A stretch of 64,000 nt of DNA from positions 2,852,001 through 2,916,000 of the forward strand of contig CP013614.1 of NCBI GenBank assembly GCA_001465115.1, read 5' to 3'. This DNA comes from Enterococcus silesiacus. GTDB lineage: Bacteria; Bacillota; Bacilli; Lactobacillales; Enterococcaceae. Under the pieces are notes generated by a model. It saw only the letters and a list, made by a program, of their open reading frames with translations. It ran no database searches and was not told the origin of the DNA. A program made the translations under genes and the position numbers. Shown one piece after another: positions 1 to 64,000 of the stretch; position 1 is the stretch's first letter; each line of letters begins with the position of its first letter.

Positions 1-696
1 GCAATCGTTCAAGAAACCAAAATTTTATTTAAAAGTAAAAGCAAACTTGCTTATCTCCTACTAGGAGTTATTTTAATTTCGGTCAATTGGTTATTGTTCA
101 TTACTACTGTAAATTCTGGCAATACCCTTGATGCAAGTTTAGGCTACTATATCAATCCTATCCTGAGTGTTATCTTAGGGATCTATCTATTAAAGGAAAA
201 AGCGAGCAATTTTATTTTGGTAGCTGCTGGATTTGGTCTAGCAGGTGTCATCCTATTATCTATATACACCGGCCATATTCCATTCAATGCACTATTAATT
301 GCTGGAACGTTTGGCTTTTACGGACTAACAAAGAAAAAAACGACTATTTCATCTCTAACTAGTTTATTTTGGGAAACTTTGCTACTTAGCCCTTTTGCCT
401 GTTATTACTTGTACTTTTACGCAGAGACCAGTTATTTTACTTATCCTGTTTCTGAACAATTGTTATTACTAATATCTGGGATCCTGACTGTGATTCCGCT
501 ATTTCTTTTCTCGATTGCGAACAAAAATAGCGATTATATCACACTTGGCTTTATTCAATACATTGGGCCTTCGATCATGCTATTTCTAGCAATATTTGTT
601 TTTGGAGAGCATTTTTCAACTACTCAACTGTTAGGCTTTGTTCTTATCTGGATTGGCATTGGGATTTATCTACGGTCAGTAAAAAAGGTTGAATAA
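1..696 (+). CDS. rarD: RarD-type EamA permease, C-terminal part
   Basis: The gene enters the window already open: the frame is continuous from base 1 and the true start lies upstream. It encodes the last 231 residues of a polytopic membrane protein. The segment reading NSGNTLDASLGYYINPILSV followed by KEK is typical of RarD-like EamA (drug/metabolite transporter) proteins, which have about 10 helices and some 300 residues; here about seven hydrophobic helices remain. Substrate is unknown. A weak inverted repeat follows the stop. Confidence 0.85.
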   Translation, partial: AIVQETKILFKSKSKLAYLLLGVILISVNWLLFITTVNSGNTLDASLGYYINPILSVILGIYLLKEKASNFILVAAGFGLAGVILLSIYTGHIPFNALLIAGTFGFYGLTKKKTTISSLTSLFWETLLLSPFACYYLYFYAETSYFTYPVSEQLLLLISGILTVIPLFLFSIANKNSDYITLGFIQYIGPSIMLFLAIFVFGEHFSTTQLLGFVLIWIGIGIYLRSVKKVE

Positions 697-698
697 CC

Positions 699-747
699 GG
701 TTGGAACAGACACTGCTTCTTAAGAATTAGACATCTCTGTCCCAACC
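699..747 (+). terminator. inverted repeat after rarD, possible terminator
   Basis: GGTTGGaACAGA (699-710) pairs with TCTGTcCCAACC (736-747). There is no clear T-run after it, so this may be one of the short GGGACAG-type palindromes common between enterococcal genes rather than a classical terminator. Confidence 0.45.
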
Positions 748-818
748 TCGATGAAATTAAGTGAATAAATAAGGGCTTAGATTTAGCAAAGAGTCCTATC
801 AATTATTTTACAGCGTTA

Positions 819-1418
819 CTATTTAAGAAATTCTTGGAACCTAAAATTCTTACCTAAATGTTTATCTGTGGTCGCATACTCCCTAAATTTGTAAATCAAC
901 GGATGCCATTTTTCCACATCGATATGGGTCTCATCGGCTAAGATTTCTTCCGAAACATGAATTGCCTGCACTGTTGTTTCAATTATGGCATAATTTTTTC
1001 GTACCATAATATCGGTCACACAAGCTTCTATTTGAATCAGACATTCTGCTATACGTGCAGTAGATACTGAAATACCAGCTAATTTGGAAAATTTTGCCAA
1101 TCGAAACTTATTCTCGCAATAATCATATCCTAATTGCTTTTTATATTCAGGAACCGTTGGATTTCCAGTCTTTTTATCAATCTTTTCGATTTGCTCCCAT
1201 ATGCTTTGATCGGCAATATTTAACGTTAAATCACTACCGACTTTTAAGTTGTGGAATCCTTGATTATCCAAGCCTAGACCTAAAACTACGGACCGATCAA
1301 GTGTCCATGTTGAGCTGATTGGCGTTAAATCGTCTGAACCAGTATCTTTATTTCTAGTCGTCATTAAAACTACTGGAAAGCCATAATAGAAAGAATTTTT
1401 ATTGAGTTGTTTGTACAT
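819..1418 (-). CDS. flavin reductase family protein (FMN-binding split barrel)
   Basis: A 199-residue protein of the DIM6/NTAB flavin reductase-like family, which binds FMN in a split beta-barrel. Near the N-terminus VVLMTTRN..DDLTPISSTWTL matches the family's FMN-phosphate region. A GTG codon lies 9 bases upstream but sits inside the ribosome binding site GAAGAGGTG, so the ATG at 1418 is taken as the start. It is divergent from the ArsR-type regulator at 1516 and is a likely target of it. The substrate cannot be told. Confidence 0.8.
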   Translation of the reverse strand: MYKQLNKNSFYYGFPVVLMTTRNKDTGSDDLTPISSTWTLDRSVVLGLGLDNQGFHNLKVGSDLTLNIADQSIWEQIEKIDKKTGNPTVPEYKKQLGYDYCENKFRLAKFSKLAGISVSTARIAECLIQIEACVTDIMVRKNYAIIETTVQAIHVSEEILADETHIDVEKWHPLIYKFREYATTDKHLGKNFRFQEFLK

Positions 1419-1515
1419 ACTTAGCACCTCTTCTTGTAAGATGTAAATAGTATATAATAAGGATATCTCGATGCAGATTGAGGTATTCAGTGGAATTGAA
1501 AGGTAGGGAATATAG

Positions 1516-2208
1516 ATGCAGGGGTTTCCTGATATTAGTCAAATAACGAAAATATTAAGTGATGAATCGCGTATTCAAATCATAACAATTCTAATGGATA
1601 AACGCTACCATACTGTTCACGAACTTGCTAAGTTAGTTCACATTAAAGATCACACAGCCTCTTATCATTTGAAAAAAATGGCTGGACAGGGCTGGCTCAC
1701 ATCCCATAAACAAGGGAGATCTGTTTATTACTGTCTATCCAATGATGAGATTGCTGAATTAATGGAACAGTTAATGCACCTTAGTCCGATAAAACCTATT
1801 ACATCATATAATAAAAGTACAGAATATAAACAGTTAAAAGCTGGCCGAAGTTGTTACTGCCATCTAGCTGGTGAATTGGGTGTGCAGTTTTTTGATCAGT
1901 TACGCCAACTACAGTTTCTGATTTTAGAGAATGATCAGTTATCTCTGACTAGTGCGGGAGAAACATTTTTTACTGAGTTGAGCATTAATACTCATGATTT
2001 AAAAAAGAAACCAGGTATATTCGCTAAACCCTGTCTTGATTGGACGGAACGAAGGTTCCATTTAGCTGGACATCTGGGCACCACTTTTTTTAATGAATGC
2101 ATTGCCCGTGAATGGCTAATTAAACACCCGCAAAATCGTAGTATTGTTCTAAGTAGAGCTGGATTAAAATGGTTTCAATCATTCTTTGCCTTAGAAAATA
2201 AAATTTAG
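1516..2208 (+). CDS. ArsR-family winged-helix regulator with C-terminal extension
   Basis: A 230-residue regulator. Residues 1-95 form an ArsR-type winged helix (LSDESRIQIITILMDKRYHTVHELAKLVHIKDHTASYHLKKM, with the recognition helix at HTASYHLKKM). The remaining 130 residues have two similar Cys- and His-containing segments (SCYCHLAGELG and RRFHLAGHLG, both about 10 residues before a hydrophobic helix), suggesting an internal duplication that may serve as a sensor. It is divergent from the flavin reductase-like gene 97 bases away, so regulation of that gene is a reasonable inference. Confidence 0.8.
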   Translation: MQGFPDISQITKILSDESRIQIITILMDKRYHTVHELAKLVHIKDHTASYHLKKMAGQGWLTSHKQGRSVYYCLSNDEIAELMEQLMHLSPIKPITSYNKSTEYKQLKAGRSCYCHLAGELGVQFFDQLRQLQFLILENDQLSLTSAGETFFTELSINTHDLKKKPGIFAKPCLDWTERRFHLAGHLGTTFFNECIAREWLIKHPQNRSIVLSRAGLKWFQSFFALENKI

Positions 2209-2217
2209 TTATACCAA

Positions 2218-2259
2218 AAAGAGTAGAGCCAAAGCGAAAACGCTTTAGCTCTACTCTTT
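2218..2259. terminator. bidirectional terminator between arsR-type gene and veg
   Basis: AAAGAGTAGAGC..AAAGCG pairs with CGCTTTaGCTCTACTCTTT around an AAAA loop. T-rich ends on both sides let it serve the convergent regulator (+) and veg (-). Confidence 0.85.
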
Positions 2260-2273
2260 AAAATTAATAAATT

Positions 2274-2519
2274 CTAGACTGCTTCACTGACAAATTCAAT
2301 CTCTACTGTGCGTGTCAACACATCTGAATAACTATAAGAAACTCGTTCAAATGAGTTTTCATCTGGATCTAAATCTACAACGAAGACAGATGGATACGTT
2401 TCTGTCAAAATACCATTACGTTCTGTTTGACGCTTTCTGCCGGTCTGAGCAACTAATGTGATTTTGCTGCCGATACGACATTCTAGATCTTTTTTAATGG
2501 AAGCTAAAGTTGTTGGCAT
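2274..2519 (-). CDS. veg: Veg family protein
   Basis: An 81-residue protein matching Veg (about 86 residues in B. subtilis), a small beta-barrel protein linked there to biofilm gene control through SinR. The family pattern is visible: LASIKKDLE..IGSKITLVAQTGRKRQTERNGILTETYPSVFVVDLD. The ATG at 2519 is preceded by GAGGTG; a longer frame upstream has no ribosome binding site and would run through the promoter. The gene has its own strong promoter and terminator, as veg does elsewhere. Confidence 0.92.
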   Translation of the reverse strand: MPTTLASIKKDLECRIGSKITLVAQTGRKRQTERNGILTETYPSVFVVDLDPDENSFERVSYSYSDVLTRTVEIEFVSEAV

Positions 2520-2538
2520 TGCATTCACCTCAGATGAC

Positions 2539-2567
2539 ATTATACCACATATCAATAAAAATAACAA
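2539..2567 (-). promoter_or_regulatory. strong sigma-A promoter of veg
   Basis: On the minus strand TTGTTA, a 17-base spacer ending TGTGG, then a perfect TATAAT. This implies a leader of only about 12 bases before the veg start. The B. subtilis veg promoter is also one of its strongest. Confidence 0.85.
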
Positions 2568-2652
2568 GTTTACCATAGCATAAAATGAAATGCAACTAAT
2601 TATAATTTATAAATGGATAATTATTTGATGTGAAAAATGTAAAACTTCTCAT

Positions 2653-3213
2653 TTAATCATAAATAATCGCTTTTAGCTTCCTTTTGGCCCGATCATATGC
2701 ACTTCTAACAGTGATTTCGCGGCTATCTGTGTCTTTAGCAATCTCTTCTAATTCTTTACCATTCATGTATTCTTGAAATGTGGTACGTTCAAACGGTGAC
2801 AACATGACTGGCAGCTGTTCTAACTTCTCCCGAATGATCATTTGCTCTAATACATCTGTTTCTTCTACCCTTATGTAATCGAAAAATGATTCTCCCTGTT
2901 TCTCCATTTTTTGATCTAAAGAGACTGACTGTGTGTCGATCGTTCGTTTGAGTGCGCATTGTTTTCTAACCAGACTGCGAATATGGTTTTCAAAGTTTGA
3001 CTTAAAAAACTTCCCAATTGAAACATCATGAGCCTCTTCGTATTTTTCTAGCGAACGATGAAAGATGATTCGCCCCTCTTGCAACCAATCTTCTCGATCA
3101 AAATCTTTCAGATAATACTTTTTTTGAAACTTATACACTACTGGATGATACTTATGATACAAACGATCAAACTTTACTGTGTCCCCTTTTAGAATGTCTT
3201 CGTACTTATTCAT
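2653..3213 (-). CDS. SigH-like sigma-70 family RNA polymerase sigma factor
   Basis: A 186-residue sigma factor. Region 2 is seen at DFDREDWLQEGRIIF and following residues, region 4 at ELEEIAKDTDSREITVRSAYDRAKRKLK. Its place directly after the rae1/yacP gene is the place of sigH in B. subtilis, so it is the SigH/ComX-type alternative sigma factor of this genus; in other Firmicutes these drive stationary-phase, sporulation or competence genes. The ATG at 3213 follows AAAGGAGAAGG; an ATG eight codons upstream is inside that ribosome binding site. Targets are unknown. Confidence 0.85.
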   Translation of the reverse strand: MNKYEDILKGDTVKFDRLYHKYHPVVYKFQKKYYLKDFDREDWLQEGRIIFHRSLEKYEEAHDVSIGKFFKSNFENHIRSLVRKQCALKRTIDTQSVSLDQKMEKQGESFFDYIRVEETDVLEQMIIREKLEQLPVMLSPFERTTFQEYMNGKELEEIAKDTDSREITVRSAYDRAKRKLKAIIYD

Positions 3214-3300
3214 TACCAACCTTCTCCTTTCAAGCATTCTACCAAAATGCTTAAAAAAAGAGTAACATTTTATTATTAAAAAGTTGATTAAAATAGGATA

Positions 3301-3831
3301 TTAATCTTTATTTTTGGACAATTCGTCCAGTTTTTCGGACAACTTCGACAATTGATCAATATTCCATGGAGAATTTCGCCGAAAATCTTGAAAATGAATA
3401 TCTGTTGCATGAACTGCAATCGTACGTTCTGTTTTTTGAACATTTTTATACAACTCATTGGCCGACGCTCGTAACGCACCCTTTGAAAAAACTAGCCATT
3501 GTTCTGCCAGATCGCTCGTTGCTACAGTTACTTGAGTCAACCGATCATTCTTTTCTCCTGCGATACGCTCAATGTAGCTATCAGCTGTTTCTTCTTCCTT
3601 CGTGAAAACGACAGTTAACTGGTACTTTTTATACGTTTGCTGAATTCCTGGAACTAGCTGTGCATCAAAAACAACAATGACTTCTAAATTCTCATATTTT
3701 GCATAATTTGATAAACGCTGCAGTAAAACTTCTCTAGCATCTTCAAGCTTATTCTGATTCTTGAGCTGAACCAATTCAGGCCAAGAGCCGATCATATTAT
3801 AACCATCCACGATCAGTAACTGTTTTTTCAT
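3301..3831 (-). CDS. rae1: NYN/PIN-like endoribonuclease Rae1 (YacP)
   Basis: A 176-residue protein of the YacP/NYN family. The N-terminal IVDGYNMIGSW carries the conserved metal-binding Asp of PIN-like nucleases, and VIVVFDA and TADSYIER supply further acidic residues. In B. subtilis Rae1 enters the ribosomal A site and cuts mRNA during translation. It lies between rlmB and the sigma factor gene, the usual order. A stretch of about 150 bases separates it from rlmB. Confidence 0.88.
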   Translation of the reverse strand: MKKQLLIVDGYNMIGSWPELVQLKNQNKLEDAREVLLQRLSNYAKYENLEVIVVFDAQLVPGIQQTYKKYQLTVVFTKEEETADSYIERIAGEKNDRLTQVTVATSDLAEQWLVFSKGALRASANELYKNVQKTERTIAVHATDIHFQDFRRNSPWNIDQLSKLSEKLDELSKNKD

Positions 3832-3982
3832 TTTGATTTGTCACCTTCTTTATATCAAAAGTCGAGAAAAAGCATTGCGTAGTTTCAAGCGTTTCACCTA
3901 GTCTGCTTCAAACATAATCGGTATTAAGCTCAGCGCTTTGTAAAAAATACTGTCTGCTTTTTCCCGCCGTTTACCAGAATGA

Positions 3983-4822
3983 TTAAAGGGGATTTCGTCC
4001 ACGATAAGCTTCATACATCAACAAACCAGCCGCAACACCAGCATTCAAGCTTTGAACATGCCCGCTCATTGGAATCGTCAATAATTCGTCAACTTCTTTA
4101 TGCAGTCCTTGACTCATCCCACGACCCTCATTACCGATTATTAAAGCAATTGCGCCTTGGGTATTCCACTGACGGTAATCAGTCCCATTCATATCTGTGC
4201 CAAAAATCCAAAAACTATTTTCTTTCAGTGTAGCAATGCTTTGCGTTAAGTTCGTTACACGAGCGACAGGGATGTATTCCACAGCTCCAGTTGAAGCTTT
4301 TGCAACAACTGGCGTAATTCCCACCGCGCGATGTTTAGGAATAATGATCCCATCAACACCTGTTGCATCTGCCGTTCTCAATATAGAACCAAAATTGTGG
4401 GGATCTTCCAAGCTGTCTAAAATCAAGAAAAATGGCGTCTCAGTCTTTTCTTTTGTCCGATCAAGTAATTCATCTAATGTTAAATATTCATACGCTGTAA
4501 TCGCTAAAACAACGCCCTGATGCACACCGTGGTTTGTCATAGTATCTAATTTTTGTTTTGGCACCCATTTGACAGGCACTGCGTTTTCTTTTGCCAGTAA
4601 TTTTAGTTGTTCGACTTTTTCACTCTTGCTGTCTTCTTGTAAAAATAATTTGTTGCCGCGCCCCTGCTGAATTGCTTCAACCGTCGCATGATTGCCGAAA
4701 ACAAAATTCTCTTCAATTGTTTCTTGAGAAACTTCTCGTTCTTTTTTTACGTTTTCTTTTTTGAACGGTTGATTTTTTGGTGATTTATTTCCTTTAAAAG
4801 AACGCTTTTTATCATTTCTCAT
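3983..4822 (-). CDS. rlmB: 23S rRNA (guanosine-2'-O)-methyltransferase RlmB
   Basis: A 279-residue SPOUT-class RNA methyltransferase. After a basic, disordered N-terminus (residues 1-35) comes the substrate-binding domain ([14 protein letters not shown]) and the TrmH domain with [33 protein letters not shown] and [22 protein letters not shown], the knot that binds S-adenosylmethionine. It is expected to methylate G2251 (E. coli numbering) of 23S rRNA. The start overlaps the end of mrnC by 11 bases; an alternative GTG three codons earlier is less well placed against the ribosome binding site. Confidence 0.93.
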
Positions 4823-5210
4823 TTTCTTCACCCACTTTTTTTATGCACCAATCGATCAATTCTTCTAAACGTTCGGTTTGCTTCGTTAAATGTAAATACC
4901 CCATCAATGATTCAAATCCGGTCGCGATTCGATAGGTTGTAATATCAGCATTTTTAGCTGAGGTGTGACTTTTAGCATTACGTCCACGTTTGTACATCAG
5001 CTCTTCATTTTCTGTCAACAGCTGCTCATCAAGCATTGCTTGAATCAAAAAAGCCTGTGCCTTTGCTGAAACATAATGCGTCGCCATACGGTGTAAAATA
5101 TTCGGTTTGGTTTGCCCTAGTTCAACTAAGTAGTCGCGGATGTAAATCTCATAGATTGCGTCTCCAACATAAGCCAAAGCTAAACCGTTTAATTGTGTAT
5201 AATCTCTCAT
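4812..5210 (-). CDS. mrnC: Mini-ribonuclease 3
   Basis: A 132-residue RNase III-type catalytic domain without a double-stranded RNA-binding domain, as in B. subtilis MrnC, which matures 23S rRNA ends. [22 protein letters not shown] contains the catalytic acidic residues, and [14 protein letters not shown] is the conserved basic loop. It overlaps cysS by 4 bases (ATGA) and rlmB by 11 bases, so the genes are translationally coupled. Confidence 0.93.
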
Positions 5211-6619
5211 TCACTTCTTCTCCATCTTGTTCCTTGGGCTGTGTCTTCCAAGGTTATTCCTTTGTCTTTTAATAAATCACGAATCTCATCACTGCGGGCA
5301 AAGTCGCGATTGGCACGTGCTTGATTGCGTTCTTCGATCAATTGATCAATATCATCATCTAGCAGTTCTTCTGATAAAAAGAAGATACCAAAAATACTTA
5401 ACCATTGTGTGAACTGTTCTAGCGCTTTTTCAATTACCAATGCTGATACAGCTTCTTGCTCACTATACTGATTTAGCCATTTAGCCATTTCGTAAACGAC
5501 AGTGATGCCATTTGCTGCGTTAAAATCATCATCCATTTCAGTGGTGAAACGCGTTTCTAACTCTACTAATTCATGCAACTTTTGAGTATCTTCATCAAGT
5601 GCTACTACTGCATTAGATTTTCTAAAAGACAAATTCTCAAACGCATTTTTTAATTTTTGTAAATTGACACCCGCTTCTTTCATCGTTGTTTCGCTATAAC
5701 GAATCGGGCGCCGGTATTGTGTGGTGGCCATAAAGAAACGCAAAACTTGTGGGTCAACTTCCTTCACTAGTTCATGGACTGTGACAAAGTTTCCTAACGA
5801 TTTGCTCATTTTTTCATCGTCTTCACCAATCGTTACAAAACCATTATGCATCCAATAATTAGCAAATGTTTGACCTGTTTTCGCTTCACTTTGGGCGATT
5901 TCATTTTCATGATGAGGAAACTCAAGGTCTTGTCCGCCACCATGGATATCAATTGTATCACCTAAATGTTTGGTTGCCATAACAGAACACTCGATGTGCC
6001 AGCCTGGACGCCCTGCTCCCCACGGTGAATCCCAAGAAATCTCACCTTCTTTGGCCCCTTTCCATAAGGCAAAATCTAGTGGATCTTCTTTCAACTCTTT
6101 TTCGACACCTGTCCGTTGGCTAGCACCAACTTCTAATTCATCGATCGATTGATGACTGAGTTTGCCATAGCCTTTAAATTTACGCGTTCGGTAATAAACA
6201 TCTCCTTGTGATTCATAAGCATAGCCCTTGTCGATCAACGCTTGAATAAACGTCAAAATATCTGGCATATGATCCATCACACGTGGATGTAACGTTGCTG
6301 GTTTAACATTCAAGACATTCGTATCTTCTTCAAATGCATGGATAAAACGATCTGCAACTTCTGGCGCTGTGATGCCTAATTCTTTAGCTGCTCGGATGAT
6401 TTTATCATCAACATCAGTAAAGTTTGAGACATAATTTACTTCATAGCCGCGGTATTCCAAGTAACGTCTGATTGTGTCAAAGGCCATTGAGCTGCGGGCA
6501 TTGCCGATATGAATATAATTGTAGACAGTCGGTCCGCAGACATACATCCGGACTTTTCCTTCCTCTATTGGTTGAAATACTTCTTTTTCTCTCGTTAATG
6601 TATTATAGATTTGAATCAT
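5207..6619 (-). CDS. cysS: cysteinyl-tRNA synthetase
   Basis: A 470-residue class I aminoacyl-tRNA synthetase that charges tRNA-Cys. The HIGH signature appears as YIHIGNARS after [10 protein letters not shown], and the KMSKS signature as KMSKSLGNF. Zinc ligands are at the usual places ([20 protein letters not shown]). It overlaps the end of cysE by 17 bases and is co-transcribed with it from behind a cysteine-type T-box, so both respond to uncharged tRNA-Cys. Confidence 0.97.
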
Positions 6620-7151
6620 ACGCTACCTCCAATTTTTCTCCTTTGATTCTGACGACCTTAGCTGGTATTCCGACAGCTGTTGCATCGTCAGGAATATCTG
6701 TTAAAACAACTGCCGCGGCACCAATTTTGGCTCTTTCACCAATTGTGACTGGCCCTAAAATTTGAGCATGTGCATGGATCATCGCACCTTTTTTAACCGT
6801 TGGATGACGTTTCCCTGTATCCTTACCTGTTCCGCCTAAGGTCACGCCATGAAATAACACAACATCTTCTTCGATTTCTGCTGTTTGACCGATCACAACG
6901 CCCATACCATGATCAATAAAAACACCAGGCGCAATGGTCGCACCAGGATGAATTTCAATTCCTGTTAAAAAGCGCCAAAACTGTGCGTGGATCTTGGCTA
7001 ATAAAAATAAGCGGTGCTGATATAAAAAATGGGAAAAACGATGCCAAAACAACGCATGCAAACCTGGATATGTCAATAGTGCTTCTAAGGTTGAACGCGC
7101 TGCAGGATCATTGTTTTTGACTGCCCTAACAGCTCTTTTTAACCAACTCAT
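6603..7151 (-). CDS. cysE: serine O-acetyltransferase
   Basis: A 182-residue left-handed beta-helix acetyltransferase that makes O-acetylserine from serine and acetyl-CoA, the first step of cysteine synthesis. [30 protein letters not shown] is the hexapeptide-repeat region with the catalytic His, and [14 protein letters not shown] the following loop. The ATG at 7151 has GGAG seven bases upstream; 13 further in-frame codons lie upstream of that ribosome binding site and are excluded. First gene after the T-box leader. Confidence 0.93.
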
Positions 7152-7241
7152 ATCTTTACTCCTTTCATTTGATCTTAAACATAAAAACATAGCAAGCTCG
7201 TTCAGGTCTTTTTTCTGAAGAACTATTGATAATCAACAAAT

Positions 7242-7282
7242 AAGCGCCTTTTAAACGAAATAACTCCGTTTAAAAGACGCTT
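7242..7282 (-). terminator. T-box terminator hairpin
   Basis: AAGCGtCTTTTAAACG pairs with CGTTTAAAAGgCGCTT around a 9-base loop. It follows the T-box antiterminator sequence and is mutually exclusive with it. The T-run after it is weak (ATTTGTT). Confidence 0.8.
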
Positions 7283-7470
7283 GTGCGTGGTTCCACTTTT
7301 TTTTACAGGTCTCCCTGCCTCAAAACAGATAACGGTTGTTGGCCGTTTTCAGCTACGTATCGCTGAAACTATTCAAAGATGCATTTCAAAAAGGGCTGAC
7401 AACTGTTTTCACCATCCACAGCCTCTCTAAAGACACGCGCTTTTTTACTTCTTCTTCTCTACATATTTCT
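7242..7470 (-). ncRNA. T-box leader (cysteine specifier) of cysE-cysS
   Basis: Read on the minus strand the 5' leader shows, in order, an AGUA-like segment (AGAAGUAAAA), the conserved AGAGAGgCUGUGGAUGGUG, a specifier-loop region GAAAUGCAUC containing UGC (cysteine), and the antiterminator motif GUGGAACCACGC (plus 7285-7295), then a stable hairpin. This is the standard T-box arrangement, in which uncharged tRNA stabilises the antiterminator. The UGC specifier fits the downstream genes. Confidence 0.88.
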
Positions 7471-7471
7471 A

Positions 7472-8929
7472 TTATAAAACGTTATTTAAATGATCTAAGG
7501 CTTTTTCTTTCCCTAAAAGTTCGATCGTATCGCCTAATTCTGGTCCGTGCATTTGTCCTGAAACAGCTACACGAATTGGCATAAATAGATTTTTACCTTT
7601 AACGCCTGTTTCTTGTTGAACCGCTTTGATCCCGGCTTTAATGCTTGGTACGTCAACAACATCCATTGCTTCTAATTGTACTTTGAAAGCGGCTAGAACG
7701 GTAGGTACAGTTTCTCCAGCTAAGACTTCTTTGGCTGCGTCATCTAAGACTGGATGTTCGTTAAAGAACAATTCAGATACGTTGACGATTTCAGCTGCAT
7801 AACTCATTTGTGGTTGATACAAGCTAACTACTTTTTTCAGCCATTCTAGTTTTTCTCCGCTTGGTTGCGCTTCGATCTTGCCTTCTGCGACTAAATAAGG
7901 AAGACACATATCGGTTAAGACATCTAAGTCTAATTGTTTCATATATTGGTTATTGACCCATTCAAGTTTCTTCCCATCAAACGCTGCTGGTGATTTACTT
8001 AAACGTTCTGGATCAAAGATTTTGATCAATTCTTCTTGTGAGAAGATTTCTTCTTCCCCAACTGGTGACCAGCCTAATAATGCTGTGAAGTTGAACATCG
8101 CTTCTGGTAAATAGCCAAGTTCACGGTATTGTTCGATGAATTGTAAAATCGATTCGTCACGTTTACTTAATTTTTTACCTGTTTCAGAGTTGATGATCAA
8201 TGTCATATGTCCAAATTGTGGTGCTTTCCAACCGAATGCTTCATAAACCATCAATTGTTTGGGCGTATTCGCAATATGATCGTCACCACGTAAAACGTGC
8301 GTGATCTTCATCATGTGATCATCAATGGCTACCGCAAAGTTATATGTCGGCATGCCATCACGTTTTTGGATAACGAAGTCGCCGCCAATATTATCTGATT
8401 CAAAAACGATTTCGCCTTTGACCATATCTTCAAACGTATAAGAAGTATTTCTTGGTACGCGGAAACGAATAACTGGCTCAAGTCCTTGTGCTTCTTTTTC
8501 TGCTTGTTCAGAAGGTGTTAATTCTGCACATTTTCCTGAATAATGCGGCATTTCGCTACGAGCACGTTGGGCTTCTCTTTCAGTTTCTAATTCTTCTTCA
8601 GTACAATAACATTTATACGCGCGATTGCTTACCAACAGTTGATCAATCAAAGGTTGATAAATTTCGCCACGTTCTGACTGACGGTAAGGGCCATATTCAC
8701 CTGGTTTTTCAGGTGATTCATCCCAATCCATACCTAACCAAGCTAAATTTTCCAACTGACTTTTTTCGCCGTTCTCGATATTTCTTTTTTGATCGGTATC
8801 TTCAATCCGAATAATAAACTCACCATCATTGTGGCGGGCAAATAAATAATTGAATAAAGCTGTTCTTGCATTTCCGATGTGTAAATGTCCAGTTGGACTT
8901 GGTGCATAGCGTACACGTACTTTTGTCAT
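7472..8929 (-). CDS. gltX: glutamyl-tRNA synthetase
   Basis: A 485-residue class I aminoacyl-tRNA synthetase. [25 protein letters not shown] carries the HIGH-type signature and KLSKRDES the KMSKS-type one; CYCTEEE and the nearby Cys/His residues fit the zinc-binding insertion. It charges tRNA-Glu, and in Firmicutes also tRNA-Gln for later amidation. It overlaps ispF by 4 bases. A TATAAT overlaps its stop codon on the minus strand and may start the T-box leader. Confidence 0.97.
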
Positions 8930-9417
8930 TGTGCATTCCTCTTTCTATTTTCAAGTAAAGCGACCGCAATCGCTCCCATACCTTCTTCTTGACCGATAAA
9001 ACCCATTTTCTCCATCGTGGTTGCTTTTAAATTGATTTGATTTGCTTCAATTTGACAGGCTTTGGCGATGTTTTCTTTCATTTGTTCTAAATAAGGTTTC
9101 ATTTTTGGTTGTTCTGCTAAAATTGTACAATCAATATTGCCAATAGTAAAGCCACTAGCCAAAACTTTTTGAGTTGCTTCGTACAATAATTTCATTGAGT
9201 CCGCATCTTTAAATTCCAACTCTGTATCTGGAAATAAATGGCCAATATCGCCCAGTCCCGCAGCACCTAACAATGCATCCGTAATCGCATGTAACAATAC
9301 ATCCGCATCCGAGTGTCCGAGCAGTCCCTTTTCAAAAGGAAGCTCTACACCTCCGATGATCAATTTACGTCCTGCTACTAATTGATGAACATCAAAACCT
9401 TGTCCAATTCGTATCAT
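8926..9417 (-). CDS. ispF: 2-C-methyl-D-erythritol 2,4-cyclodiphosphate synthase
   Basis: A 163-residue MEP-pathway enzyme forming the cyclodiphosphate. The metal site GQGFDVHQL and [31 protein letters not shown] are intact, as are the C-terminal [17 protein letters not shown] residues. It follows ispD by 8 bases and overlaps gltX by 4 bases, the B. subtilis order. Enterococci are generally known to make isoprenoids through mevalonate, so its physiological need is an open question. Confidence 0.95.
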
Positions 9418-9425
9418 TTTTTCAC

Positions 9426-10151
9426 CTAACTTCTTTTTCGTTTCACGATTGCTTCGCCAATCAGCATGTCTTCAGGCGTTGTTAATTTGATATTTTCATA
9501 GCTTCCCAACACCATTGATACAGGTAAATCACCATATTTTTCAATAAGTGAAGCATCGTCTGTCCCTAAATAGTTTTCCTGCTGTGCAAGCTTGTGAACT
9601 GCAATTAAATCCGTACCATAAAAAGCCTGAGGCGTTTGGATCTGCCATAATGTTTCACGTGGAACGGTCTCTTGAACGATTCCATTAAAGACACGCTTGA
9701 TCGTATCTTTAACTGGAACACCTAGAATAGCGGCTCTCGTTTCTTGTACTTTCCGATGCAGAGCTTTCAATTGGGCTAAGTTGACAAAAGGCCTTGCGCC
9801 ATCATGAACCATGACGATATTTTCTGGATCGATTAACGCGTTTAACCCGTTATAGACGCTATATTGACGTTCACTACCACCTGATACAATTGTTACTGGA
9901 CACCTTTTTTTCTTTGTTTCTTTCTTGACCATTGTTGCTAGCAACTCTTGTTCATCTTCTTGTGTGACCAAAATAATGTGTTTGCAGGCGGGATCATTAA
10001 AAAAGGTGTTTAATGAATAAGAAATAACTGGTTTACCGATCAAGTGCAATAAAATTTTATTGCGACTGGCTCCCATTCTCGTCCCTTGACCTGCCGCTAA
10101 TAAAATGACCTCATAATCCAGCGCTTTATTTCTATTTTCAGCTTTTCTCAT
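9426..10151 (-). CDS. ispD: 2-C-methyl-D-erythritol 4-phosphate cytidylyltransferase
   Basis: A 241-residue nucleotidyltransferase of the MEP pathway. The CTP-binding LLAAGQGTRMG near the N-terminus, VMVHDGARPFV, and VPVKDTIKRV are the family motifs. The ATG at 10151 overlaps the end of the PIN-TRAM gene by 14 bases; the frame is open 20 codons further, but those residues lie inside the upstream gene and do not resemble the family. Forms a pair with ispF. Confidence 0.93.
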   Translation of the reverse strand: MRKAENRNKALDYEVILLAAGQGTRMGASRNKILLHLIGKPVISYSLNTFFNDPACKHIILVTQEDEQELLATMVKKETKKKRCPVTIVSGGSERQYSVYNGLNALIDPENIVMVHDGARPFVNLAQLKALHRKVQETRAAILGVPVKDTIKRVFNGIVQETVPRETLWQIQTPQAFYGTDLIAVHKLAQQENYLGTDDASLIEKYGDLPVSMVLGSYENIKLTTPEDMLIGEAIVKRKRS

Positions 10152-11280
10152 TGGCTCTATGTTCTTCTTTACTGTCGTCGATCCCACGACCTGAGTGAGC
10201 TGGTTTAGCAAAAATCATTCGACCAGCTGCCGTTTGTAGCGCGCTTGTTACAACTACCTGGATATGTTCGCTCATATAATGCTGTCCATCTTCGACTACA
10301 ACCATTGTGCCGTCATCTAGGTAAGCCACACCTTGCTGACGTTCTGTTCCAGCTTTTACAACCATTACATTCATTGTTTCACCTGGAATCACAACAGGTT
10401 TTACAGCATTTGCTAACGCATTGATATTCAATACTGGAACATTCTGAAATTCAGAGACTTTATTTAAGTTATAATCATTTGTTACAACCACACCATCTAA
10501 CAGTTTGGCTAATTTGATTAGTTTACTATCTACTTCTGAAATATCTTCAAAGTCACCTTCATACATTTCAACCGAAATACCATCTTCTTTTTGTAATGCA
10601 TTTAAAATATCTAAACCACGACGTCCACGAACACGTTTTAGACTATCGCCTGAATCTGCAATATATTGTAGCTCATACAAGACAAAATTAGGAATCAAAA
10701 TAACGCCTTCTAAAAAGCCAGTCTTAGCAATATCATAGATTCTACCATCGATGATCACACTCGTATCCAAAATTTTGTATTTATGGAAATGATCTTCTAT
10801 TCTGCGATCAAGAACTTCACCTTCTGTTTCAACTTGTGCTTTCTTTTGCTTAGGAGTAAAAATTTTACGCCACTCATCAATTCGAGTCGTCCCCATACGA
10901 AACCCAAGGTAGCCAAAAATGATCATAACTAGAATCGGTAAAACACTATTAACAAACGGGATATTCAAGTTATACATTGGAATCGAAATAATAACACCAA
11001 TGACCAAGCCAAGAATGGCACCAATACTCCCGAATAATAGGTAGGTTAAACTCATTTCATTTAATGCTGCTTCTACTTTTTTCACGCCTGAAACAATATA
11101 CTTCGCTAACCCTAACGATAAAATAAAGAAAATAAGTGCACCAATCAAACTGTTAGTAAAGTTATTGTTCAGCCATGTATTATCTGCCTGTTTCGCCATG
11201 TCCCAAGCCAACGGTAACAATGAGATACCTAAACTTGCGCCAGCGACGATCATCAGCAGTGTGATGACACGTTTTTGCAT
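10138..11280 (-). CDS. PIN/TRAM domain membrane protein (YacL type)
   Basis: A 380-residue protein. Four hydrophobic helices span about residues 4-130; a PIN nuclease domain follows (LDTSVIIDGRIYDIAKTGFLEG with conserved acidic residues, and VVVTNDYNLNK), then a TRAM RNA-binding domain (VIPGETMNVMVVKAGTERQQGVAYLDDGTMVVVEDG). This is the YacL family found beside radA in many Firmicutes; its RNA target is unknown. The ATG at 11280 follows GGAGG; 21 in-frame codons upstream are excluded. Confidence 0.9.
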   Translation of the reverse strand: MQKRVITLLMIVAGASLGISLLPLAWDMAKQADNTWLNNNFTNSLIGALIFFILSLGLAKYIVSGVKKVEAALNEMSLTYLLFGSIGAILGLVIGVIISIPMYNLNIPFVNSVLPILVMIIFGYLGFRMGTTRIDEWRKIFTPKQKKAQVETEGEVLDRRIEDHFHKYKILDTSVIIDGRIYDIAKTGFLEGVILIPNFVLYELQYIADSGDSLKRVRGRRGLDILNALQKEDGISVEMYEGDFEDISEVDSKLIKLAKLLDGVVVTNDYNLNKVSEFQNVPVLNINALANAVKPVVIPGETMNVMVVKAGTERQQGVAYLDDGTMVVVEDGQHYMSEHIQVVVTSALQTAAGRMIFAKPAHSGRGIDDSKEEHRANEKS

Positions 11281-11366
11281 AGATTCATCCTCCAATATAA
11301 TCATACTTAATTTAAAGAAAAAGAGGAGAGGCTGATTACACATTTGCTACAGCCTCTAGACCCTTT

Positions 11367-12737
11367 CTACTTGAATACTTTTCTTAACGTTTCGCCAATC
11401 GTCGCAACACCGACAATCTCGATACCTTCTGGCGGTGTCCAGCCGCCTAAATTGTTCTTTGGTAAATAAATCTTAGTAAATCCCAGCTTTTGCGCTTCAC
11501 GCACTCGTTGCTCAATACTATTCACACGGCGAATCTCACCAGTCAAACCAATTTCACCAATAAAACATTCTGTCGGCTTTGTACCGTTTTCTTTATAACT
11601 AGAAGCAATACTGACTGCCACGGCTAAGTCGATGGCTGGTTCATTAATTTTCACACCACCTGCGGCTTTTAGGTACGCATCTTGATTTTGTAACAACAAA
11701 CCTGCACGTTTTTCTAAGACTGCCATGATCAAGGAAACTCTATTGAAATCTAGTCCAGTCGTCGTGCGTTTAGCGTTACCAAACATCGTCGGTGTAATTA
11801 ACGCCTGTACTTCAACTAAAATCGGACGTGTTCCTTCCATTGCGACCACAATTGCTGAACCTGTAGCATCAGCCAAGCGCTCTTCTAAAAATACTTGAGA
11901 AGGATTCATCACTTCTTCTAGCCCATGCTCCCGCATTTCAAAAATCCCGATCTCATTGGTGGAACCGAAACGATTTTTTACCGCTCTCAAAATTCTGAAT
12001 GTATGATGCTTATCGCCTTCAAAATACAATACAGTATCCACCATATGCTCAAGCATACGAGGCCCTGCAATCGAGCCTTCTTTGGTCACATGCCCTACAA
12101 TAAAAATTGCAATTCCATTTGTTTTAGCGATTTTCAATAGTTCGGCTGTTGTCTCCCGTACTTGACTGACACTACCAGCCACACTAGTTACGTCTGGTTG
12201 CGTCATCGTTTGAATGGAATCGATGATTACATAATCTGGTTCCAACTTTTCGATTGCACGACTTATTTCATTCATATCCGTTTCAGCGTACAAATAAAAT
12301 TCCGTATCAATCGAACTTAAACGCTCGGCACGCATTTTAATTTGCTCAGCGCTTTCTTCTCCAGAAACATATAACACTTTGCCGCCGATTTCAGCAAGTT
12401 GCTGTGACACTTGTAACAGCAGTGTTGATTTACCGATCCCAGGATCCCCACCGATCAAAACAAGCGACCCAGGAACTACACCACCGCCTAATACACGATT
12501 CAGCTCTACTAGCTTCGTTTTCACTCGTGGTTCTTTCTTAGGAACAACTTCCGCTAAACGCTGCGGCTGAGTCTTTTTACCTGTTAAACTAACTCTAGCA
12601 CGACGATCTGTCGTATCTTGAATGATTTCTTCTGTCATTGTGTTCCACTGCCCACAATTGGGGCAGCGTCCTAAATATTTAGGGGAGATATACCCGCACG
12701 TTTGACACTCAAATTGAACTTTTGCTTTTTTTGCCAT
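11367..12737 (-). CDS. radA: DNA repair protein RadA
   Basis: A 456-residue RecA-like ATPase that helps branch migration in recombination. An N-terminal C4 zinc finger ([21 protein letters not shown]) is followed by Walker [13 protein letters not shown], the Rad[14 protein letters not shown] motif, and a C-terminal Lon-protease-like domain ([23 protein letters not shown]). Length is normal. It lies 103 bases downstream of dut and 24 bases before the PIN-TRAM gene stretch. Confidence 0.97.
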
Positions 12738-12840
12738 ATGCTATCCCCTCGTTTTGATGTATTCTTTATTTTACCATAGTTTAGGCCTCTTAGACTAAGA
12801 CTTCCCACTATAAAATACGCAGTTTTCCAATGGTTTTATC

Positions 12841-13320
12841 CTAGTTTTTACCTGAAGAGCCAAATCCGCCTGTACGTTCGGTTTCTACGTCATCAACATC
12901 CGCTAAAAGAAACGGTTTAAAAATCCCTTGTCCGATTCGTTCGCCTTTTTCGATGACCATCTCTTCATAACCGAAATTCAAAAATTGAAACATGATATGT
13001 CCTTCATTGCCTTCGTTATTATAATAATCGCGATCAATCACACCAACGCCGTTTGCTAACATTAAAAAACGTTTCAAAGGATTTGATGAACGACTCACTA
13101 ATTCTAAATACTCATTTTCAGCCATGTACGCTTTGATTCCTGTTTTTACCAAAACTGGTTTTGGCGCGATGCCTTGTGCTTGTAATTGCCAAATGCTTGG
13201 AACAACGACCGTTTCAGCAGCTTCAAAGTCGTAACCTGCAGCCCCTTTAGTCGCACGCTCAGGAAGTGCGATACCTTGGTCTTTATAATCCGTAATAATT
13301 TCAAATCCTCGTTGTTTCAT
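12841..13320 (-). CDS. dut: dUTP diphosphatase
   Basis: A 159-residue trimeric dUTPase that removes dUTP from the DNA precursor pool. Family motifs are visible: KGAAGYDFEA, VSRSSNPLKRFLMLANGVGVIDRDYY, EKGERIGQGIF and the C-terminal ERTGGFGSSGK. The start ATG at 13320 has GAGGAG six bases upstream. It heads the minus-strand block running into radA. Confidence 0.94.
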   Translation of the reverse strand: MKQRGFEIITDYKDQGIALPERATKGAAGYDFEAAETVVVPSIWQLQAQGIAPKPVLVKTGIKAYMAENEYLELVSRSSNPLKRFLMLANGVGVIDRDYYNNEGNEGHIMFQFLNFGYEEMVIEKGERIGQGIFKPFLLADVDDVETERTGGFGSSGKN

Positions 13321-13431
13321 CAAAAATCTCCTCTACTTGTAAACTATTTCTATTTTAACATATTACGCTGATCCCCAGTTTACTTTTACAGTATCTTTAA
13401 TATTCTCTCGTGTTTTTTTAATGTTTACACA

Positions 13432-14799
13432 TCATTTGGACTCATTTTGTTCATGTTTTACTACTTTGTAAAGTATAAAAGAAAAAAATAACATCAACCC
13501 AACGATACTAATTACATGAACATACTCTACTAACTGAAGGGCGGCTGGATTATGCGTTCGATGTGCCGTGATCTGTAAAACTGTTTTCACAGGTAACTGT
13601 GCTTGTTTCGCTAACAACCATAAAACACTCATCAATAACAACTGATGGGTCACGCTGCCTTTGGTTTGAGTGCTATATTTCGTAATGATTCGTTGGTCTT
13701 GAGGTAAAGTCTCTTCTTGATAATACTGCTGATTCAAGAAATTACCTGTAGCGCTTATGAAACAGCTGAGCAAAAAGATGCCCACTGGAAAAAGCGGTCG
13801 AAATAATAACAAGAATAGTGACAGGATAAAACCGCCCAGATGAACGATTTTAGGATCCACTTTAGGAAATAAGCCGTATAAAAATTTAATAACAACCGCT
13901 GACCCAATGATTCCCAAAATATAAGGAACATATAAATTAGTAGTCAGACGATCTATTCCTAAACGTAACGAAACATAAAACGTCCCAAAAAGCAGTAGAA
14001 AATTCATACACATGCCAGTAGCAAATGTTAATAAATTCAACCATAAAGGGAGTTTCCAACTTTTCCTTTGACTGTTCAAATACCAGCCTGCTATTAAAAA
14101 CAAGATAGAAAAACCGATAATCCCAACATCCAGAAGTTGCGGATCAAATAACAATCGAGCTGAACGGATAAATAACAACAGAACAAAGAATATTAAAAAC
14201 AAAAAGAACTCTTTGACTGATATCACTTGTTGATTGACTTCATTGAAATCAATTTCATAGTCAGGATAATGAGTGACTGTATGGTAGGCCGCTATATATA
14301 GCAAAGTATATTCTCCTAAAACTAAAGGAAGCCTCCATTCGTTTACCAACATCAGCGATGCGATCAAGCCCCCGAATATCAGTAAAATAAAAAAATATTT
14401 TCTACCCGTCAAAGCAGAATACCCTTGCCGTTTCTCATGATAATTGACAGTAGTATTAGCTGCAGGTAACCATGATGCACTAAGTCCAAGGAAAATAGCT
14501 GAAAAAAGATAGGCAGGAAAATAGAATTGACCTAACACGCCAACCAAACAACCCACACCTCCGAGCAAAATCGAAATGATCAACACATTAAAGCTCGTCA
14601 ACGCTAGTTTGAAACTTTTTAACAAAAATATCCCTGTCATCCGAAACGTATAAAAAAGGACAAAAGGTAAAATCCGTTCCAGCGTTGTGCCATCACTTAA
14701 ACTCAAAAATAAAAAATAGGGAATAAAAGTAACCGTATTGGATAAAATAAACGGCGCAACTTGTAAGCAATTGCGGGCTAATTCTTTTAGTTTAGACAT
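13432..14799 (-). CDS. MFS-like integral membrane protein
   Basis: A 455-residue protein with about 12 hydrophobic helices and short loops, resembling the major facilitator fold in size and layout, although I do not recognise a specific family motif. The loop near the middle (YHTVTHYPDYEIDFNEVNQQVISVKEFF) joins two six-helix halves. It lies downstream of the PTS IIC gene after a 139-base gap containing a weak hairpin, so it may or may not share the transcript. Substrate unknown. Confidence 0.6.
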   Translation of the reverse strand: MSKLKELARNCLQVAPFILSNTVTFIPYFLFLSLSDGTTLERILPFVLFYTFRMTGIFLLKSFKLALTSFNVLIISILLGGVGCLVGVLGQFYFPAYLFSAIFLGLSASWLPAANTTVNYHEKRQGYSALTGRKYFFILLIFGGLIASLMLVNEWRLPLVLGEYTLLYIAAYHTVTHYPDYEIDFNEVNQQVISVKEFFLFLIFFVLLLFIRSARLLFDPQLLDVGIIGFSILFLIAGWYLNSQRKSWKLPLWLNLLTFATGMCMNFLLLFGTFYVSLRLGIDRLTTNLYVPYILGIIGSAVVIKFLYGLFPKVDPKIVHLGGFILSLFLLLFRPLFPVGIFLLSCFISATGNFLNQQYYQEETLPQDQRIITKYSTQTKGSVTHQLLLMSVLWLLAKQAQLPVKTVLQITAHRTHNPAALQLVEYVHVISIVGLMLFFSFILYKVVKHEQNESK

Positions 14800-14881
14800 T
14801 AGCTGGCCTCCTTTAAAACAGTTTCTTATGTTGGTAGTCTACCACGTTCATAAGAAAAGTGAAATCAATCACCCAACTAAA

Positions 14882-14917
14882 AAAGCCGATCACATAAACT
14901 ATGCAATCGACAGCTTT
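14882..14917 (-). terminator. weak hairpin after PTS IIC gene
   Basis: AAAGCcGAT and ATCGacaGCTTT can pair between the IIC stop and the MFS-like gene. The stem is imperfect, so read-through is likely. Confidence 0.35.
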
Positions 14918-14938
14918 ATTAGAGTATATTTCAAACTT

Positions 14939-16255
14939 CTACAACGCTTCATCCACTAATTTCGTTTGATTTTTCTCAAAAACTTTAAAGAACGGATAAT
15001 AAACAAAGATACTCAAAATCACTAAGAAAATGTAGAAAACAATATTACGCCAATCCATCGTAGCTAAATACGCTTGAGCAAAAAACGGTGTGAAGGATGG
15101 ATCAACGATAAACCCTAGTGAAATCAAGCCGATCTTTTGAGCAAAATAAGTGAGAAACAGCGAAACAATCGGCATGATCAAAAACGGAATCCCTAAAATC
15201 GGATTAAAGACGATCGGCAAACCAAAAATAACTGGTTCATTAATAGAACAAATACCCGGAACAAATGACAACTTACCGATCGTACGATACTGTGGTACTT
15301 TACTAAACATCATTAAAATAACTAAACCTAAGGTATTCCCCGCACCGCCTAAAACAGAAATCCGAAACATCTGTAAGTTCATCAAATGTGTCATCGCTTC
15401 ACCATTGGCCGCCTGTTCTGCGTTCAGTCCTGTTTGAGCTACACCAAGCGTAAAGACGATTGGAAAAATAATTGAGGAGCCATTGATCCCAAATAACCAA
15501 AGAACATTTCCCAATGTCACGATCAACAACAAACCGCCTAAACTCCCTGCAATATTGACAGCAGGAGTCAAAACAGACATGACCGCATCAGGGAACGATT
15601 GATCGATCAAACCTAAAAATACCAAGTTCAAGCCATAAAATAAAACAATATTCGTCAACAAAGGAATCAACGTATTGATAAACGTCACAACCATCGGCGG
15701 CACTGTATCAGGCAGCGAAATCTTAATATTTTTCACTTCAAAAAAACGACTGACTTCTACAACCAAGAGTCCTAAGATAATTGCCACAAACAACCCATTT
15801 GTTCCTAAATAAGCGAGAGAAATCGTACCATCCTTAACAGGCGTACACACAAGTAAATACGTCACCATGCTGACCATACCATTCATAGAAGCGTTCAGTT
15901 TATATTCATTCGATAATGAATATGCAATCCCAAAGACACTGATCAAGCCAATGATCCCCATCGTCAAATTATACGGTGCTGTAATCACATCATAATTGGC
16001 CACAGCGAATTCTTTCCACGTAGCCAAAAATTTCATAAACACCCCAGCCTTCACTGGATCATACTGGTCTATATTGATAGGCGGATTAGCAAATATCAAG
16101 AAGAAAGAACCAATCACAATAAACGGCAAACCAAACATCATGCCAGTGGAAACAGCTTTAAGATGGCGCTGATTGCCAATTTTATTTGCAAACGGGCTTA
16201 AAATATCATTTAATCGATTTACAACAGATCCTTTAGCACTCGCTGATTTATTCAT
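14939..16255 (-). CDS. PTS sugar transporter subunit IIC (lactose/cellobiose family)
   Basis: A 438-residue membrane permease of the lichenan/cellobiose/lactose PTS family, with about 10 helices and the conserved SINEPVIFGLPIVFNP motif near residue 340. N-terminal NDILSPFANKIGNQRHLKAVSTGMM is typical of CelB-like IIC proteins. The ATG at 16255 follows AAGGAGGAG; upstream in-frame codons are excluded. No IIA or IIB gene is adjacent, so it must borrow partners from elsewhere. It follows the MgsA-C-like gene by 13 bases and is under likely control of the divergent RpiR regulator. Confidence 0.9.
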   Translation of the reverse strand: MNKSASAKGSVVNRLNDILSPFANKIGNQRHLKAVSTGMMFGLPFIVIGSFFLIFANPPINIDQYDPVKAGVFMKFLATWKEFAVANYDVITAPYNLTMGIIGLISVFGIAYSLSNEYKLNASMNGMVSMVTYLLVCTPVKDGTISLAYLGTNGLFVAIILGLLVVEVSRFFEVKNIKISLPDTVPPMVVTFINTLIPLLTNIVLFYGLNLVFLGLIDQSFPDAVMSVLTPAVNIAGSLGGLLLIVTLGNVLWLFGINGSSIIFPIVFTLGVAQTGLNAEQAANGEAMTHLMNLQMFRISVLGGAGNTLGLVILMMFSKVPQYRTIGKLSFVPGICSINEPVIFGLPIVFNPILGIPFLIMPIVSLFLTYFAQKIGLISLGFIVDPSFTPFFAQAYLATMDWRNIVFYIFLVILSIFVYYPFFKVFEKNQTKLVDEAL

Positions 16256-16268
16256 CAGAAGCTCCTCC

Positions 16269-16886
16269 TTAAACTTGCCAAGAATTAAATTCAAAAGCCG
16301 ACTCAACGACTTCATTCGGGTCATAGCGGTCAATGATTTGTGCGTATTCTTCTTTATAGTTATTGGTTACTTCTGCCTGCGGAATCACAATGCTCGCTTC
16401 ATTTAAGAAATGCTTTGAATCGCGACCCATCTCTTTGCCTCGTGTTGTGTGTTTATCTAAAGCGATATCCGGAATCTCAGGTACATGTCCCATCGCAAAA
16501 CTTTTGATCACGATATTTTTTAGTAGATCAGATGAGCGGTCTTTTTCAGAGTTACATAAGTATCGAATCGCATGGAAAAAGAACATCGCACGATCGGATT
16601 CATTATACTGAAACTCTTTGCGCATTTGATTTAAATTATTGACCATGATCGCGGCGTTATCGTTGCCCATCCCGATATCTTCTACCGAAATCGCCAATAA
16701 TCTGCGCCATAATTTTTCTTCAAACTGTGGAGATGTGATATACATTTCATAAGCAAAATCACATGCCGCACGTTCATTACCACGGCGAATCGATTTTTGT
16801 AAAGCAGAGACTACCTCGTCGCCGTTCAGGTTATTTCTAGTTTTTACTCTTGCCCAGGGATCATTGATATATTCTTGTTCTGTCAT
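16269..16886 (-). CDS. stand-alone MgsA/RarA C-terminal-domain protein
   Basis: A 205-residue protein that matches only the C-terminal part of RarA/MgsA-type AAA+ ATPases: EVVSALQKSIRRGNERAAC, RRLLAISVEDIGMGND and IPDIALDKHTTRGKEMGRD correspond to the family's QKSIRGSD, LLRIASEDIG and VPDHLKDAHYKGAKELG segments. No Walker motifs are present, so it cannot hydrolyse ATP by itself. It is the first gene of the operon with the PTS IIC and is divergent from the RpiR regulator; a role in the sugar system is inferred from context only. Confidence 0.75.
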   Translation of the reverse strand: MTEQEYINDPWARVKTRNNLNGDEVVSALQKSIRRGNERAACDFAYEMYITSPQFEEKLWRRLLAISVEDIGMGNDNAAIMVNNLNQMRKEFQYNESDRAMFFFHAIRYLCNSEKDRSSDLLKNIVIKSFAMGHVPEIPDIALDKHTTRGKEMGRDSKHFLNEASIVIPQAEVTNNYKEEYAQIIDRYDPNEVVESAFEFNSWQV

Positions 16887-16928
16887 GTTATAATACTCCT
16901 AACTAATTTGATTTTAAGGGTGGTCCAA

Positions 16929-17624
16929 ATGAATATCGATAGTCTTGCTGAAAAATACCAATTGAATAAAACAGAAATCCAAATTTTACGGTATATGACC
17001 GACCATCGTCAGGAATTGAAGAACTTAGGTGTCCGTGAAATTGCTAAAAAAAGCTTTGTTTCAACCGCAACGATCATCAATATGGCGAAAAAAATGAATT
17101 TCACAGGCTATAGTGAGCTCGTCTTTTACATCAGTGAATTCAATCTCAACCAAGAACATCTGGAAAAACATGATGTGATCAAAGCTTACGGCGATAATTT
17201 TTTGACACTTTTAAAAAAATATCAGGATAAAAACATCATGATCTTAGGTTCTGGATTTTCACAAAATTTAGCGAACTACTTTTCTGAATACCTGAATCTT
17301 TATGGATTTAGAGCCACTTCTAATAGTCATTTAGAATTTTTACGAGAAAGTCATAAGGATGATGTGTTGCTGATTTTCATCAGTAATTCGGGTAATACTG
17401 GTCGGATGTTTGAACTAGCAGAAATCGCTCAGACAAATGAGTTGGAAAGTATCTGTTTTGTTGGCAATGATCAGTCAGCCATCAGTAAACTTTCTACACT
17501 TTCTATCAGTACAAATACCTACTCTCCAAGCTCCCATCAAGATTTTTATCCTCAACTATTTTTTGGTACGGTTCTAATCCAATTTGAATTATTAATGAGT
17601 TACACACTTCAAAATCTACAGTAG
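16929..17624 (+). CDS. MurR/RpiR family transcriptional regulator
   Basis: A 231-residue regulator. The N-terminal HTH-RpiR domain (LNKTEIQILRYMTDHRQELKNLGVREIAKKSFVSTATIINMAKKMNF, residues about 9-62) is followed by a SIS sugar-phosphate-binding domain (IMILGSGFSQNLANYFSEYL ... LLIFISNSGNTGRM). Start ATG 16929 has AAGGGTGG upstream. It is divergent from the MgsA-C/PTS IIC operon, which it most likely controls in response to a phosphosugar. Confidence 0.88.
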   Translation: MNIDSLAEKYQLNKTEIQILRYMTDHRQELKNLGVREIAKKSFVSTATIINMAKKMNFTGYSELVFYISEFNLNQEHLEKHDVIKAYGDNFLTLLKKYQDKNIMILGSGFSQNLANYFSEYLNLYGFRATSNSHLEFLRESHKDDVLLIFISNSGNTGRMFELAEIAQTNELESICFVGNDQSAISKLSTLSISTNTYSPSSHQDFYPQLFFGTVLIQFELLMSYTLQNLQ

Positions 17625-17705
17625 AAGAACGATTCGGCCGATGTCTCTTCATGACGTATTATAGTAGAAAAAAACGCCAATAAGAAGCGCTTTCAGCTAG
17701 ATATG

Positions 17706-17733
17706 AACATGTTTACCGATTTGTAAACATGTT
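17706..17733. repeat. perfect 11-bp inverted repeat upstream of serC
   Basis: AACATGTTTAC and GTAAACATGTT flank a 6-base spacer, and each arm is itself nearly palindromic (AAACATGTTT). No T-run follows, so an operator fits better than a terminator. It lies between the RpiR gene and the serC promoter. Confidence 0.6.
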
Positions 17734-17814
17734 TGCTTCAAGCACTCAAAGATGAAAAACTCTGTGAAAATAATTACGAAACTTACTTTTAATCTTTTTT
17801 TAATTTAAGCTTTC

Positions 17815-17823
17815 TGTTATAAT
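17815..17823 (+). promoter_or_regulatory. extended -10 promoter of serC operon
   Basis: TGtTATAAT with only a T-rich -35 region (17795-17800); the extended TG may compensate. About 60 bases of leader precede serC. I see no T-box or riboswitch. Confidence 0.55.
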
Positions 17824-17884
17824 GGTTTTCACATTTACTATACAAATAGTGGATGAATGATCATATCAAAGGAGAGATAGATGT

Positions 17885-18976
17885 ATGAAAACTGTTTACA
17901 ATTTTTCAGCTGGTCCCGCCGTTTTACCTAAAAGTGTCTTGGAAAAAGCACAATCCGAATTGGTGAATTACGAAAACAGCGGCATGTCCGTGATGGAGTT
18001 GAGTCACCGGTCCTCCCTTTTTGAATCGATCATTAAAAATGCCGAAACCTTACTCAGAGAATTAATGACTATTCCTGATAATTATAAAGTGCTCTTTTTG
18101 CAAGGTGGCGCTAGTATGCAATTTACGATGGTTCCTTTGAACTTAGCACAAAATAAAAAAGCCCTATACGTCAACACTGGCTCTTGGGCGAAAAAAGCAA
18201 TTAGTGAAGCAAAAAAACTTGGCACGGTCGATGTTGAAGTGATCGCTTCAAGCGAAGACAAGAATTTCACATATATTCCCGAAATTAATAAAGAAGATAT
18301 CCCTCAAGATGCAGCATATGTCCATATTACAACCAATAATACGATAGAAGGGACAACGATCTATGATCTACCTGACACAGGTGACGTACCGATCGTTGCT
18401 GATATGTCTTCAAATATTCTATCGATCGACTATAACGTTGCTGATTTTGGGCTAATTTATGCAGGCGCACAAAAAAATATCGGGCCAGCAGGACTCACGG
18501 TTGTGATCGTTCGTGAGGATTTGATTGGGCAAGCGGATGTTCTTAGCGCGATGCTAGATTATGATATTCATGCAAAAAATGGCTCAATGTACAACACACC
18601 GCCAACTTACGGCATTTATATGGCAAAACTTGTCTTTGAATGGATCAAAGAACAAGGCGGCGTCAGTCAAATGGAAAAACAAAACAAAGAAAAAGCAATG
18701 ATTTTATATGATGAGATCGACTCATCTGCCCTATTTTCTTCACCAGTCAATCCAAAAGACCGTTCAATCAACAATATTCCTTTTATTACTGGAAATGACG
18801 AACTAGATAAAAAGTTCAATCAAGAGGCTTTAGCAGCAGGCTTTGAGAACTTAAAAGGACACCGTTCTGTAGGAGGGATGCGTGCAAGTTTGTACAACGC
18901 ATTCCCAAAAGCTGGTGTTGCAGCTTTAGTTGATTTGATGAAAAAATTTGAAGCAGAAAATGGAGGAACAAAATAG
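17885..18976 (+). CDS. serC: phosphoserine aminotransferase
   Basis: A 363-residue class V aminotransferase that makes 3-phosphoserine from 3-phosphohydroxypyruvate and glutamate. [12 protein letters not shown] at the N-terminus, [11 protein letters not shown] and the PLP lysine in [22 protein letters not shown] are intact. AAGGAGAG precedes the start. The stop is immediately followed by the serA start codon. First gene of serC-serA-DUF1015. Confidence 0.97.
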
Positions 18977-20164
18977 ATGTATGATATTAAAACATTCAAT
19001 GCGATCGCCCCAGTTGGTTTAGCTCGTTTTAACGAAGAAAATTTTACGATCAATAAAACTGAGACACCTGCCGGTATCATCTTACGCAGTGAAAAACTCC
19101 ATGAGTATGACTTTCCTGCTTCTGTTTTAGCAGTCGCTCGTGCTGGCGCTGGAACGAATAATGTTCCGGTCAAACAATGTACCGAAGATGGTATCGTTGT
19201 TTTTAACACACCTGGTGCCAACGCTAATGCTGTAAAAGAGCTAGTCATTGCTTGCTTGTTACTATCTGTTCGTCCTATTTTAAAAGGCTCAAACTGGGTA
19301 CAAACACTAACTGGTACGGATACCGAAGAACAAGCCGAAGCGCAGAAAAAACAATTTGCTGGTACTGAATTAGAAGGTAAAAAACTCGGTGTAATTGGTC
19401 TGGGCGCAATTGGTGCAATGGTTGCAAACGACGCCTACCGTTTGGGCATGGAAGTGACAGGTTTTGATCCATTTGTGTCTGTTGATACCGCTTGGAGTAT
19501 TTCTCGTCGTGTCAAACGAGCGCAAAGTATGGACGAAGTCTTGAAAACCTGTGACTTTATTACCGTTCACGTTCCTTTATCTGAAAATACCCATCACTTG
19601 ATTGGTAAAGAACAACTGGCACAAATGAAAAAGAATGCAGTTTTACTTAACTTTGCCCGTGGTGAATTGGTCGAAACAGACGCCGTGATTGAAGCCTTAG
19701 CACAAGAAGAAATCAGTAATTTTGTAACAGACTTTGCCGATGAACGTCTTTTACACAACGAAAAAATCCTTGTTCTTCCTCACTTAGGTGCATCAACAGA
19801 GGAAGCAGAGATCAATTGTGCAAAAATGGCGGCTCGTACACTAAAAAAATTCCTGGAAACTGGCAATATCAAGCGCTCTGTCAATTTTCCGACAGTTGAA
19901 ATGGCCTTTAATTCACCATTCCGTTTCACGATTATACACAGAAATGTTCCTAATATGTTAGGTCAAATCTCAACTGGTATTGCGAATCTAGATATCAACA
20001 TCGACACGATGATCAACCGCAGCCGTGATGATTTCGCCTATACGATTGTCGATATTTCTGAAACAGACGAAGCAAAAATCAATGCCGCAGCTGAGAAAAT
20101 CCAAGCAGCCGAAAACATCATCCGAGTTCGGACCATCAAAAATACCGAGGCGGTGAGTTATTAA
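18977..20164 (+). CDS. serA: D-3-phosphoglycerate dehydrogenase
   Basis: A 395-residue NAD-dependent 2-hydroxyacid dehydrogenase opening serine synthesis. ARAGAGTNNVPV and the Rossmann motif GKKLGVIGLGAIGAMVAN are followed by catalytic Arg, Glu and His (NFARGELVETDAV, LPHLGASTEEAE). A C-terminal ACT domain (RFTIIHRNVPNMLGQISTGIANLDINIDTM) gives likely feedback by serine. The stop overlaps the next start by one base (TAATG). Confidence 0.95.
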   Translation: MYDIKTFNAIAPVGLARFNEENFTINKTETPAGIILRSEKLHEYDFPASVLAVARAGAGTNNVPVKQCTEDGIVVFNTPGANANAVKELVIACLLLSVRPILKGSNWVQTLTGTDTEEQAEAQKKQFAGTELEGKKLGVIGLGAIGAMVANDAYRLGMEVTGFDPFVSVDTAWSISRRVKRAQSMDEVLKTCDFITVHVPLSENTHHLIGKEQLAQMKKNAVLLNFARGELVETDAVIEALAQEEISNFVTDFADERLLHNEKILVLPHLGASTEEAEINCAKMAARTLKKFLETGNIKRSVNFPTVEMAFNSPFRFTIIHRNVPNMLGQISTGIANLDINIDTMINRSRDDFAYTIVDISETDEAKINAAAEKIQAAENIIRVRTIKNTEAVSY

Positions 20165-21408
20165 TGGTTACGATCCATCCCTTTAAAAGCATTCGCCCCG
20201 CTGCAGAGTTCAGCGAAAAAATCGCTACATTACCTTATGACGTTTTAAATTCCGATGAAGCCCGCGAACTAGGTGAAAATAATCCTTATTCTTACCTGCA
20301 TATCGACAAATCTGAGATCGATTTACCTGAAACACTTTCGCCTTATGATGATCAAGTTTACGAAAAAGCGGCAAATAATTTACAAGCATTTTTACAAAAA
20401 CAATGGCTGATCCAAGATGACCAACCGCGTTTATACCTTTACGAATTAACAATGAACGGCCGCGCTCAAACAGGTCTTGTAACTTGTACGTCAATCACTG
20501 ATTACACAGAAGGTAAGATCAAAAAACATGAATTTACCCGACCAGAAAAAGAAGTCGATCGCATTCGCCATATTGAAGCGTGTGACGCGAATACTAGCCC
20601 AATTTTTCTGACCTACCGTAAAAATGAACAGATCCAAACGTTAACGGACGACTGGAAAAAATCCCATGATCCCGTCTATGATTTCACAAGTTTTCATGAA
20701 GTTACTCACCGTGTTTGGCTTGTAGATAAACCAGAAGTGATCGAACAACTCGTTACGACTTTTGCACAAGAGGTTGCGGCTTTATATATTGCAGATGGCC
20801 ATCATCGGACGGAATCAGCGGTCAAAGTGGGGCAAAAGAAAAAGGATGCTCATCCTGAAGCCACTGATTCAGCAGAATTCAACTACTTTTTATCTGTGAT
20901 TTTTCCTAAAGAAGAATTGGAAATTTTAGATTATAATCGTGTGGTGAATGTTCCCATCGAAGCTGATTTCTTCGAACAGTTGGAAAAGAGTTTCACTGTG
21001 GCAAAAACTGAGGCAGGAAAACCGGCTCAACCAAAAACATTTGGTATGTATTTGGCAGGTCAGTGGTACGCACTAACTGCTAAAGAGGCAATTCTATCTG
21101 ATGATCCTGTTGCTGGTTTAGATGTTTCTTTACTCCAGAATCATGTATTCGCAGCTATTTTCGATATTCAAGATGTCCGTACAGATAAACGGATTGATTT
21201 CGTCGGCGGTATTCGTGGAATGAAAGAATTAGAACAACTAGTAGATAGCGGACAATGGTCAGCGGCTTTTGCGATTTATCCGACAACGATGGATGATTTA
21301 CTGAACGTTGCGGATGCAGGTAAAATCATGCCGCCAAAATCAACTTGGTTTGAACCTAAATTATTAAGTGGATTATTTGTGCACGATCTAGAGACAAATA
21401 ACGCATAA
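20164..21408 (+). CDS. DUF1015 family protein, serine-operon linked
   Basis: A 414-residue DUF1015 protein. A central YIADGHHRTESAVKVGQ (DGHHR at residues 211-215) resembles the signature of ParB/sulfiredoxin-fold enzymes such as the archaeal serine kinase SerK; upstream KKHEFTRPEKEVDR is also strongly conserved-looking. It is coupled to serA by TAATG, and no serB-like phosphatase is in the operon. A role in phosphoserine metabolism is therefore an inference worth testing; the biochemical function is not established to my knowledge. Confidence 0.88.
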   Translation: MVTIHPFKSIRPAAEFSEKIATLPYDVLNSDEARELGENNPYSYLHIDKSEIDLPETLSPYDDQVYEKAANNLQAFLQKQWLIQDDQPRLYLYELTMNGRAQTGLVTCTSITDYTEGKIKKHEFTRPEKEVDRIRHIEACDANTSPIFLTYRKNEQIQTLTDDWKKSHDPVYDFTSFHEVTHRVWLVDKPEVIEQLVTTFAQEVAALYIADGHHRTESAVKVGQKKKDAHPEATDSAEFNYFLSVIFPKEELEILDYNRVVNVPIEADFFEQLEKSFTVAKTEAGKPAQPKTFGMYLAGQWYALTAKEAILSDDPVAGLDVSLLQNHVFAAIFDIQDVRTDKRIDFVGGIRGMKELEQLVDSGQWSAAFAIYPTTMDDLLNVADAGKIMPPKSTWFEPKLLSGLFVHDLETNNA

Positions 21409-21434
21409 AACTGTAAAATAGAAGAATAAAATCT

Positions 21435-21469
21435 AAGCTTGGACAAAAGCAAAATTTTTGTCCAAGCTT
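21435..21469 (+). terminator. terminator of the serine operon
   Basis: AAGCTTGGACAAAA pairs with TTTTTGTCCAAGCTT, followed by TCTT. Strong stem. Confidence 0.85.
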
Positions 21470-21471
21470 TC

Positions 21472-21500
21472 TTGCAAATAAAGTGAAAAGACTAGATAAT
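21472..21500 (+). promoter_or_regulatory. sigma-A promoter of proBA
   Basis: TTGCAA, 17-base spacer, GATAAT; the leader to proB is about 45 bases. Confidence 0.75.
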
Positions 21501-21550
21501 AGTCTTATCTAAAATACTCTGGAAAAGTTAGGAAATAAGTGAGGTCAACC

Positions 21551-22375
21551 ATGCGAAAACAATTAAAAGAAGCCAAACGAATCGTCATCAAAGTTGGGAC
21601 AAGTACCTTGATTTACCCCAATGGAAATATCAATTTAAGTGCCATCGATCAATTAGCCTTTACCTTATCCGATTTACGTAACCAAGACAAAGAGATCATC
21701 TTAGTCTCATCTGGTGCAATCGGTGTTGGCTTAAATAAGTTAACCATGGATAAACGCCCCCCAACCATTCCAGAACAACAAGCAGTTGCTGCGGTTGGGC
21801 AAGCGGAGTTGATGAACATTTACAACCAGCGCTTTTTGACTTACAGCCAGCAAATCGCCCAACTGTTATTGACACGAGACGTGATCGAATATCCTGAAAG
21901 CCGCAAAAATGTAACAAATACCATAGAGCAATTATTGCAAATGGGCATCATTCCTGTCATCAATGAAAATGATACTGTAGCAATCGATGAATTAGATCAT
22001 CTAACGAAATTCGGTGACAATGATCAATTATCTGCGATCGTCGCTCAACTGATCCAAGCAGATGCACTGATCATGTTATCTGATATCGACGGTTTTTTCT
22101 CTGATAATCCGAATACCAATAAAGATGCCACGCTTTTCTCTGAAATCAATGAAATCAACGAAGAGCTTTTACAATTAGCTGGAGGCAAAGGCAGTCGTTT
22201 TGGTACTGGTGGCATGTACAGTAAATTAAAAGCCGCAGAACGTGTGTTAGAGCATAACGGTGCGATGATTTTAGCAAATGGGCAGCAACCAAAAATCATT
22301 TTTGATATTTTAGCTGGCGAAAAGATCGGGACACTATTTATTCAATTAAAAAAAGGAGGCACACTTCATGACTGA
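21551..22375 (+). CDS. proB: glutamate 5-kinase
   Basis: A 274-residue amino-acid kinase that phosphorylates glutamate in the first step of proline synthesis. [33 protein letters not shown] and [15 protein letters not shown] are the family motifs. It lacks the C-terminal PUA domain of the roughly 365-residue E. coli enzyme, as in lactic acid bacteria. ATG 21551 has GTGAGG upstream. Overlaps proA by 8 bases. Confidence 0.95.
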
Positions 22376-23615
22376 TTTAACACAACTAGGCAAACAAGCC
22401 AAAGAAACAGCCTATCAACTAGGTTTAATGGATACAAAAACTAAAAACGACTTATTAGTACATATGGCAGCAGAACTAGAAAAAAATACTGCTAAAATCT
22501 TACTAGAAAATCAAAAAGATTTAGCGACAGCTAAAGAAAACGGTATTACCGAAACAATGCTAGATCGCTTACGTTTAACAGACGAACGGATCAAAGACAT
22601 GGCTGATGGCATTCGCCAAGTTGCAACCTTGCCTGATCCAATCGGTGAAGTCGATAAAATGTGGAAAAATGAAGATGGCTTGATGATCGGTAAACAACGT
22701 GTGCCATTAGGTGTCATCGGCATCATCTATGAATCTCGTCCAAATGTGACAACAGATGCAGCCAGCCTTTGTTTTAAAACCGGAAATGCCGTAATTTTAC
22801 GTGGCGGAAAAGAAGCATTTCACTCAAATCAAGTCTTAGTAACTGTTTTACAACAAGCGTTAAAACAAAAAGGCGCTTCTCCTTTTGCGATTCAGTTTGT
22901 CGATGATACTTCTCGGGAAACGGCACAAAAATTGATGAAATTAAATGATTATTTAGATGTGTTGATTCCTCGTGGTGGTGCTAATTTGATCAAAACAGTC
23001 TTAACAACAGCAACTGTTCCAGTCATCGAAACAGGAACTGGCAATTGTCATGTTTATATCGATAAGGACGCCCAATTAGAGATGGCAACCAATATCATCG
23101 TCAATGCAAAATGCCAACGTCCTTCTGTTTGTAACTCAGCAGAAACATTATTGATCCATCAAGAGGTGGCGGCGGATTTTCTACCTGTAATCGAAAAAGC
23201 GTTGAATGAATACAATGTAGAATTACGAGCTGATGAACGGGCGCTAGCTATTTTTGAACAATCGATCCCAGCCACTGAAGAAGATTGGGAAACGGAATTC
23301 AATGACTTCATTTTAGCCATTAAAGTTGTAGACTCTTTAGAAGAAGCGATTCAGCATATCAATCGCTACAATACGAAACATTCTGAAAGTATCATTAGTG
23401 ATAATTACTTTGCTACACAACAATTTTTACAGCAAGTTGATGCAGCAGCAGTTTATGCTAATGCTTCCACACGATTTACGGATGGATTTGCGTTTGGCTT
23501 TGGTGCTGAGATTGGCATCAGTACACAGAAGTTACATGCAAGAGGTCCGATGGGCTTAGCGGAACTGACTTCTACAAAATATATTGTTTATGGTGATGGA
23601 CAGTATCGGAAATAA
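22368..23615 (+). CDS. proA: gamma-glutamyl phosphate reductase
   Basis: A 415-residue NADPH-dependent aldehyde dehydrogenase superfamily enzyme that reduces glutamyl phosphate to the semialdehyde. The catalytic Cys lies in [50 protein letters not shown] and [21 protein letters not shown] are diagnostic. AAAGGAGG precedes the ATG, inside the end of proB. Confidence 0.97.
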
Positions 23616-23627
23616 GTGATAATACGT

Positions 23628-23672
23628 AAATGACCAATCAACTGACTAGCTAGGTCATTTGATTGGTCATTT
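23628..23672. terminator. terminator after proA
   Basis: AAATGACCAATCAA..TGAC pairs with GGTCA..TTGATTGGTCATTT; usable from both sides, since the next gene is convergent. Confidence 0.88.
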
Positions 23673-23683
23673 ATTTTATGCTA

Positions 23684-24364
23684 TTAATGGTGAATCGGCT
23701 CATCCTCCATATTCGGAACCTCTTCATATTCTCTTTGCATGATGTCTCTGTACATTCCTGGAATTGAATCCCAAGAAACAAACGACATGCGCCGTACGTA
23801 TATTCCTTTATGTTGTACCAAAGCATAATTTTTTCCCTCTGGAGATTGTCCTCCCTTAAAATCCAATCTCGTCCCTTCCCCAAAAGGATCGTCAGTCACC
23901 CAAATATCTTGATAAGGATCTGGAATTTGCAGTTCCTTGCTACTCTTTTCATACTCTTTTCCGCCATTATAAGTAACTTTGGTCGGCAATGTAGCATAAC
24001 CTATTTTCATTTCCATAAAAGGATTAAATCTATCTACCCACTGATTTTTATATTGATATGTGTTCAAAAAAATGACTCCTCCCAAAAAAATAGTGATAGT
24101 CACAATTAACGCATATCTATAGACTTTTTTTAATTTTAAGTCAGTATCAATCCTTTTTATCATTTTAGCATCCCCTCTCATAAATTCATCTAAAGTAATG
24201 CCAAATAATTCACTAAGCGTAATCAGCATTGCAACATCAGGATATGTGCGTCCTGTTTCCCAGCTAGAAATTGTTTTATCTGAAACATTGACTTTTTCTG
24301 CTAATTCTTTTTGAGTCCATTCGTTCTTCATTCGATATTTTTTCAATTGAGTTCTTAGCTCCAT
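23684..24364 (-). CDS. XRE-family regulator with membrane anchor and extracellular domain
   Basis: A 226-residue protein. Residues 1-62 form a Cro/C1-type HTH (WTQKELAEKVNVSDKTISSWETGRTYPDVAMLITLSELFGITLDEFM). One transmembrane helix follows (RYALIVTITIFLGGVIFLNTY, about residues 83-102), then a 120-residue acidic, aromatic-rich domain that would lie outside the cell. AAGGAG precedes the start. One-component membrane-bound regulators of this type often sense cell-envelope stress; the signal here is unknown. Confidence 0.8.
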   Translation of the reverse strand: MELRTQLKKYRMKNEWTQKELAEKVNVSDKTISSWETGRTYPDVAMLITLSELFGITLDEFMRGDAKMIKRIDTDLKLKKVYRYALIVTITIFLGGVIFLNTYQYKNQWVDRFNPFMEMKIGYATLPTKVTYNGGKEYEKSSKELQIPDPYQDIWVTDDPFGEGTRLDFKGGQSPEGKNYALVQHKGIYVRRMSFVSWDSIPGMYRDIMQREYEEVPNMEDEPIHH

Positions 24365-24653
24365 TCATTAAGCTCCTTTCTAATTTCACTATAAAATGAG
24401 AGCAGTTCCTAAGCTACCTCGGATCTGTAGAGTGGGGAATATAAAAGGCTCTATAGTTTGTAGAATACCTATAAATCAATGTTTGCCTATTGATTTATTA
24501 TACCAAAAACGTTCAACTCAAACATCGATGTTTTACCTTAAAAAAAGAGTTGTCCGTCGGTGTACGAAAATAAAAATATACAAGAAAAATTCCTTTTGCT
24601 ACACTGTTTATAAACAAATACAAAACTTATACACAACAAAAGGAGGTTTTCTC

Positions 24654-25481
24654 ATGAAACGTGATGGTCACACCCACACAGAATTTTGTCCACATGGAAA
24701 AGTCGAAGATACTGAACTACTGATCCAGCGTGCAATCCGTCTCGGCTTTAAAGAATATAGCATCACAGAGCATGCACCGTTACCCACAGGTATAGAAAAA
24801 TTTGCTGCAGGAGATTCTGAAGTGTGGACAACTGCCTCGATGGCTTTGAACGATGTGGATAACTATTTCAGAAGGATGAATGAGCTACGAAAAAAGTATG
24901 CTTCTGACATTATTATTCACATTGGCTTTGAATTAGATTATTTTTCGGAATTTGAAAGCTGGACTCGTGATTTTTTAGTTGAATACGGACCACAAACGGA
25001 CGATGGGATTTTATCCGTACACTTTCTTGAGGGAGATGGCGGATTGCGTGGAATCGACTATTCTTTTGAAGAATATAAGACTGGTGTCGTTGACTATTTA
25101 GGTAGCGTTGAAAAAGCTCAAAAATGTTACTACCAAAAGGTTTTAGCCTCTTTAGAAGCAGATTTAGGCCCATGGAAACCCACACGTTTAGGCCATATAT
25201 CTTTGTGCCAAAAATTTGAGCAATTCTTTGATGATGCAACAAAATATTCTTCTGAAAACCATGCACTTGTCCACACCCTTTTAACAAGTGTGCAACAAGA
25301 AAAATACAGCTTAGATTTAAACACAGCTGGATTTTATAAACAAGGTTATCAACAGAGTTATCCACAGGTGTGGATAACTAAAAAAGCAGTTGAATTTGGC
25401 ATTCCTCTTGTTTATGGATCAGATACTCATTCATTGAACGATGTTGGTCAAAGTTATAATAAAATCGAACAATGGCTGTAA
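24654..25481 (+). CDS. histidinol-phosphatase-like PHP phosphoesterase
   Basis: A 275-residue PHP-domain protein of the HisJ/HisK type. Metal-binding motifs: DGHTHTEFCPHG at the N-terminus, SITEHAPLP, and the final YGSDTHSLNDVGQ. AAAGGAGG lies nine bases before ATG 24654; the frame stays open 86 codons upstream but without a ribosome binding site. No other his genes are near, so the substrate could be histidinol phosphate or another phosphomonoester. Confidence 0.85.
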   Translation: MKRDGHTHTEFCPHGKVEDTELLIQRAIRLGFKEYSITEHAPLPTGIEKFAAGDSEVWTTASMALNDVDNYFRRMNELRKKYASDIIIHIGFELDYFSEFESWTRDFLVEYGPQTDDGILSVHFLEGDGGLRGIDYSFEEYKTGVVDYLGSVEKAQKCYYQKVLASLEADLGPWKPTRLGHISLCQKFEQFFDDATKYSSENHALVHTLLTSVQQEKYSLDLNTAGFYKQGYQQSYPQVWITKKAVEFGIPLVYGSDTHSLNDVGQSYNKIEQWL

Positions 25482-25531
25482 AAAATACCAAGATTCGTGA
25501 GTAATGTTCTCAACGAATCTTGGTATTTTTT
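25481..25531. terminator. strong bidirectional terminator
   Basis: AAAAATACCAAGATTCGT pairs with ACGAATCTTGGTATTTTT over a 14-base loop; serves the PHP gene and the convergent amidase gene. Confidence 0.92.
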
Positions 25532-25540
25532 ACATTGCTT

Positions 25541-26551
25541 TTAATTTAAAGCCTCATACTGCGGCGTTTTTACCAGCTCATACATTTTGATTTGATCAGC
25601 ATTTGCTATCTTTTCATCAAAATTGATTGTTTGAATCGTGAAATTTTCATACATCTTAATGTACAATTGTTTTTTATCTAAATCGTAAACAGACATATAC
25701 TGCGTATATTGTCGATCCATCTCTTGAGGTGCATCTAATTTGATTACGCCTTTTACGATATCTGATGTGGATAAAATATGAAAGGCTTTATTAATTATAT
25801 CTTTCGAGCGAACTGGATCACTAAATTTCAACAAATAAGCTGCTCGAACAAAGCGTGCAGTTGCAGTATAATCCCCAGGAATACCATGTAAGCCTGAGCC
25901 TTTTCCAGCAGAAAGAACATTTTTTTCTTGGAATAGCGCATCTTTTGCATTGACATCAGATAATTCTGTGTAGTTTTCTAAATTTGTCAGATGCCAATCA
26001 AACTTAGGACTGTTAGTCATTACACCAACTGGATTTTCATATACCGCAAATCCTAGTTTTTTTGATGGCTCAACAACGATTGTGCGGCCAGCAGCATCTG
26101 TGAACATAAAATGTTGGGGCAACCCAGGTGCCTTACCGGTTGTCGAAAGATCTGCAATCGCTACATCTAGAATTTTCTTTTCAATGTCTTTTGTATCCGT
26201 ACAATTGGCTAATACCCAAAAGACAAATTGCTCTGCTAACAGCGGTAATTTCCCAGCTTTTTTTATTTCTTCAATTGATGAATATTGATTAAACTCCGCA
26301 AAATATTGCGTGATTCCTCCAAGTCCATGTTCATTGACACCATCAACTACGCCTTGAGCGGCACTCTGTTGATTTTCTTTGATTCCTACTCCTAATACTG
26401 AATAAATAGTCTGCCATTTTTCAGGACTTTCCGTAATCTCGATCTTTCTAGGACTCTGCACGCCAATATAATCAAAATTGACATTGTATTCCTGGGTTCT
26501 CCCCAGATAATGATTTCCTTCAATTGAGTTCAAATGAATGCCTGTACACAT
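25541..26551 (-). CDS. linear amide C-N hydrolase (choloylglycine hydrolase family)
   Basis: A 336-residue Ntn-hydrolase of the bile-salt hydrolase/penicillin V acylase family. MCTGIHLN places Cys2 as the nucleophile exposed after removal of Met1, and GRTQEYN supplies Arg18. The residue matching catalytic Asp21 of bile-salt hydrolases is Glu21. VMTNSPKFDWHL holds the conserved Asn and TARFVRAAYLL the late Arg. The substrate (bile salt, penicillin V or an acyl-homoserine-lactone-like amide) cannot be decided. AGGGAT precedes the start. Confidence 0.85.
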   Translation of the reverse strand: MCTGIHLNSIEGNHYLGRTQEYNVNFDYIGVQSPRKIEITESPEKWQTIYSVLGVGIKENQQSAAQGVVDGVNEHGLGGITQYFAEFNQYSSIEEIKKAGKLPLLAEQFVFWVLANCTDTKDIEKKILDVAIADLSTTGKAPGLPQHFMFTDAAGRTIVVEPSKKLGFAVYENPVGVMTNSPKFDWHLTNLENYTELSDVNAKDALFQEKNVLSAGKGSGLHGIPGDYTATARFVRAAYLLKFSDPVRSKDIINKAFHILSTSDIVKGVIKLDAPQEMDRQYTQYMSVYDLDKKQLYIKMYENFTIQTINFDEKIANADQIKMYELVKTPQYEALN

Positions 26552-26771
26552 GAATATCCCTGACTTTCTATATTGATAGTAGTATTATTTTATTATACTC
26601 GGATTTTAATAATTTATATACTAAAATAGCAAAACATTTAGTTACACTATTTTTCCAATTTATCCCTCAATAAAACTTTCGCTTTTCTTTAATTTTTTCT
26701 TTCTAACAATCAATTTTTCAAAGGATATGCTAAACTATATATATTCTATTTATTACGTTGTGAGGTTGATT

Positions 26772-29408
26772 ATGAAGAAAAAAATACAGGCATTTATTAA
26801 AGAAAACTGGCCTTATATGACCGCTAGTTTTTTCATTCCATTTTTTGTGATGGTCATTGTTTATTTAAGTTTAGGTATTTACCCCGGCAGTAGCCGTAGT
26901 GTGATGGCAAGTGATTCCTTTTCACAATTTTCCAATTTCCATGCTAGCTTCAATAACGTGCTGCACGGTAAACAAAGTATTTTTTATACTTGGAACGCGT
27001 CCCTTGGGTTAAATTATCTTTCATTGATTTCGTATTATCTTGGCGGTCTATTTACCCCACTCGTTATCTTTTTTAAAAACCAGAATATTCCTGATGCGCT
27101 GTATCTGATTACTTTATTGAAAATCGGTTCAGCTGGTTTGGCTTTTTGGGTGTTTGCTAGAAACACCTACAAGATGCCAAAATGGGGACACGTGATGTTG
27201 AGTGTCCCTTATGCTTTGATGTCATTTGCGACCGCACATTCAGAAATCATCATGTGGTTAGATGCGTTTACCTATCTACCTCTGGTTATTCTAGGGATTC
27301 ATCGTCTGATGGATGAACGAAAACCGACACTGTTATTTGTCAGTTATCTGCTATTATTTATCTCAAATTTTTACATGGGCTTTATGATCGGTGTCTTCTC
27401 TTTCCTATATTTTATCGCCCGCATGTTGACGAATTGGAAAGTTTATAAAAAACGGATCATACCTTACGGGATCACCTCTCTTTTAGCAGGTGGTGCTTCG
27501 ATGATCTTAGTATTGCCAGCGGTCCTTGATTTACGAGCAAATGGGGAAACCTTATCCCAAGTCACTCGATTTAAGACTGAAGCAACCGCTTTTTGGGATA
27601 TCGTGATGAAAAATATGATTGGTGTCTACGATACAACGAAATATGGTTCGATCCCTTTTATTTACGTGGGACTGTTACCCTTGATTTTCTGTATCTTTTA
27701 CTTTGTCACAAGAGAAGTTCCGAAGAAAAATAAACTCCTATTTGGTAGTCTATTTCTGATTTTGATTGCTAGTTTTTATATCACACCACTGAATTTATTT
27801 TGGCATGGAATGCATGCGCCAAATATGTTCTTGTTCCGCTACAGCTTTTTATTTTCTTTCCTAGTTGTTCTGTTGGCGGGTTATGGGTTCGAGAAATTCA
27901 AAACAGATGATTTAGGCTTGCTAGCAGGTTCCACGATCATGCTGATTGCAGTCTTTGCTTTGGCTGAAGGAACAAAGAACGCGACAAGTTATGACTATAT
28001 TCCGATTTCAGCCTTTGTTATCACAGTTTTATTCTTACTGCTGTATCTGGCTGGAATTGTCTTTTATCAATTGAAAAAAATACCCATGCATTATTTGATC
28101 ATACTATTGGTATTACTAGTTTCGACTGAAGCATTCATCAATACAAATACAATGTTAAAAGGCATTTTAGACGATTGGAACTACGCTTCTCGCAGTCTTT
28201 ACTCTGAACCTTATCCATCGATCAAAAAGCTCGTCGATAAGACTAAAAAAGACAATGACACCTTTTATCGGTTAGAAAATTTAAATCCAGTTTCTTCCAA
28301 TGATAGTATCAATTATGGCTATAGTGGTGTCAGTATGTTTTCTTCTATCAGGAATCGTCATTCATCTTCTTATTTAAATGACTTGGGCTTTCGTGCTAGA
28401 GGAACTGGTTTGAACATTCGTTATCCAAACAATACCTTGCTGATGGATTCTCTCGTTGGGATCAAATACAATATTTCTGAAAGTGATCCGCTGAAATTCG
28501 GCTTTTTCCCGACTGACAAAGCGGGGAAATTTTCACTATATGAAAACAGCAGTGCGCTGCCGTTAGGCTTTTTAGCAGATAACGACATCTACAAAGTCAA
28601 ACAGCCTGCCAATGATAATTTGAGTAGCCAAAGCGAGTTATTCAATGCGCTAGCTGATCAAAAACAAAATTACTTTAAGTTTTATCAGCCAACTATCATC
28701 AACAAAAATAATGTCAAAATCGAACAAAATGCTGGTTCTGTAACCTATCGAGAAGTTCAAAACAATGTGGCAAAGGATATTACCTGGACAGTCGATGTAC
28801 CTGCAAATACCCAAGCTTATCTTAGCCTGTTCCCAACAGATTTTGGACAATTGGAAAGTTCAACTGCCACAATGTCAGTAAATGGGACTAGCCAAAAATC
28901 ACAAATCAATATCACAGGGCAATATTACAATATCGGTTATTATGATCAGCCCACTAGCGTTACCTTTACCGTCAGCTTTTATGGCACAACTGCCGTCAGC
29001 TTTATGGAGCCAAAAGTTGTCGGGTTAAATACAACAGCCTTTGAAAAATCCGTTCAAGCAATCCAGAATAAAGGGGCTGATTTAACAGCTAAAGGACGCA
29101 AGGCCACAGGCACAGTGAAGGCAGATAAAGACCAAGTGCTTCTGACCACAATTCCTTATGACAAAGGTTGGAAAGCTTATGTCGATGGCAAAAAAGTCCC
29201 GATTAAATCGTTTAAAAAGGCCTTTGTTAGTATTCCAGTAACACAAGGTGAACATACAATTGAATTTGTTTATCTGCCAGAAGGATTTGTGCTTGGTGTA
29301 ATGTTGTTTATTGTTTGTATTAGTGGATTTGTAGTCTATGTCAAAGTGATAAATAAACCTAGACTGGTGTTAGTACAGCCGAAAAAACGCAACCGTAAAA
29401 AACGTTAA
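26772..29408 (+). CDS. YfhO family membrane protein
   Basis: An 878-residue protein with about 12 transmembrane helices in the first 470 residues, a large extracellular domain (about 480-845) and one final helix followed by a basic tail (PKKRNRKKR). ASDSFSQFSNFHASFNNVLHGKQSIFYTWNASLGLNY near the N-terminus and PYDKGWKAYVDGKKVPI near the C-terminus are YfhO hallmarks. Members are GT-C-type proteins, some involved in glycosylating lipoteichoic acid. ATG 26772 has GTGAGG upstream. Confidence 0.9.
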   Translation: MKKKIQAFIKENWPYMTASFFIPFFVMVIVYLSLGIYPGSSRSVMASDSFSQFSNFHASFNNVLHGKQSIFYTWNASLGLNYLSLISYYLGGLFTPLVIFFKNQNIPDALYLITLLKIGSAGLAFWVFARNTYKMPKWGHVMLSVPYALMSFATAHSEIIMWLDAFTYLPLVILGIHRLMDERKPTLLFVSYLLLFISNFYMGFMIGVFSFLYFIARMLTNWKVYKKRIIPYGITSLLAGGASMILVLPAVLDLRANGETLSQVTRFKTEATAFWDIVMKNMIGVYDTTKYGSIPFIYVGLLPLIFCIFYFVTREVPKKNKLLFGSLFLILIASFYITPLNLFWHGMHAPNMFLFRYSFLFSFLVVLLAGYGFEKFKTDDLGLLAGSTIMLIAVFALAEGTKNATSYDYIPISAFVITVLFLLLYLAGIVFYQLKKIPMHYLIILLVLLVSTEAFINTNTMLKGILDDWNYASRSLYSEPYPSIKKLVDKTKKDNDTFYRLENLNPVSSNDSINYGYSGVSMFSSIRNRHSSSYLNDLGFRARGTGLNIRYPNNTLLMDSLVGIKYNISESDPLKFGFFPTDKAGKFSLYENSSALPLGFLADNDIYKVKQPANDNLSSQSELFNALADQKQNYFKFYQPTIINKNNVKIEQNAGSVTYREVQNNVAKDITWTVDVPANTQAYLSLFPTDFGQLESSTATMSVNGTSQKSQINITGQYYNIGYYDQPTSVTFTVSFYGTTAVSFMEPKVVGLNTTAFEKSVQAIQNKGADLTAKGRKATGTVKADKDQVLLTTIPYDKGWKAYVDGKKVPIKSFKKAFVSIPVTQGEHTIEFVYLPEGFVLGVMLFIVCISGFVVYVKVINKPRLVLVQPKKRNRKKR

Positions 29409-29444
29409 AGAAGTGGCTTCTGATTCCACCGTTTATTGGTACTT

Positions 29445-29487
29445 AGGGTATGAAACAAAAGTGCTTTTACTTTTGATTTCATACCCT
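29445..29487 (+). terminator. terminator after yfhO-like gene
   Basis: AGGGTATGAAA..AAAGT pairs with ACTTT..TTTCATACCCT. No long T-run. Confidence 0.7.
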
Positions 29488-29634
29488 GTATTCTTATAAA
29501 TTTTTTTATGAGAAGCTGACTACTACTTGCCTGCAAAAATCCCTCTAAAACCGATGATTTGATGATTTCTTACCGTTAAAATCGTCTATAGTAACTCTCA
29601 AGGTATTGAACGTTTTCAACAACAAAATATACTG

Positions 29635-29663
29635 TTGACCAGAAAAAGAATAGCCAGTATTAT
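29635..29663 (+). promoter_or_regulatory. sigma-A promoter of the 95-residue membrane protein gene
   Basis: TTGACC, a 17-base spacer, TATTAT; near consensus and about 55 bases before the start codon. Confidence 0.8.
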
Positions 29664-29716
29664 TAAAATAGAACGAAGAAAAACAGTAGCGATTAGTACG
29701 AATGGAGTGAATAAAT

Positions 29717-30004
29717 ATGAAGGAAACAAAACATATTTCTACTTTTGGAACGAATTTAGCCATAATCGTTTATTACTTTTTACCTAGAATGCGCATTACA
29801 ACGCTATCTCCTTATTGGAATATATTTTTCAATTTCAGAAGCATTTGTGTGACTATCATTACGCTATTGATGCTACTCATTACTTTTCAAAAATCTTACA
29901 CTAATAAATGGAAGAATGTACATTTAAGCCGCATGGTTACAGGTGCATATATCTTATTTCTGCTAGCTACACTTTTTTATGTTATGATGATTGAATTTAT
30001 ATAG
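29717..30004 (+). CDS. small membrane protein, unknown function
   Basis: A 95-residue protein with two clear hydrophobic helices (ICVTIITLLMLLITF, about residues 43-57, and AYILFLLATLFYVMMIEFI at the C-terminus) and a possible third, weaker one near residues 12-24. GGAGTG seven bases before the ATG, a near-consensus promoter and a terminator make a complete single-gene transcription unit. I do not recognise a family. Confidence 0.7.
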   Translation: MKETKHISTFGTNLAIIVYYFLPRMRITTLSPYWNIFFNFRSICVTIITLLMLLITFQKSYTNKWKNVHLSRMVTGAYILFLLATLFYVMMIEFI

Positions 30005-30013
30005 TGAGGATAC

Positions 30014-30050
30014 TAAAAAAAGAAGTTGATTGACACTCAGCTTCTTTTTT
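30014..30050 (+). terminator. terminator of the small membrane protein gene
   Basis: AAAAAAGAAGTTGA pairs with TCAGCTTCTTTTTT. Confidence 0.85.
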
Positions 30051-30066
30051 GGGCTCTATACTTTCT

Positions 30067-30098
30067 GATGTTGGTGAGAAATCACCGGCATCTTTTTT
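30067..30098 (+). terminator. second hairpin with T6 tail
   Basis: GATGttGGTGA-GAAA-TCACCggCATC followed by TTTTTT. It lies only 17 bases after the first terminator, on the same strand. Confidence 0.7.
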
Positions 30099-30187
30099 AA
30101 TGCAAAATAATAGAAAAGACACCCTGATATCCTTTAGAATTAAGTCGACGAAAACCAATCAAAAGGGGAAATCTTAAGACGTATACG

Positions 30188-30232
30188 AAAAGGATGCGAA
30201 GAACCCATTTTCTGGTCGCTTCCCATCCTTTT
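30188..30232 (-). terminator. terminator of mprF
   Basis: AAAAGGATGcGAAG and CTTCcCATCCTTTT pair just beyond the mprF stop; T-rich end on the minus strand. Confidence 0.85.
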
Positions 30233-30236
30233 ATTT

Positions 30237-32828
30237 CTATGATTCGATCATTACTTCTTCAACCAAAGAAACTACTTTTCCCTTGCCGCGTTCAACCAAC
30301 AAAGCAAGCTGGATAAAAGCAAATAAGACATTACTTTGTTTTGAATAAGCAAAATATCTAGCTTCCCAATTTGTTACATAAGGCTCTTTCTCTTTTCTTG
30401 CATCTTTGAATCTATAGACCTGATCCCCATATTTATAAAAAATATTGATTAGACGTTCATTTAAAAACGAATACTTTGTTTCCCCTACATTTGACAATGG
30501 CGCTGTGCCTAAATCAACCGAATGATAGCCTTGTTTTTGGTAGGCCACAATAAAATGAGTCAACAAAAAATCAGTCATATGCTGTGGTGCTGCCTCACTA
30601 TAGCGTAGTAAGTCATACGACATTTCACGATTTTGAACGATTGGCTTAGCGGTAATAAAACCAATCACTTCATGACGTTCATTCCGCACAATACCGATAT
30701 CGCTTAATTCAAGATACTCTTTATCAAAATGACCACCCACAAAATTCCGTTCTCGTTGCGTTCCTAACCATTCTTCAGATACACGAGCCAACTCCTGAAA
30801 CAGCTCATCTGAAACTGGTTCATGATACAACGTAAAGCGATAGCCAGAATTAGTCAAATGCTGCAATTCCATACTATTGGTTGAGAGAGAGACATGGGCT
30901 TTATCGATCGTAGAAAAATCAACGATTCCTTCTTCTCCAACCTTCATAAAATCGAATCCTAAATCATGCAGAACCATCGTATACTTTTCGCTGATTCGAT
31001 AAAACGCGGCTTGATAGCCTAGTAAATCGGCTGCATCCATAAATGCCAGTGTGCCTTGCGTCCATTTTTCTTGATTTCCAATCGGATCAGCTAAAATAAA
31101 GCATTTGTTTCCTTTGATTTGGTAGGCGAATAAGACCTCATCTTTTCCATTTTCCTGATAGTAATAATACGTATAATTTTTCAAATAGAGTAAATGACTA
31201 CCTGACGTTCCCCCATATCGATCGATCAAGGCCGTTAAACGTTCTTCCTGATACGCTTCACCTAAACGTTTTGAAGTATCTGCTAGGTATTGATACAGTG
31301 TGATCAAGCCGATCATCGAAATCCCTAAGCCAATCAAGCCAGAAAACCAGACATCATCTGATGGAAATAGTAAAAACATATGAGGAAGCGGTCCTGTTTT
31401 GTCAGGATGAGAGCTATAATACCCTGCAACCGCATAAATAATAAACAAGAAACTAAACAAAACACCATCGACTGCCAGCGCACCCCACGAGTAAACAAAT
31501 TTTTCCCGGTAAAACTCTTTTCTCGCCAAAAATACCGCTGAAAGAATCACCAGATAAACTAAAATCAATTGCCATGAAGCCGTTCTAGAAATGGTATTAA
31601 CGATTCCAAAAATCAATAGACTAATCGTTGGCCAGTAAGCTTTGCGGACTTTCATCGAAATCCCTCTCGCCAGACCCAATAACAAAAAGCCAATCAACAT
31701 ATTAAATGTTTGATCTAAAAAATCAAAAGAGAATGGCAATAAAAACTTGAACAAGCGGCTAACATTCGATAAGTTTGTAATCGTCGACAGCAAAACCATC
31801 ATGATTCCAGCAAAATAAAGTGCTGCAACTAAAATAAAATGAGCAGCTTTTTGCGAAAAAATTCGGGGTAAATTATCCAAAAAACGATTGATTTTAATAC
31901 CTGTTTGATGAATAAATAAGATAATTCCAGTAATAAACGGTAAAACATAATAAAATAATCGATAATAAATCAGCCAAACAACTGCTGTCGATTGCCCCAC
32001 TCCTAATTGTGCCAAGCCTAAAATCATCAACACATCAAACGTTCCCATACCACCTGGCACCATTGTCAGCATACCGATCAATGTCGCAATCACAAACATT
32101 GGATAAACAGAAACCAAGGAGACATCAACAGACATCAATGCACCCACACTTAAAAAGGCGAGCATAGCACCTAACCACTGCCCCAGTGATGCCCCGAACA
32201 AAAGAAAAATACCTTTCGGGAAAAAATCTTTGAACAGAGTATATTTTTTAATTTGAGTAAATAACAACAAGGCTGGCGCAATCAAACTGCCTGCCAATAG
32301 CCAGACCCAATATTCTCTAAATAAACTATCTGGACGAATAAAAAAAACATCGATGAACGCAATAAATGCTAAAATAGATAAACCCGAAATCATAAATAGA
32401 GCAACTTTAGAAACTGTTGCAACCACTTTTTTACGCGGCGCGTCCTTGCCATAAAAATTAGCCCGCAATGTTGCGCCGACCACACCGCCAAAGCCTGCCA
32501 GATTGTTGATCGTATTTGTGACCCAAGCGGAAACAAACCACTCCCAGCGATTCATTCTCGGCTTCCCTTGCTCTTCTAATACTTTTACCACTACTAAATC
32601 ATATAATAACATCGGTAAAACGCCGATCAAGCCGACCAGAATCATTCCGATGATCCGAAAGCGATTTTGTTGTCCCATCGTGTGAAAGACATCCTGCCAA
32701 GTCATTCCCTGCACAATATGCGTCACTTGATTCGCGACAAAGATCAAAACAGAACCCAGAAAGATCAATTTCAATAACAAGCTATGTGCTTTCATCCAAT
32801 GGAGTAGTTGGTTTATTTTATTTTTCAT
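30237..32828 (-). CDS. mprF: phosphatidylglycerol lysyltransferase MprF
   Basis: An 863-residue bifunctional protein. The N-terminal half carries about 14 helices of the flippase domain (GFGGVVGATLRANFYGKDAPRKK and VPGGMGTFDVLMILGLAQLGVG are characteristic). The C-terminal cytosolic DUF2156/GNAT-like domain (about residues 540-840; DRYGGTSGSHLLYLKNYTYYY, GNKCFILADPIGNQE, VDLGTAPLSNVGE) transfers an aminoacyl group from tRNA to phosphatidylglycerol, lowering surface charge and susceptibility to cationic peptides. ATG 32828 follows GGTGGTG. Single-gene unit. Confidence 0.95.
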   Translation of the reverse strand: MKNKINQLLHWMKAHSLLLKLIFLGSVLIFVANQVTHIVQGMTWQDVFHTMGQQNRFRIIGMILVGLIGVLPMLLYDLVVVKVLEEQGKPRMNRWEWFVSAWVTNTINNLAGFGGVVGATLRANFYGKDAPRKKVVATVSKVALFMISGLSILAFIAFIDVFFIRPDSLFREYWVWLLAGSLIAPALLLFTQIKKYTLFKDFFPKGIFLLFGASLGQWLGAMLAFLSVGALMSVDVSLVSVYPMFVIATLIGMLTMVPGGMGTFDVLMILGLAQLGVGQSTAVVWLIYYRLFYYVLPFITGIILFIHQTGIKINRFLDNLPRIFSQKAAHFILVAALYFAGIMMVLLSTITNLSNVSRLFKFLLPFSFDFLDQTFNMLIGFLLLGLARGISMKVRKAYWPTISLLIFGIVNTISRTASWQLILVYLVILSAVFLARKEFYREKFVYSWGALAVDGVLFSFLFIIYAVAGYYSSHPDKTGPLPHMFLLFPSDDVWFSGLIGLGISMIGLITLYQYLADTSKRLGEAYQEERLTALIDRYGGTSGSHLLYLKNYTYYYYQENGKDEVLFAYQIKGNKCFILADPIGNQEKWTQGTLAFMDAADLLGYQAAFYRISEKYTMVLHDLGFDFMKVGEEGIVDFSTIDKAHVSLSTNSMELQHLTNSGYRFTLYHEPVSDELFQELARVSEEWLGTQRERNFVGGHFDKEYLELSDIGIVRNERHEVIGFITAKPIVQNREMSYDLLRYSEAAPQHMTDFLLTHFIVAYQKQGYHSVDLGTAPLSNVGETKYSFLNERLINIFYKYGDQVYRFKDARKEKEPYVTNWEARYFAYSKQSNVLFAFIQLALLVERGKGKVVSLVEEVMIES

Positions 32829-33121
32829 TTGTTCACCACCTTCTTTGACCACTTCTAAAAAATCACTTACATCTATTTTCTTTTATATGTTAGCTTATAA
32901 CTGATTATTTTTCCACTATTGATTTTTTCTTATTCTTGTAAAATCGTCATCGTCTCCTTGAAATAGATCGATCCATTCATCTTCTACTATCGACTTGTTT
33001 TTTTTGGGGCGTTACATAGTTACACATCGTTGTGTATCAGCGGATTGTGACAGATCTACACTTTCTTTTCACCATTATGTATATTATCATTTTCAATATA
33101 AATCACGAAAGGATGATCACT

Positions 33122-33496
33122 ATGAAAATCGGTCAACGTCTAAAAGAAGCCCGAACCGCTAATCACTATTCCCAGCAGGAGGTTTCTGAAATACTCCATG
33201 TTTCACGTTCAACTATTTCCAGTTGGGAGATCGGCAGAACCTATCCTTCAATTGAATTGTTAGTTGAGTTAAGTAAATTATACGATTTATCTCTCGACCA
33301 ACTATTAAAAGAAGACGAAGAAATCATCAAGGAATTTAAAAAAGACCAACAATATAAAAAGTGGGTCGTTATTCTTGGCATTGTTATCATAATTCTCTTA
33401 TTAGTCCTTTTAATAAGCAGCTTTAACGTTTCTGAAAAAGCGATCGCATCAAGCCATTTACTAATTACTTTGACACAGGAGGGTGCTTTTGAATAA
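33122..33496 (+). CDS. XRE-family regulator with C-terminal membrane helix
   Basis: A 124-residue protein. Residues 1-65 form a Cro/C1 HTH (YSQQEVSEILHVSRSTISSWEIGRTYPSIELLVELSKLYDLSLDQLL); one helix follows (VVILGIVIIILLLVLLISSF). AAAGGATG precedes ATG 33122. It overlaps the CPBP protease gene by 8 bases, so the two are coupled. An ACACA/TGTGT inverted repeat about 85 bases upstream could be its operator. Confidence 0.82.
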   Translation: MKIGQRLKEARTANHYSQQEVSEILHVSRSTISSWEIGRTYPSIELLVELSKLYDLSLDQLLKEDEEIIKEFKKDQQYKKWVVILGIVIIILLLVLLISSFNVSEKAIASSHLLITLTQEGAFE

Positions 33497-34142
33497 ACAA
33501 AAACTACTATTTATTCTATATCTAGTTATTTATGTGACTGTTTTTCTTTTTAAGATCCCGACTTTATTAATAGAAAAGATCACTTTAACAAATTTAAGTA
33601 TAGCAGTATATGTACTTCTCTTCATTATCGGTATTACCCTGTATCATACGACTCTTAGAAAGAATTTAAGCTGGATCGTTCATAACAAACTCAAATCATT
33701 GCTCATTTTAGTTCTTGGCTACATAGGAGATAATCTATCCCTCATACCAGCTTTTTTCTTAATTAATTACCTTGGTATTACCGAGACACTTCAGAATGAT
33801 TCAGACATTATGATCGTTAGCCAATTACTTTCACCAATAACAATTATTGTCGTCTTAGGCATAATCGGACCGATCGTAGAAGAACTATTTTATCGGCAAA
33901 TGCTGATCTCCAGTTTATCTACATATGTTCCTTCCTGGTTTGCCATCCTTATTTCCAGCTTTCTCTTCGCTTGCTTACACATGGATGCTCGCACGCTTAA
34001 TGAAGGGCTACTCGTAATACCTTACTTTTTTTCAGGGATTATTTTGGGTATTCTTTACAAAAAAACAGATAATATACTTTTTCCAATCATTCTGCACGTA
34101 TTTGTCAATGTTACAGGGCTCATCCCGTTATTGATGACTTAG
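33489..34142 (+). CDS. CPBP family intramembrane glutamic protease
   Basis: A 217-residue protein with about six or seven helices. Catalytic motifs of the CAAX-protease/bacteriocin-processing family are intact: EELFYRQ (EExxxR), FACLHM (FxxxH) and HVFVN (HxxxN). TTG 33489 lies six bases after AGGAGG and is preferred over GTG 33483, which is inside it. Co-transcribed with the membrane-bound XRE regulator. Such proteins process prenylated or small peptides or give bacteriocin immunity; the role here is unknown. Confidence 0.85.
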   Translation: MNKQKLLFILYLVIYVTVFLFKIPTLLIEKITLTNLSIAVYVLLFIIGITLYHTTLRKNLSWIVHNKLKSLLILVLGYIGDNLSLIPAFFLINYLGITETLQNDSDIMIVSQLLSPITIIVVLGIIGPIVEELFYRQMLISSLSTYVPSWFAILISSFLFACLHMDARTLNEGLLVIPYFFSGIILGILYKKTDNILFPIILHVFVNVTGLIPLLMT

Positions 34143-34158
34143 ACGACTGTTGATAAAA

Positions 34159-34203
34159 AACCTGAGTAATAAATCCAGCAGACTTTGGATTATTACTCAG
34201 GTT
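34159..34203. terminator. bidirectional terminator between CPBP gene and gldA
   Basis: AACCTGAGTAATAAATCC pairs with GGATTATTACTCAGGTT. Confidence 0.9.
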
Positions 34204-34223
34204 CTTCTTTGCTACTAACTTTT

Positions 34224-35357
34224 TTAGTGATTCTTATTCTTATACTCGCTTCCAATTTTGTCAGCCACAATAATTGCCGCTTTAACTTGGTCTACTGTAA
34301 TTGGAAATGGCATTGAATGAATGGATTCTTCTGGAATACATGATTTTTCAGCTACTTCTGTTAGCTCAGCATCTGAAATTTCTTTCACCCCTAAATCAGC
34401 TAAACAAACGGGTAAACCGATTGATAAAGCAAAATCCAATACTTCATATAACTCAGCTTTTGGCGCATTTTCTAAAACTAGCTGACAAATCGTACTGAAT
34501 GCTACTTTTTCGCCATGTGTTGCGCCATGAGCATCATGTAAAACGGTCAACCCATCATGGATTGCATGAATTGCAGCGAGTCCTGCACTCTCAAACCCTA
34601 AGCCGGAAAGTAAGATGTTTGCTTCAATGATATTTTCAAGAGCTGGTGTTACTACGTTATTATCCGAAGCTTCTTTGGCTTTTAGACCATCTTCTAAAAT
34701 TGTTTCATAGCATAATTTAGCTAATGCCAACGCTGTATTCGTTCCTTTAGCTGGCGGACAGACACCTTCACGGGCGCCGCAAGGCAAACCAGCATTAACG
34801 TTAGAATAAGAATTATGCGTAGCTCTTGCTTCAAAATAAGTAGATAAGGCATCTCCCATACCAGATACTAAGAAACGTGTTGGCGCATTTGCGATAACAA
34901 CTGTATCGATCAAAACAACACTTGGACTTTGAACGAAGTATGCATAATCATCAAACTGACCATCTTCTGTATAAAGAACTGCCGAATGACTTGTCGGTGC
35001 GTCTGTTGCAACAATGGTTGGTACGATAATCAAGTTATGACCTTCAGCCACACATTTTGCCGTATCGATCGCTTTGCCGCCTCCCAGACCGATCACGCAA
35101 TCACAATCATTTTCTTTAGCCACTTTTTGTAGCCGAGCCACTTCTACACGGGATGCTTCTCCGTGGAAATTACTTTCAACAAAGGAAATATCAAATTTTT
35201 CAGCCGTTTTATCTAGTTTCTCTTTTACTCGGTTCACATCATCTTTATGGGCGATTAACAAGGCTTTTTTACCAAAAGTCGTAACAAAATAACCTAAATT
35301 TAGTAATTCATCTTCCCCTTGAACATATTTCGTTGGACTAATAAATGCTTTTCTCAT
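34224..35357 (-). CDS. gldA: glycerol dehydrogenase
   Basis: A 377-residue iron/zinc alcohol dehydrogenase that oxidises glycerol to dihydroxyacetone with NAD. GLGGGKAIDTAKCVA and IVPTIVATDAPTSHSAV bind nucleotide; metal ligands are Asp in SGMGDALSTYFEA and His in GLAAIHAIHDG and HDAHGATHGEKVAF. A Cys/Pro/Gly-rich loop (PCGAREGVCPPAKG) after the Asp ligand makes it a little longer than the B. stearothermophilus enzyme. AGGAG precedes the ATG. Last gene of dhaK-dhaL-dhaM-gldA. Confidence 0.95.
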   Translation of the reverse strand: MRKAFISPTKYVQGEDELLNLGYFVTTFGKKALLIAHKDDVNRVKEKLDKTAEKFDISFVESNFHGEASRVEVARLQKVAKENDCDCVIGLGGGKAIDTAKCVAEGHNLIIVPTIVATDAPTSHSAVLYTEDGQFDDYAYFVQSPSVVLIDTVVIANAPTRFLVSGMGDALSTYFEARATHNSYSNVNAGLPCGAREGVCPPAKGTNTALALAKLCYETILEDGLKAKEASDNNVVTPALENIIEANILLSGLGFESAGLAAIHAIHDGLTVLHDAHGATHGEKVAFSTICQLVLENAPKAELYEVLDFALSIGLPVCLADLGVKEISDAELTEVAEKSCIPEESIHSMPFPITVDQVKAAIIVADKIGSEYKNKNH

Positions 35358-35381
35358 GTTTGGAAACTCCTATTCTCATCT

Positions 35382-35750
35382 TTATTTTATTTTTAAAGGG
35401 GCTAATTGCTCCTTTATGGTTTCGATCGGTGTATCTACTTGCAACAAGGCCGCTGCCGTATAAGCGCTTTCTACTAAGGCTGTATCAAACAGTAACACTT
35501 CTTTTTCTGTCATATCAATGGCCATTTCTAAATTCATTTTAGCGCTGCCTAAATCATAAAAAGCGAGCAATGTTTGCGCAGAATTCTTTTCAAACGCATC
35601 CATGATTTTTTCAAATGATGTCCCCACAGCTCCTTGGTCTAAGCCAGCTGCAACAGTTATCGGTACATCTTTTGCCACTTCTTTGATCAAGCGGTCCACA
35701 CCTTCACCGATTTCTTTCACATGAGAGACGATCACTACACCATTACTCAT
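35382..35750 (-). CDS. dhaM: dihydroxyacetone kinase phosphotransfer subunit DhaM
   Basis: A 122-residue EIIA-Man-type domain. VVIVSHVKEIGEGV carries His10, the site phosphorylated from PEP through EI and HPr; AGLDQGAVGTS and LLFDTALVESAY are DhaM motifs. It is the single-domain Gram-positive form, without the HPr and EI-like domains of E. coli DhaM. The start overlaps the end of dhaL (ATGAGTAA). Confidence 0.94.
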   Translation of the reverse strand: MSNGVVIVSHVKEIGEGVDRLIKEVAKDVPITVAAGLDQGAVGTSFEKIMDAFEKNSAQTLLAFYDLGSAKMNLEMAIDMTEKEVLLFDTALVESAYTAAALLQVDTPIETIKEQLAPLKIK

Positions 35751-36330
35751 CGAACACACCTGCTTCCATTAAAGATTGAAAGAAATACATGCTGGACATT
35801 GCCCCAGGGTCGATATGACCAATAGAACGCTCACCAACATAAGACGCTCGTCCTTTTGTCGCAGCAATATCTTTTGTCGCTTCTACCGCTGCTTTCAACG
35901 TTGCTTCTGTTAACGTATCACTCTTAATTGCGTCTATTGCCGGCGCCCATTCATCCAGCATGGTTTTTTCACCTGGTTTGCTGTTTCCACGTTTTTCAAT
36001 TCCTGCTAATCCTGCTTCTAAAATAGGTAGTGCCTCAGCAGTTGTTGCCGATGCTTTGGCCATTTCCATCATCGCTGTTCCATATAACGGACCAGAAGCA
36101 CCACCGACTTTACTGATCAAAGCCATTGCGGTCACTTTGAAAATATCTTGTATTGTTTCCGTCTCTTTACTTCCTAGACTCTCACTCACCGCTTCCATCC
36201 CACGAGCCATATTATTCCCATGATCTCCATCCCCGATTGGTGTATCCAATTCACTTAAATAGTCTTTATTTTGATCGATTTTTTCTTTGAATAATTGTAG
36301 TGTTTTCTTTAGATTATCTACAGTAAACAT
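35743..36330 (-). CDS. dhaL: dihydroxyacetone kinase ADP-binding subunit DhaL
   Basis: A 195-residue all-helical subunit that holds ADP as a phosphate carrier between DhaM and DhaK. LDTPIGDGDHGNNMARGM supplies the Mg-binding Asp residues; VGGASGPLYGTAMMEMA and GRASYVGERSIGHIDPGAMSS bind nucleotide. AGGAGG precedes the ATG. A 147-base gap with a repeat copy separates it from dhaK. Confidence 0.96.
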   Translation of the reverse strand: MFTVDNLKKTLQLFKEKIDQNKDYLSELDTPIGDGDHGNNMARGMEAVSESLGSKETETIQDIFKVTAMALISKVGGASGPLYGTAMMEMAKASATTAEALPILEAGLAGIEKRGNSKPGEKTMLDEWAPAIDAIKSDTLTEATLKAAVEATKDIAATKGRASYVGERSIGHIDPGAMSSMYFFQSLMEAGVFDE

Positions 36331-36477
36331 TTAAATTCCTCCTAATTTAAAAGTGTAGTGGGCTCGTTTAGCTCTGACAGAAAAATAAATTGTGGACTCT
36401 TTAGGTCACAGGCAGATCCTACCTTTTTTCTGAGAGACTAGTACGTGTAGCTAACGTTAATTCATTATGTGGCATTT
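36331..36477. repeat. dhaK-dhaL gap with a copy of the short repeat
   Basis: The block 36359-36390 (GGCTCGTTTAGCTCTGACAG then AAAAATAAA) matches, in reverse orientation, the repeats upstream of dhaK at 37540 and 37661. The rest of the gap shows no gene. Confidence 0.65.
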
Positions 36478-37461
36478 TTACCAAGCCACCGTATCCACCT
36501 CTTCATTCAAGGCCTGTACCCAATCATCTTCCACTTTCAGCAATGTCATAGAAAGCCCTGCCATTTCTAAAGAAGTCATATAATTGCCGACTTTTGAAAA
36601 GGAGATTTCTACACCTTCTGCATCCAATAATTTCATTGCATCATCATAAAAAATATATTGTTCCATCAATGGTGTGCCGCCTAATCCGTTGATCAAAATA
36701 GCAAATTTATCACCTTTACCCCATTGGAATGCCACTTTTAGTTTTGAAACTAATTCTTCAGCCATTTCCTTAGACGTTTTGATTTTTTCTCGTTTGTAAC
36801 CAGGCTCTCCATGGATACCAACACCAAATTCAATTTCATCATCCTTTAAAACAAATCCAGGTTTGCCGACTTCTGGAACCGTTGCACCTGTTAAAGCCAC
36901 ACCGATTGTTTTCAAATTCTTAACAACCTTTTCACCTAAGGCAACTAATTCATCCACTGATGCTCCATTACGTGCTGCTGCTCCTAGAATTTTGTGGACG
37001 AAAACCGTGCCAGCCACACCACGTTTACCTTGCGTATACGTACTGTCTTCCACAGCAATATCATCATCCACAACAACTGTGCCGACTTTGATCTCTTCCA
37101 TCTCTGCTAAATCTTTCGCCATATCAAAATTCATGATATCTCCAGAATAGTTTTTCACGACCATGACAACGCCTTGTCCTTGGTCAACAGCTTTGATTCC
37201 TTCAAAAATTTGGTCAGGCGTAGGTGATGTGAATACTTGTCCGCAAACGGCAGCCTGTAGCATCCCTGATCCAATAAATCCGGCATGGGCTGGTTCATGG
37301 CCGCTACCGCCGCCGCTGATCAAAGCTACCTGTTTATTGATTTCTTTTTGTTTTAAAACAAAGGTTTCTGGGACTTGTTGCACTTTTTCCTGATGGGCAC
37401 GAACAAATCCTTGCACCATTTCTGGAACTACATTTTGTGCTTGATTGATGATTTTTTTCAT
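36478..37461 (-). CDS. dhaK: dihydroxyacetone kinase substrate-binding subunit DhaK
   Basis: A 327-residue subunit that binds dihydroxyacetone covalently. GGGSGHEPAHAGFIG (about residues 50-64), VKNYSGDIMNFDMA with catalytic Asp108, and VGIHGEPG with His217, which forms the hemiaminal bond, are all intact. Works with DhaL and DhaM to make dihydroxyacetone phosphate at the expense of PEP. AGGAGGG precedes the ATG. First gene of the operon, behind a leader of about 250 bases. Confidence 0.96.
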   Translation of the reverse strand: MKKIINQAQNVVPEMVQGFVRAHQEKVQQVPETFVLKQKEINKQVALISGGGSGHEPAHAGFIGSGMLQAAVCGQVFTSPTPDQIFEGIKAVDQGQGVVMVVKNYSGDIMNFDMAKDLAEMEEIKVGTVVVDDDIAVEDSTYTQGKRGVAGTVFVHKILGAAARNGASVDELVALGEKVVKNLKTIGVALTGATVPEVGKPGFVLKDDEIEFGVGIHGEPGYKREKIKTSKEMAEELVSKLKVAFQWGKGDKFAILINGLGGTPLMEQYIFYDDAMKLLDAEGVEISFSKVGNYMTSLEMAGLSMTLLKVEDDWVQALNEEVDTVAW

Positions 37462-37539
37462 ACTATTCCCTCCTATTTTATCTTTGTTTGATGAGCGTGT
37501 TCATTTAGTTTTCATCTTTCTATTTTCACATTCGATCGT

Positions 37540-37585
37540 CCCTATTTTTCTGTCGGAGTTGGACGAGCTCATTGTGCTTTTATTT
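37540..37585 (-). repeat. 46-bp repeat, copy 1, in dhaK leader
   Basis: Begins CCCTATTTTTCTGTC on the plus strand and matches 37661-37706 with one difference (CGG against CAG). It can pair with the segment 37588-37612. Confidence 0.85.
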
Positions 37586-37660
37586 TATCTAGCTCCATGA
37601 GCTAACTCTTCGGAAAAAAGATAAAATCCGATTGTGGCAAAGAGTGCCACCCTCATATTT

Positions 37661-37706
37661 CCCTATTTTTCTGTCAGAGTTGGACGAGCTCATTGTGCTT
37701 TTATTT
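37661..37706 (-). repeat. 46-bp repeat, copy 2, in dhaK leader
   Basis: 45 of 46 bases identical to copy 1. Lies just downstream of the likely dhaK transcription start. Confidence 0.85.
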
Positions 37707-37708
37707 AT

Positions 37709-37722
37709 TGTATACGTTTACA
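37709..37722. promoter_or_regulatory. putative cre site (CcpA)
   Basis: TGTATACGTTTACA differs at one position from the cre consensus TGWAANCGNTNWCA. It overlaps the proposed dhaK -10 box and start point, as expected for catabolite repression. Confidence 0.65.
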
Positions 37723-37748
37723 ATACTCGCTTATAAAAAAAGTTGCAA
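37720..37748 (-). promoter_or_regulatory. putative dhaKLM promoter
   Basis: On the minus strand TTGCAA, a 17-base spacer, TATTGT. The -35 edge lies next to the DhaS-like operator. Confidence 0.6.
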
Positions 37749-37749
37749 C

Positions 37750-37771
37750 GGACAAACAACAAAATGTGTCC
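37750..37771. promoter_or_regulatory. putative DhaS operator
   Basis: GGACAAAC-N6-ATGTGTCC is an interrupted palindrome very close to the L. lactis DhaS site as I recall it (GGACACAT-N6-ATTTGTCC, read on the other strand). It sits between divergent dhaK and dhaQ, directly upstream of the dhaK -35. Confidence 0.75.
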
Positions 37772-37822
37772 GCTTTCATTTCATTCTTTATTCAAACTAT
37801 AGTTTTCACTGGACAGACAGCG

Positions 37823-37828
37823 TATAAT
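37823..37828 (+). promoter_or_regulatory. -10 box of dhaQ
   Basis: TATAAT 36 bases before dhaQ, without a good -35; consistent with activation. A half-site-like GGACAGACAG lies just upstream. Confidence 0.5.
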
Positions 37829-37863
37829 AGAAACAGATATTATCGAAAAGGGGCAGAGGCTCA

Positions 37864-38856
37864 ATGAAACAATTGATCAATTCCAGTGGACACATGCGCC
37901 AGCAGTTACTAGCTGGACTGACTTATACATATAACGACAGACTTGATTGGCAAGTAGGTACTGGGATCGTCACTAAAAAAAAGATTGCTGAAAATAAAGT
38001 TGTCCTGATTAGTGGGGGCGGTTGTGGCCACGAACCGGCTCATGTCGGGTATATCGGGGAAAATATGCTGGATTGTGCAGTGATGGGCGCTATTTTTGAA
38101 CCACCTGCCGCAAGCGAAATTCTTCAAGCTATCGAGAAAACATATAATGGTCAAGGAACGTTATTGATCATCAAAAATTTTGAAAAGGATTTGGCGAGTT
38201 TTTTAGAAGCCGAGCACTTGGCGAAAGCAAAGGGATTATTCGTCTCTCATGTGATCGTAGATGATGATTGTTCTATTGAAAGCGGCACCTTTGAAAAGAG
38301 ACGACGAGGAGTTGCCGGAACGGTTTTTGTCCATAAAATTCTTGGAGCTGCAGCCGCGCAAGGGCATTCTTTAAATGAGCTGCATACATTAGGTGAACAG
38401 CTCATTCCTCGGATTAAGACATTAGGGGTTGCATTTTCTCCCGCTTCGCCGATTGGTATCATCCCTCAACAATATCAACTTGCAGAAGATGAAATGTACT
38501 TCGGAATCGGTATCCACGGAGAACCTGGCTACCGCATTGAAACGATGCGGTCCTCAGAACGCATCGCAATCGAGCTAGTCAATAAGCTCAAGCAACAATA
38601 TGAAAAAGCAGACCTGACCCAAGCTGCCATCTTAATAAACGGCTTAGGCAGTACGCCATTACTTGAACTAGGAATTTTTATGAACGATGTACAACAATTA
38701 CTAGATATAGAAGATATCAATGTGGTCTATAAACGAATGGGAAATTTTTTAACAGCTTACAATACAAACGGACTTTCTTTAACCTTATTAACAATCAAAG
38801 AAGAAAAATGGCTAACCTATCTAAATACACCGACAGACGCCTTTGGCTGGAAATAA
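37864..38856 (+). CDS. dhaQ: DhaK-like coactivator DhaQ
   Basis: A 330-residue DhaK paralogue divergent from dhaK. GGGCGHEPAHVGYIG and IGIHGEPG, with the dihydroxyacetone-binding His, are kept. The DhaK motif NYSGDIMNF is changed to NFEKDLASF, so the catalytic Asp is present in an altered loop. In L. lactis DhaQ binds dihydroxyacetone and joins DhaS to activate the operon; the linked dhaS-like gene supports the same role here. Confidence 0.88.
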   Translation: MKQLINSSGHMRQQLLAGLTYTYNDRLDWQVGTGIVTKKKIAENKVVLISGGGCGHEPAHVGYIGENMLDCAVMGAIFEPPAASEILQAIEKTYNGQGTLLIIKNFEKDLASFLEAEHLAKAKGLFVSHVIVDDDCSIESGTFEKRRRGVAGTVFVHKILGAAAAQGHSLNELHTLGEQLIPRIKTLGVAFSPASPIGIIPQQYQLAEDEMYFGIGIHGEPGYRIETMRSSERIAIELVNKLKQQYEKADLTQAAILINGLGSTPLLELGIFMNDVQQLLDIEDINVVYKRMGNFLTAYNTNGLSLTLLTIKEEKWLTYLNTPTDAFGWK

Positions 38857-38899
38857 GAAAAGCGAAATGAACCGTTTAGCCCTTGAGCAAATTAGGAAC
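38856..38899 (+). repeat. short repeat, copy A, after dhaQ
   Basis: AGAAAAGCGAAATGAACCGT..TTAGCCCTTGAGCAAAT. Closely matches 38976-39020 and is related to the repeats upstream of dhaK. Confidence 0.75.
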
Positions 38900-38934
38900 T
38901 GCTAGTAAAGATGCTCTTAATCTTTACTAGCAGT
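38898..38934. terminator. terminator after dhaQ
   Basis: ACTGCTAGTAAAGAT and ATCTTTACTAGCAGT form a perfect 15-bp stem. Confidence 0.8.
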
Positions 38935-38975
38935 TATCTATTTGACGACAGGGCTGGTTCATGTAGCTAGAGCAT

Positions 38976-39020
38976 AGAAAAGCGCAATGAAGCTGTTTAG
39001 CCCTTGAGCAAATAACGAAC
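38976..39020 (+). repeat. short repeat, copy B, between dhaQ and dhaS
   Basis: AGAAAAGCGCAATGAAGCTG..TTAGCCCTTGAGCAAAT; second copy of the element at 38856. Confidence 0.75.
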
Positions 39021-39025
39021 TAAGC

Positions 39026-39079
39026 AAAAATAATGAGTAGCAGTGTCATTTCATCCACACTCTGCTACTCATTATTTTT
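39026..39079. terminator. bidirectional terminator at the end of dhaS
   Basis: AAAAATAATGAGTAGCAG and CTGCTACTCATTATTTTT, 18-bp stem overlapping the dhaS stop codon. Confidence 0.9.
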
Positions 39080-39617
39080 CCTCAAAGCCTATTAGAAACG
39101 CAAATTTCATTTGTTCAGAAAATCGGTGAGCATCAACCTTACATCCTTCAATGATCCATTTAGTTGTTAGAGAGACAAACGCATTTGCGTAAAATTCCTC
39201 TAAAAACAAACGATCTGATTTTTTCATCTCACCCGATGACTGATCCTTGATCACAAGAACTTGGCTGATCAACACTTCAAGATGCTGTGTATAATACTCT
39301 TGAAACGAATTTTGTCCCTCAAAAAGCAAGATCTTTCGATAAAACAACTGATTCTCCTCAAAATAGACAAACAAATTTTCTACGATGACCTGCCAACCTT
39401 CATAAGCCAGATTGTCTTCAATTTTTTCAATCGCCTCTTGTTGAAAAATCCAATCCGCCAATTCATATTTATCCTGAAAATAATCATAAAATGTTTGACG
39501 CCGCATATTGCTTTCCTGCATGATTTTTGCGATCGTCACTTTTTCAAAACCACTATCTGAAACAAGTTTTTTGAATACCTTCGCAATTTTCTTTTTTGTG
39601 ATCAATGATCCTGTCAT
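39072..39617 (-). CDS. dhaS: TetR-family activator DhaS
   Basis: A 181-residue TetR-type protein. The HTH is seen at TIAKIMQESNMRRQTFYDYFQDKYELADWIFQ (about residues 24-55); the rest is helical with the DhaS-like NFVYFEENQLFYRKILLFEGQNSFQEYY pattern. In L. lactis DhaS with DhaQ and dihydroxyacetone activates dhaKLM. AAAGGTG precedes the ATG. Next to dhaQ but convergent with it. Confidence 0.85.
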   Translation of the reverse strand: MTGSLITKKKIAKVFKKLVSDSGFEKVTIAKIMQESNMRRQTFYDYFQDKYELADWIFQQEAIEKIEDNLAYEGWQVIVENLFVYFEENQLFYRKILLFEGQNSFQEYYTQHLEVLISQVLVIKDQSSGEMKKSDRLFLEEFYANAFVSLTTKWIIEGCKVDAHRFSEQMKFAFLIGFEEK

Positions 39618-39772
39618 TTGTCTGCACCTTTAATTTCTTTAGTCCTTTTATTGTACCAGTAAATGAACATTTAGAAAATCAATGATTCTGCGAGCGAACA
39701 AAAATAAGCTAAAACAGACAATCAACTCACCCGATTTTAGCTTATTTGTATAGTTTACGCTAGTGATTCTTA

Positions 39773-42109
39773 CTAATTTTGGCGTGCCAAGTACGTTTCT
39801 AGATAGTCACTTAATAGTTTATAGCCTTCCATTTTTTGTTCCACTTCTTTTGGACAATAAATCCATTTACCCATGACTTTTCGTTTCTTGGATAATATAC
39901 TGATCTCTTCTAAAAAATCACTCAAATCGTTGATTAATTGCTGCGTACTTAATTCGTTGCCTAACAAGATATCTTTCTTTTCCCGCTCATAAACAGAGGC
40001 CCATAAATACGGTAAGACTTCGATTTTACGAATATTAGCATAAAAGTCAGCTTTAGGTAGCATTCCTTTATGTCCTAGCCCTCGTCCTTGTTGGAAAAAT
40101 GAATGGATATCCCATTCTAATTTTTTCAAACGGCGCAAAGATGGTCCCTGCGGATCTAAGGCGTTATTATTATTATTATCGTATCCTTCCTCTAATGACC
40201 AGGAACTCCTTGTTTCTGCTGTTTGCGGATGTTTTTCTGAGACACGATCAAGCATTTCTTCGATTGCTAATGTCACTGTAGGTCTTTCTTCTGTTGCCTC
40301 TATGACAGGTCTCATTGGTCTATTAGCTTGTAAAAAAGTCTCTTTCGACGGGAAACTTCTAGTTGCTTGTGCAACTGGCTGTTGTGACACTGCAGGCCTT
40401 GTCGGCGGCGCTGGTGGTCCCATTATCGTATTATTGAAACTTGTCTCAGGAGTTTGCTGAACCGTTGTAGCGGTTGTTTTTTTCGCTACAGCAGCAGCTT
40501 GTGTCGTTTGACGCATCTTTTGTTCTAGCTCGGCTATTTTTTGATGTGCTTTGATTAATTGAACATCTACTTTACCAACAGTTTGTGTTAGTTTTTTTAT
40601 TTCAGTCGCATTAGATTTTAATTGCTCCTGATCTTTTTGGTGTTGCTCAGTCAATTTCTTTGCTGAATCACTTTTAGTCAGTTTAGCTGTAGGTACTTTT
40701 TTCTTTTCATTTTTAACAATGGTCAATTCTGCTTCAACCGTTTGTAATTTCCTTGTCAGTAGATCAATCTCTTTGTTCAACTTAAGTGTTTCCGACGCTG
40801 TCTCTTGTAATTGACCGTGGTCTTTTTCTATCCTTGCTATTGCTGCTGAATCTGGTTTTACCTTTGAAACAGTTGATTCGACAGTACTCAATTTATCATT
40901 GATCTGCTGCATCTGACGTGCGATCGTTGTGACTTCATCACTGGTCGATGTTAATTTATCTGCTATTCTATTTTGTTCATCCGCTGCTTTTCTCGCTGTA
41001 GAGAAGTTAAGCGATGGTCTTTTTTCTTGTTTATTTTTTTCAATTGTTTTATTCAAGTCTGCCACTTGTTGATCAGAACGATTCATTCTTTGTACTAGCA
41101 AATCGATCCTTTTTAATGTTTCGTCTAGACGATTCTCTATCGTTGGACCCGCTTTTTCGTCCGGACCAAAAACAATTTTAAATTTTGGCGGTGTTTTAGG
41201 TTTTGGTATCTTGGCTAATTTTTCGTCTACAGCTAGTTTAAATGTGGAAAATTCTTCCGCCAATTGTGCTATCTTTTCATTGACTGCTTTTAATTGTTTA
41301 GCATTTTCAAATTCTAATGCCTCTTTTGCAGCTACTTTACTTTGTACTACTTTAACAACAGGCGGTGTCCTTTTGTCCTTAACAGTTTGGACTTCTTTAT
41401 AAATGTCATTCAGATTTTCGCTAAATTGATTCATCATCTCTGTCAAAAGTAAGACTTCACTATTCGTTTCCTGTAAGCCTTTAACCATTTCAATTGGTAG
41501 ATCTTCAGAGAAACTTGAGAGATGCTCTAATGGTAGTTCAGGAACTTCTAAACTGCTGATCCAAGTACGTAGATCACTTATTTGCAACTTACTGAGTGGA
41601 TGTGCTAATGCTAGCAGTAGTGTGACATACACAGCTTTTTGTGTCACACGCACATAAAGATTTTTTGCGACACAATCCTCAAATTCATGATTAAATTGCT
41701 CTGGAAGATCAGCTAACAATCCTTCGAATTGTTCTGGTTGCTCATAATCTGTCGTTAATTCAAATTTTCTTAATAGATAAACAGAATATTGACTCAATAC
41801 ATCATCCGAATAGAGCTCTTCTCCTAACCGACTTGCTTCGATTTCTTTTCTTAAAAAAACTTTTTTATTCCCTGCAGTATTTTTCGTAAGATTCAACTTT
41901 TCCATATGTACTAACGGCCCCTTTTTTACTTGTACCTTACCTTTTTTATTTAGAAACACTCTTGTTATAATTAAAGAGGCTGGCGTTAACGTTTCACTTT
42001 GAAAATCAAGACCACCGACTTTTCGCAAAAGCCGATCAGATTGAATGGGTCCGTTTATTATCGAAGTAACTTCCGCAACACCGAGTGATTTAGATTTAGG
42101 CCGCAACAA
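39773..42109 (-). CDS. large cytosolic coiled-coil protein, unknown
   Basis: About 780 residues with no signal peptide or membrane helix. An N-terminal region (about 1-190) looks globular; residues 190-560 are heptad-rich, Lys/Glu/Gln-rich coiled coil in several blocks; a Pro-rich linker follows (MGPPAPPTRPAVSQQP); then a run of five Asn and a compact, aromatic-containing C-terminal domain (RRLKKLEWDIHSFFQQGRGLG to the end). The start is uncertain: no ATG is near; TTG 42109 has GTGGAG seven bases upstream and TTG 42133 is one base from GAGGGGA. Flanked by unrelated single genes. I do not recognise the family. Confidence 0.75.
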   Translation of the reverse strand: MLRPKSKSLGVAEVTSIINGPIQSDRLLRKVGGLDFQSETLTPASLIITRVFLNKKGKVQVKKGPLVHMEKLNLTKNTAGNKKVFLRKEIEASRLGEELYSDDVLSQYSVYLLRKFELTTDYEQPEQFEGLLADLPEQFNHEFEDCVAKNLYVRVTQKAVYVTLLLALAHPLSKLQISDLRTWISSLEVPELPLEHLSSFSEDLPIEMVKGLQETNSEVLLLTEMMNQFSENLNDIYKEVQTVKDKRTPPVVKVVQSKVAAKEALEFENAKQLKAVNEKIAQLAEEFSTFKLAVDEKLAKIPKPKTPPKFKIVFGPDEKAGPTIENRLDETLKRIDLLVQRMNRSDQQVADLNKTIEKNKQEKRPSLNFSTARKAADEQNRIADKLTSTSDEVTTIARQMQQINDKLSTVESTVSKVKPDSAAIARIEKDHGQLQETASETLKLNKEIDLLTRKLQTVEAELTIVKNEKKKVPTAKLTKSDSAKKLTEQHQKDQEQLKSNATEIKKLTQTVGKVDVQLIKAHQKIAELEQKMRQTTQAAAVAKKTTATTVQQTPETSFNNTIMGPPAPPTRPAVSQQPVAQATRSFPSKETFLQANRPMRPVIEATEERPTVTLAIEEMLDRVSEKHPQTAETRSSWSLEEGYDNNNNNALDPQGPSLRRLKKLEWDIHSFFQQGRGLGHKGMLPKADFYANIRKIEVLPYLWASVYEREKKDILLGNELSTQQLINDLSDFLEEISILSKKRKVMGKWIYCPKEVEQKMEGYKLLSDYLETYLARQN

Positions 42110-42269
42110 GCATATGCTCCACTTATGTGCCAATCCCCTCTACATCTTTTTTATAGTTCTATGTTTATTACGTTCTTTTTTAAACAATCATTTTTAATTT
42201 TACCTTATAAACGATAATAGTTTTTTCAAAAAATGTAGCAATACAGGAAATATTTGAGAAAAATAATAA

Positions 42270-42308
42270 AAACCGGAATAAAACTACATAAATAGTTTTA
42301 CCCCAGTT
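42270..42308 (-). terminator. terminator after TMEM175-like gene
   Basis: TAAAACTA and TAGTTTTA with flanking partly paired AAAC..GG/CC..GTTT, just beyond the stop. Confidence 0.65.
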
Positions 42309-42328
42309 TCTCTCATTCAATGATACCT

Positions 42329-42907
42329 TCACTCTTTGTATCGCTTTTCAATTCGTCGATCAGGAATGATCCACATAACCAAAATACCAATATTTACAAT
42401 TAATACAAAATAAGGATGAATCAGCCAGCCTAAACCTATACCTAAAATATTTAAAAATATCGTGAGATAAGATTTATTATACCGCTGAAATAATTCACCT
42501 AATGTAGAATCACTGCCATTTACCCGAATTAATTCTCGAGTCAGTACTAAATAGGAAATATTTGCTAACAGTGCCATCACACCATAAGTCAGCTGTGGTA
42601 CTAGGCTATCAATAAAATCGCCTACCCATGCAGTTGCGAAAGGAACCAGCGTCAAGGTGAAAATAAAAAAATTATTCGCCCACAGCACACGTCCATCAAT
42701 TTTTTGAACTAATTGAAACATATGATGATGATTATTCCAATAAATTGCTAGCATCACAAAACTAACGATATAAATAAATAGTTTCCGTTCAACACCAGCT
42801 AGACCAGCTAAAGTATCTGTTGTTGGTTGATGCAACTCTAAGACTAAGATAGTCATCACGATTGCAATAACCGCATCTGTAAAAGCTTCGACTCTTGATT
42901 TTGACAT
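42329..42907 (-). CDS. TMEM175-like (DUF1211) potassium channel family protein
   Basis: A 192-residue protein with six hydrophobic helices. SKSRVEAFTDAVIAIVMTILVLEL at the start is the (F/A)xDxxxAI signature that lines the pore in TMEM175 channels; bacterial members form tetramers and conduct K+. ATG 42907 follows GAGGAG; an ATG three codons upstream is inside the spacing region. Divergent from the small membrane protein at 43074. Confidence 0.88.
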   Translation of the reverse strand: MSKSRVEAFTDAVIAIVMTILVLELHQPTTDTLAGLAGVERKLFIYIVSFVMLAIYWNNHHHMFQLVQKIDGRVLWANNFFIFTLTLVPFATAWVGDFIDSLVPQLTYGVMALLANISYLVLTRELIRVNGSDSTLGELFQRYNKSYLTIFLNILGIGLGWLIHPYFVLIVNIGILVMWIIPDRRIEKRYKE

Positions 42908-42970
42908 GTTTCTCATCTCCTCTTTTTTTATTTTACGTCCTTTTTAGGCAAATGCAATAAAAAAGACCCG

Positions 42971-43005
42971 CCTTAAGGTGGACAGAAAATCAGCCTAAAG
43001 GTGGA
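42971..43005. promoter_or_regulatory. tandem direct repeat, possible activator site
   Basis: CCTTAAGGTGGA (42971-42982) and CCTAAAGGTGGA (42994-43005) are 23 bases apart, about two helical turns, immediately upstream of the 43074 gene's promoter. Confidence 0.6.
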
Positions 43006-43024
43006 TTCTTTGACTAAAGATTCT

Positions 43025-43033
43025 TGCTATACT
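43025..43033 (+). promoter_or_regulatory. extended -10 of the 66-residue membrane protein gene
   Basis: TGCTATACT, extended -10; no good -35 at the right distance, which fits activation from the tandem repeat upstream. Confidence 0.55.
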
Positions 43034-43073
43034 TTATTCATAGACAACAAGACAAAAAATGGAGGTTTTCATA

Positions 43074-43274
43074 ATGAGACAACGATCAATGGTAATGAAT
43101 ATATTAATGGTAATCGGGTTATTTTTCGTAGGAAGTATTATTTTAAGTATTGTACTCGGACTTTTAGGTGGTCTGTTATGGTTTGCAATTAAAATCATGA
43201 TCCCAGTCGCTATCGCTGTTTGGTTAGTACGTATGATTTCTGGATCATCAAATAATCGTCGTAGATATTACTAA
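43074..43274 (+). CDS. small membrane protein, unknown
   Basis: A 66-residue protein with two helices (LMVIGLFFVGSIILSIVLGLL and LWFAIKIMIPVAIAVWLV) and a basic tail ending RRRYY. GGAGG eight bases before the ATG. It has its own promoter, a tandem operator-like repeat and a terminator. Size and layout recall envelope-stress small proteins, but I cannot name a family. Confidence 0.8.
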   Translation: MRQRSMVMNILMVIGLFFVGSIILSIVLGLLGGLLWFAIKIMIPVAIAVWLVRMISGSSNNRRRYY

Positions 43275-43316
43275 GCTTAGTAGCTAGTTAAGCATATAGT
43301 GCTTCTTATATAAATA

Positions 43317-43361
43317 AAAACCTACAACAATCAGAGGAATTTTCTGATTTTTGTAGGTTTT
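43317..43361. terminator. terminator after the 66-residue gene
   Basis: AAAACCTACAA.AATCAG and CTGATT.TTGTAGGTTTT. Confidence 0.88.
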
Positions 43362-43499
43362 GCTTGTTGAGATCAGAGAAACAATACCTAAGAACAACGA
43401 AACCCGTTGCTACCTTTACTTTGGGCTTTGTTATTATTAATTACAATCAATGGGTGGTTTACATAGAAATTTTAACTGACTACTCTTAGTGTACTTGTA

Positions 43500-44591
43500 T
43501 TATTTACTGATATCTCCGCGGAAAGCTTGCTCAAGGTTATCAAAATAATTGATTGAACCTTTTGTTTGGATTTCCCATTTGTCTTCCTTTTTCTTCATTG
43601 TTAACTTAAATCCATCACCATAATTGTCAATGCTTACAGGTTTTGTATTTTTGAAGATCTCAGGTAACTTGTCTAGTTCTGCTTTTTGAGCAGCTTTACT
43701 TCTCTCATCATACTCTTGATCTCTGTGGGCTTCGTAATATTCTTTATTAGCAGCTTCCATGTCATCTTTCATTTCTTTAAATGACAAGCCTTCTGTATTG
43801 ATCGTTACTTCCGCTACATCAGGGAAATAAGAAGCAATTTGATAATCAACTGTTGCTACTTTCGCATTGTCTTCTCTAAATACTTTTGCAAGTGCTAATC
43901 CTTCTTCATCCGTCACTTTATAATCATAGAATTTTTTCTTGATTGCTTTATTGAAGTTTTCATCAAAATTTTTGACTGCTTCATCACGATCATTCGCAAC
44001 AAGTTTATTGTAGTCTTTGTTTTCAGTAGCTAAAAAAACTTCATCAATGAAGGCTGTTGCTACCTTGGTTGCATCTTCACTATGATCTTTATAATCAGAT
44101 GCATCGACATCAAGAATAATCGGCTTCGGCTCTTTTTCTACTTCATAAATTCTAGGCTCAAAATGTACTTTGTATTTTGCCTTTTTTTCTACAGGAAATA
44201 CGATATAACCCGTTTTGCTTTTCTTAGCAGAAATCTTCTCATACGCAAGTAATGGTGTTTTACTATCATCTAGATAAAGACTTAATGCTTCAATTTTACT
44301 GTCGTCCTCATCATAAAGCATGATATCTGTAGCACTCATATCTAAACTTTTATCTGTGACATTTTTGATCGTTACTTTTAATGCAAGAAAGCCTTCCCCA
44401 TCTTCGGCTTCCTCATCTTTTGGTAGCACATATTCTCCTTCATCAATTGAAAGAGCAGCAATTGCAGATTTTGATGCTTTTGTTTCTGTTTTACCATCGT
44501 CTCCACTTTTTTTAGACGATCCTGTTCCTCCGCATGCTGCTAATGAAATAATCGCAACCGCTGATAAAAAGACTAATCCTAACTTCTTCAT
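43500..44591 (-). CDS. DUF5105-type lipoprotein
   Basis: A 363-residue lipoprotein with signal peptide MKKLGLVFLSAVAIISLAAC and lipobox LAAC (Cys20). After a Ser/Lys/Asp-rich linker comes a DUF4352-like beta domain (about 45-150; VTIKNVTDKSLDMSATDIMLYDEDD) and a mainly helical C-terminal part (about 155-363) like DUF5105. AAGGAG precedes the ATG. Function unknown; anchored outside the cell. Confidence 0.85.
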   Translation of the reverse strand: MKKLGLVFLSAVAIISLAACGGTGSSKKSGDDGKTETKASKSAIAALSIDEGEYVLPKDEEAEDGEGFLALKVTIKNVTDKSLDMSATDIMLYDEDDSKIEALSLYLDDSKTPLLAYEKISAKKSKTGYIVFPVEKKAKYKVHFEPRIYEVEKEPKPIILDVDASDYKDHSEDATKVATAFIDEVFLATENKDYNKLVANDRDEAVKNFDENFNKAIKKKFYDYKVTDEEGLALAKVFREDNAKVATVDYQIASYFPDVAEVTINTEGLSFKEMKDDMEAANKEYYEAHRDQEYDERSKAAQKAELDKLPEIFKNTKPVSIDNYGDGFKLTMKKKEDKWEIQTKGSINYFDNLEQAFRGDISK

Positions 44592-44721
44592 TCTATTCTC
44601 CTTCTAACATTTATTGAACACCCTTTTTATTTTACTATAGTCAGGAACGGACTTTATCTCAATCTTCTTATAGTTATTCTAATTTTTTGAGAATTTAAAC
44701 TGTTTTTTTCAAATATAGTCA

Positions 44722-45501
44722 TTATTTCGTATACATTTTGTCCCGATACAGCAACAATTGCTGTTCTTTGATTTTTTCAATAGCACTAACAGCATAATCG
44801 ATCCCCATATGATACTCTTTGTGCACTTGTTTGGAAACAGTTAAAAGGTTGGCTTCATGATCACTTCCGCCTTCTGAGACAAAAATTAAATGATGGATCT
44901 CTACTTGATGATCACTTGCTGGAATTCTGACACCGAAACGATTGGTAAGTGCTAAATCAGCTCCTGTTACTCTACAATAAAATTGATCCCGACTAGCTAT
45001 TCTGTATGGTAACGTGGAGATTCCTCGTTTGAAAAATGTTGCTTTTCCATAATTACGACTGCATCGATCCGAACAAAAGGATGTTCGTCTCCCCTCAAGC
45101 TTTTGATTACACCACTTACAGAGTTGTTTATCTTCCCTAAAATCGATTGTTTCAAAACCGAGTTCTTCTCCAAACGCTTTTTCATATTCATAAAGGCTTA
45201 ACCAACGTCTCGTATATGTTTCAGTTTTTTCCTGTAAACGTAACTGGCTTCCTTTTGCCTTATAAATATATTTGTCAGGAATCAATTCAACAGTCTGCTG
45301 GATTTCTTTTTTTCTTGCTTTGGAAAAGGCTGAAACATCATTTTGAGGCAACACACCGATGCCAAATTGCCCAATCGTTTTGCATTTAAAACAAATATAA
45401 AATTGGGCCTGATCAGAAGTTTCATCTGAAAAAAGCAACTCTACTTTTCTTGAGCATTTAGGGCAATAGGCTTTTGGTAGTTTAAAGCGATGATAATCCA
45501 T
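44722..45501 (-). CDS. HNH endonuclease domain protein with zinc ribbons
   Basis: A 259-residue protein with three zinc-type parts: an N-terminal ribbon (YCPKCSRKVE..FYICFKCKTIG, residues 12-45), a central treble-clef-like ribbon (LCKWCNQKLEGRRTSFCSDRCSRNYG, about 130-155), and a C-terminal HNH nuclease motif (EIHHLIFVSEGGSDHEANLLTVSKQVHKEYH). The HNH His-His pair and Asn are present. No signal or membrane segment. Single gene; target and role (defence, repair or other) unknown. Confidence 0.8.
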   Translation of the reverse strand: MDYHRFKLPKAYCPKCSRKVELLFSDETSDQAQFYICFKCKTIGQFGIGVLPQNDVSAFSKARKKEIQQTVELIPDKYIYKAKGSQLRLQEKTETYTRRWLSLYEYEKAFGEELGFETIDFREDKQLCKWCNQKLEGRRTSFCSDRCSRNYGKATFFKRGISTLPYRIASRDQFYCRVTGADLALTNRFGVRIPASDHQVEIHHLIFVSEGGSDHEANLLTVSKQVHKEYHMGIDYAVSAIEKIKEQQLLLYRDKMYTK

Positions 45502-45569
45502 AATCTCATTCCTTCATATTTTTTTCTATTATAACTTATTTTATTGATAAAATTGCTAAAACCAAAAAA

Positions 45570-45616
45570 GCGAGGCTGGGATCAGAAGAAAACACTTCTG
45601 GCCTATCCTCACTTCC
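45570..45616. terminator. terminator after the duplicated coiled-coil gene
   Basis: GAGGcTGGGATCAGAAG with CTTCTGgCCTATCCTC; a palindrome of the GGGACAGAAG kind frequent in enterococci. Confidence 0.7.
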
Positions 45617-45635
45617 GCTTACTTCTATAAAATCT

Positions 45636-46037
45636 TTAACCTAATTGATCTGTTTTTTTAACGATTTTTTTAATTTCGTGAATTGCCTTCTTTTGTTCTA
45701 AATAGCTTTTCACTTTATTTTCGTCGCTATCGATTTTGCCTAATGTATTATCTAGTTTATCGATTTCAGCATTGATTTGATACACTAATGAATCTTGATC
45801 ATTGATCCAGTTTTCAGCATTTTCGACTGCTTTATCATGCGCTTTTTGTTCTTCTTTTTCGATCTTATTTTCTTTGCGGATAATTGATTTTACTTCGTGC
45901 AACGCTTTTTCCTGTTCATAAAAATGTTTGATTTTGCTATCAGTGTCTTCCATTTTTCCAAGAGTCACGTCTAGCTTATCCATTTCTTTACCGATTTTTT
46001 CTACTAATTTTACTTCTTTTTCTGCATAATTTGCCAT
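45636..46037 (-). CDS. charged coiled-coil protein with internal duplication
   Basis: A 133-residue, very Lys/Glu-rich helical protein. Residues about 11-55 (LVEKIGKEMDKLDVTLGKME..EQEKALHEVKSIIRK) are repeated at about 83-130 (LVYQINAEIDKLDNTLGKID..EQKKAIHEIKKIVKK). AGGAGG precedes the ATG. It lies 18 bases after the HdeD-like gene, so it is probably co-transcribed; a stress role is inferred only from that. Confidence 0.8.
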   Translation of the reverse strand: MANYAEKEVKLVEKIGKEMDKLDVTLGKMEDTDSKIKHFYEQEKALHEVKSIIRKENKIEKEEQKAHDKAVENAENWINDQDSLVYQINAEIDKLDNTLGKIDSDENKVKSYLEQKKAIHEIKKIVKKTDQLG

Positions 46038-46055
46038 TACTTGTTCCTCCTTGTC

Positions 46056-46583
46056 TTATCTAAATGCGTAAACGATATGCGTGATACCAAAAAGCATAAA
46101 ATAAAATCCAACTAGAAAACTTAATGTTAGCGCGGAAGATAAAGGGTTCATCAATAACATAATCCCTAAAATGATTCCCAAAATATCCACGACTAATGTA
46201 AACCAGAAGTAGCCCATACTAACTGATTTCGCCAAATCTAAAGCGAATAATCCAAAAACAGAGTCTAAGATAAACCAAATCGCAAATATAAAGGGTAACG
46301 CTGCAACCCCGATGTTTAAGTTAAATAGGAAATATACCCCGATTATAATATCGATTACACCTAAAATAATTGGCGCATAAGCTTTATAGCCTGTTAATTC
46401 CTTCATTCTGTTACGAACAAAAATTTCAAAAATCCCTTTAAGAATCGCAAAAATAGCAAACACCATCACAATTGCGATCAAGTTTCCAGCTGGATCTTGA
46501 AATGACAATAACGCCGTTAAAACAAATAGAATTCCCAGAATCAAAGATCCCCAGTCTATACCTTTTTTACTTGTTTCATTCAT
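46056..46583 (-). CDS. HdeD/DUF308 family membrane protein
   Basis: A 175-residue protein with six helices in three pairs, the DUF308 repeat layout of HdeD, an E. coli acid-resistance membrane protein. WGSLILGILFVLTALLSFQDP and LGVIDIIIGVYFLFNLNIGV show the repeat pattern. Followed closely by the charged coiled-coil gene. Confidence 0.85.
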   Translation of the reverse strand: MNETSKKGIDWGSLILGILFVLTALLSFQDPAGNLIAIVMVFAIFAILKGIFEIFVRNRMKELTGYKAYAPIILGVIDIIIGVYFLFNLNIGVAALPFIFAIWFILDSVFGLFALDLAKSVSMGYFWFTLVVDILGIILGIMLLMNPLSSALTLSFLVGFYFMLFGITHIVYAFR

Positions 46584-46754
46584 ACTATCCCACTTCTTCC
46601 TGAGTTATTTTACTCTATAATTTTATGGTACTCCTAAAAATTGGTATAGTCAAAATAAACGACTCTAAAAATAACAAATAATTTTCTTATTACAAAAATT
46701 TTAACGCATTATTCATTATATATATAATTTACTTAAGAAGTTAAATATGAAAAA

Positions 46755-46822
46755 ATCGATTGTATTTCTTTTCATGAACAGCAGCCTTACATTCCACTGT
46801 TTAGAGTAAGAAATCAATCGAT
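46755..46822 (-). terminator. long hairpin after HxlR gene
   Basis: ATCGATTG.ATTTCTT pairs with AAGAAATCAATCGAT over a long loop, just beyond the HxlR stop. Confidence 0.6.
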
Positions 46823-46831
46823 AATATCTCT

Positions 46832-47176
46832 CTAATTCATTTTATTTGTACCTTTTTCAATAACTTCTAAACCCCAGTCCTTAATGATCATCAGGGCTGG
46901 TAATAATTTTAAACCATCTTCTGTCAATGAATACTCAACATGAGGTGGTATATCCGAATACTGAACTCGTTTAAGTAAATTGTATTCTTCTAATTCTCTT
47001 AGGGAGCGCGTCAACATAATATTCGTAATGCCAGTCATCTGTCTTTTTAATTCATTATACCGGACAGGCCCCGTTGCCAATTTCCAAATAATTGGAATAC
47101 GCCATTTACCTCCAATTATTTTCAAAGCCGCGGTTACAGGACACGGATCAACATATCTTACAGGATATTCTTCCAT
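46832..47176 (-). CDS. HxlR-family transcriptional regulator
   Basis: A 114-residue winged-helix protein. CPVTAALKIIGGKWRIPIIWKLATGPVRYNELKRQMTGITNIMLTRSLRELEEYNLLKRVQY is the HxlR signature, with a conserved Cys12 that can sense thiol-reactive or oxidising compounds in relatives such as YodB. Divergent from the monooxygenase-like gene at 47291, its likely target. Confidence 0.92.
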   Translation of the reverse strand: MEEYPVRYVDPCPVTAALKIIGGKWRIPIIWKLATGPVRYNELKRQMTGITNIMLTRSLRELEEYNLLKRVQYSDIPPHVEYSLTEDGLKLLPALMIIKDWGLEVIEKGTNKMN

Positions 47177-47290
47177 TTAAATCCTCCAGCTTTCTAAGGC
47201 ACAAAAAAGTGCGTACTTGTTCATTTGTTCTTTTAAAATTATACTCATTTTAGCACACAGTGCCGATAATAAATATAGGGGGAATGTAAA

Positions 47291-47617
47291 ATGAATAATA
47301 AATTAATTAACAAGGTTAATGCTACAAATGCGAGAAACTTTGTCTACAATACCGCTTGTTTAAGTGCAACAGCAGGAAATGATTACATGGAAGTTTATCA
47401 ACAATTAATAAGTTTTGCAGAAGAAACTGCTAAAGAAGAAGGAAGTGTCGAATTTTTCTTCGTACCAAGTAACCCCGATAAAGGTGAGTTTATGCTTTGG
47501 GAAGTTTGGAATAACCAAGCAGCTTTAGATACCCATATGACTATGGAATACACAAAAGATATTTTAGGGAAAAATATTATTACACTTAAGTGGAATGACT
47601 TAGTAACAACGTTCTAA
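47291..47617 (+). CDS. antibiotic biosynthesis monooxygenase (ABM) domain protein
   Basis: A 108-residue protein with the ABM/quinol monooxygenase fold (YMEVYQQLISFAEETAKEEGSVEFFFVPSNPDKGEFMLWEVWNNQAALDTHMTMEY). The pattern of Trp-Glu-Val-Trp and His within the second half is typical. GGGGG-rich ribosome binding site before the ATG. Probably induced through the divergent HxlR regulator in response to quinone or electrophile stress; inference from family pairing. Confidence 0.85.
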   Translation: MNNKLINKVNATNARNFVYNTACLSATAGNDYMEVYQQLISFAEETAKEEGSVEFFFVPSNPDKGEFMLWEVWNNQAALDTHMTMEYTKDILGKNIITLKWNDLVTTF

Positions 47618-47649
47618 CCTAAGTTGTCCTGCTAAATTAAACTATCCTT

Positions 47650-47700
47650 ATACCAAAAGACCGCTATGTTGCTTTACAACATAGCGGTCTTTTGGTATAT
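47650..47700. terminator. strong terminator after ABM gene
   Basis: ATACCAAAAGACCGCTATGT and its exact complement form a stem of more than 20 bp around CTTTAC. Confidence 0.92.
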
Positions 47701-47737
47701 TGTAATACAAGATACTTAATTAAAAGGAGGGACCTGT

Positions 47738-48067
47738 TTGGATGCTACTCAAATGTTAAAAGGAGTATTAGAAGGGTGTATCTTAAAAATCATTCAAAAA
47801 AAGACCGTTTATGGCTACGAAATGATTACCTTGTTATCAGAATATGGGTTGAATATGGTCAGCGAGGGTAGCATTTACCCCATTCTACTCAAACTCCAGA
47901 AGCAACAATTGATCACTGGTGAAATGCGTCCTTCTTCTGCAGGTCCGAAACGAAAATACTACTCGTTGACCCCAACAGGCAAAGCCTATTTACAACAATT
48001 TGAAAAGCAATGGTCCGTGATCGCTACGGGCGTTAATAATATTATGAAAAAGGAAAATGAGGGCTGA
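47738..48067 (+). CDS. PadR-family transcriptional regulator
   Basis: A 109-residue PadR winged-helix protein (LEGCILKIIQKKTVYGYEMITLLSEYGLNMVSEGSIYPILLKLQKQQLI, then SAGPKRKYYSLTPTGKAYL). TTG 47738 lies seven bases after AAAGGAGG. It precedes the DUF1129-like membrane protein by 2 bases, the usual PadR pair layout, and probably autoregulates. Confidence 0.9.
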   Translation: MDATQMLKGVLEGCILKIIQKKTVYGYEMITLLSEYGLNMVSEGSIYPILLKLQKQQLITGEMRPSSAGPKRKYYSLTPTGKAYLQQFEKQWSVIATGVNNIMKKENEG

Positions 48068-48069
48068 AA

Positions 48070-48882
48070 ATGAACATAAAAGATCTGATCAAACAAAATA
48101 ACGAATTACGAAAACAGCTTAATCCAGAAAATAAAAAATACTATGAGGAAATACTTGTTTATATTCGTGTAAATATGAATAAAGATGAGCAGAAAACGGA
48201 AGAAATTCTCTTAGAAATCTTGCAGGATATTTTAGATGCACAAAAAAATAGTACTTCGGCACAAGCATTTTTCGGGAAAAATCCGAAAGAAATCAGCGAT
48301 AATATTTTAGCAGAATTACCGAATGATTCTGAGAAATATTGGAGTAAATTTTTATTTGTCTTTTTCTTGATTCTTCTACAATATAATCTATTCGATTTAC
48401 TCCTACAGCCAGTCGTTTCCATAAATTGGTTCAATACAGTACTACCTGTGATTCTGTTAGTCGTAACTGCAATATTAGGGCTTACTTCGATTAAATACTC
48501 AGCCTTTGCAAGTGACAAGAAAAAAAGTTATTTTTTCGCTTTTCTCGCTCTCTTCTTATGGATGGCAAGTATTTTAACCCCTATTATCGATAAGAAGATG
48601 AATGGTATTGTCGGCTATATATTGTTCTCTCATCAAGCATTTGCAGCCATCTTGTTTATTCTTTCCATTTGCTTATTGATCGTGCAATTCCGCTTCAAAA
48701 TGAATAATGCTACAGGTATCTATATCACAACCTTTTTCGCAGTATTAGAAGGTACTATTTTGCTTGGGATAGTCAATCCTGTATTTGTCTCAACTGGCTT
48801 ACAAATTATTCTTTGGCTAGTTATTGTTCTTGTCAGTATCCTTGGTGTTTTAAGAGACAACCAAAAATTTAGAAAAAACTAG
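48070..48882 (+). CDS. DUF1129-like membrane protein, PadR-linked
   Basis: A 270-residue protein. The N-terminal 90 residues are charged and helical (IKQNNELRKQLNPENKKYYEEILVYIR), followed by about six membrane helices. The head domain with membrane tail and its coupling to a PadR regulator are typical of the DUF1129/DUF1048-type families; the exact family is not certain. Function unknown. Confidence 0.78.
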   Translation: MNIKDLIKQNNELRKQLNPENKKYYEEILVYIRVNMNKDEQKTEEILLEILQDILDAQKNSTSAQAFFGKNPKEISDNILAELPNDSEKYWSKFLFVFFLILLQYNLFDLLLQPVVSINWFNTVLPVILLVVTAILGLTSIKYSAFASDKKKSYFFAFLALFLWMASILTPIIDKKMNGIVGYILFSHQAFAAILFILSICLLIVQFRFKMNNATGIYITTFFAVLEGTILLGIVNPVFVSTGLQIILWLVIVLVSILGVLRDNQKFRKN

Positions 48883-48888
48883 GATAAA

Positions 48889-48929
48889 TAAAAAGGAAAC
48901 TTACTTAATAAAAGTAGGCTTCCTTTTTT
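48889..48929. terminator. bidirectional terminator between DUF1129-like and DUF956 genes
   Basis: AAAAAGGAAaCtTACTT with AAGTAgGcTTCCTTTTTT; T-run on both strands. Confidence 0.88.
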
Positions 48930-48931
48930 AC

Positions 48932-49309
48932 TTACCCTTTTTTCTTACCGATCGATCGAAACGCTCGTTTGATTACATCAAAAAATCCTAACGACTGCAC
49001 CATATGATCTGGTGCTACATACTCCTGCATTTCTCTAAGCACTTTTTTTGGTTGCTTAGAAGAGAAAGTAAACGTTCCGTTTTTCTTTGTCTGGATGGCA
49101 TAGCGCGGAATCCATTTGCCTTTAAACATGACCGATGCGATCACATAATCAACTTCTTCCCACGGAATTTGAACAAATTTTCGGCTATCACGAGAATTGT
49201 AAAATTCAAAACCTTTGTCGCCGATCATAATTTTTCCATAATCCGTAAGTCCCGTAAAAGCGGTGGCATCCGTTATGAAATCTACTTGTGTATTCAGTGA
49301 TTGAACCAT
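48932..49309 (-). CDS. manO: DUF956 family protein (ManO type)
   Basis: A 125-residue protein of the DUF956 family, found at the end of mannose PTS operons in lactic acid bacteria. VQSLNTQVDFITDATAFTGLTDYGKIMIGDKGFEFYNSRD and FVQIPWEEVDYVIASVMFKGKWIPRYAI are characteristic. ATG 49309 has GGAG eight bases upstream. A regulatory role on the PTS is suggested by context; a hairpin separates it from the IID gene. Confidence 0.9.
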   Translation of the reverse strand: MVQSLNTQVDFITDATAFTGLTDYGKIMIGDKGFEFYNSRDSRKFVQIPWEEVDYVIASVMFKGKWIPRYAIQTKKNGTFTFSSKQPKKVLREMQEYVAPDHMVQSLGFFDVIKRAFRSIGKKKG

Positions 49310-49386
49310 TTTATCTGCTCCATTTCTTTCATGATTTCTATTCTTTATTATATGTGTTTTTAACAAATTAAGCTATGTAAATGAAA

Positions 49387-49420
49387 CTTGGGACAAAACC
49401 AAACGGCTTTATCCCAAGCA
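49387..49420 (-). terminator. hairpin between IID and DUF956 genes
   Basis: CTTGGGACAAA with TTTATCCCAAG. Probably a partial terminator lowering expression of the DUF956 gene. Confidence 0.75.
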
Positions 49421-49449
49421 CTAAATGAATAACCTTTACTTATTGTAGC

Positions 49450-50361
49450 TTATAACAAGCCAATATAGTGTCCAGCTACACCGACTACGAATAAACCAAG
49501 AATGATGATGATTGGAGAAACTTTTTTCTTCAATAACCACATACAAAAGAATGTAAGTAATAATGCTGCTAAACCAGGAATCAATTGATCTAAGTTATCT
49601 TGAAGTGTCGTAACTTTGTCAGCTGAAAGTGCTAGACCTTGATTAACTTGTTCGAAGGCACTCTTGATGCCTTCTCCGCCAGCAGGAAGTTTATCCCACT
49701 CGATGTAAGCACCTTTGTCTAGTTTAACTGTAGAAACGATTGGCAGGAATTTAATCGATACCCATCGCTGTACTAAGGCTGCCAGAACGAACATTCCGAG
49801 AATCGATGCACCTTTTGTTACATCTTGTAACAAGCCGCCTGAAAGGTCTTCTGTGATTTTAGAACCAGCTTTATAGCCAAATTCTTGTGTATACCACATA
49901 AAAGCCCAACGAATCAAGTTCCATGCAACGAAGAAAATAATTGGACCTAAGATGCTTCCACCCATTGCAAGTGAAGCACCTAAAGCACCTAACATCGGAC
50001 GAACAGTAAACCAGAATACTGGATCACCTACACCAGCCAAAGGTCCCATCATCCCAACTTTAACCCCTTGAATCGCTACATCATCAACAGGTGCGCCATT
50101 GGCACGTTCTTCTTCAAGTGCTAATGTTACACCAAGAATTGGTGAAGCAATGTATGGATGTGTATTGAAGAACTCTAAGTGACGTTTTAACGCCGCTGAA
50201 CGATCTTCTTTTGTTTTATATAATTTTTTGATCGCTGGGATCATTGAAAATGCCCAACCGCCATTTTGCATACGTTCATAGTTCCAAGAACCTTGAATAA
50301 AGGTAGAGCGCCATGCAACGGCTAAACGATCTTTTTTAGTTAATTCAATTTTTTCTGCCAT
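49450..50361 (-). CDS. manN: PTS mannose-family IID subunit
   Basis: A 303-residue IID membrane subunit. FIQGSWNYERMQNGGWAFSMIPAIKKLY, LGVTLALEEERANG and VGMMGPLAGVGDPVFWFTVRP are invariant-type IID motifs. It forms the transport channel with IIC, and in lactic acid bacteria the pair is also the receptor for class IIa bacteriocins. AGGAGG precedes the ATG. Third gene of IIAB-IIC-IID. Confidence 0.96.
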   Translation of the reverse strand: MAEKIELTKKDRLAVAWRSTFIQGSWNYERMQNGGWAFSMIPAIKKLYKTKEDRSAALKRHLEFFNTHPYIASPILGVTLALEEERANGAPVDDVAIQGVKVGMMGPLAGVGDPVFWFTVRPMLGALGASLAMGGSILGPIIFFVAWNLIRWAFMWYTQEFGYKAGSKITEDLSGGLLQDVTKGASILGMFVLAALVQRWVSIKFLPIVSTVKLDKGAYIEWDKLPAGGEGIKSAFEQVNQGLALSADKVTTLQDNLDQLIPGLAALLLTFFCMWLLKKKVSPIIIILGLFVVGVAGHYIGLL

Positions 50362-50382
50362 TTCTCTTCTCCTCCTCTTGTT

Positions 50383-51201
50383 TTAATAGTCGTTTAAGAT
50401 ATCGCCGAGTGGATCGCCAGTATTGCTTCCGCCTCCGCCATTTGAAGAACCGCCCATTTTAGATAGGTTTAAGTAGATCAAGGCTAAAGCAACTCCTAAA
50501 GCTCCCAATGCGATCAATGTTAATTGAGAAATCGCAGCTACTACAAAACCGATAACAAAGAATGGCCATACTTCTTTGGTTGCCATCATGTTGATTACTA
50601 GAGCGTAACCTACGGCAACCACCATTCCACCACCGATAGCCATACCCTCAGTTAACCATGCCGGCATTGACTCCAATGCACCTTGTACAGATTCTGCTGG
50701 AATGAATAAAAGTGCAGCTGCTGGGATTGCAATACGAACACCTTGCATACATACTGCTAAAATATGCAATGCTTCGATTTTTCTGATATCTCCTTTTTCT
50801 GCAGCTGAATCCATCATGTGAACGATCGGTACGGCTAATGTACGAACGATCATCGTTAAGAAAAGACCTGCTACTGCTAGAGGAACAGCAATTGCGATTG
50901 ATGAAGATACTGCATCTTTGATAGAAATACTTTGTGCGCCTAGTGCTTTAACTAAAATAATTGCTGATGCTACCGATGCTAGTGCTGCATCTGGTGCTAC
51001 GGCTGCTCCAATATTTGCCCATCCAAGTGCGATCATTTGTAATGTACCGCCCAAAATGATTCCTGCTTCCAAGTGACCAGTAACTAATCCGATCAACGTA
51101 CATGCCACTAGTGGTTGATGAAATTGAAATTCATCTAGAATCCCTTCCATACCAGCTAGAAAGGCAATAAAGATTACTAGAATAATTGATATAATAGACA
51201 T
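50383..51201 (-). CDS. manM: PTS mannose-family IIC subunit
   Basis: A 272-residue IIC membrane subunit with eight or more helices: LVACTLIGLVTGHLEAGIILGGTLQMIALGWANIGAAVAPDAALASVASAII is the family signature. It ends in a Gly/Ser/Asn-rich tail. AGGAGG precedes the ATG. Probably takes up mannose and glucose together with IID. Confidence 0.96.
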   Translation of the reverse strand: MSIISIILVIFIAFLAGMEGILDEFQFHQPLVACTLIGLVTGHLEAGIILGGTLQMIALGWANIGAAVAPDAALASVASAIILVKALGAQSISIKDAVSSSIAIAVPLAVAGLFLTMIVRTLAVPIVHMMDSAAEKGDIRKIEALHILAVCMQGVRIAIPAAALLFIPAESVQGALESMPAWLTEGMAIGGGMVVAVGYALVINMMATKEVWPFFVIGFVVAAISQLTLIALGALGVALALIYLNLSKMGGSSNGGGGSNTGDPLGDILNDY

Positions 51202-51243
51202 GATAAGCCTCCTATTTTCATTTAAATTTTTTGATTATTTTGA

Positions 51244-52233
51244 TTAAGCTTGTGCCAACTCATGTTTTGCTTTTTTAAGGATTTCATCCATGTTGGCGCT
51301 AGAATCATTTGGCACTTTACGAACGTCAAATTTAACCCCTAAATTTTCTAACTTCTCAAAAGCTTCAACATCTTCTGGTCCCATTGATAAAACTTTACTT
51401 ACTACCACTTTACCAACTGAATGAGCCATGGAACCAACGTTTACTTCTTTGATATCTACGCCAGCTTCGACTACTTTTACCACATCTTCTGGGTTTTCAA
51501 ATAGCAATAAAGCTTTTGTATTACCGAAACGTGGGTCTTTGGAAATCTCAATCATTTTACTGATTGGGATAACGTTGGCTTTCACTCCTGGAGGAGCGGC
51601 TTGTTCGATCAATTTTTTACGAAGATCATCCTTAGAAACCGCATCTGACACAACGATAATTCGATTTGGTAAAACCGATTTGGTCCAGGCAGTCGCTACT
51701 TGACCATGTAATAAACGAGAATCAACACGTGCTAAAACGAACTTGATTTTGCCGTCACCGACAACTGTTCCTTCTGGTAATGCCCCTTTTGGTTGAGCAT
51801 CTTCTACAACAGCTTTTGGTGCTTCTGCAGGTTCTAGTTCTTCTGGTTTGATTCTTACGCCTTCTTTCGCTGTTTCAAGAATGTGCGTTGCGATTTCTTG
51901 CGCTGAATTCATTGAGAAACGAGATGCGTATGCTTCGATCAACATTGGTAAGTTCAATCCGCTAACGATCGCCCATTTGTCTTTATGTTCTTCAAATAGA
52001 CTGTTCGCTTGGTTAAACGGTGTTCCTCCCCATAGATCGACTAAGAATAATACTTCGTCTTCTTCGTCAAACGTTGCGATTGCTGCTTTCAATTTTGCTT
52101 TTAAATCGTCTGGGCCTTCGCTAGGCATCAATACAACTGCTTGTACTTTTTCCTGTTCACCAAAAATCATGGAACCGGATTGTAAAATGCCTTGAGCGAA
52201 TTCCCCATGGCTAGCAATAATAATTCCTACCAT
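51244..52233 (-). CDS. manL: PTS mannose-family IIAB subunit
   Basis: A 329-residue cytosolic protein. The IIA domain (1-130) carries phospho-His9 in [12 protein letters not shown]; a Pro/Glu/Ala-rich linker follows (about 135-165); the IIB domain (from about 165) carries its His in [15 protein letters not shown]. Passes phosphate from HPr to the sugar on IIC/IID. AGGAGG precedes the ATG. A 283-base gap separates it from the upstream stand-alone IIB. Confidence 0.96.
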
Positions 52234-52516
52234 AATTTGATACCTCCTATATTTTTTTCAAACTACTTATCACTAAATCACCAACAGATGAAAACACTGC
52301 CTAGAAAATATAAAAAAGAAAAAATGCATTACTCAGTGTGTTTTCAATTACTTCTTATGATCTGTCAGATGATTTTTGATGACTACCAATTACTCAACGA
52401 TCACTCCATGCATTGACTTTGATCGATCGGACCACTCCTTCCAATTCTATGCATACGATACGACAATTAACATTAAGTCGGTCCATCACACCATTTATAT
52501 AGAAGCTGAAAAAGAA
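52234..52516. other. 283-base gap within the mannose PTS operon
   Basis: No gene with a ribosome binding site and no sigma-54 element was found here. GGACC and GGTCC segments (about 52428 and 52482) could pair over a long loop; nothing firm. Confidence 0.4.
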
Positions 52517-53017
52517 TCACACTAACTGTTCTTTTTTCAGCAATTCCATCAAATCTACTTTGTTGTCTGCGACCACTTTTCGAATCTCCAACGTAATACC
52601 ATGATCATACAAGTACTTGAATGCTGCGATATCCGCTTTGTTAACCGCAACAGCATTTGTGATCATCCGCTTGCCGCTAGTAAAACTCATCCCGCCTATA
52701 TTGACAGAATTAAATACTACATTACCTTCTATCACACGTTTTACGTCTTCTGGATTTGTGAACAACAACATTACTTTTAAGCTGTCAAAACGTTCGTCTG
52801 AAAAAATATCAATCATCTTCTCAACCGTAATGACATTGACTTTTACACCCGGTGGCGCTGCTTGTACAAGCAGTGCTTTTCTTAGTGTATCGTGTGCAAC
52901 TGCATCACTAATGACTAAGATTCGGTTTACATTGGTGCTTTTGGTCCAGACAGTCGCAACTTGTCCATGGATCAAACGATCATCGATTCGCACTAAACGA
53001 ATATCCATCATGTGCAT
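52517..53017 (-). CDS. stand-alone PTS mannose-family IIB
   Basis: A 166-residue IIB protein. DIRLVRIDDRLIHGQVATVW has the phospho-His (His17), and NPEDVKRVIEGNVVFNSVNIGGM fits the family. Closest in look to the IIB half of the downstream IIAB protein. It is the first gene after the sigma-54 promoter. Related operons in Enterococcus and Listeria also carry a separate IIB that helps set the activity of the LevR-type activator; that role is inferred. Confidence 0.9.
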   Translation of the reverse strand: MHMMDIRLVRIDDRLIHGQVATVWTKSTNVNRILVISDAVAHDTLRKALLVQAAPPGVKVNVITVEKMIDIFSDERFDSLKVMLLFTNPEDVKRVIEGNVVFNSVNIGGMSFTSGKRMITNAVAVNKADIAAFKYLYDHGITLEIRKVVADNKVDLMELLKKEQLV

Positions 53018-53181
53018 GGTTCTCCTTTTTCAGGATGTTTAAATCTGCAAATTCTTAATTCATTATTAATAAAATACTATGCCCAGCCATTTATTGCCAA
53101 AATAACGACCAGCAAGATCAGCCAAATCATTACAATGGATTGGTTGAACAATAGACAGATTTCATCCACTGACTTATTTAA

Positions 53182-53198
53182 AGCAATTTCCGTGCCAA
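53182..53198 (-). promoter_or_regulatory. sigma-54 promoter of the mannose PTS operon
   Basis: On the minus strand TTGGCACGGAAATTGCT, a textbook -24/-12 element with GG and GC 10 bases apart, about 165 bases before the stand-alone IIB gene. The adjacent activator gene is of the sigma-54 type. Confidence 0.92.
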
Positions 53199-53251
53199 AA
53201 TTAGTGTATTGTCAAAATAAAGGAAAAACTAAGGTTTTTTTTAAGAAAATA

Positions 53252-53290
53252 CACAAAGAAGATACACTAAAATAGTGTATCTTCTTTGTG
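53252..53290 (-). terminator. terminator at the end of the LevR-type gene
   Basis: CACAAAGAAGATACACTA and TAGTGTATCTTCTTTGTG form a perfect 18-bp stem overlapping the stop codon. Confidence 0.85.
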
Positions 53291-56164
53291 TGTCGCTTCT
53301 AGTGTATCTTCTGTATTTTGCATTTGATTCAACTGAGTGTTTTTGATCAGCTGAATAATATAATAGACTTCCTCCATTGGTATCTCTATTTTGATTAGTT
53401 GTTTTAGATAAGCTGCTGCGCTCGTTACGACCTCAAAACTAGGATCGGTTGGAATCTGACTTAGTTCTTCTTCTGTTAGCGTCAATGTATCATGCTGTAG
53501 TATTCTTTCCAACATACCTGCTAAATGCATGACTAAATTAATATAAAAAGAATAATCTAATCGCAGATCGAACTTAGTTCTGATAATGTCTGCAAATTCC
53601 CATAGAGGATCGATCACTTTTTTGGGGTTGATGAAGGTAAAGCTTTCTTCCATATAATCAATACAGATTTTTTTAGCCGTTGGTTCATCCATTTCTTCTG
53701 TTTCTACATAGATGTCGCTGTCCATCAATAACTGATTGATCACAGACTCAGCTTCACCTGAGAAAAAGGTTTCCATCGGAATAAACGGTGCGGCAATTTT
53801 AGGATTGGTAATACCCGTTGTAGCAATGACACGATACTCTTCTTGAATCGCAACAAGTTGTTCTTTCATATCGATAATAGACAACGGTAATACTTCTAGT
53901 TCTAAGCCTAATTGCGGTGGAACAGCTGCTTCGATCATTTCTTTCATTCGTTTGGCTGTCCCTTCACCAGAAGCACAGATTGCGATGATCACTCGTTTTT
54001 TCCAAGTTTCCAAAGGATCGATTTCTCTTTCTTGATGGATTTCAGCATACCCTTGAAAGTTTTTAAGTGAATCATACAATGTGTCCAACTGCGTATCAAT
54101 CAAGGTCGTTTTTCTGGCTGTTTCTAAAACAATTGGTGTTGTTACCATATCGACCGTTCGAACTTCGATTCCTGTTTGCCGTGTGATTTCATCTGAAAAA
54201 GTAGCTAAAGAACCCATATCCACTAAAAGAATTACTCCACTGTCTTCATTGACTTCTTTGACTACATTGACGATTTGACGTAGCGCTTCTTTCGGCTGCA
54301 TTTCTAGCGGCATATCGACCGCTCTTAGATTATCAACATTCAACAATTGAGAGACCACTTGAACCATACTTGTAGCTGTACTTTTTCCGTGAGCAGCAAC
54401 TACGATTCCGATCCGTCCTGCATCTTTATTTTCCCTTAGTGAAATCAGTAGAACTGCTAGGTAATAGGTTTCAAATTCAGGGATCTTCATTTGATAATTG
54501 ATTTCGATAATTCGTTTGATTTCTTGTGCTGTCTCAAATTCTATTGGATAATCCAGCACCATATTTTTAATATTTTCATTTAATTGATGCTGACGTTCTT
54601 CGCCATTTTGGATTCGTTTTAAAAACGAACTGATGTGTAAACTCATAGCGTAAATAAAATTTGATTGAAAATTATAGTTTAGTTTTTGTTTGGCAAAATT
54701 ATAGATTTCTTTTGTGACGTCGATGATACGTTGATCGACGATTTCTGCTAACTTATTTTCAGTATCAAAGGTAAAACCATGGTCTTTATAGAACGATTTT
54801 AAATGAACATTGATATCGGTTGTAATAAAATTATTGATCACTTCTTGTTCTAAACCATCTGCCTTTAACAAAGCCGCTTTATCGCCAATAATTTCATATA
54901 AATTATAGGGCAATTCATAAGAATCTGACTGGATCGTTACTAAAGGTTCATTAGGTGCAACAATCATTTGCGGTTCCAAATATTTTGATAGTTCGGCTAG
55001 TGTCTCTCGATTACTTGCCAGTTGCATCATGCCTTCTTTGATACTATCTGTCAATTCATCGATCGTAATCGCCAGTTCATCTTGGTCTATATGATTTAAA
55101 AAACCTCTAGCAGTCACTAACTGAACATTTGATTTCAGCTGACCAACATTTCCATAAGAAACACTGCCAATCAAAGCCTTGACTACATCTTCAGACAAGG
55201 AGATTTTTCGTTGGATTCGTGAAGCTTCCATTGAAATCATGACCCTAAGCAAATCGATTTTCTCTTTGGCTGGACGATCAATAAAATTCGGCAGCTGAAT
55301 AATGATTGGAATTCTACGTACAAACGTATTCAATAAAGACGACGTTGGATTTTCGGTTGTAGCACAAATGATCCGCACATCTGCTCGGCGATTTTTAACC
55401 GTTTCGCCTAATCTTGAATAGGTGCCATGATCCATGAAATAAAAGACCATTTCTTGCCCTTCTGGCGGTAAGCGATGCACTTCGTCAAGAAACAAAATAC
55501 TCCCGTCTGCTTCATGGATGATCCCATCTTTAGCTTTTGTCGCCCCTGTAAAAGCACCTTCAGCATAACCAAAGAGATGTGACATCAACAACTCCGGATT
55601 GTGAGCATAATCCGCACAATTAAAGACAACGAGTTTTTTATCTGAGTCGATCACATGATTTAATAAGGCAAATTGAAACATTGCATGAGCAAAGTACGTT
55701 TTCCCAGATCCGGTTGGTCCCGTGATTAAACAATTCAATCCTTTTGGCGGATAGAGAATTGCAGCTTTGGCTTGTTCAACAGGTGTTCTCATACTCCCGG
55801 TAGAACCAATCATTCCCTTAAAAATATCTTCTCCAGCAAACTTTTTTGTTGGTTTATGTAACTGCTCCGAGCTAGCTGTTTGACTGTTTACTAAACTATG
55901 TTCACGATAGCTCATAACGGGTTTAGACAAAGGCTGATATTTAAAAATCGCTTTATCAACATATTTGACTGGACGTCTGTCTGTTTTCTCTAATAAACCT
56001 TCTCGAACAAGTTGATTCAAGTCTTTACTGGCATTGGTTCTTTGGATATCTAATGCTCCTGAAACATCCCCTGTTGTCACTCCACCACCTAGAGAAACTT
56101 CGCTAGTCGTTAAATGTTCAGTCTGTTCTTTTACATAAAGATAAATTCGTTCGATACGTTTCAT
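53267..56164 (-). CDS. manR: sigma-54-dependent LevR/ManR-type PTS activator
   Basis: A 965-residue activator. HTH (about 1-60), AAA+ sigma-54 activation domain with Walker A GPTGSGKT (149-156), GAFTGA (203-208) and Walker B ILFLDEVH (223-230); then a first PRD, an EIIA-Man-like domain (GIVVAAHGKSTATSMV), an EIIB-like domain (IAICASGEGTAKRMKE, with Cys) and a second PRD with HLAGMLERI. PTS phosphorylation of these domains sets its activity. AAAGGAGG precedes ATG 56164. It faces the same way as the PTS operon it is expected to activate, 250 bases upstream. Confidence 0.93.
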   Translation of the reverse strand: MKRIERIYLYVKEQTEHLTTSEVSLGGGVTTGDVSGALDIQRTNASKDLNQLVREGLLEKTDRRPVKYVDKAIFKYQPLSKPVMSYREHSLVNSQTASSEQLHKPTKKFAGEDIFKGMIGSTGSMRTPVEQAKAAILYPPKGLNCLITGPTGSGKTYFAHAMFQFALLNHVIDSDKKLVVFNCADYAHNPELLMSHLFGYAEGAFTGATKAKDGIIHEADGSILFLDEVHRLPPEGQEMVFYFMDHGTYSRLGETVKNRRADVRIICATTENPTSSLLNTFVRRIPIIIQLPNFIDRPAKEKIDLLRVMISMEASRIQRKISLSEDVVKALIGSVSYGNVGQLKSNVQLVTARGFLNHIDQDELAITIDELTDSIKEGMMQLASNRETLAELSKYLEPQMIVAPNEPLVTIQSDSYELPYNLYEIIGDKAALLKADGLEQEVINNFITTDINVHLKSFYKDHGFTFDTENKLAEIVDQRIIDVTKEIYNFAKQKLNYNFQSNFIYAMSLHISSFLKRIQNGEERQHQLNENIKNMVLDYPIEFETAQEIKRIIEINYQMKIPEFETYYLAVLLISLRENKDAGRIGIVVAAHGKSTATSMVQVVSQLLNVDNLRAVDMPLEMQPKEALRQIVNVVKEVNEDSGVILLVDMGSLATFSDEITRQTGIEVRTVDMVTTPIVLETARKTTLIDTQLDTLYDSLKNFQGYAEIHQEREIDPLETWKKRVIIAICASGEGTAKRMKEMIEAAVPPQLGLELEVLPLSIIDMKEQLVAIQEEYRVIATTGITNPKIAAPFIPMETFFSGEAESVINQLLMDSDIYVETEEMDEPTAKKICIDYMEESFTFINPKKVIDPLWEFADIIRTKFDLRLDYSFYINLVMHLAGMLERILQHDTLTLTEEELSQIPTDPSFEVVTSAAAYLKQLIKIEIPMEEVYYIIQLIKNTQLNQMQNTEDTLEATHKEDTLF

Positions 56165-56610
56165 TATGACTCCTCCTTTCAATTTAAAAGCTAAACGAGC
56201 TTATGAAGCTAGATTGCAATAAACGATACACTATTTTCATGTGTATCATACAGTGTATCGTTTTAAAAGTACATTAATTAACCTTTTATTAGAATGTTTC
56301 ACATGGAACAAGTTTATCGATACCATAAAGTTTGGTTGTTTCCACGAAAGTTAGTTACATACGAATATTTTTGATTTACTAACTTCAAAAAAAGAAATAA
56401 TAGTTGTGTTTATCTAAAATGATGAAAGCGCTTGATTTATTATTTTTTAAATAGTAACATATATATTGTATTATATATCATATATCAAACAAAAGGAGGT
56501 TTTTGTTGTATGCCGTCGAGTTAAATATTCGATGAGGATCATAAACAGTTTTAGGTACTAACTTTAGTTAATATTTATGGATTTAAAAATGAGAAAACAG
56601 GAGGTTCATT
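56165..56610. promoter_or_regulatory. intergenic region between manR and the peptide gene
   Basis: Contains an inverted repeat at about 56224-56265 (ACGATACACT ... AGTGTATCGT with a middle ATGTGTATCAT), so three TGTATC units upstream of manR. On the plus strand a TTGATT/TAACAT pair (56432, 56455, 17-base spacer) could be a promoter of the peptide gene. An AAAGGAGG at about 56490 is followed by only tiny frames. Confidence 0.5.
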
Positions 56611-56874
56611 ATGGAATTATTAAGCGCTAGTTTTTACGAAGGATTATTATTTAAAATCCTTACTATTAGTCAGGTCTTTTGGGGAAATCTAATTAAAAAA
56701 TTAGATAAAAATTCAAATAGTTCGCAAGATCAATATAATGCAGGTATTTGGATTGTAGTTATTGTTGGTGTTGTGATTATTGCAGCATTTATGGCTGCAT
56801 GTGCAGTATTCAAAATGAAGTTTACAGGTGAGTTTTCATTTATAGGTTTTGCATTTAAAATTAAATGTGGATAA
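56611..56874 (+). CDS. small hydrophobic two-cysteine peptide, putative precursor
   Basis: An 87-residue peptide with excellent AGGAGG ribosome binding site. Residues 1-30 are amphipathic and aromatic; 31-44 a polar Asn/Ser/Asp/Gln linker; 45-66 very hydrophobic (IWIVVIVGVVIIAAFMAACAV); 67-87 Phe/Lys-rich, ending KIKCG. Cys64 and Cys86 are the only cysteines. No double-Gly leader end and no YGNGV motif. Its place before an ABC transporter, M50 peptidase and thioredoxin-like gene suggests a secreted or processed peptide (bacteriocin or signal), but this is inference. Confidence 0.65.
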   Translation: MELLSASFYEGLLFKILTISQVFWGNLIKKLDKNSNSSQDQYNAGIWIVVIVGVVIIAAFMAACAVFKMKFTGEFSFIGFAFKIKCG

Positions 56875-57082
56875 ATAGCAAAGTACATTTTTATTTAAGC
56901 ATGCTTGTTTCTATAACACAGAGACAGTAAGAAGGACACGAAAAAAGTGAATTTTTGTGTAATATCAACTTATTGTATCTATTATGCTTACAACAATTTT
57001 ACTTTATTCTGAAGGTTCAATTTTCGAGACCATCTAAACGATACATCATTTCTAGTTAATCACGCCGTTTAATCAAATTTCA

Positions 57083-57268
57083 AGTGACTGGGGCTAGGTC
57101 ATAATTCCTCGATTTATATCTCAGCTCAGTAAAATCCAAATAGACAGTGGTAAAAAAGCAGACTATGCTCCTCCAGTTCGATCTCATCAAACTCTAAGTG
57201 TCAAAGACACTTAGAGTTGAAGGACTTGTTTCTCGGAGCTAAATGCTTTTGTCCCAACCTCAGTCACA
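57083..57268. repeat. 186-bp inverted-repeat element (MITE-like)
   Basis: Ends GTGACTGGGGCTAGG at 57083 and, in inverse, CCCAACCTCAGTCAC to 57267, imperfect terminal repeats of about 19 bp; an internal perfect hairpin AACTCTAAGTGTC / GACACTTAGAGTT lies at about 57194-57223. No coding frame. Resembles the non-coding GGGAC-type palindromic elements scattered in enterococcal genomes. It lies between the peptide gene and the ABC genes. Confidence 0.6.
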
Positions 57269-57292
57269 TCTTATACTTAAGGGGTACAAAAA

Positions 57293-58057
57293 ATGATTAC
57301 ATTCTACTTAGAAAATAAAAAATATCAAAATAATTTTGAAATTAAAAATATATCATTAGAGATTCATCAAGGAAAATGCACTGCATTAATTGGACACAAT
57401 GGTTCTGGCAAAACAACTATCCTAAACAGCTTATTAGGGCACTTGCAGTATAAAGGGGTTTTAGAGGTAGATGACAGGATCCTACATATTCAAGAGAAAA
57501 ATTCTGATTTTGATTGCTTAAAATCTAAAATAGCATATATATCTGATGAAGCTTTGTTATTTGATTTTTTGACTATTGATGAATACTTCAACTTAATACA
57601 AAAAAATTCATTTAACAAAATTGATATCCAATATATCGAGCTTCTAATTGATATTTTCAAAATTCAAAAATACCGAAACACATTAATTGAAGATTTATCT
57701 TTCGGGACCAAGAAAAAAGTTCAAATTATTGCTCAACTGGCGAAGAAAACAAACTATATAGTTTTTGATGAACCTACAAATGGACTAGATCCAGACATGA
57801 TTATCATCTTAAAAAAACTGATCCATAAGCTGCTAGCAGAAAATATTGGGGTGCTAATTTCTACTCATCAATTAAAATTTTGTGAAGATTTGTCTGATGA
57901 AATTGTGATTATCCAAAATGGAGAGTGTATTTTAAATGATACAACATCTTCTATATACGAGATGTATGATACACATGATTTAGAAGAAATATATACCTCA
58001 TTAAACTCAGATTTATATGAAAAAGTGGGTGAATACATTGAAACTATTCAATACTAA
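57293..58057 (+). CDS. ABC transporter ATP-binding protein
   Basis: A 254-residue ATPase. Walker A GHNGSGKTT (34-42), signature LSFGTKKKV (a degenerate LSGGQ), Walker B YIVFDEPTNGLDPD and the H-loop STHQ are present. Type of CcmA/bacteriocin-export or immunity ABC proteins. AAGGGG precedes the ATG. Overlaps the permease gene, so the two are coupled. Confidence 0.92.
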   Translation: MITFYLENKKYQNNFEIKNISLEIHQGKCTALIGHNGSGKTTILNSLLGHLQYKGVLEVDDRILHIQEKNSDFDCLKSKIAYISDEALLFDFLTIDEYFNLIQKNSFNKIDIQYIELLIDIFKIQKYRNTLIEDLSFGTKKKVQIIAQLAKKTNYIVFDEPTNGLDPDMIIILKKLIHKLLAENIGVLISTHQLKFCEDLSDEIVIIQNGECILNDTTSSIYEMYDTHDLEEIYTSLNSDLYEKVGEYIETIQY

Positions 58058-59438
58058 TTCATTAGAAAATTTACATATCATTGAATTTAAACTAAATCTA
58101 AAAAAGATTATTAAATACAATTTCAATAAATTCATTTTAGGTATTCTTCTTTTTAGCTTAATTTATTGTGCTTATTCTATAATTACAGTTAGTAGTTTAT
58201 ATAATATGAAAGATAATTTTAATTCCACTAATTCTTTGCAGCTATTAAAGAATATATCCTATGCTTACTTTGGTATCTCAAATATTCTGGTTTTTTTTAT
58301 TACTCTATTAAATAGAAAAAATCTTAAAAATCGTTCTCTTACTCAGTTTTATTGGACCTCAAATGTTGATAGCTTTACTATCTTAAAATATGCGGAACAG
58401 CCCCAGCTTAGGATGTTTCTTTCTTTAATGTTACTCTTTATTTTGCCTAATGTTTTCGCAGTTTACCTAATTGGAATACCTCTCCTTGAAACTGTTCTCT
58501 TTCTACTCACTTCTATCTTTATCAGTTTTACCTGTTACAAGCTCTGGCTAGCCTTGAGAATGATTGGATATACCATTTTAAAGTCTGAACTATGGACTTT
58601 CTCGTTTAACCTCATTCTTTTAATTGGCTTCTTTTTAATTATAAACAAACTATTTAATATGCAACTTTTTTTTATCTTTTTTACTTTTATCGCTTTATTT
58701 TTGATTGCTTCTTACACCACCAAAAAATTTTCTTATAGATATGTAATGCTTAATGCTACTACTTTTCCAATTAAAAATAGAAAAAATAAAAGCATTCAGT
58801 TCTCAACTAACCAAATTAGTCGTTATATCCAATTTGAATACTGTCGGTTACTACGAAATGGAGTATTATTGGACTATTTAATCGTATTACTTATTTTGTT
58901 AATAAGTTTGGTTTGCATTCATCTTTTTGTACAAAATGATTTGAAATTTCTTGTGGAAAATTTACTAGTTTCATTTGGATTATTAGACATTTGTATTTTA
59001 TTCCCTATTTCCTATGCTTTGTTTTTCAAGAAAAACAAATTTATTCTAGGAGATTCTTATTTTATTTTCTCACTATCAACCACAATTAATTTAGTTGTCT
59101 ATTCGATAATTGGGCTTATCAGTTTGGGAATTCTACAGCTACCTAATATAATATTTACTTCGACCATACTTACAAAAGACTTTCATATACTATTCAAAAT
59201 CATCTTCTATATATTATCTGCTCTGTTATTTTCCTTATTTATATCTGATGTACTCACAAAAGAAACCTCTCTTTTTCTGTTGTCTACTTTCATTATCTTT
59301 TTTGTTGAATTAATTCTGAGCCAAATTGCCCTGAAATTCATGCTAAATTTGAGCATAGTCTACATTGTATCAAGTAGCTTATTTTTTATTTTTATTTCAA
59401 AAACAAAACTATTTACTCATCGGTCACATTATGATTAA
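58017..59438 (+). CDS. ABC transporter permease, putative
   Basis: About 470 residues, with some 12 hydrophobic helices in two six-helix halves separated by a basic loop (about 235-255). Start uncertain: ATG 58017 gives the longest form and overlaps the ATPase gene by 41 bases without a ribosome binding site; TTG 58038, behind GTGGGTG, is an alternative. Very AT-rich (many Ile, Leu, Phe, Asn). The 3' end overlaps the M50 gene by 8 bases. Confidence 0.8.
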   Translation: MKKWVNTLKLFNTNSLENLHIIEFKLNLKKIIKYNFNKFILGILLFSLIYCAYSIITVSSLYNMKDNFNSTNSLQLLKNISYAYFGISNILVFFITLLNRKNLKNRSLTQFYWTSNVDSFTILKYAEQPQLRMFLSLMLLFILPNVFAVYLIGIPLLETVLFLLTSIFISFTCYKLWLALRMIGYTILKSELWTFSFNLILLIGFFLIINKLFNMQLFFIFFTFIALFLIASYTTKKFSYRYVMLNATTFPIKNRKNKSIQFSTNQISRYIQFEYCRLLRNGVLLDYLIVLLILLISLVCIHLFVQNDLKFLVENLLVSFGLLDICILFPISYALFFKKNKFILGDSYFIFSLSTTINLVVYSIIGLISLGILQLPNIIFTSTILTKDFHILFKIIFYILSALLFSLFISDVLTKETSLFLLSTFIIFFVELILSQIALKFMLNLSIVYIVSSSLFFIFISKTKLFTHRSHYD

Positions 59439-59793
59439 TCTAATATTAGCAATGTTGACAACCTTATTTCTACATGAACTAGGACATATTCTATTGGTTA
59501 TTTATTGTAACGTTCGATCTAACAGGCACTTACTAAATTTTAAAATTCATTTTTCTTTAAAAGAGATTGTAATCGTTCACAAGCAATACCAGAAAAGTCT
59601 ATATAATTTATTGGTAGCACTAGCTGGTTTATTTTGCCCGCTTCTCTTTTCTCTTATTTTGTATTTTCTATATAAAAAAAATGACTTTGTTGATTTGCTT
59701 TGTATATGCTCTTTTTTTAACTTAGTAAATTTATCTCCTGCCTTTCCCGATGGTAAAAATATACTACATATAATTGGAGGAATTAAATCTTGA
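59431..59793 (+). CDS. M50-type (site-2-like) membrane metallopeptidase
   Basis: A 120-residue membrane protein with HELGH (residues 15-19) in the first helix, the zinc site of M50 proteases, and a second-ligand region FFNLVNLSPAFPDGKNIL, which matches the family's N-P-DG motif. Three or four helices; short for the family. In yyd-type and skf-type peptide loci M50 proteins process the peptide or its leader. Starts in the stop codon region of the permease (ATGATTAA) with no ribosome binding site of its own. Confidence 0.8.
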   Translation: MINLILAMLTTLFLHELGHILLVIYCNVRSNRHLLNFKIHFSLKEIVIVHKQYQKSLYNLLVALAGLFCPLLFSLILYFLYKKNDFVDLLCICSFFNLVNLSPAFPDGKNILHIIGGIKS

Positions 59794-60074
59794 AAACTAT
59801 TGTACGACTTATTACAAATATTCTTATTTTTAATCTAATCTATATTTTAGCTGCTTTTATTACACCACTGATTTTAATGCTTTTAGGACAAAAAAACTTT
59901 AATTTCACTCCACAGCTTTTTGGTCAAGCTCTTGTAAAAATTATGATTCAAAAGAATAATTTTTCATCTGAAGCAACATTAATGGGTATTGTTTGTACTA
60001 GTATTTTTGCCTCTTTCATTTTTTGCATTTCTTTATTGTTAACTAATCATACTACTAAAGAGAAACTTATATGA
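59790..60074 (+). CDS. small membrane protein of the peptide cassette
   Basis: A 94-residue protein with two long helices (IFNLIYILAAFITPLILMLL and LMGIVCTSIFASFIFCISLLL) and a central Gln/Asn/Lys-rich loop facing one side. TTG 59790 lies nine bases after TTGGAGG; overlap of 4 bases with M50 gene and 4 bases with the next gene. No known family; immunity protein or transporter accessory are possible. Confidence 0.75.
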   Translation: MKTIVRLITNILIFNLIYILAAFITPLILMLLGQKNFNFTPQLFGQALVKIMIQKNNFSSEATLMGIVCTSIFASFIFCISLLLTNHTTKEKLI

Positions 60075-60514
60075 ATCGCAGAAAGTATTTTCTCATACTG
60101 CTGGTCATCATTTTGATCATAATAGGTTGTAAAAGTGAGCGATCTCAGAACATTACAAAAGAACAAAGCACTGCCTACGAACATGCAATAGCAACATTCA
60201 GAAAAATCAAACCGACTGAAGCCAATGATTTACTAAAAAAAAATTCCACGGCTTATCTGTATTTTGGCAGAGCTACTTGTCCTGAGTGCCGAACCTTTGC
60301 TCCAAAACTAAGGAAAATTTCCGAAAAAAAACAACAAGTAATCTATTATATTGATACTGAGAAAACAGAAGAAAATAGTTCTATCAAAAAACTAAGAGAT
60401 GAGCTCAATATAGAATTTGTTCCAACGCTTATTTCCTTAAAACACTCTACAAATAACTACTTTTTATATGACGATAAAAAAATGAGCTTAACAGAATTTT
60501 TTGAAAAAAAGTGA
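60071..60514 (+). CDS. thioredoxin-like lipoprotein (bacteriocin-accessory type)
   Basis: A 147-residue lipoprotein: signal segment and lipobox IIGC (Cys20), then a thioredoxin fold with LYFGRATCPECRTFAPKLRKI (CPEC, residues 70-73) and FVPTLIS with cis-Pro. It resembles the accessory thioredoxins of bacteriocin operons (PedC/BrcD-like), which help form disulfide bonds in the peptide. The two cysteines of the cassette's small peptide make that role plausible. Last gene of the cassette. Confidence 0.82.
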   Translation: MNRRKYFLILLVIILIIIGCKSERSQNITKEQSTAYEHAIATFRKIKPTEANDLLKKNSTAYLYFGRATCPECRTFAPKLRKISEKKQQVIYYIDTEKTEENSSIKKLRDELNIEFVPTLISLKHSTNNYFLYDDKKMSLTEFFEKK

Positions 60515-60606
60515 GTTGCTTTATCATAATTTAGTTAACTTGACTTTATTCAGCTCAATTTTATTCGCTTCATTAGAACTTGTTTTCTGAAAAAGTCTGA
60601 AATTCC

Positions 60607-60635
60607 TTGAAAAATATGGGTTTCCTCGCTATAAT
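60607..60635 (+). promoter_or_regulatory. sigma-A promoter of the ABC-F gene
   Basis: TTGAAA, 17-base spacer, TATAAT; about 45 bases of leader. Confidence 0.85.
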
Positions 60636-60679
60636 GCAGAGAGGTTTAACTATTATTATATATGAAGTGAGGAAAACTA

Positions 60680-62311
60680 TTGATTACTGTAAATGATGTA
60701 AGTTTGCTATTTTCAGACCGCAAACTTTTTGATGATGTAAATATTAAATTCACGCCTGGTAACTGTTACGGTTTGATTGGTGCTAATGGCGCTGGTAAAT
60801 CAACATTCTTAAAGATCTTATCTGGAGATATCCAACCGACGACTGGAAATATCGCATTAGGCCCAGATGAGCGTTTGGCGATTTTAAAGCAAAATCATTT
60901 TGACTTTGAAGATAATACGGTTTTAGAAACGGTGATCATGGGTCACAAACGTTTGTACGAAGTAATGAAGGAAAAAGATGCTGTCTACATGAAAGAAGAT
61001 TTTACTGATGAAGATGGGATCAAAGCGGCTGAACTTGAAGGAGAATTTGCAGAGTTAGATGGTTGGGAAGCTGAGCCAGAAGCAGCTGTTTTGCTACAAG
61101 GGTTGAACATCCCTGAAAGTTTACATGACCAAAAAATGAGTGAACTAACTGCTGGCCAAAAAGTCAAAGTATTACTTGCTCAATCTCTATTTGGTAAGCC
61201 TGATGTTTTACTACTAGATGAGCCGACCAATGGTTTAGACACTCGTTCGATCAATTGGTTAGAAGAATTCTTGATCAACTTTGAAAACACTGTTATCGTC
61301 GTTTCCCATGACCGTCACTTTTTAAACAAAGTCTGTACACACATGGCCGATCTAGATTTTGGTAAAATCAAATTATATGTCGGTAACTATGACTTCTGGT
61401 TAGAATCAAGTCAATTAGCATCAAGATTACAATCAAATGCCAATGCGAAAAAAGAAGAACAAATCAAAGAATTACAAGACTTTATTGCTCGTTTCAGTGC
61501 CAATGCATCGAAATCAAAACAAGCGACTTCTCGTAAAAAAATGTTGGATAAAATTACTTTAGATGATATTCAACCATCATCACGCCGTTATCCATTCGTT
61601 GGCTTTACACCTGAAAGAGAAATTGGAAATGATTTACTCCACGTAGAAAATGTTTCTGTAACGATCGATGGTAAGAAGATTTTGGACAATATTTCATTCT
61701 CTTTAAATAATGTTGATAAAGTAGCTTTCATTGCAGATAATGATATCGTTACAACAACGTTATTCAAAGTTATCATGGGTGAAATCACGCCTGATACAGG
61801 TAGCGTGCGTTGGGGTGTTACGACCACTCAAGCCTACTTACCAAAAGATAACAGCAAGGACTTTGATACTGATTTAACGATTTTAGATTGGTTACGTCAA
61901 TTTGCAAGTAAAGAAGAAGATGATAATACGTTCTTACGTGGCTTCTTAGGCAGAATGTTATTCTCTGGTGAAGACGTACTGAAATCAGTAAACGTGCTTT
62001 CTGGAGGCGAAAAAGTTCGTGTAATGCTTTCTAAATTGATGCTTTCTAAATCAAACGTGCTTGTGTTAGATGATCCTACAAATCACTTAGATTTAGAATC
62101 GATCACTGCTTTGAATGATGGCTTGATGGCCTTCACTGGTGCCATTTTATTTGCATCACATGACCACCAATTTATTCAAACATTAGCGAACCGCATTATT
62201 GCTGTATCTGATAAAGGTGTAGTTGACCGTGCGGATACAACGTATGATGAATTCTTGGAAAATAAAGATGTTCAAAAACAATTGGATGAATTGTTTTCTG
62301 GTGAATATTAA
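60680..62311 (+). CDS. ABC-F family ATPase (YkpA/YbiT-like)
   Basis: A 543-residue protein with two ABC ATPase domains and no membrane segment. First domain: Walker A GANGAGKST, signature LTAGQKV, Walker B DVLLLDEPTNGLD; second: signature LSGGEKVRVML and LVLDDPTNHLDLES. The second Walker A region (IADNDIVTTTLF) is degenerate. Length and the inter-domain LQSNANAKKEEQIKELQDFIARFSANASKSKQATSRKKML linker match the YbiT/YkpA branch of ribosome-associated ABC-F proteins. TTG start with GTGAGG. Normal G+C, own promoter; independent of the cassette upstream. Confidence 0.92.
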   Translation: MITVNDVSLLFSDRKLFDDVNIKFTPGNCYGLIGANGAGKSTFLKILSGDIQPTTGNIALGPDERLAILKQNHFDFEDNTVLETVIMGHKRLYEVMKEKDAVYMKEDFTDEDGIKAAELEGEFAELDGWEAEPEAAVLLQGLNIPESLHDQKMSELTAGQKVKVLLAQSLFGKPDVLLLDEPTNGLDTRSINWLEEFLINFENTVIVVSHDRHFLNKVCTHMADLDFGKIKLYVGNYDFWLESSQLASRLQSNANAKKEEQIKELQDFIARFSANASKSKQATSRKKMLDKITLDDIQPSSRRYPFVGFTPEREIGNDLLHVENVSVTIDGKKILDNISFSLNNVDKVAFIADNDIVTTTLFKVIMGEITPDTGSVRWGVTTTQAYLPKDNSKDFDTDLTILDWLRQFASKEEDDNTFLRGFLGRMLFSGEDVLKSVNVLSGGEKVRVMLSKLMLSKSNVLVLDDPTNHLDLESITALNDGLMAFTGAILFASHDHQFIQTLANRIIAVSDKGVVDRADTTYDEFLENKDVQKQLDELFSGEY

Positions 62312-62333
62312 TAAATCATTTTATCTATAATTA

Positions 62334-62381
62334 AATAAGGTGCGACTAAAGGAAAAAAGTCCTTTGGTCACACCTTATTTT
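62334..62381. terminator. bidirectional terminator after ABC-F gene
   Basis: AATAAGGTG.GAC.AAAGGA pairs with TCCTTTGGTCaCACCTTATT. Confidence 0.88.
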
Positions 62382-63022
62382 TATAAATTCTTCTCATACC
62401 CATATAGCTTTAGTTTCCCTGAAAGATACTCACCTAAATAAATTTCGTTGATTCCTTTATACGCTTCACTTTGGACTTGTTCAGATAACCAATCAATATC
62501 CTTATCGATCAATTCCAACACGTCATAATTAGCTTGCCCATCTACAATGATCGGATATCTAATATTTTCATCACCGAATTCTATGATCGTTAATTGGCCA
62601 TTTTGTTCTAAAACAGCTCTTTTTACATTTTCAACTTCATAAATAGCATTTGCTCTTAGTTTAAACATTAATTCATTGGCTGAAATGCCGCATCTTAAAC
62701 ACTCACCCACATCAACTTTTCCATCTTTGATCAACGTAACCGGTTTACCATCCACAATATACTTCACATATCGATTATGCTCTTTAGCAAACTTGACAGT
62801 CAATACCAGCAAAGTCCAAATGATCAAAACTAAAATAAACTGTAAAACACTGATCGAATCATTATAGATGACGCCTCCGATAATACCACCAAGTACATAG
62901 TTTTGAACTTGATCCATCGCCGAGGAAGGCGCTAGATTACCTTTTCCCATTAGATTAATTTGAATGATTAAGCAAATAATTCCCAAGCCAAGTTTGATGA
63001 TAATTGGACTGTACAGTTGCAT
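62381..63022 (-). CDS. DUF421 family membrane protein
   Basis: A 213-residue protein with three N-terminal helices (to about residue 85) and a cytosolic beta-rich DUF421 domain (GKPVTLIKDGKVDVGECLRCGISANELMFKLRANAIYEVENVKRAVLEQNGQLTI). Homologues include B. subtilis YetF and YdfS, one of which is involved in spore germination. AAGGAAGG precedes the ATG. Follows the DUF3290 gene by 23 bases, the usual pair. Confidence 0.9.
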   Translation of the reverse strand: MQLYSPIIIKLGLGIICLIIQINLMGKGNLAPSSAMDQVQNYVLGGIIGGVIYNDSISVLQFILVLIIWTLLVLTVKFAKEHNRYVKYIVDGKPVTLIKDGKVDVGECLRCGISANELMFKLRANAIYEVENVKRAVLEQNGQLTIIEFGDENIRYPIIVDGQANYDVLELIDKDIDWLSEQVQSEAYKGINEIYLGEYLSGKLKLYGYEKNL

Positions 63023-63045
63023 GGTACCTTCCTTTCTATTCTCAT

Positions 63046-63504
63046 TTATTTTGTAATGGTAATTTCAGGATTCATCAGATGTGCTTCTTCTAAAACATAA
63101 GACGTTTGATCCCCGCTTAAAGTCGTTTTATAATAACTATCTTCGATTTTTACAAGTGTGCCATCAACTAATTGCGTTGAATTTACAAGAATCTCCTCCT
63201 GATCCACACCCTTTTCTTTCGCTATTTGCTTCACAAAATTTACCATTTGAGAAGATTGCGAATTTTTATTTTGGTTTTGTGTGTAATCAGAATACTGAAC
63301 GCCAAGTAAAAATAGTAGCAGCAAAAAAGTAATAATACTTAAATCACGATACTTTGTTTGAATCCGGTGGCGCATATACAGACTGAACGCAACAATCAAT
63401 ACGATCAATGCACTAAAAATAAAAAAATATTTGATATAATCATTTAAATTTGACTGTGATTCCAAGTAGTCTATACCATAAAAATTCAATAGAAACTCCT
63501 CCAT
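63046..63504 (-). CDS. DUF3290 family membrane protein
   Basis: A 152-residue protein with two helices (about 28-45 and 55-70) and a soluble C-terminal part (VNFVKQIAKEKGVDQEEILVNSTQLVDGTLVKIEDSYYKTTLSGDQTSYVLEEAHL), characteristic of DUF3290. Co-transcribed with DUF421 in many Firmicutes. Function unknown. Confidence 0.9.
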   Translation of the reverse strand: MEEFLLNFYGIDYLESQSNLNDYIKYFFIFSALIVLIVAFSLYMRHRIQTKYRDLSIITFLLLLFLLGVQYSDYTQNQNKNSQSSQMVNFVKQIAKEKGVDQEEILVNSTQLVDGTLVKIEDSYYKTTLSGDQTSYVLEEAHLMNPEITITK

Positions 63505-63612
63505 ATACCATTAGTCTTTCGGATAAATAGTATTATATCACGTTCAATAAATTCAAAGTATTGTAATACTTACTTAGACAATAAATCATCCACCGTGAAA
63601 ACCTAACGAAAA

Positions 63613-63656
63613 AATGTGATTGAGATATGACTCTTTCAGTCACATCCCAATCACAT
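63613..63656 (-). terminator. terminator of the degV gene
   Basis: ATGTGATTGaGATaTGACT pairs with AGTCAcATCcCAATCACAT. Confidence 0.85.
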
Positions 63657-63712
63657 GTAATCCGTATAAACTATAAACTTTATTGAGCTGTAGAATAACT
63701 AGTATTTATATT

Positions 63713-64000
63713 TTATCGCTTTTTCCCTCTCGAAAATACCGCAATACAGCCATTCCCCGTGTGACTAGTGATCGTTGGTCCTAATGGATGTAAGCGAATC
63801 TCTTTGACTTGAATTTTTTCTTCAATCAACGCTTTGACTTTCTCCGCACTTTCTAAATCACCAGCATACGCAATAAATATCGTTTGTTTTAATGGTTCAA
63901 CCATGCCTTGAACCGTTTCATCTGACAGCTTTTTCAATGCTTTGCCGCGACCACGAACTTTTCCGATATTTTTTAGTTTTCCCTGTTCGTCTACTATAAT
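63713..64000 (-). CDS. DegV family protein, C-terminal part
   Basis: The last 95 residues of a DegV family fatty-acid-binding protein; the frame is open to the window edge (64000), so the start lies outside. The fragment begins IIVDEQGKLKNIGKVRGRGKALKKL, which is the typical VDEEGKxxxxxKVRGRKKAL segment of the family, and ends LGPTITSHTGNGCIAVFSRGKK, the common C-terminal motif. In Gram-positives DegV proteins (FakB-like) present fatty acids to the FakA kinase. Confidence 0.85.
   Translation of the reverse strand: MIVDEQGKLKNIGKVRGRGKALKKLSDETVQGMVEPLKQTIFIAYAGDLESAEKVKALIEEKIQVKEIRLHPLGPTITSHTGNGCIAVFSRGKKR

What the first reader, a model, noticed from the sequence alone, without database searches (positions are those of the whole stretch)
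56611..60514. Undescribed-looking peptide cassette with ABC transporter, M50 peptidase and thioredoxin-like lipoprotein
Six tightly packed, very AT-rich genes lie between two ordinary loci: small two-cysteine hydrophobic peptide, ABC ATPase, permease, HELGH membrane peptidase, small membrane protein, CPEC lipoprotein. Overlaps of 4 to 41 bases link five of them. This combines parts of yydFGHIJ-type loci (peptide, M50, ABC) with the thioredoxin accessory of bacteriocin loci, and no radical SAM or LanM-type enzyme is present. Base composition differs from the flanks, which suggests transfer.
Basis: partly seen in the sequence, partly recalled or inferred. Interest (0 to 1): 0.85.

Follow-up and report, generated by a model that had tools for sequence, protein, structure and literature searches.

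The report
Two-cysteine peptide cassette with own protease
This bacterium carries an inserted block of six genes, with relatives in at least four other groups of Bacillota, that encodes a small two-cysteine hydrophobic peptide beside a predicted membrane protease, a predicted transporter and, in some hosts only, a thioredoxin-like protein; together they likely make an undescribed secreted peptide, probably one that would inhibit neighbouring bacteria.

Summary
The six genes are real. Five overlap; the peptide gene lies 418 bp upstream. The block (about 56311-60583) is a 4.3-kb insertion: in 12 of 21 other same-genus genomes the flanks lie 31-47 bp apart, and 4 more divergent ones also lack it. 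I inspected 21 related loci in Enterococcus, another Lactobacillales family, Lachnotalea, Caenibacillus and an unnamed Bacillus-like genus. All 22 loci hold a peptide with one hydrophobic helix and two conserved cysteines 22-28 residues apart near the C-terminus, an ABC ATPase, a permease, an M50-type protease and a small membrane protein. A motif scan saw no radical SAM signature in any. A thioredoxin-type gene is optional (6 of 22, one weakly supported). It does not follow the ATPase tree; in 7 genomes tested it is present exactly where the host lacks DsbB/BdbC, as I expected, but this is confounded with host lineage. One relative fuses the small membrane protein to the thioredoxin. Best reading: a peptide toxin or signal, cut by M50, folded with a disulfide, exported or tolerated through the ABC transporter; bacteriocin-like activity is inferred. 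It works like epeXEPAB without the epimerase and meets the definition of no family tested. New variant of a known kind.

The parts
56311..60583 (.). Inserted block; borders approximate (12 relatives join the sequence matching about 56310 to that matching about 60584 through 31-47 bp of other sequence)
   Evidence: BLASTN of upstream flanks of the ABC-F gene in 21 other same-genus genomes
56611..56874 (+). Precursor peptide, 87 aa: N-terminal segment, hydrophobic helix (about 40-66), Cys64, predicted beta-hairpin 71-76/81-86, Cys86
   Evidence: ORF; homology to other cassette peptides; two invariant Cys in 9 of 9 aligned; AF2 model, mean pLDDT 69
56875..57292 (.). 418-bp non-coding gap with a perfect 13-bp inverted repeat (57190-57202 / 57206-57218); no terminator-like site scored
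57293..58057 (+). ABC transporter ATPase
   Evidence: PF00005 E 7e-23; 40% identical to the ATPase of L083
58017..59438 (+). Predicted ABC permease, about 10 hydrophobic segments, no Pfam/NCBIfam match; alternative TTG start 58038
   Evidence: counterpart in L083, 24% identity by global alignment
59431..59793 (+). Small M50-type predicted membrane metalloprotease, 120 aa, HELGH and NLSPAFPDGKN, without the PqqD-like domain of some relatives
   Evidence: PF02163 E 5e-4, below cut-off; 37.5% identical to the L083 protein, E 2e-27
59790..60074 (+). Small membrane protein, two predicted helices; immunity or folding partner (inferred)
   Evidence: 45% over 55 aa to the L083 protein, E 4e-14; hydropathy
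60071..60514 (+). Lipoprotein-type thioredoxin, CPEC, PedC/BrcD-like
   Evidence: TIGR01295 E 6e-13, below cut-off; PDB 1zma 'bacterocin transport accessory protein' E 1e-8

Best explanation
The cassette likely makes, matures and secretes a small peptide, probably bacteriocin-like, in which a membrane helix is followed by a predicted beta-hairpin whose two conserved cysteines would be joined by a disulfide. Shown: an inserted block; a five-gene core (peptide, ABC ATPase, permease, M50-type protease, small membrane protein) in 22 of 22 loci inspected; two cysteines at fixed places in every peptide; a thioredoxin-type gene that comes and goes with the host lineage. Inferred: the M50 protease cuts the precursor at or inside the membrane and frees the C-terminal part; in other members a PqqD-like domain on the protease would hold the leader; the thioredoxin, tethered outside by its lipoprotein anchor, would make or correct the disulfide in hosts that lack the DsbB/BdbC oxidase, while Bacillus-like hosts use their own; the ABC transporter exports the peptide or clears it from the producer's membrane; the small membrane protein, fused to the thioredoxin in E. 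lactis, would give immunity or chaperone the peptide. Target killing is the least certain step; a secreted signal is the main alternative.
For: Discovery of the E. lactis cassette through ABC and M50, with a homologous peptide between them; no peptide beside the 28 other loci returned with the ABC matches or the 13 weak M50-search loci (these loci are only 2.4-3.7 kb). Five-gene core in 22 of 22 loci. Cys pair 22 apart in the window and 23-28 apart in 21 of 21 others, last Cys within 3 residues of the C-terminus. HExxH plus DG in the M50 proteins. The thioredoxins of the window, E. lactis and G133 are PedC/BrcD-like, the window's also by PDB, and in E. lactis it is fused to the membrane protein. 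DsbB absent in G000, G027, G035, G429 (thioredoxin in the cassette) and present in G430, G569, G744 (none): 7 of 7. Thioredoxin loci are not one clade on the ATPase tree, AU p 1e-57; at least 3 changes on supported branches. Helix plus hairpin in both AF2 models. In the epipeptide system an M50 protease and an ABC pair serve maturation and immunity (passages of PMC10885120; PMC7026026; PMC12871923), and PedC raises pediocin potency (abstract of PMC4919988).
Against: No expression, product or activity data. The AF2 models are of moderate confidence (mean pLDDT 73 and 69, pTM 0.43 and 0.42) and the output does not report a disulfide. The DsbB contrast is confounded with lineage: two supported independent pairs, which cannot reach significance; other oxidases were not searched. 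20 of the 21 relatives were found through the peptide or its profile, so the peptide's presence there is by construction. Shared ancestry of every part is not shown: the permeases of the window and E. lactis types do not match; the permeases and small membrane proteins of L134-L136 were assigned by place and size; and an ordinary ABC ATPase (G054) used as outgroup falls inside the ATPase tree beside the second Lachnotalea locus (95/96). The L077 thioredoxin-type protein has only a sub-threshold Redoxin match (E 2e-4). The 418-bp gap after the peptide gene could mean that the window's peptide is not co-expressed.
Confidence: 0.6

Rival explanations
1. The peptide is a secreted signal: M50 frees a pheromone-like fragment that is exported and sensed by a neighbouring regulator, with no killing.
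For: The E. lactis cassette sits beside an Rgg-type regulator (PF21259 E 5e-11); Lachnotalea has an AgrB-like ORF downstream, by eye.
Against: No regulator is adjacent in the window's block. The conserved C-terminal hairpin and cysteine pair are larger than usual Rgg pheromones (recalled). A transporter pair and small membrane protein are kept in 22 of 22 loci.
Confidence: 0.2
2. An internal membrane device: the peptide stays in the producer's membrane as the substrate of site-2-type proteolysis that reports envelope stress, and the ABC transporter is an ordinary detoxifier.
For: M50 proteases are known in regulated intramembrane proteolysis (recalled); the peptide has one hydrophobic helix.
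Against: No sigma, anti-sigma or regulator domain among the Pfam hits of the peptides; patchy distribution (3 of 388 phylum genomes; empty sites); predicted extracytoplasmic thioredoxin in part of the loci.
Confidence: 0.1
3. A decayed or silent cassette: the window's copy is a remnant of an active type and its peptide is no longer made.
For: 418-bp gap between peptide and ABC gene; M50 without PqqD-like domain.
Against: All six ORFs are open; AGGAGG before the peptide start; M50 motifs intact; the L083 type has the same short M50 and was seen in four genomes of another genus (L083, L138, L141, L143).
Confidence: 0.1
4. The thioredoxin acts on another target (M50, permease or general envelope proteins) and its link with the DsbB-less hosts is only shared ancestry.
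For: Only two supported independent pairs; the thioredoxins are diverse and most pairs do not align by BLASTP.
Against: Fusion to the small membrane protein in E. lactis; two invariant cysteines in the peptides; PedC/BrcD resemblance.
Confidence: 0.25

Closest known systems
Epipeptide locus epeXEPAB (yydFGHIJ) of Bacillus subtilis
   Same: Small precursor, M50-type membrane protease, ABC ATPase and permease in one locus; EpeP is thought to process and EpeAB gives immunity (passages of PMC7026026, PMC7614699, PMC12871923, PMC10885120).
   Different: No radical SAM epimerase seen; peptide has two cysteines and a predicted hairpin instead of a 17-residue linear product; extra small membrane protein; optional thioredoxin.
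Pediocin-type class IIa loci with PedC/BrcD
   Same: Thioredoxin-like accessory protein beside a cysteine-pair peptide (TIGR01295 E 6e-13; PDB 1zma E 1e-8).
   Different: No YGNGV box; the ABC protein has no C39 peptidase domain; a separate M50-type protease takes the maturation place; the helix precedes the hairpin.
Daptide clusters (NF041824 intramembrane metalloprotease)
   Same: The PqqD-M50 protease of the G569 locus a (L081) resembles the daptide protease (E 6e-8).
   Different: Below cut-off (32 against 300 bits); no daptide enzymes noticed by eye in the ORF lists.
Lactococcin 972 / mediterrocin
   Same: Peptide plus ABC protein; weak E 0.1 match of the E. lactis peptide.
   Different: Mediterrocin has a Sec signal and a DUF1430 protein (section of PMC12345188); no DUF1430 match here.

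Membership tests
Epipeptide (epeXEPAB) | Radical SAM epimerase in the locus | tested here: not met
   No CX3CX2C motif in ORFs of 150 aa or more in 22 of 22 stretches, including all 64 kb of the window; a motif scan, not a family model
Epipeptide (epeXEPAB) | M50-type membrane protease next to the peptide | tested here: met
   HExxH and DG motifs; in L068 the gene is spread over two frames. Direct homology to EpeP not tested
Epipeptide (epeXEPAB) | Short linear D-amino-acid product | not testable with these tools
   Needs mass spectrometry; the peptides have two conserved cysteines
Class IIa (pediocin-like) bacteriocins | YGNGV-type motif in the peptide | tested here: not met
   Absent from the peptide sequences by eye; no Pfam or NCBIfam bacteriocin hit above cut-off
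Class IIa (pediocin-like) bacteriocins | ABC exporter with C39 peptidase | tested here: not met
   The window's ATPase is a 254-aa ATPase-only protein (25 of its 31 Pfam matches shown, no C39 among them) and its permease has no Pfam hit
PedC/BrcD thioredoxins (TIGR01295) | Score over the curated cut-off | tested here: not met
   48.9 bits against a cut-off of 120; works like, not filed as
Lactococcin 972 / mediterrocin | Family model over cut-off and DUF1430 protein | tested here: not met
   E 0.1, 12.7 bits against 40 for the E. lactis peptide; permease without Pfam hit
Daptides | NF041824 protease over cut-off with daptide enzymes | tested here: not met
   32.3 bits against 300 for the L081 protease; the other daptide enzymes were not searched with their own models
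M50 peptidase (PF02163) | HExxH plus C-terminal DG motif in a membrane protein | tested here: met
   HELGH at the end of the first hydrophobic segment and PDG in the window protein; Pfam score below cut-off, motifs conserved in relatives

The most novel reading that the evidence does not exclude
A new, Bacillota-wide family of helix-hairpin disulfide peptides with its own intramembrane protease: an epipeptide-like toxin system in which a disulfide replaces the radical SAM modification, and which picks up a private thioredoxin only when it enters a host without the DsbB/BdbC oxidase.
Probability: 0.5. Interest if true: 0.75.

Novelty: new variant of a known kind. Interest (0 to 1): 0.62.

Why it matters
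If right, a peptide family found in enterococci (entries named E. faecium and E. hirae, and E. lactis), Lachnotalea and bacilli has gone unnamed in the family libraries searched, because its peptide is short and variable. It would show that M50 proteases serve peptide maturation without a radical SAM partner, and would turn the question of how disulfide peptides fold in hosts without DsbB into a simple gene-swap test between natural thioredoxin-plus and thioredoxin-minus cassettes.

Tried and rejected
Window permease as a probe: no relative in 104 other family genomes, plasmids or 5.8 billion proteins (only a 100% identical 410-aa entry; 7996 candidates sharing most words were scored); the one order-level hit (G250, E 4e-4) shows no other cassette gene (L010). 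Window peptide as a probe: only itself. ABC matches in G053, G054 and G055 are ordinary ABC pairs beside galactose genes; they and six further stretches (L059-L064) show no cassette peptide, M50 or permease by profile. Plasmids: no match with the E. lactis peptide or permease. Viral contigs: 55 pattern matches, none a relative. Mediterrocin was considered and rejected. Fold search of the Lachnotalea peptide model: nothing at E below 0.001. PHROGs gave only sub-significant matches, PADLOC only generic ATPase matches; PDB sequence searches gave nothing convincing for the peptide (best E 0.003, a viral fusion protein, taken as chance) and nothing for the PqqD-M50 profile. Repeat origin of the 418-bp gap: one 67-bp, 76% match, in L050, among the loci held. 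Weak peptide-profile hits in 458-aa frames (G029, G031) and 212-230-aa frames (G118, G131, G138) have no cassette genes in the 3.1-kb loci (in L130-L132 only the peptide profile's own weak match) and were taken as chance. Profile comparison of the two permease groups: no match. Nine paper searches listed nothing that by title or abstract describes this cassette; six papers were opened (PMC12345188, PMC7026026, PMC10885120, PMC7614699, PMC4919988, PMC12871923), in passages, one section or abstract only, none in full.
Full report
What is in the window. The window lies in a 3.93-Mb single-contig genome, unnamed, Enterococcaceae-like by my inference. The last five overlap by 41 (or 20), 8, 4 and 4 bases. 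The peptide gene stands 418 bp upstream of the ABC gene; that gap holds a 13-bp perfect inverted repeat, no terminator-like site was scored in the region and there is no Rfam match. Pfam and NCBIfam name the ATPase (generic ABC), hint at M50 below cut-off, give the lipoprotein a thioredoxin fold with the PedC/BrcD model as best NCBIfam hit below cut-off, find nothing for the permease, and for the peptide and the small membrane protein only sub-threshold matches taken as chance.

It is an insertion. The ABC-F gene downstream is 92-100% identical in 22 of 22 same-genus genomes, the window's own included. Upstream of it, in 12 of the 21 others the sequence matching about window position 56310 is followed, after 31-47 bp, by the sequence matching about 60584; 4 more divergent genomes (L125-L128) also have the regulator next to the ABC-F gene without the cassette, with gaps of about 100-145 bp; in 5 (L111, L115, L116, L120, L124) other genes lie upstream, and in L115 the contig ends there. 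GC is 28.4% against 36.7% for the window. The window permease has no relative in 104 other family genomes.

Relatives. The peptide alone finds only itself. Outside the window's own genome, the best ABC match in the order sample (395 genomes) and the best M50 match lie side by side in G027. The stretch (L055; contig of the same length as, and peptide identical to, Enterococcus lactis CCM 8412, L066) shows an Rgg-type regulator, M50 with a PqqD-like N-terminal domain (PF05402 E 2e-5, just above cut-off), a 70-aa peptide, ABC ATPase, permease, and a membrane protein fused to a CPDC thioredoxin. Its peptide matches the window's (E 1e-6), as does the thioredoxin part (E 8e-13); its permease does not. 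A control: none of the other 28 loci returned with the ABC matches, nor the 13 weak M50-search loci, shows a cassette peptide (short loci). A profile of the two peptides found nine other entries among 5.8 billion proteins, two of them truncated; two bear species names, E. faecium and E. hirae. A scan of GTDB genomes gave Lachnotalea glycerini (L067) and Caenibacillus caldisaponilyticus (L068). Profile searches then gave G035 (4 of 15 genomes of the genus of G027 matched, G029 and G031 taken as chance), a second Lachnotalea locus, G569 and G744 (3 of 388 genomes of the phylum sample, G429 included), 25 of 44 genomes of the genus of G569, and G133 in another family of the order (5 of 227 matched: own, G133, and three taken as chance). 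The genus of G569 is unnamed; genome sizes and a pgk-tpi-pgm-eno neighbourhood look like Bacillus (my inference).

Core and options. I inspected 22 loci, the window included. All hold peptide, ABC ATPase, permease, M50-type protease and a small membrane protein; in L055 the membrane protein is part of the fusion, in L068 the protease is spread over two frames, and in L134-L136 permease and membrane protein were assigned by place and size because no profile matched. The small protein has two hydrophobic segments in 21 of 22 (three in the E. lactis piece). Of the 41 places listed I fetched 15; all 15 hold the five genes. Gene order differs between groups. A thioredoxin-type gene is present in 6 of 22: window, L055, L067 (PF13462 E 2e-9), L076, L134, and L077, where support is weak (Redoxin E 2e-4 below cut-off, CATC). 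In the others no thioredoxin was seen: a CxxC scan of ORFs of 80 aa or more in 15 stretches showed ORFs that do not look like thioredoxins and cysteines inside cassette membrane proteins, and L135 was read by its ORF list. The nearest relatives of the window's set are the L083-type loci: peptide 40% over 57 aa (E 8e-9), ATPase 40%, M50 37.5% (E 2e-27), membrane protein 45% over 55 aa (E 4e-14); in the ATPase tree the window joins four such loci with 100/99 support. The permeases of the window type and of the E. lactis type do not match by profile, and an ordinary ABC ATPase taken as outgroup falls inside the tree beside the second Lachnotalea locus (95/96), so a single origin of all parts is not shown; the peptide is the best link between the groups.

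The peptide. The 9 peptides compared in detail have one strongly hydrophobic segment (best 19-residue mean 2.4-3.2), a cysteine at or just after its end and a cysteine near the C-terminus; in the 21 other loci the last two cysteines are 23-28 residues apart and the last is 1-3 residues from the end; in the window they are 22 apart and 1 from the end. Some peptides have a third cysteine. AF2 models of the Lachnotalea and window peptides show a helix and then a two-stranded hairpin that ends at the last cysteine, with moderate confidence; the first has no PDB match.

A prediction tested. Before I expected that the thioredoxin stands in for the host's oxidase (reasoned beforehand, not noted in the notebook). 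DsbB (PF02600, which rings in B. subtilis among the controls) was absent from G000, G027, G035 and G429, whose cassettes carry a thioredoxin, and present in G430, G569 and G744, whose cassettes do not: 7 of 7. The thioredoxin loci are not one clade (AU p 1e-57; long branches are in play) and need at least three changes on supported branches: window against the L083 type, and G133 against L135/L136, are well-supported sister contrasts. Independent pairs with known DsbB state number only two on supported branches, both in the expected direction. So the correlation is suggestive, not significant, and it is confounded with host lineage.

Mechanism. A peptide with a leader, a membrane helix and a disulfide-ready hairpin; a protease of a family that in the epipeptide system is thought to mature the product (passages of PMC10885120, PMC7026026, PMC7614699, PMC12871923) and that in several members carries a PqqD-like domain, known elsewhere as a leader-binding domain (recalled); an ABC pair; a small membrane protein that one relative fuses to the thioredoxin; and a thioredoxin of the type that raises the potency of pediocin (abstract of PMC4919988). 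The simplest joint reading is maturation, folding and export of, and self-protection from, a secreted antibacterial peptide. Cleavage site, disulfide, export direction and activity are all inferred.

Known or new. Tested features exclude membership in epipeptides, class IIa bacteriocins, lactococcin 972/mediterrocin and daptides as defined here. No model above cut-off in Pfam or NCBIfam, and no significant match in PHROGs or PADLOC, names the peptide, permease or small membrane protein among those scanned, and nine paper searches listed nothing that describes the cassette by title or abstract; subscription papers are not held, so an earlier description cannot be excluded.

Noticed in passing
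window 56875-57292: 418-bp gap between peptide and ABC gene with a perfect 13-bp inverted repeat and a stretch ending TTTTGTCCCAACCTC; a 67-bp piece matches a same-genus genome (L050) at 76%. Possibly an interspersed intergenic element.
   Followed up: partly
upstream of the ABC-F gene in L111, L115, L116, L120, L124: The same chromosomal site carries other genes in five relatives, four of them repeat-rich proteins (by eye), so it may be a variable site.
   Followed up: partly
L067 12858-17343: The Lachnotalea cassette continues with a DsbA-like protein, a thioredoxin joined to a weakly CcdA/DsbD-like membrane domain, and farther on an AgrB-like ORF (by eye).
   Followed up: partly
L055 5005-5904: Rgg-type regulator next to the E. 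lactis cassette; suggests peptide-controlled expression there. None is adjacent in the window's block.
   Followed up: no
L068 12704-13409: The two parts of the Caenibacillus protease lie in two reading frames; sequencing error or a broken gene.
   Followed up: no
P0006: A cassette-type peptide with a source name from Enterococcus hirae stands for 222 contigs, so the system may be common there.
   Followed up: no
genus of G569: Many genomes of that genus give two peptide hits of different type, and two (G857, G858) give three.
   Followed up: partly
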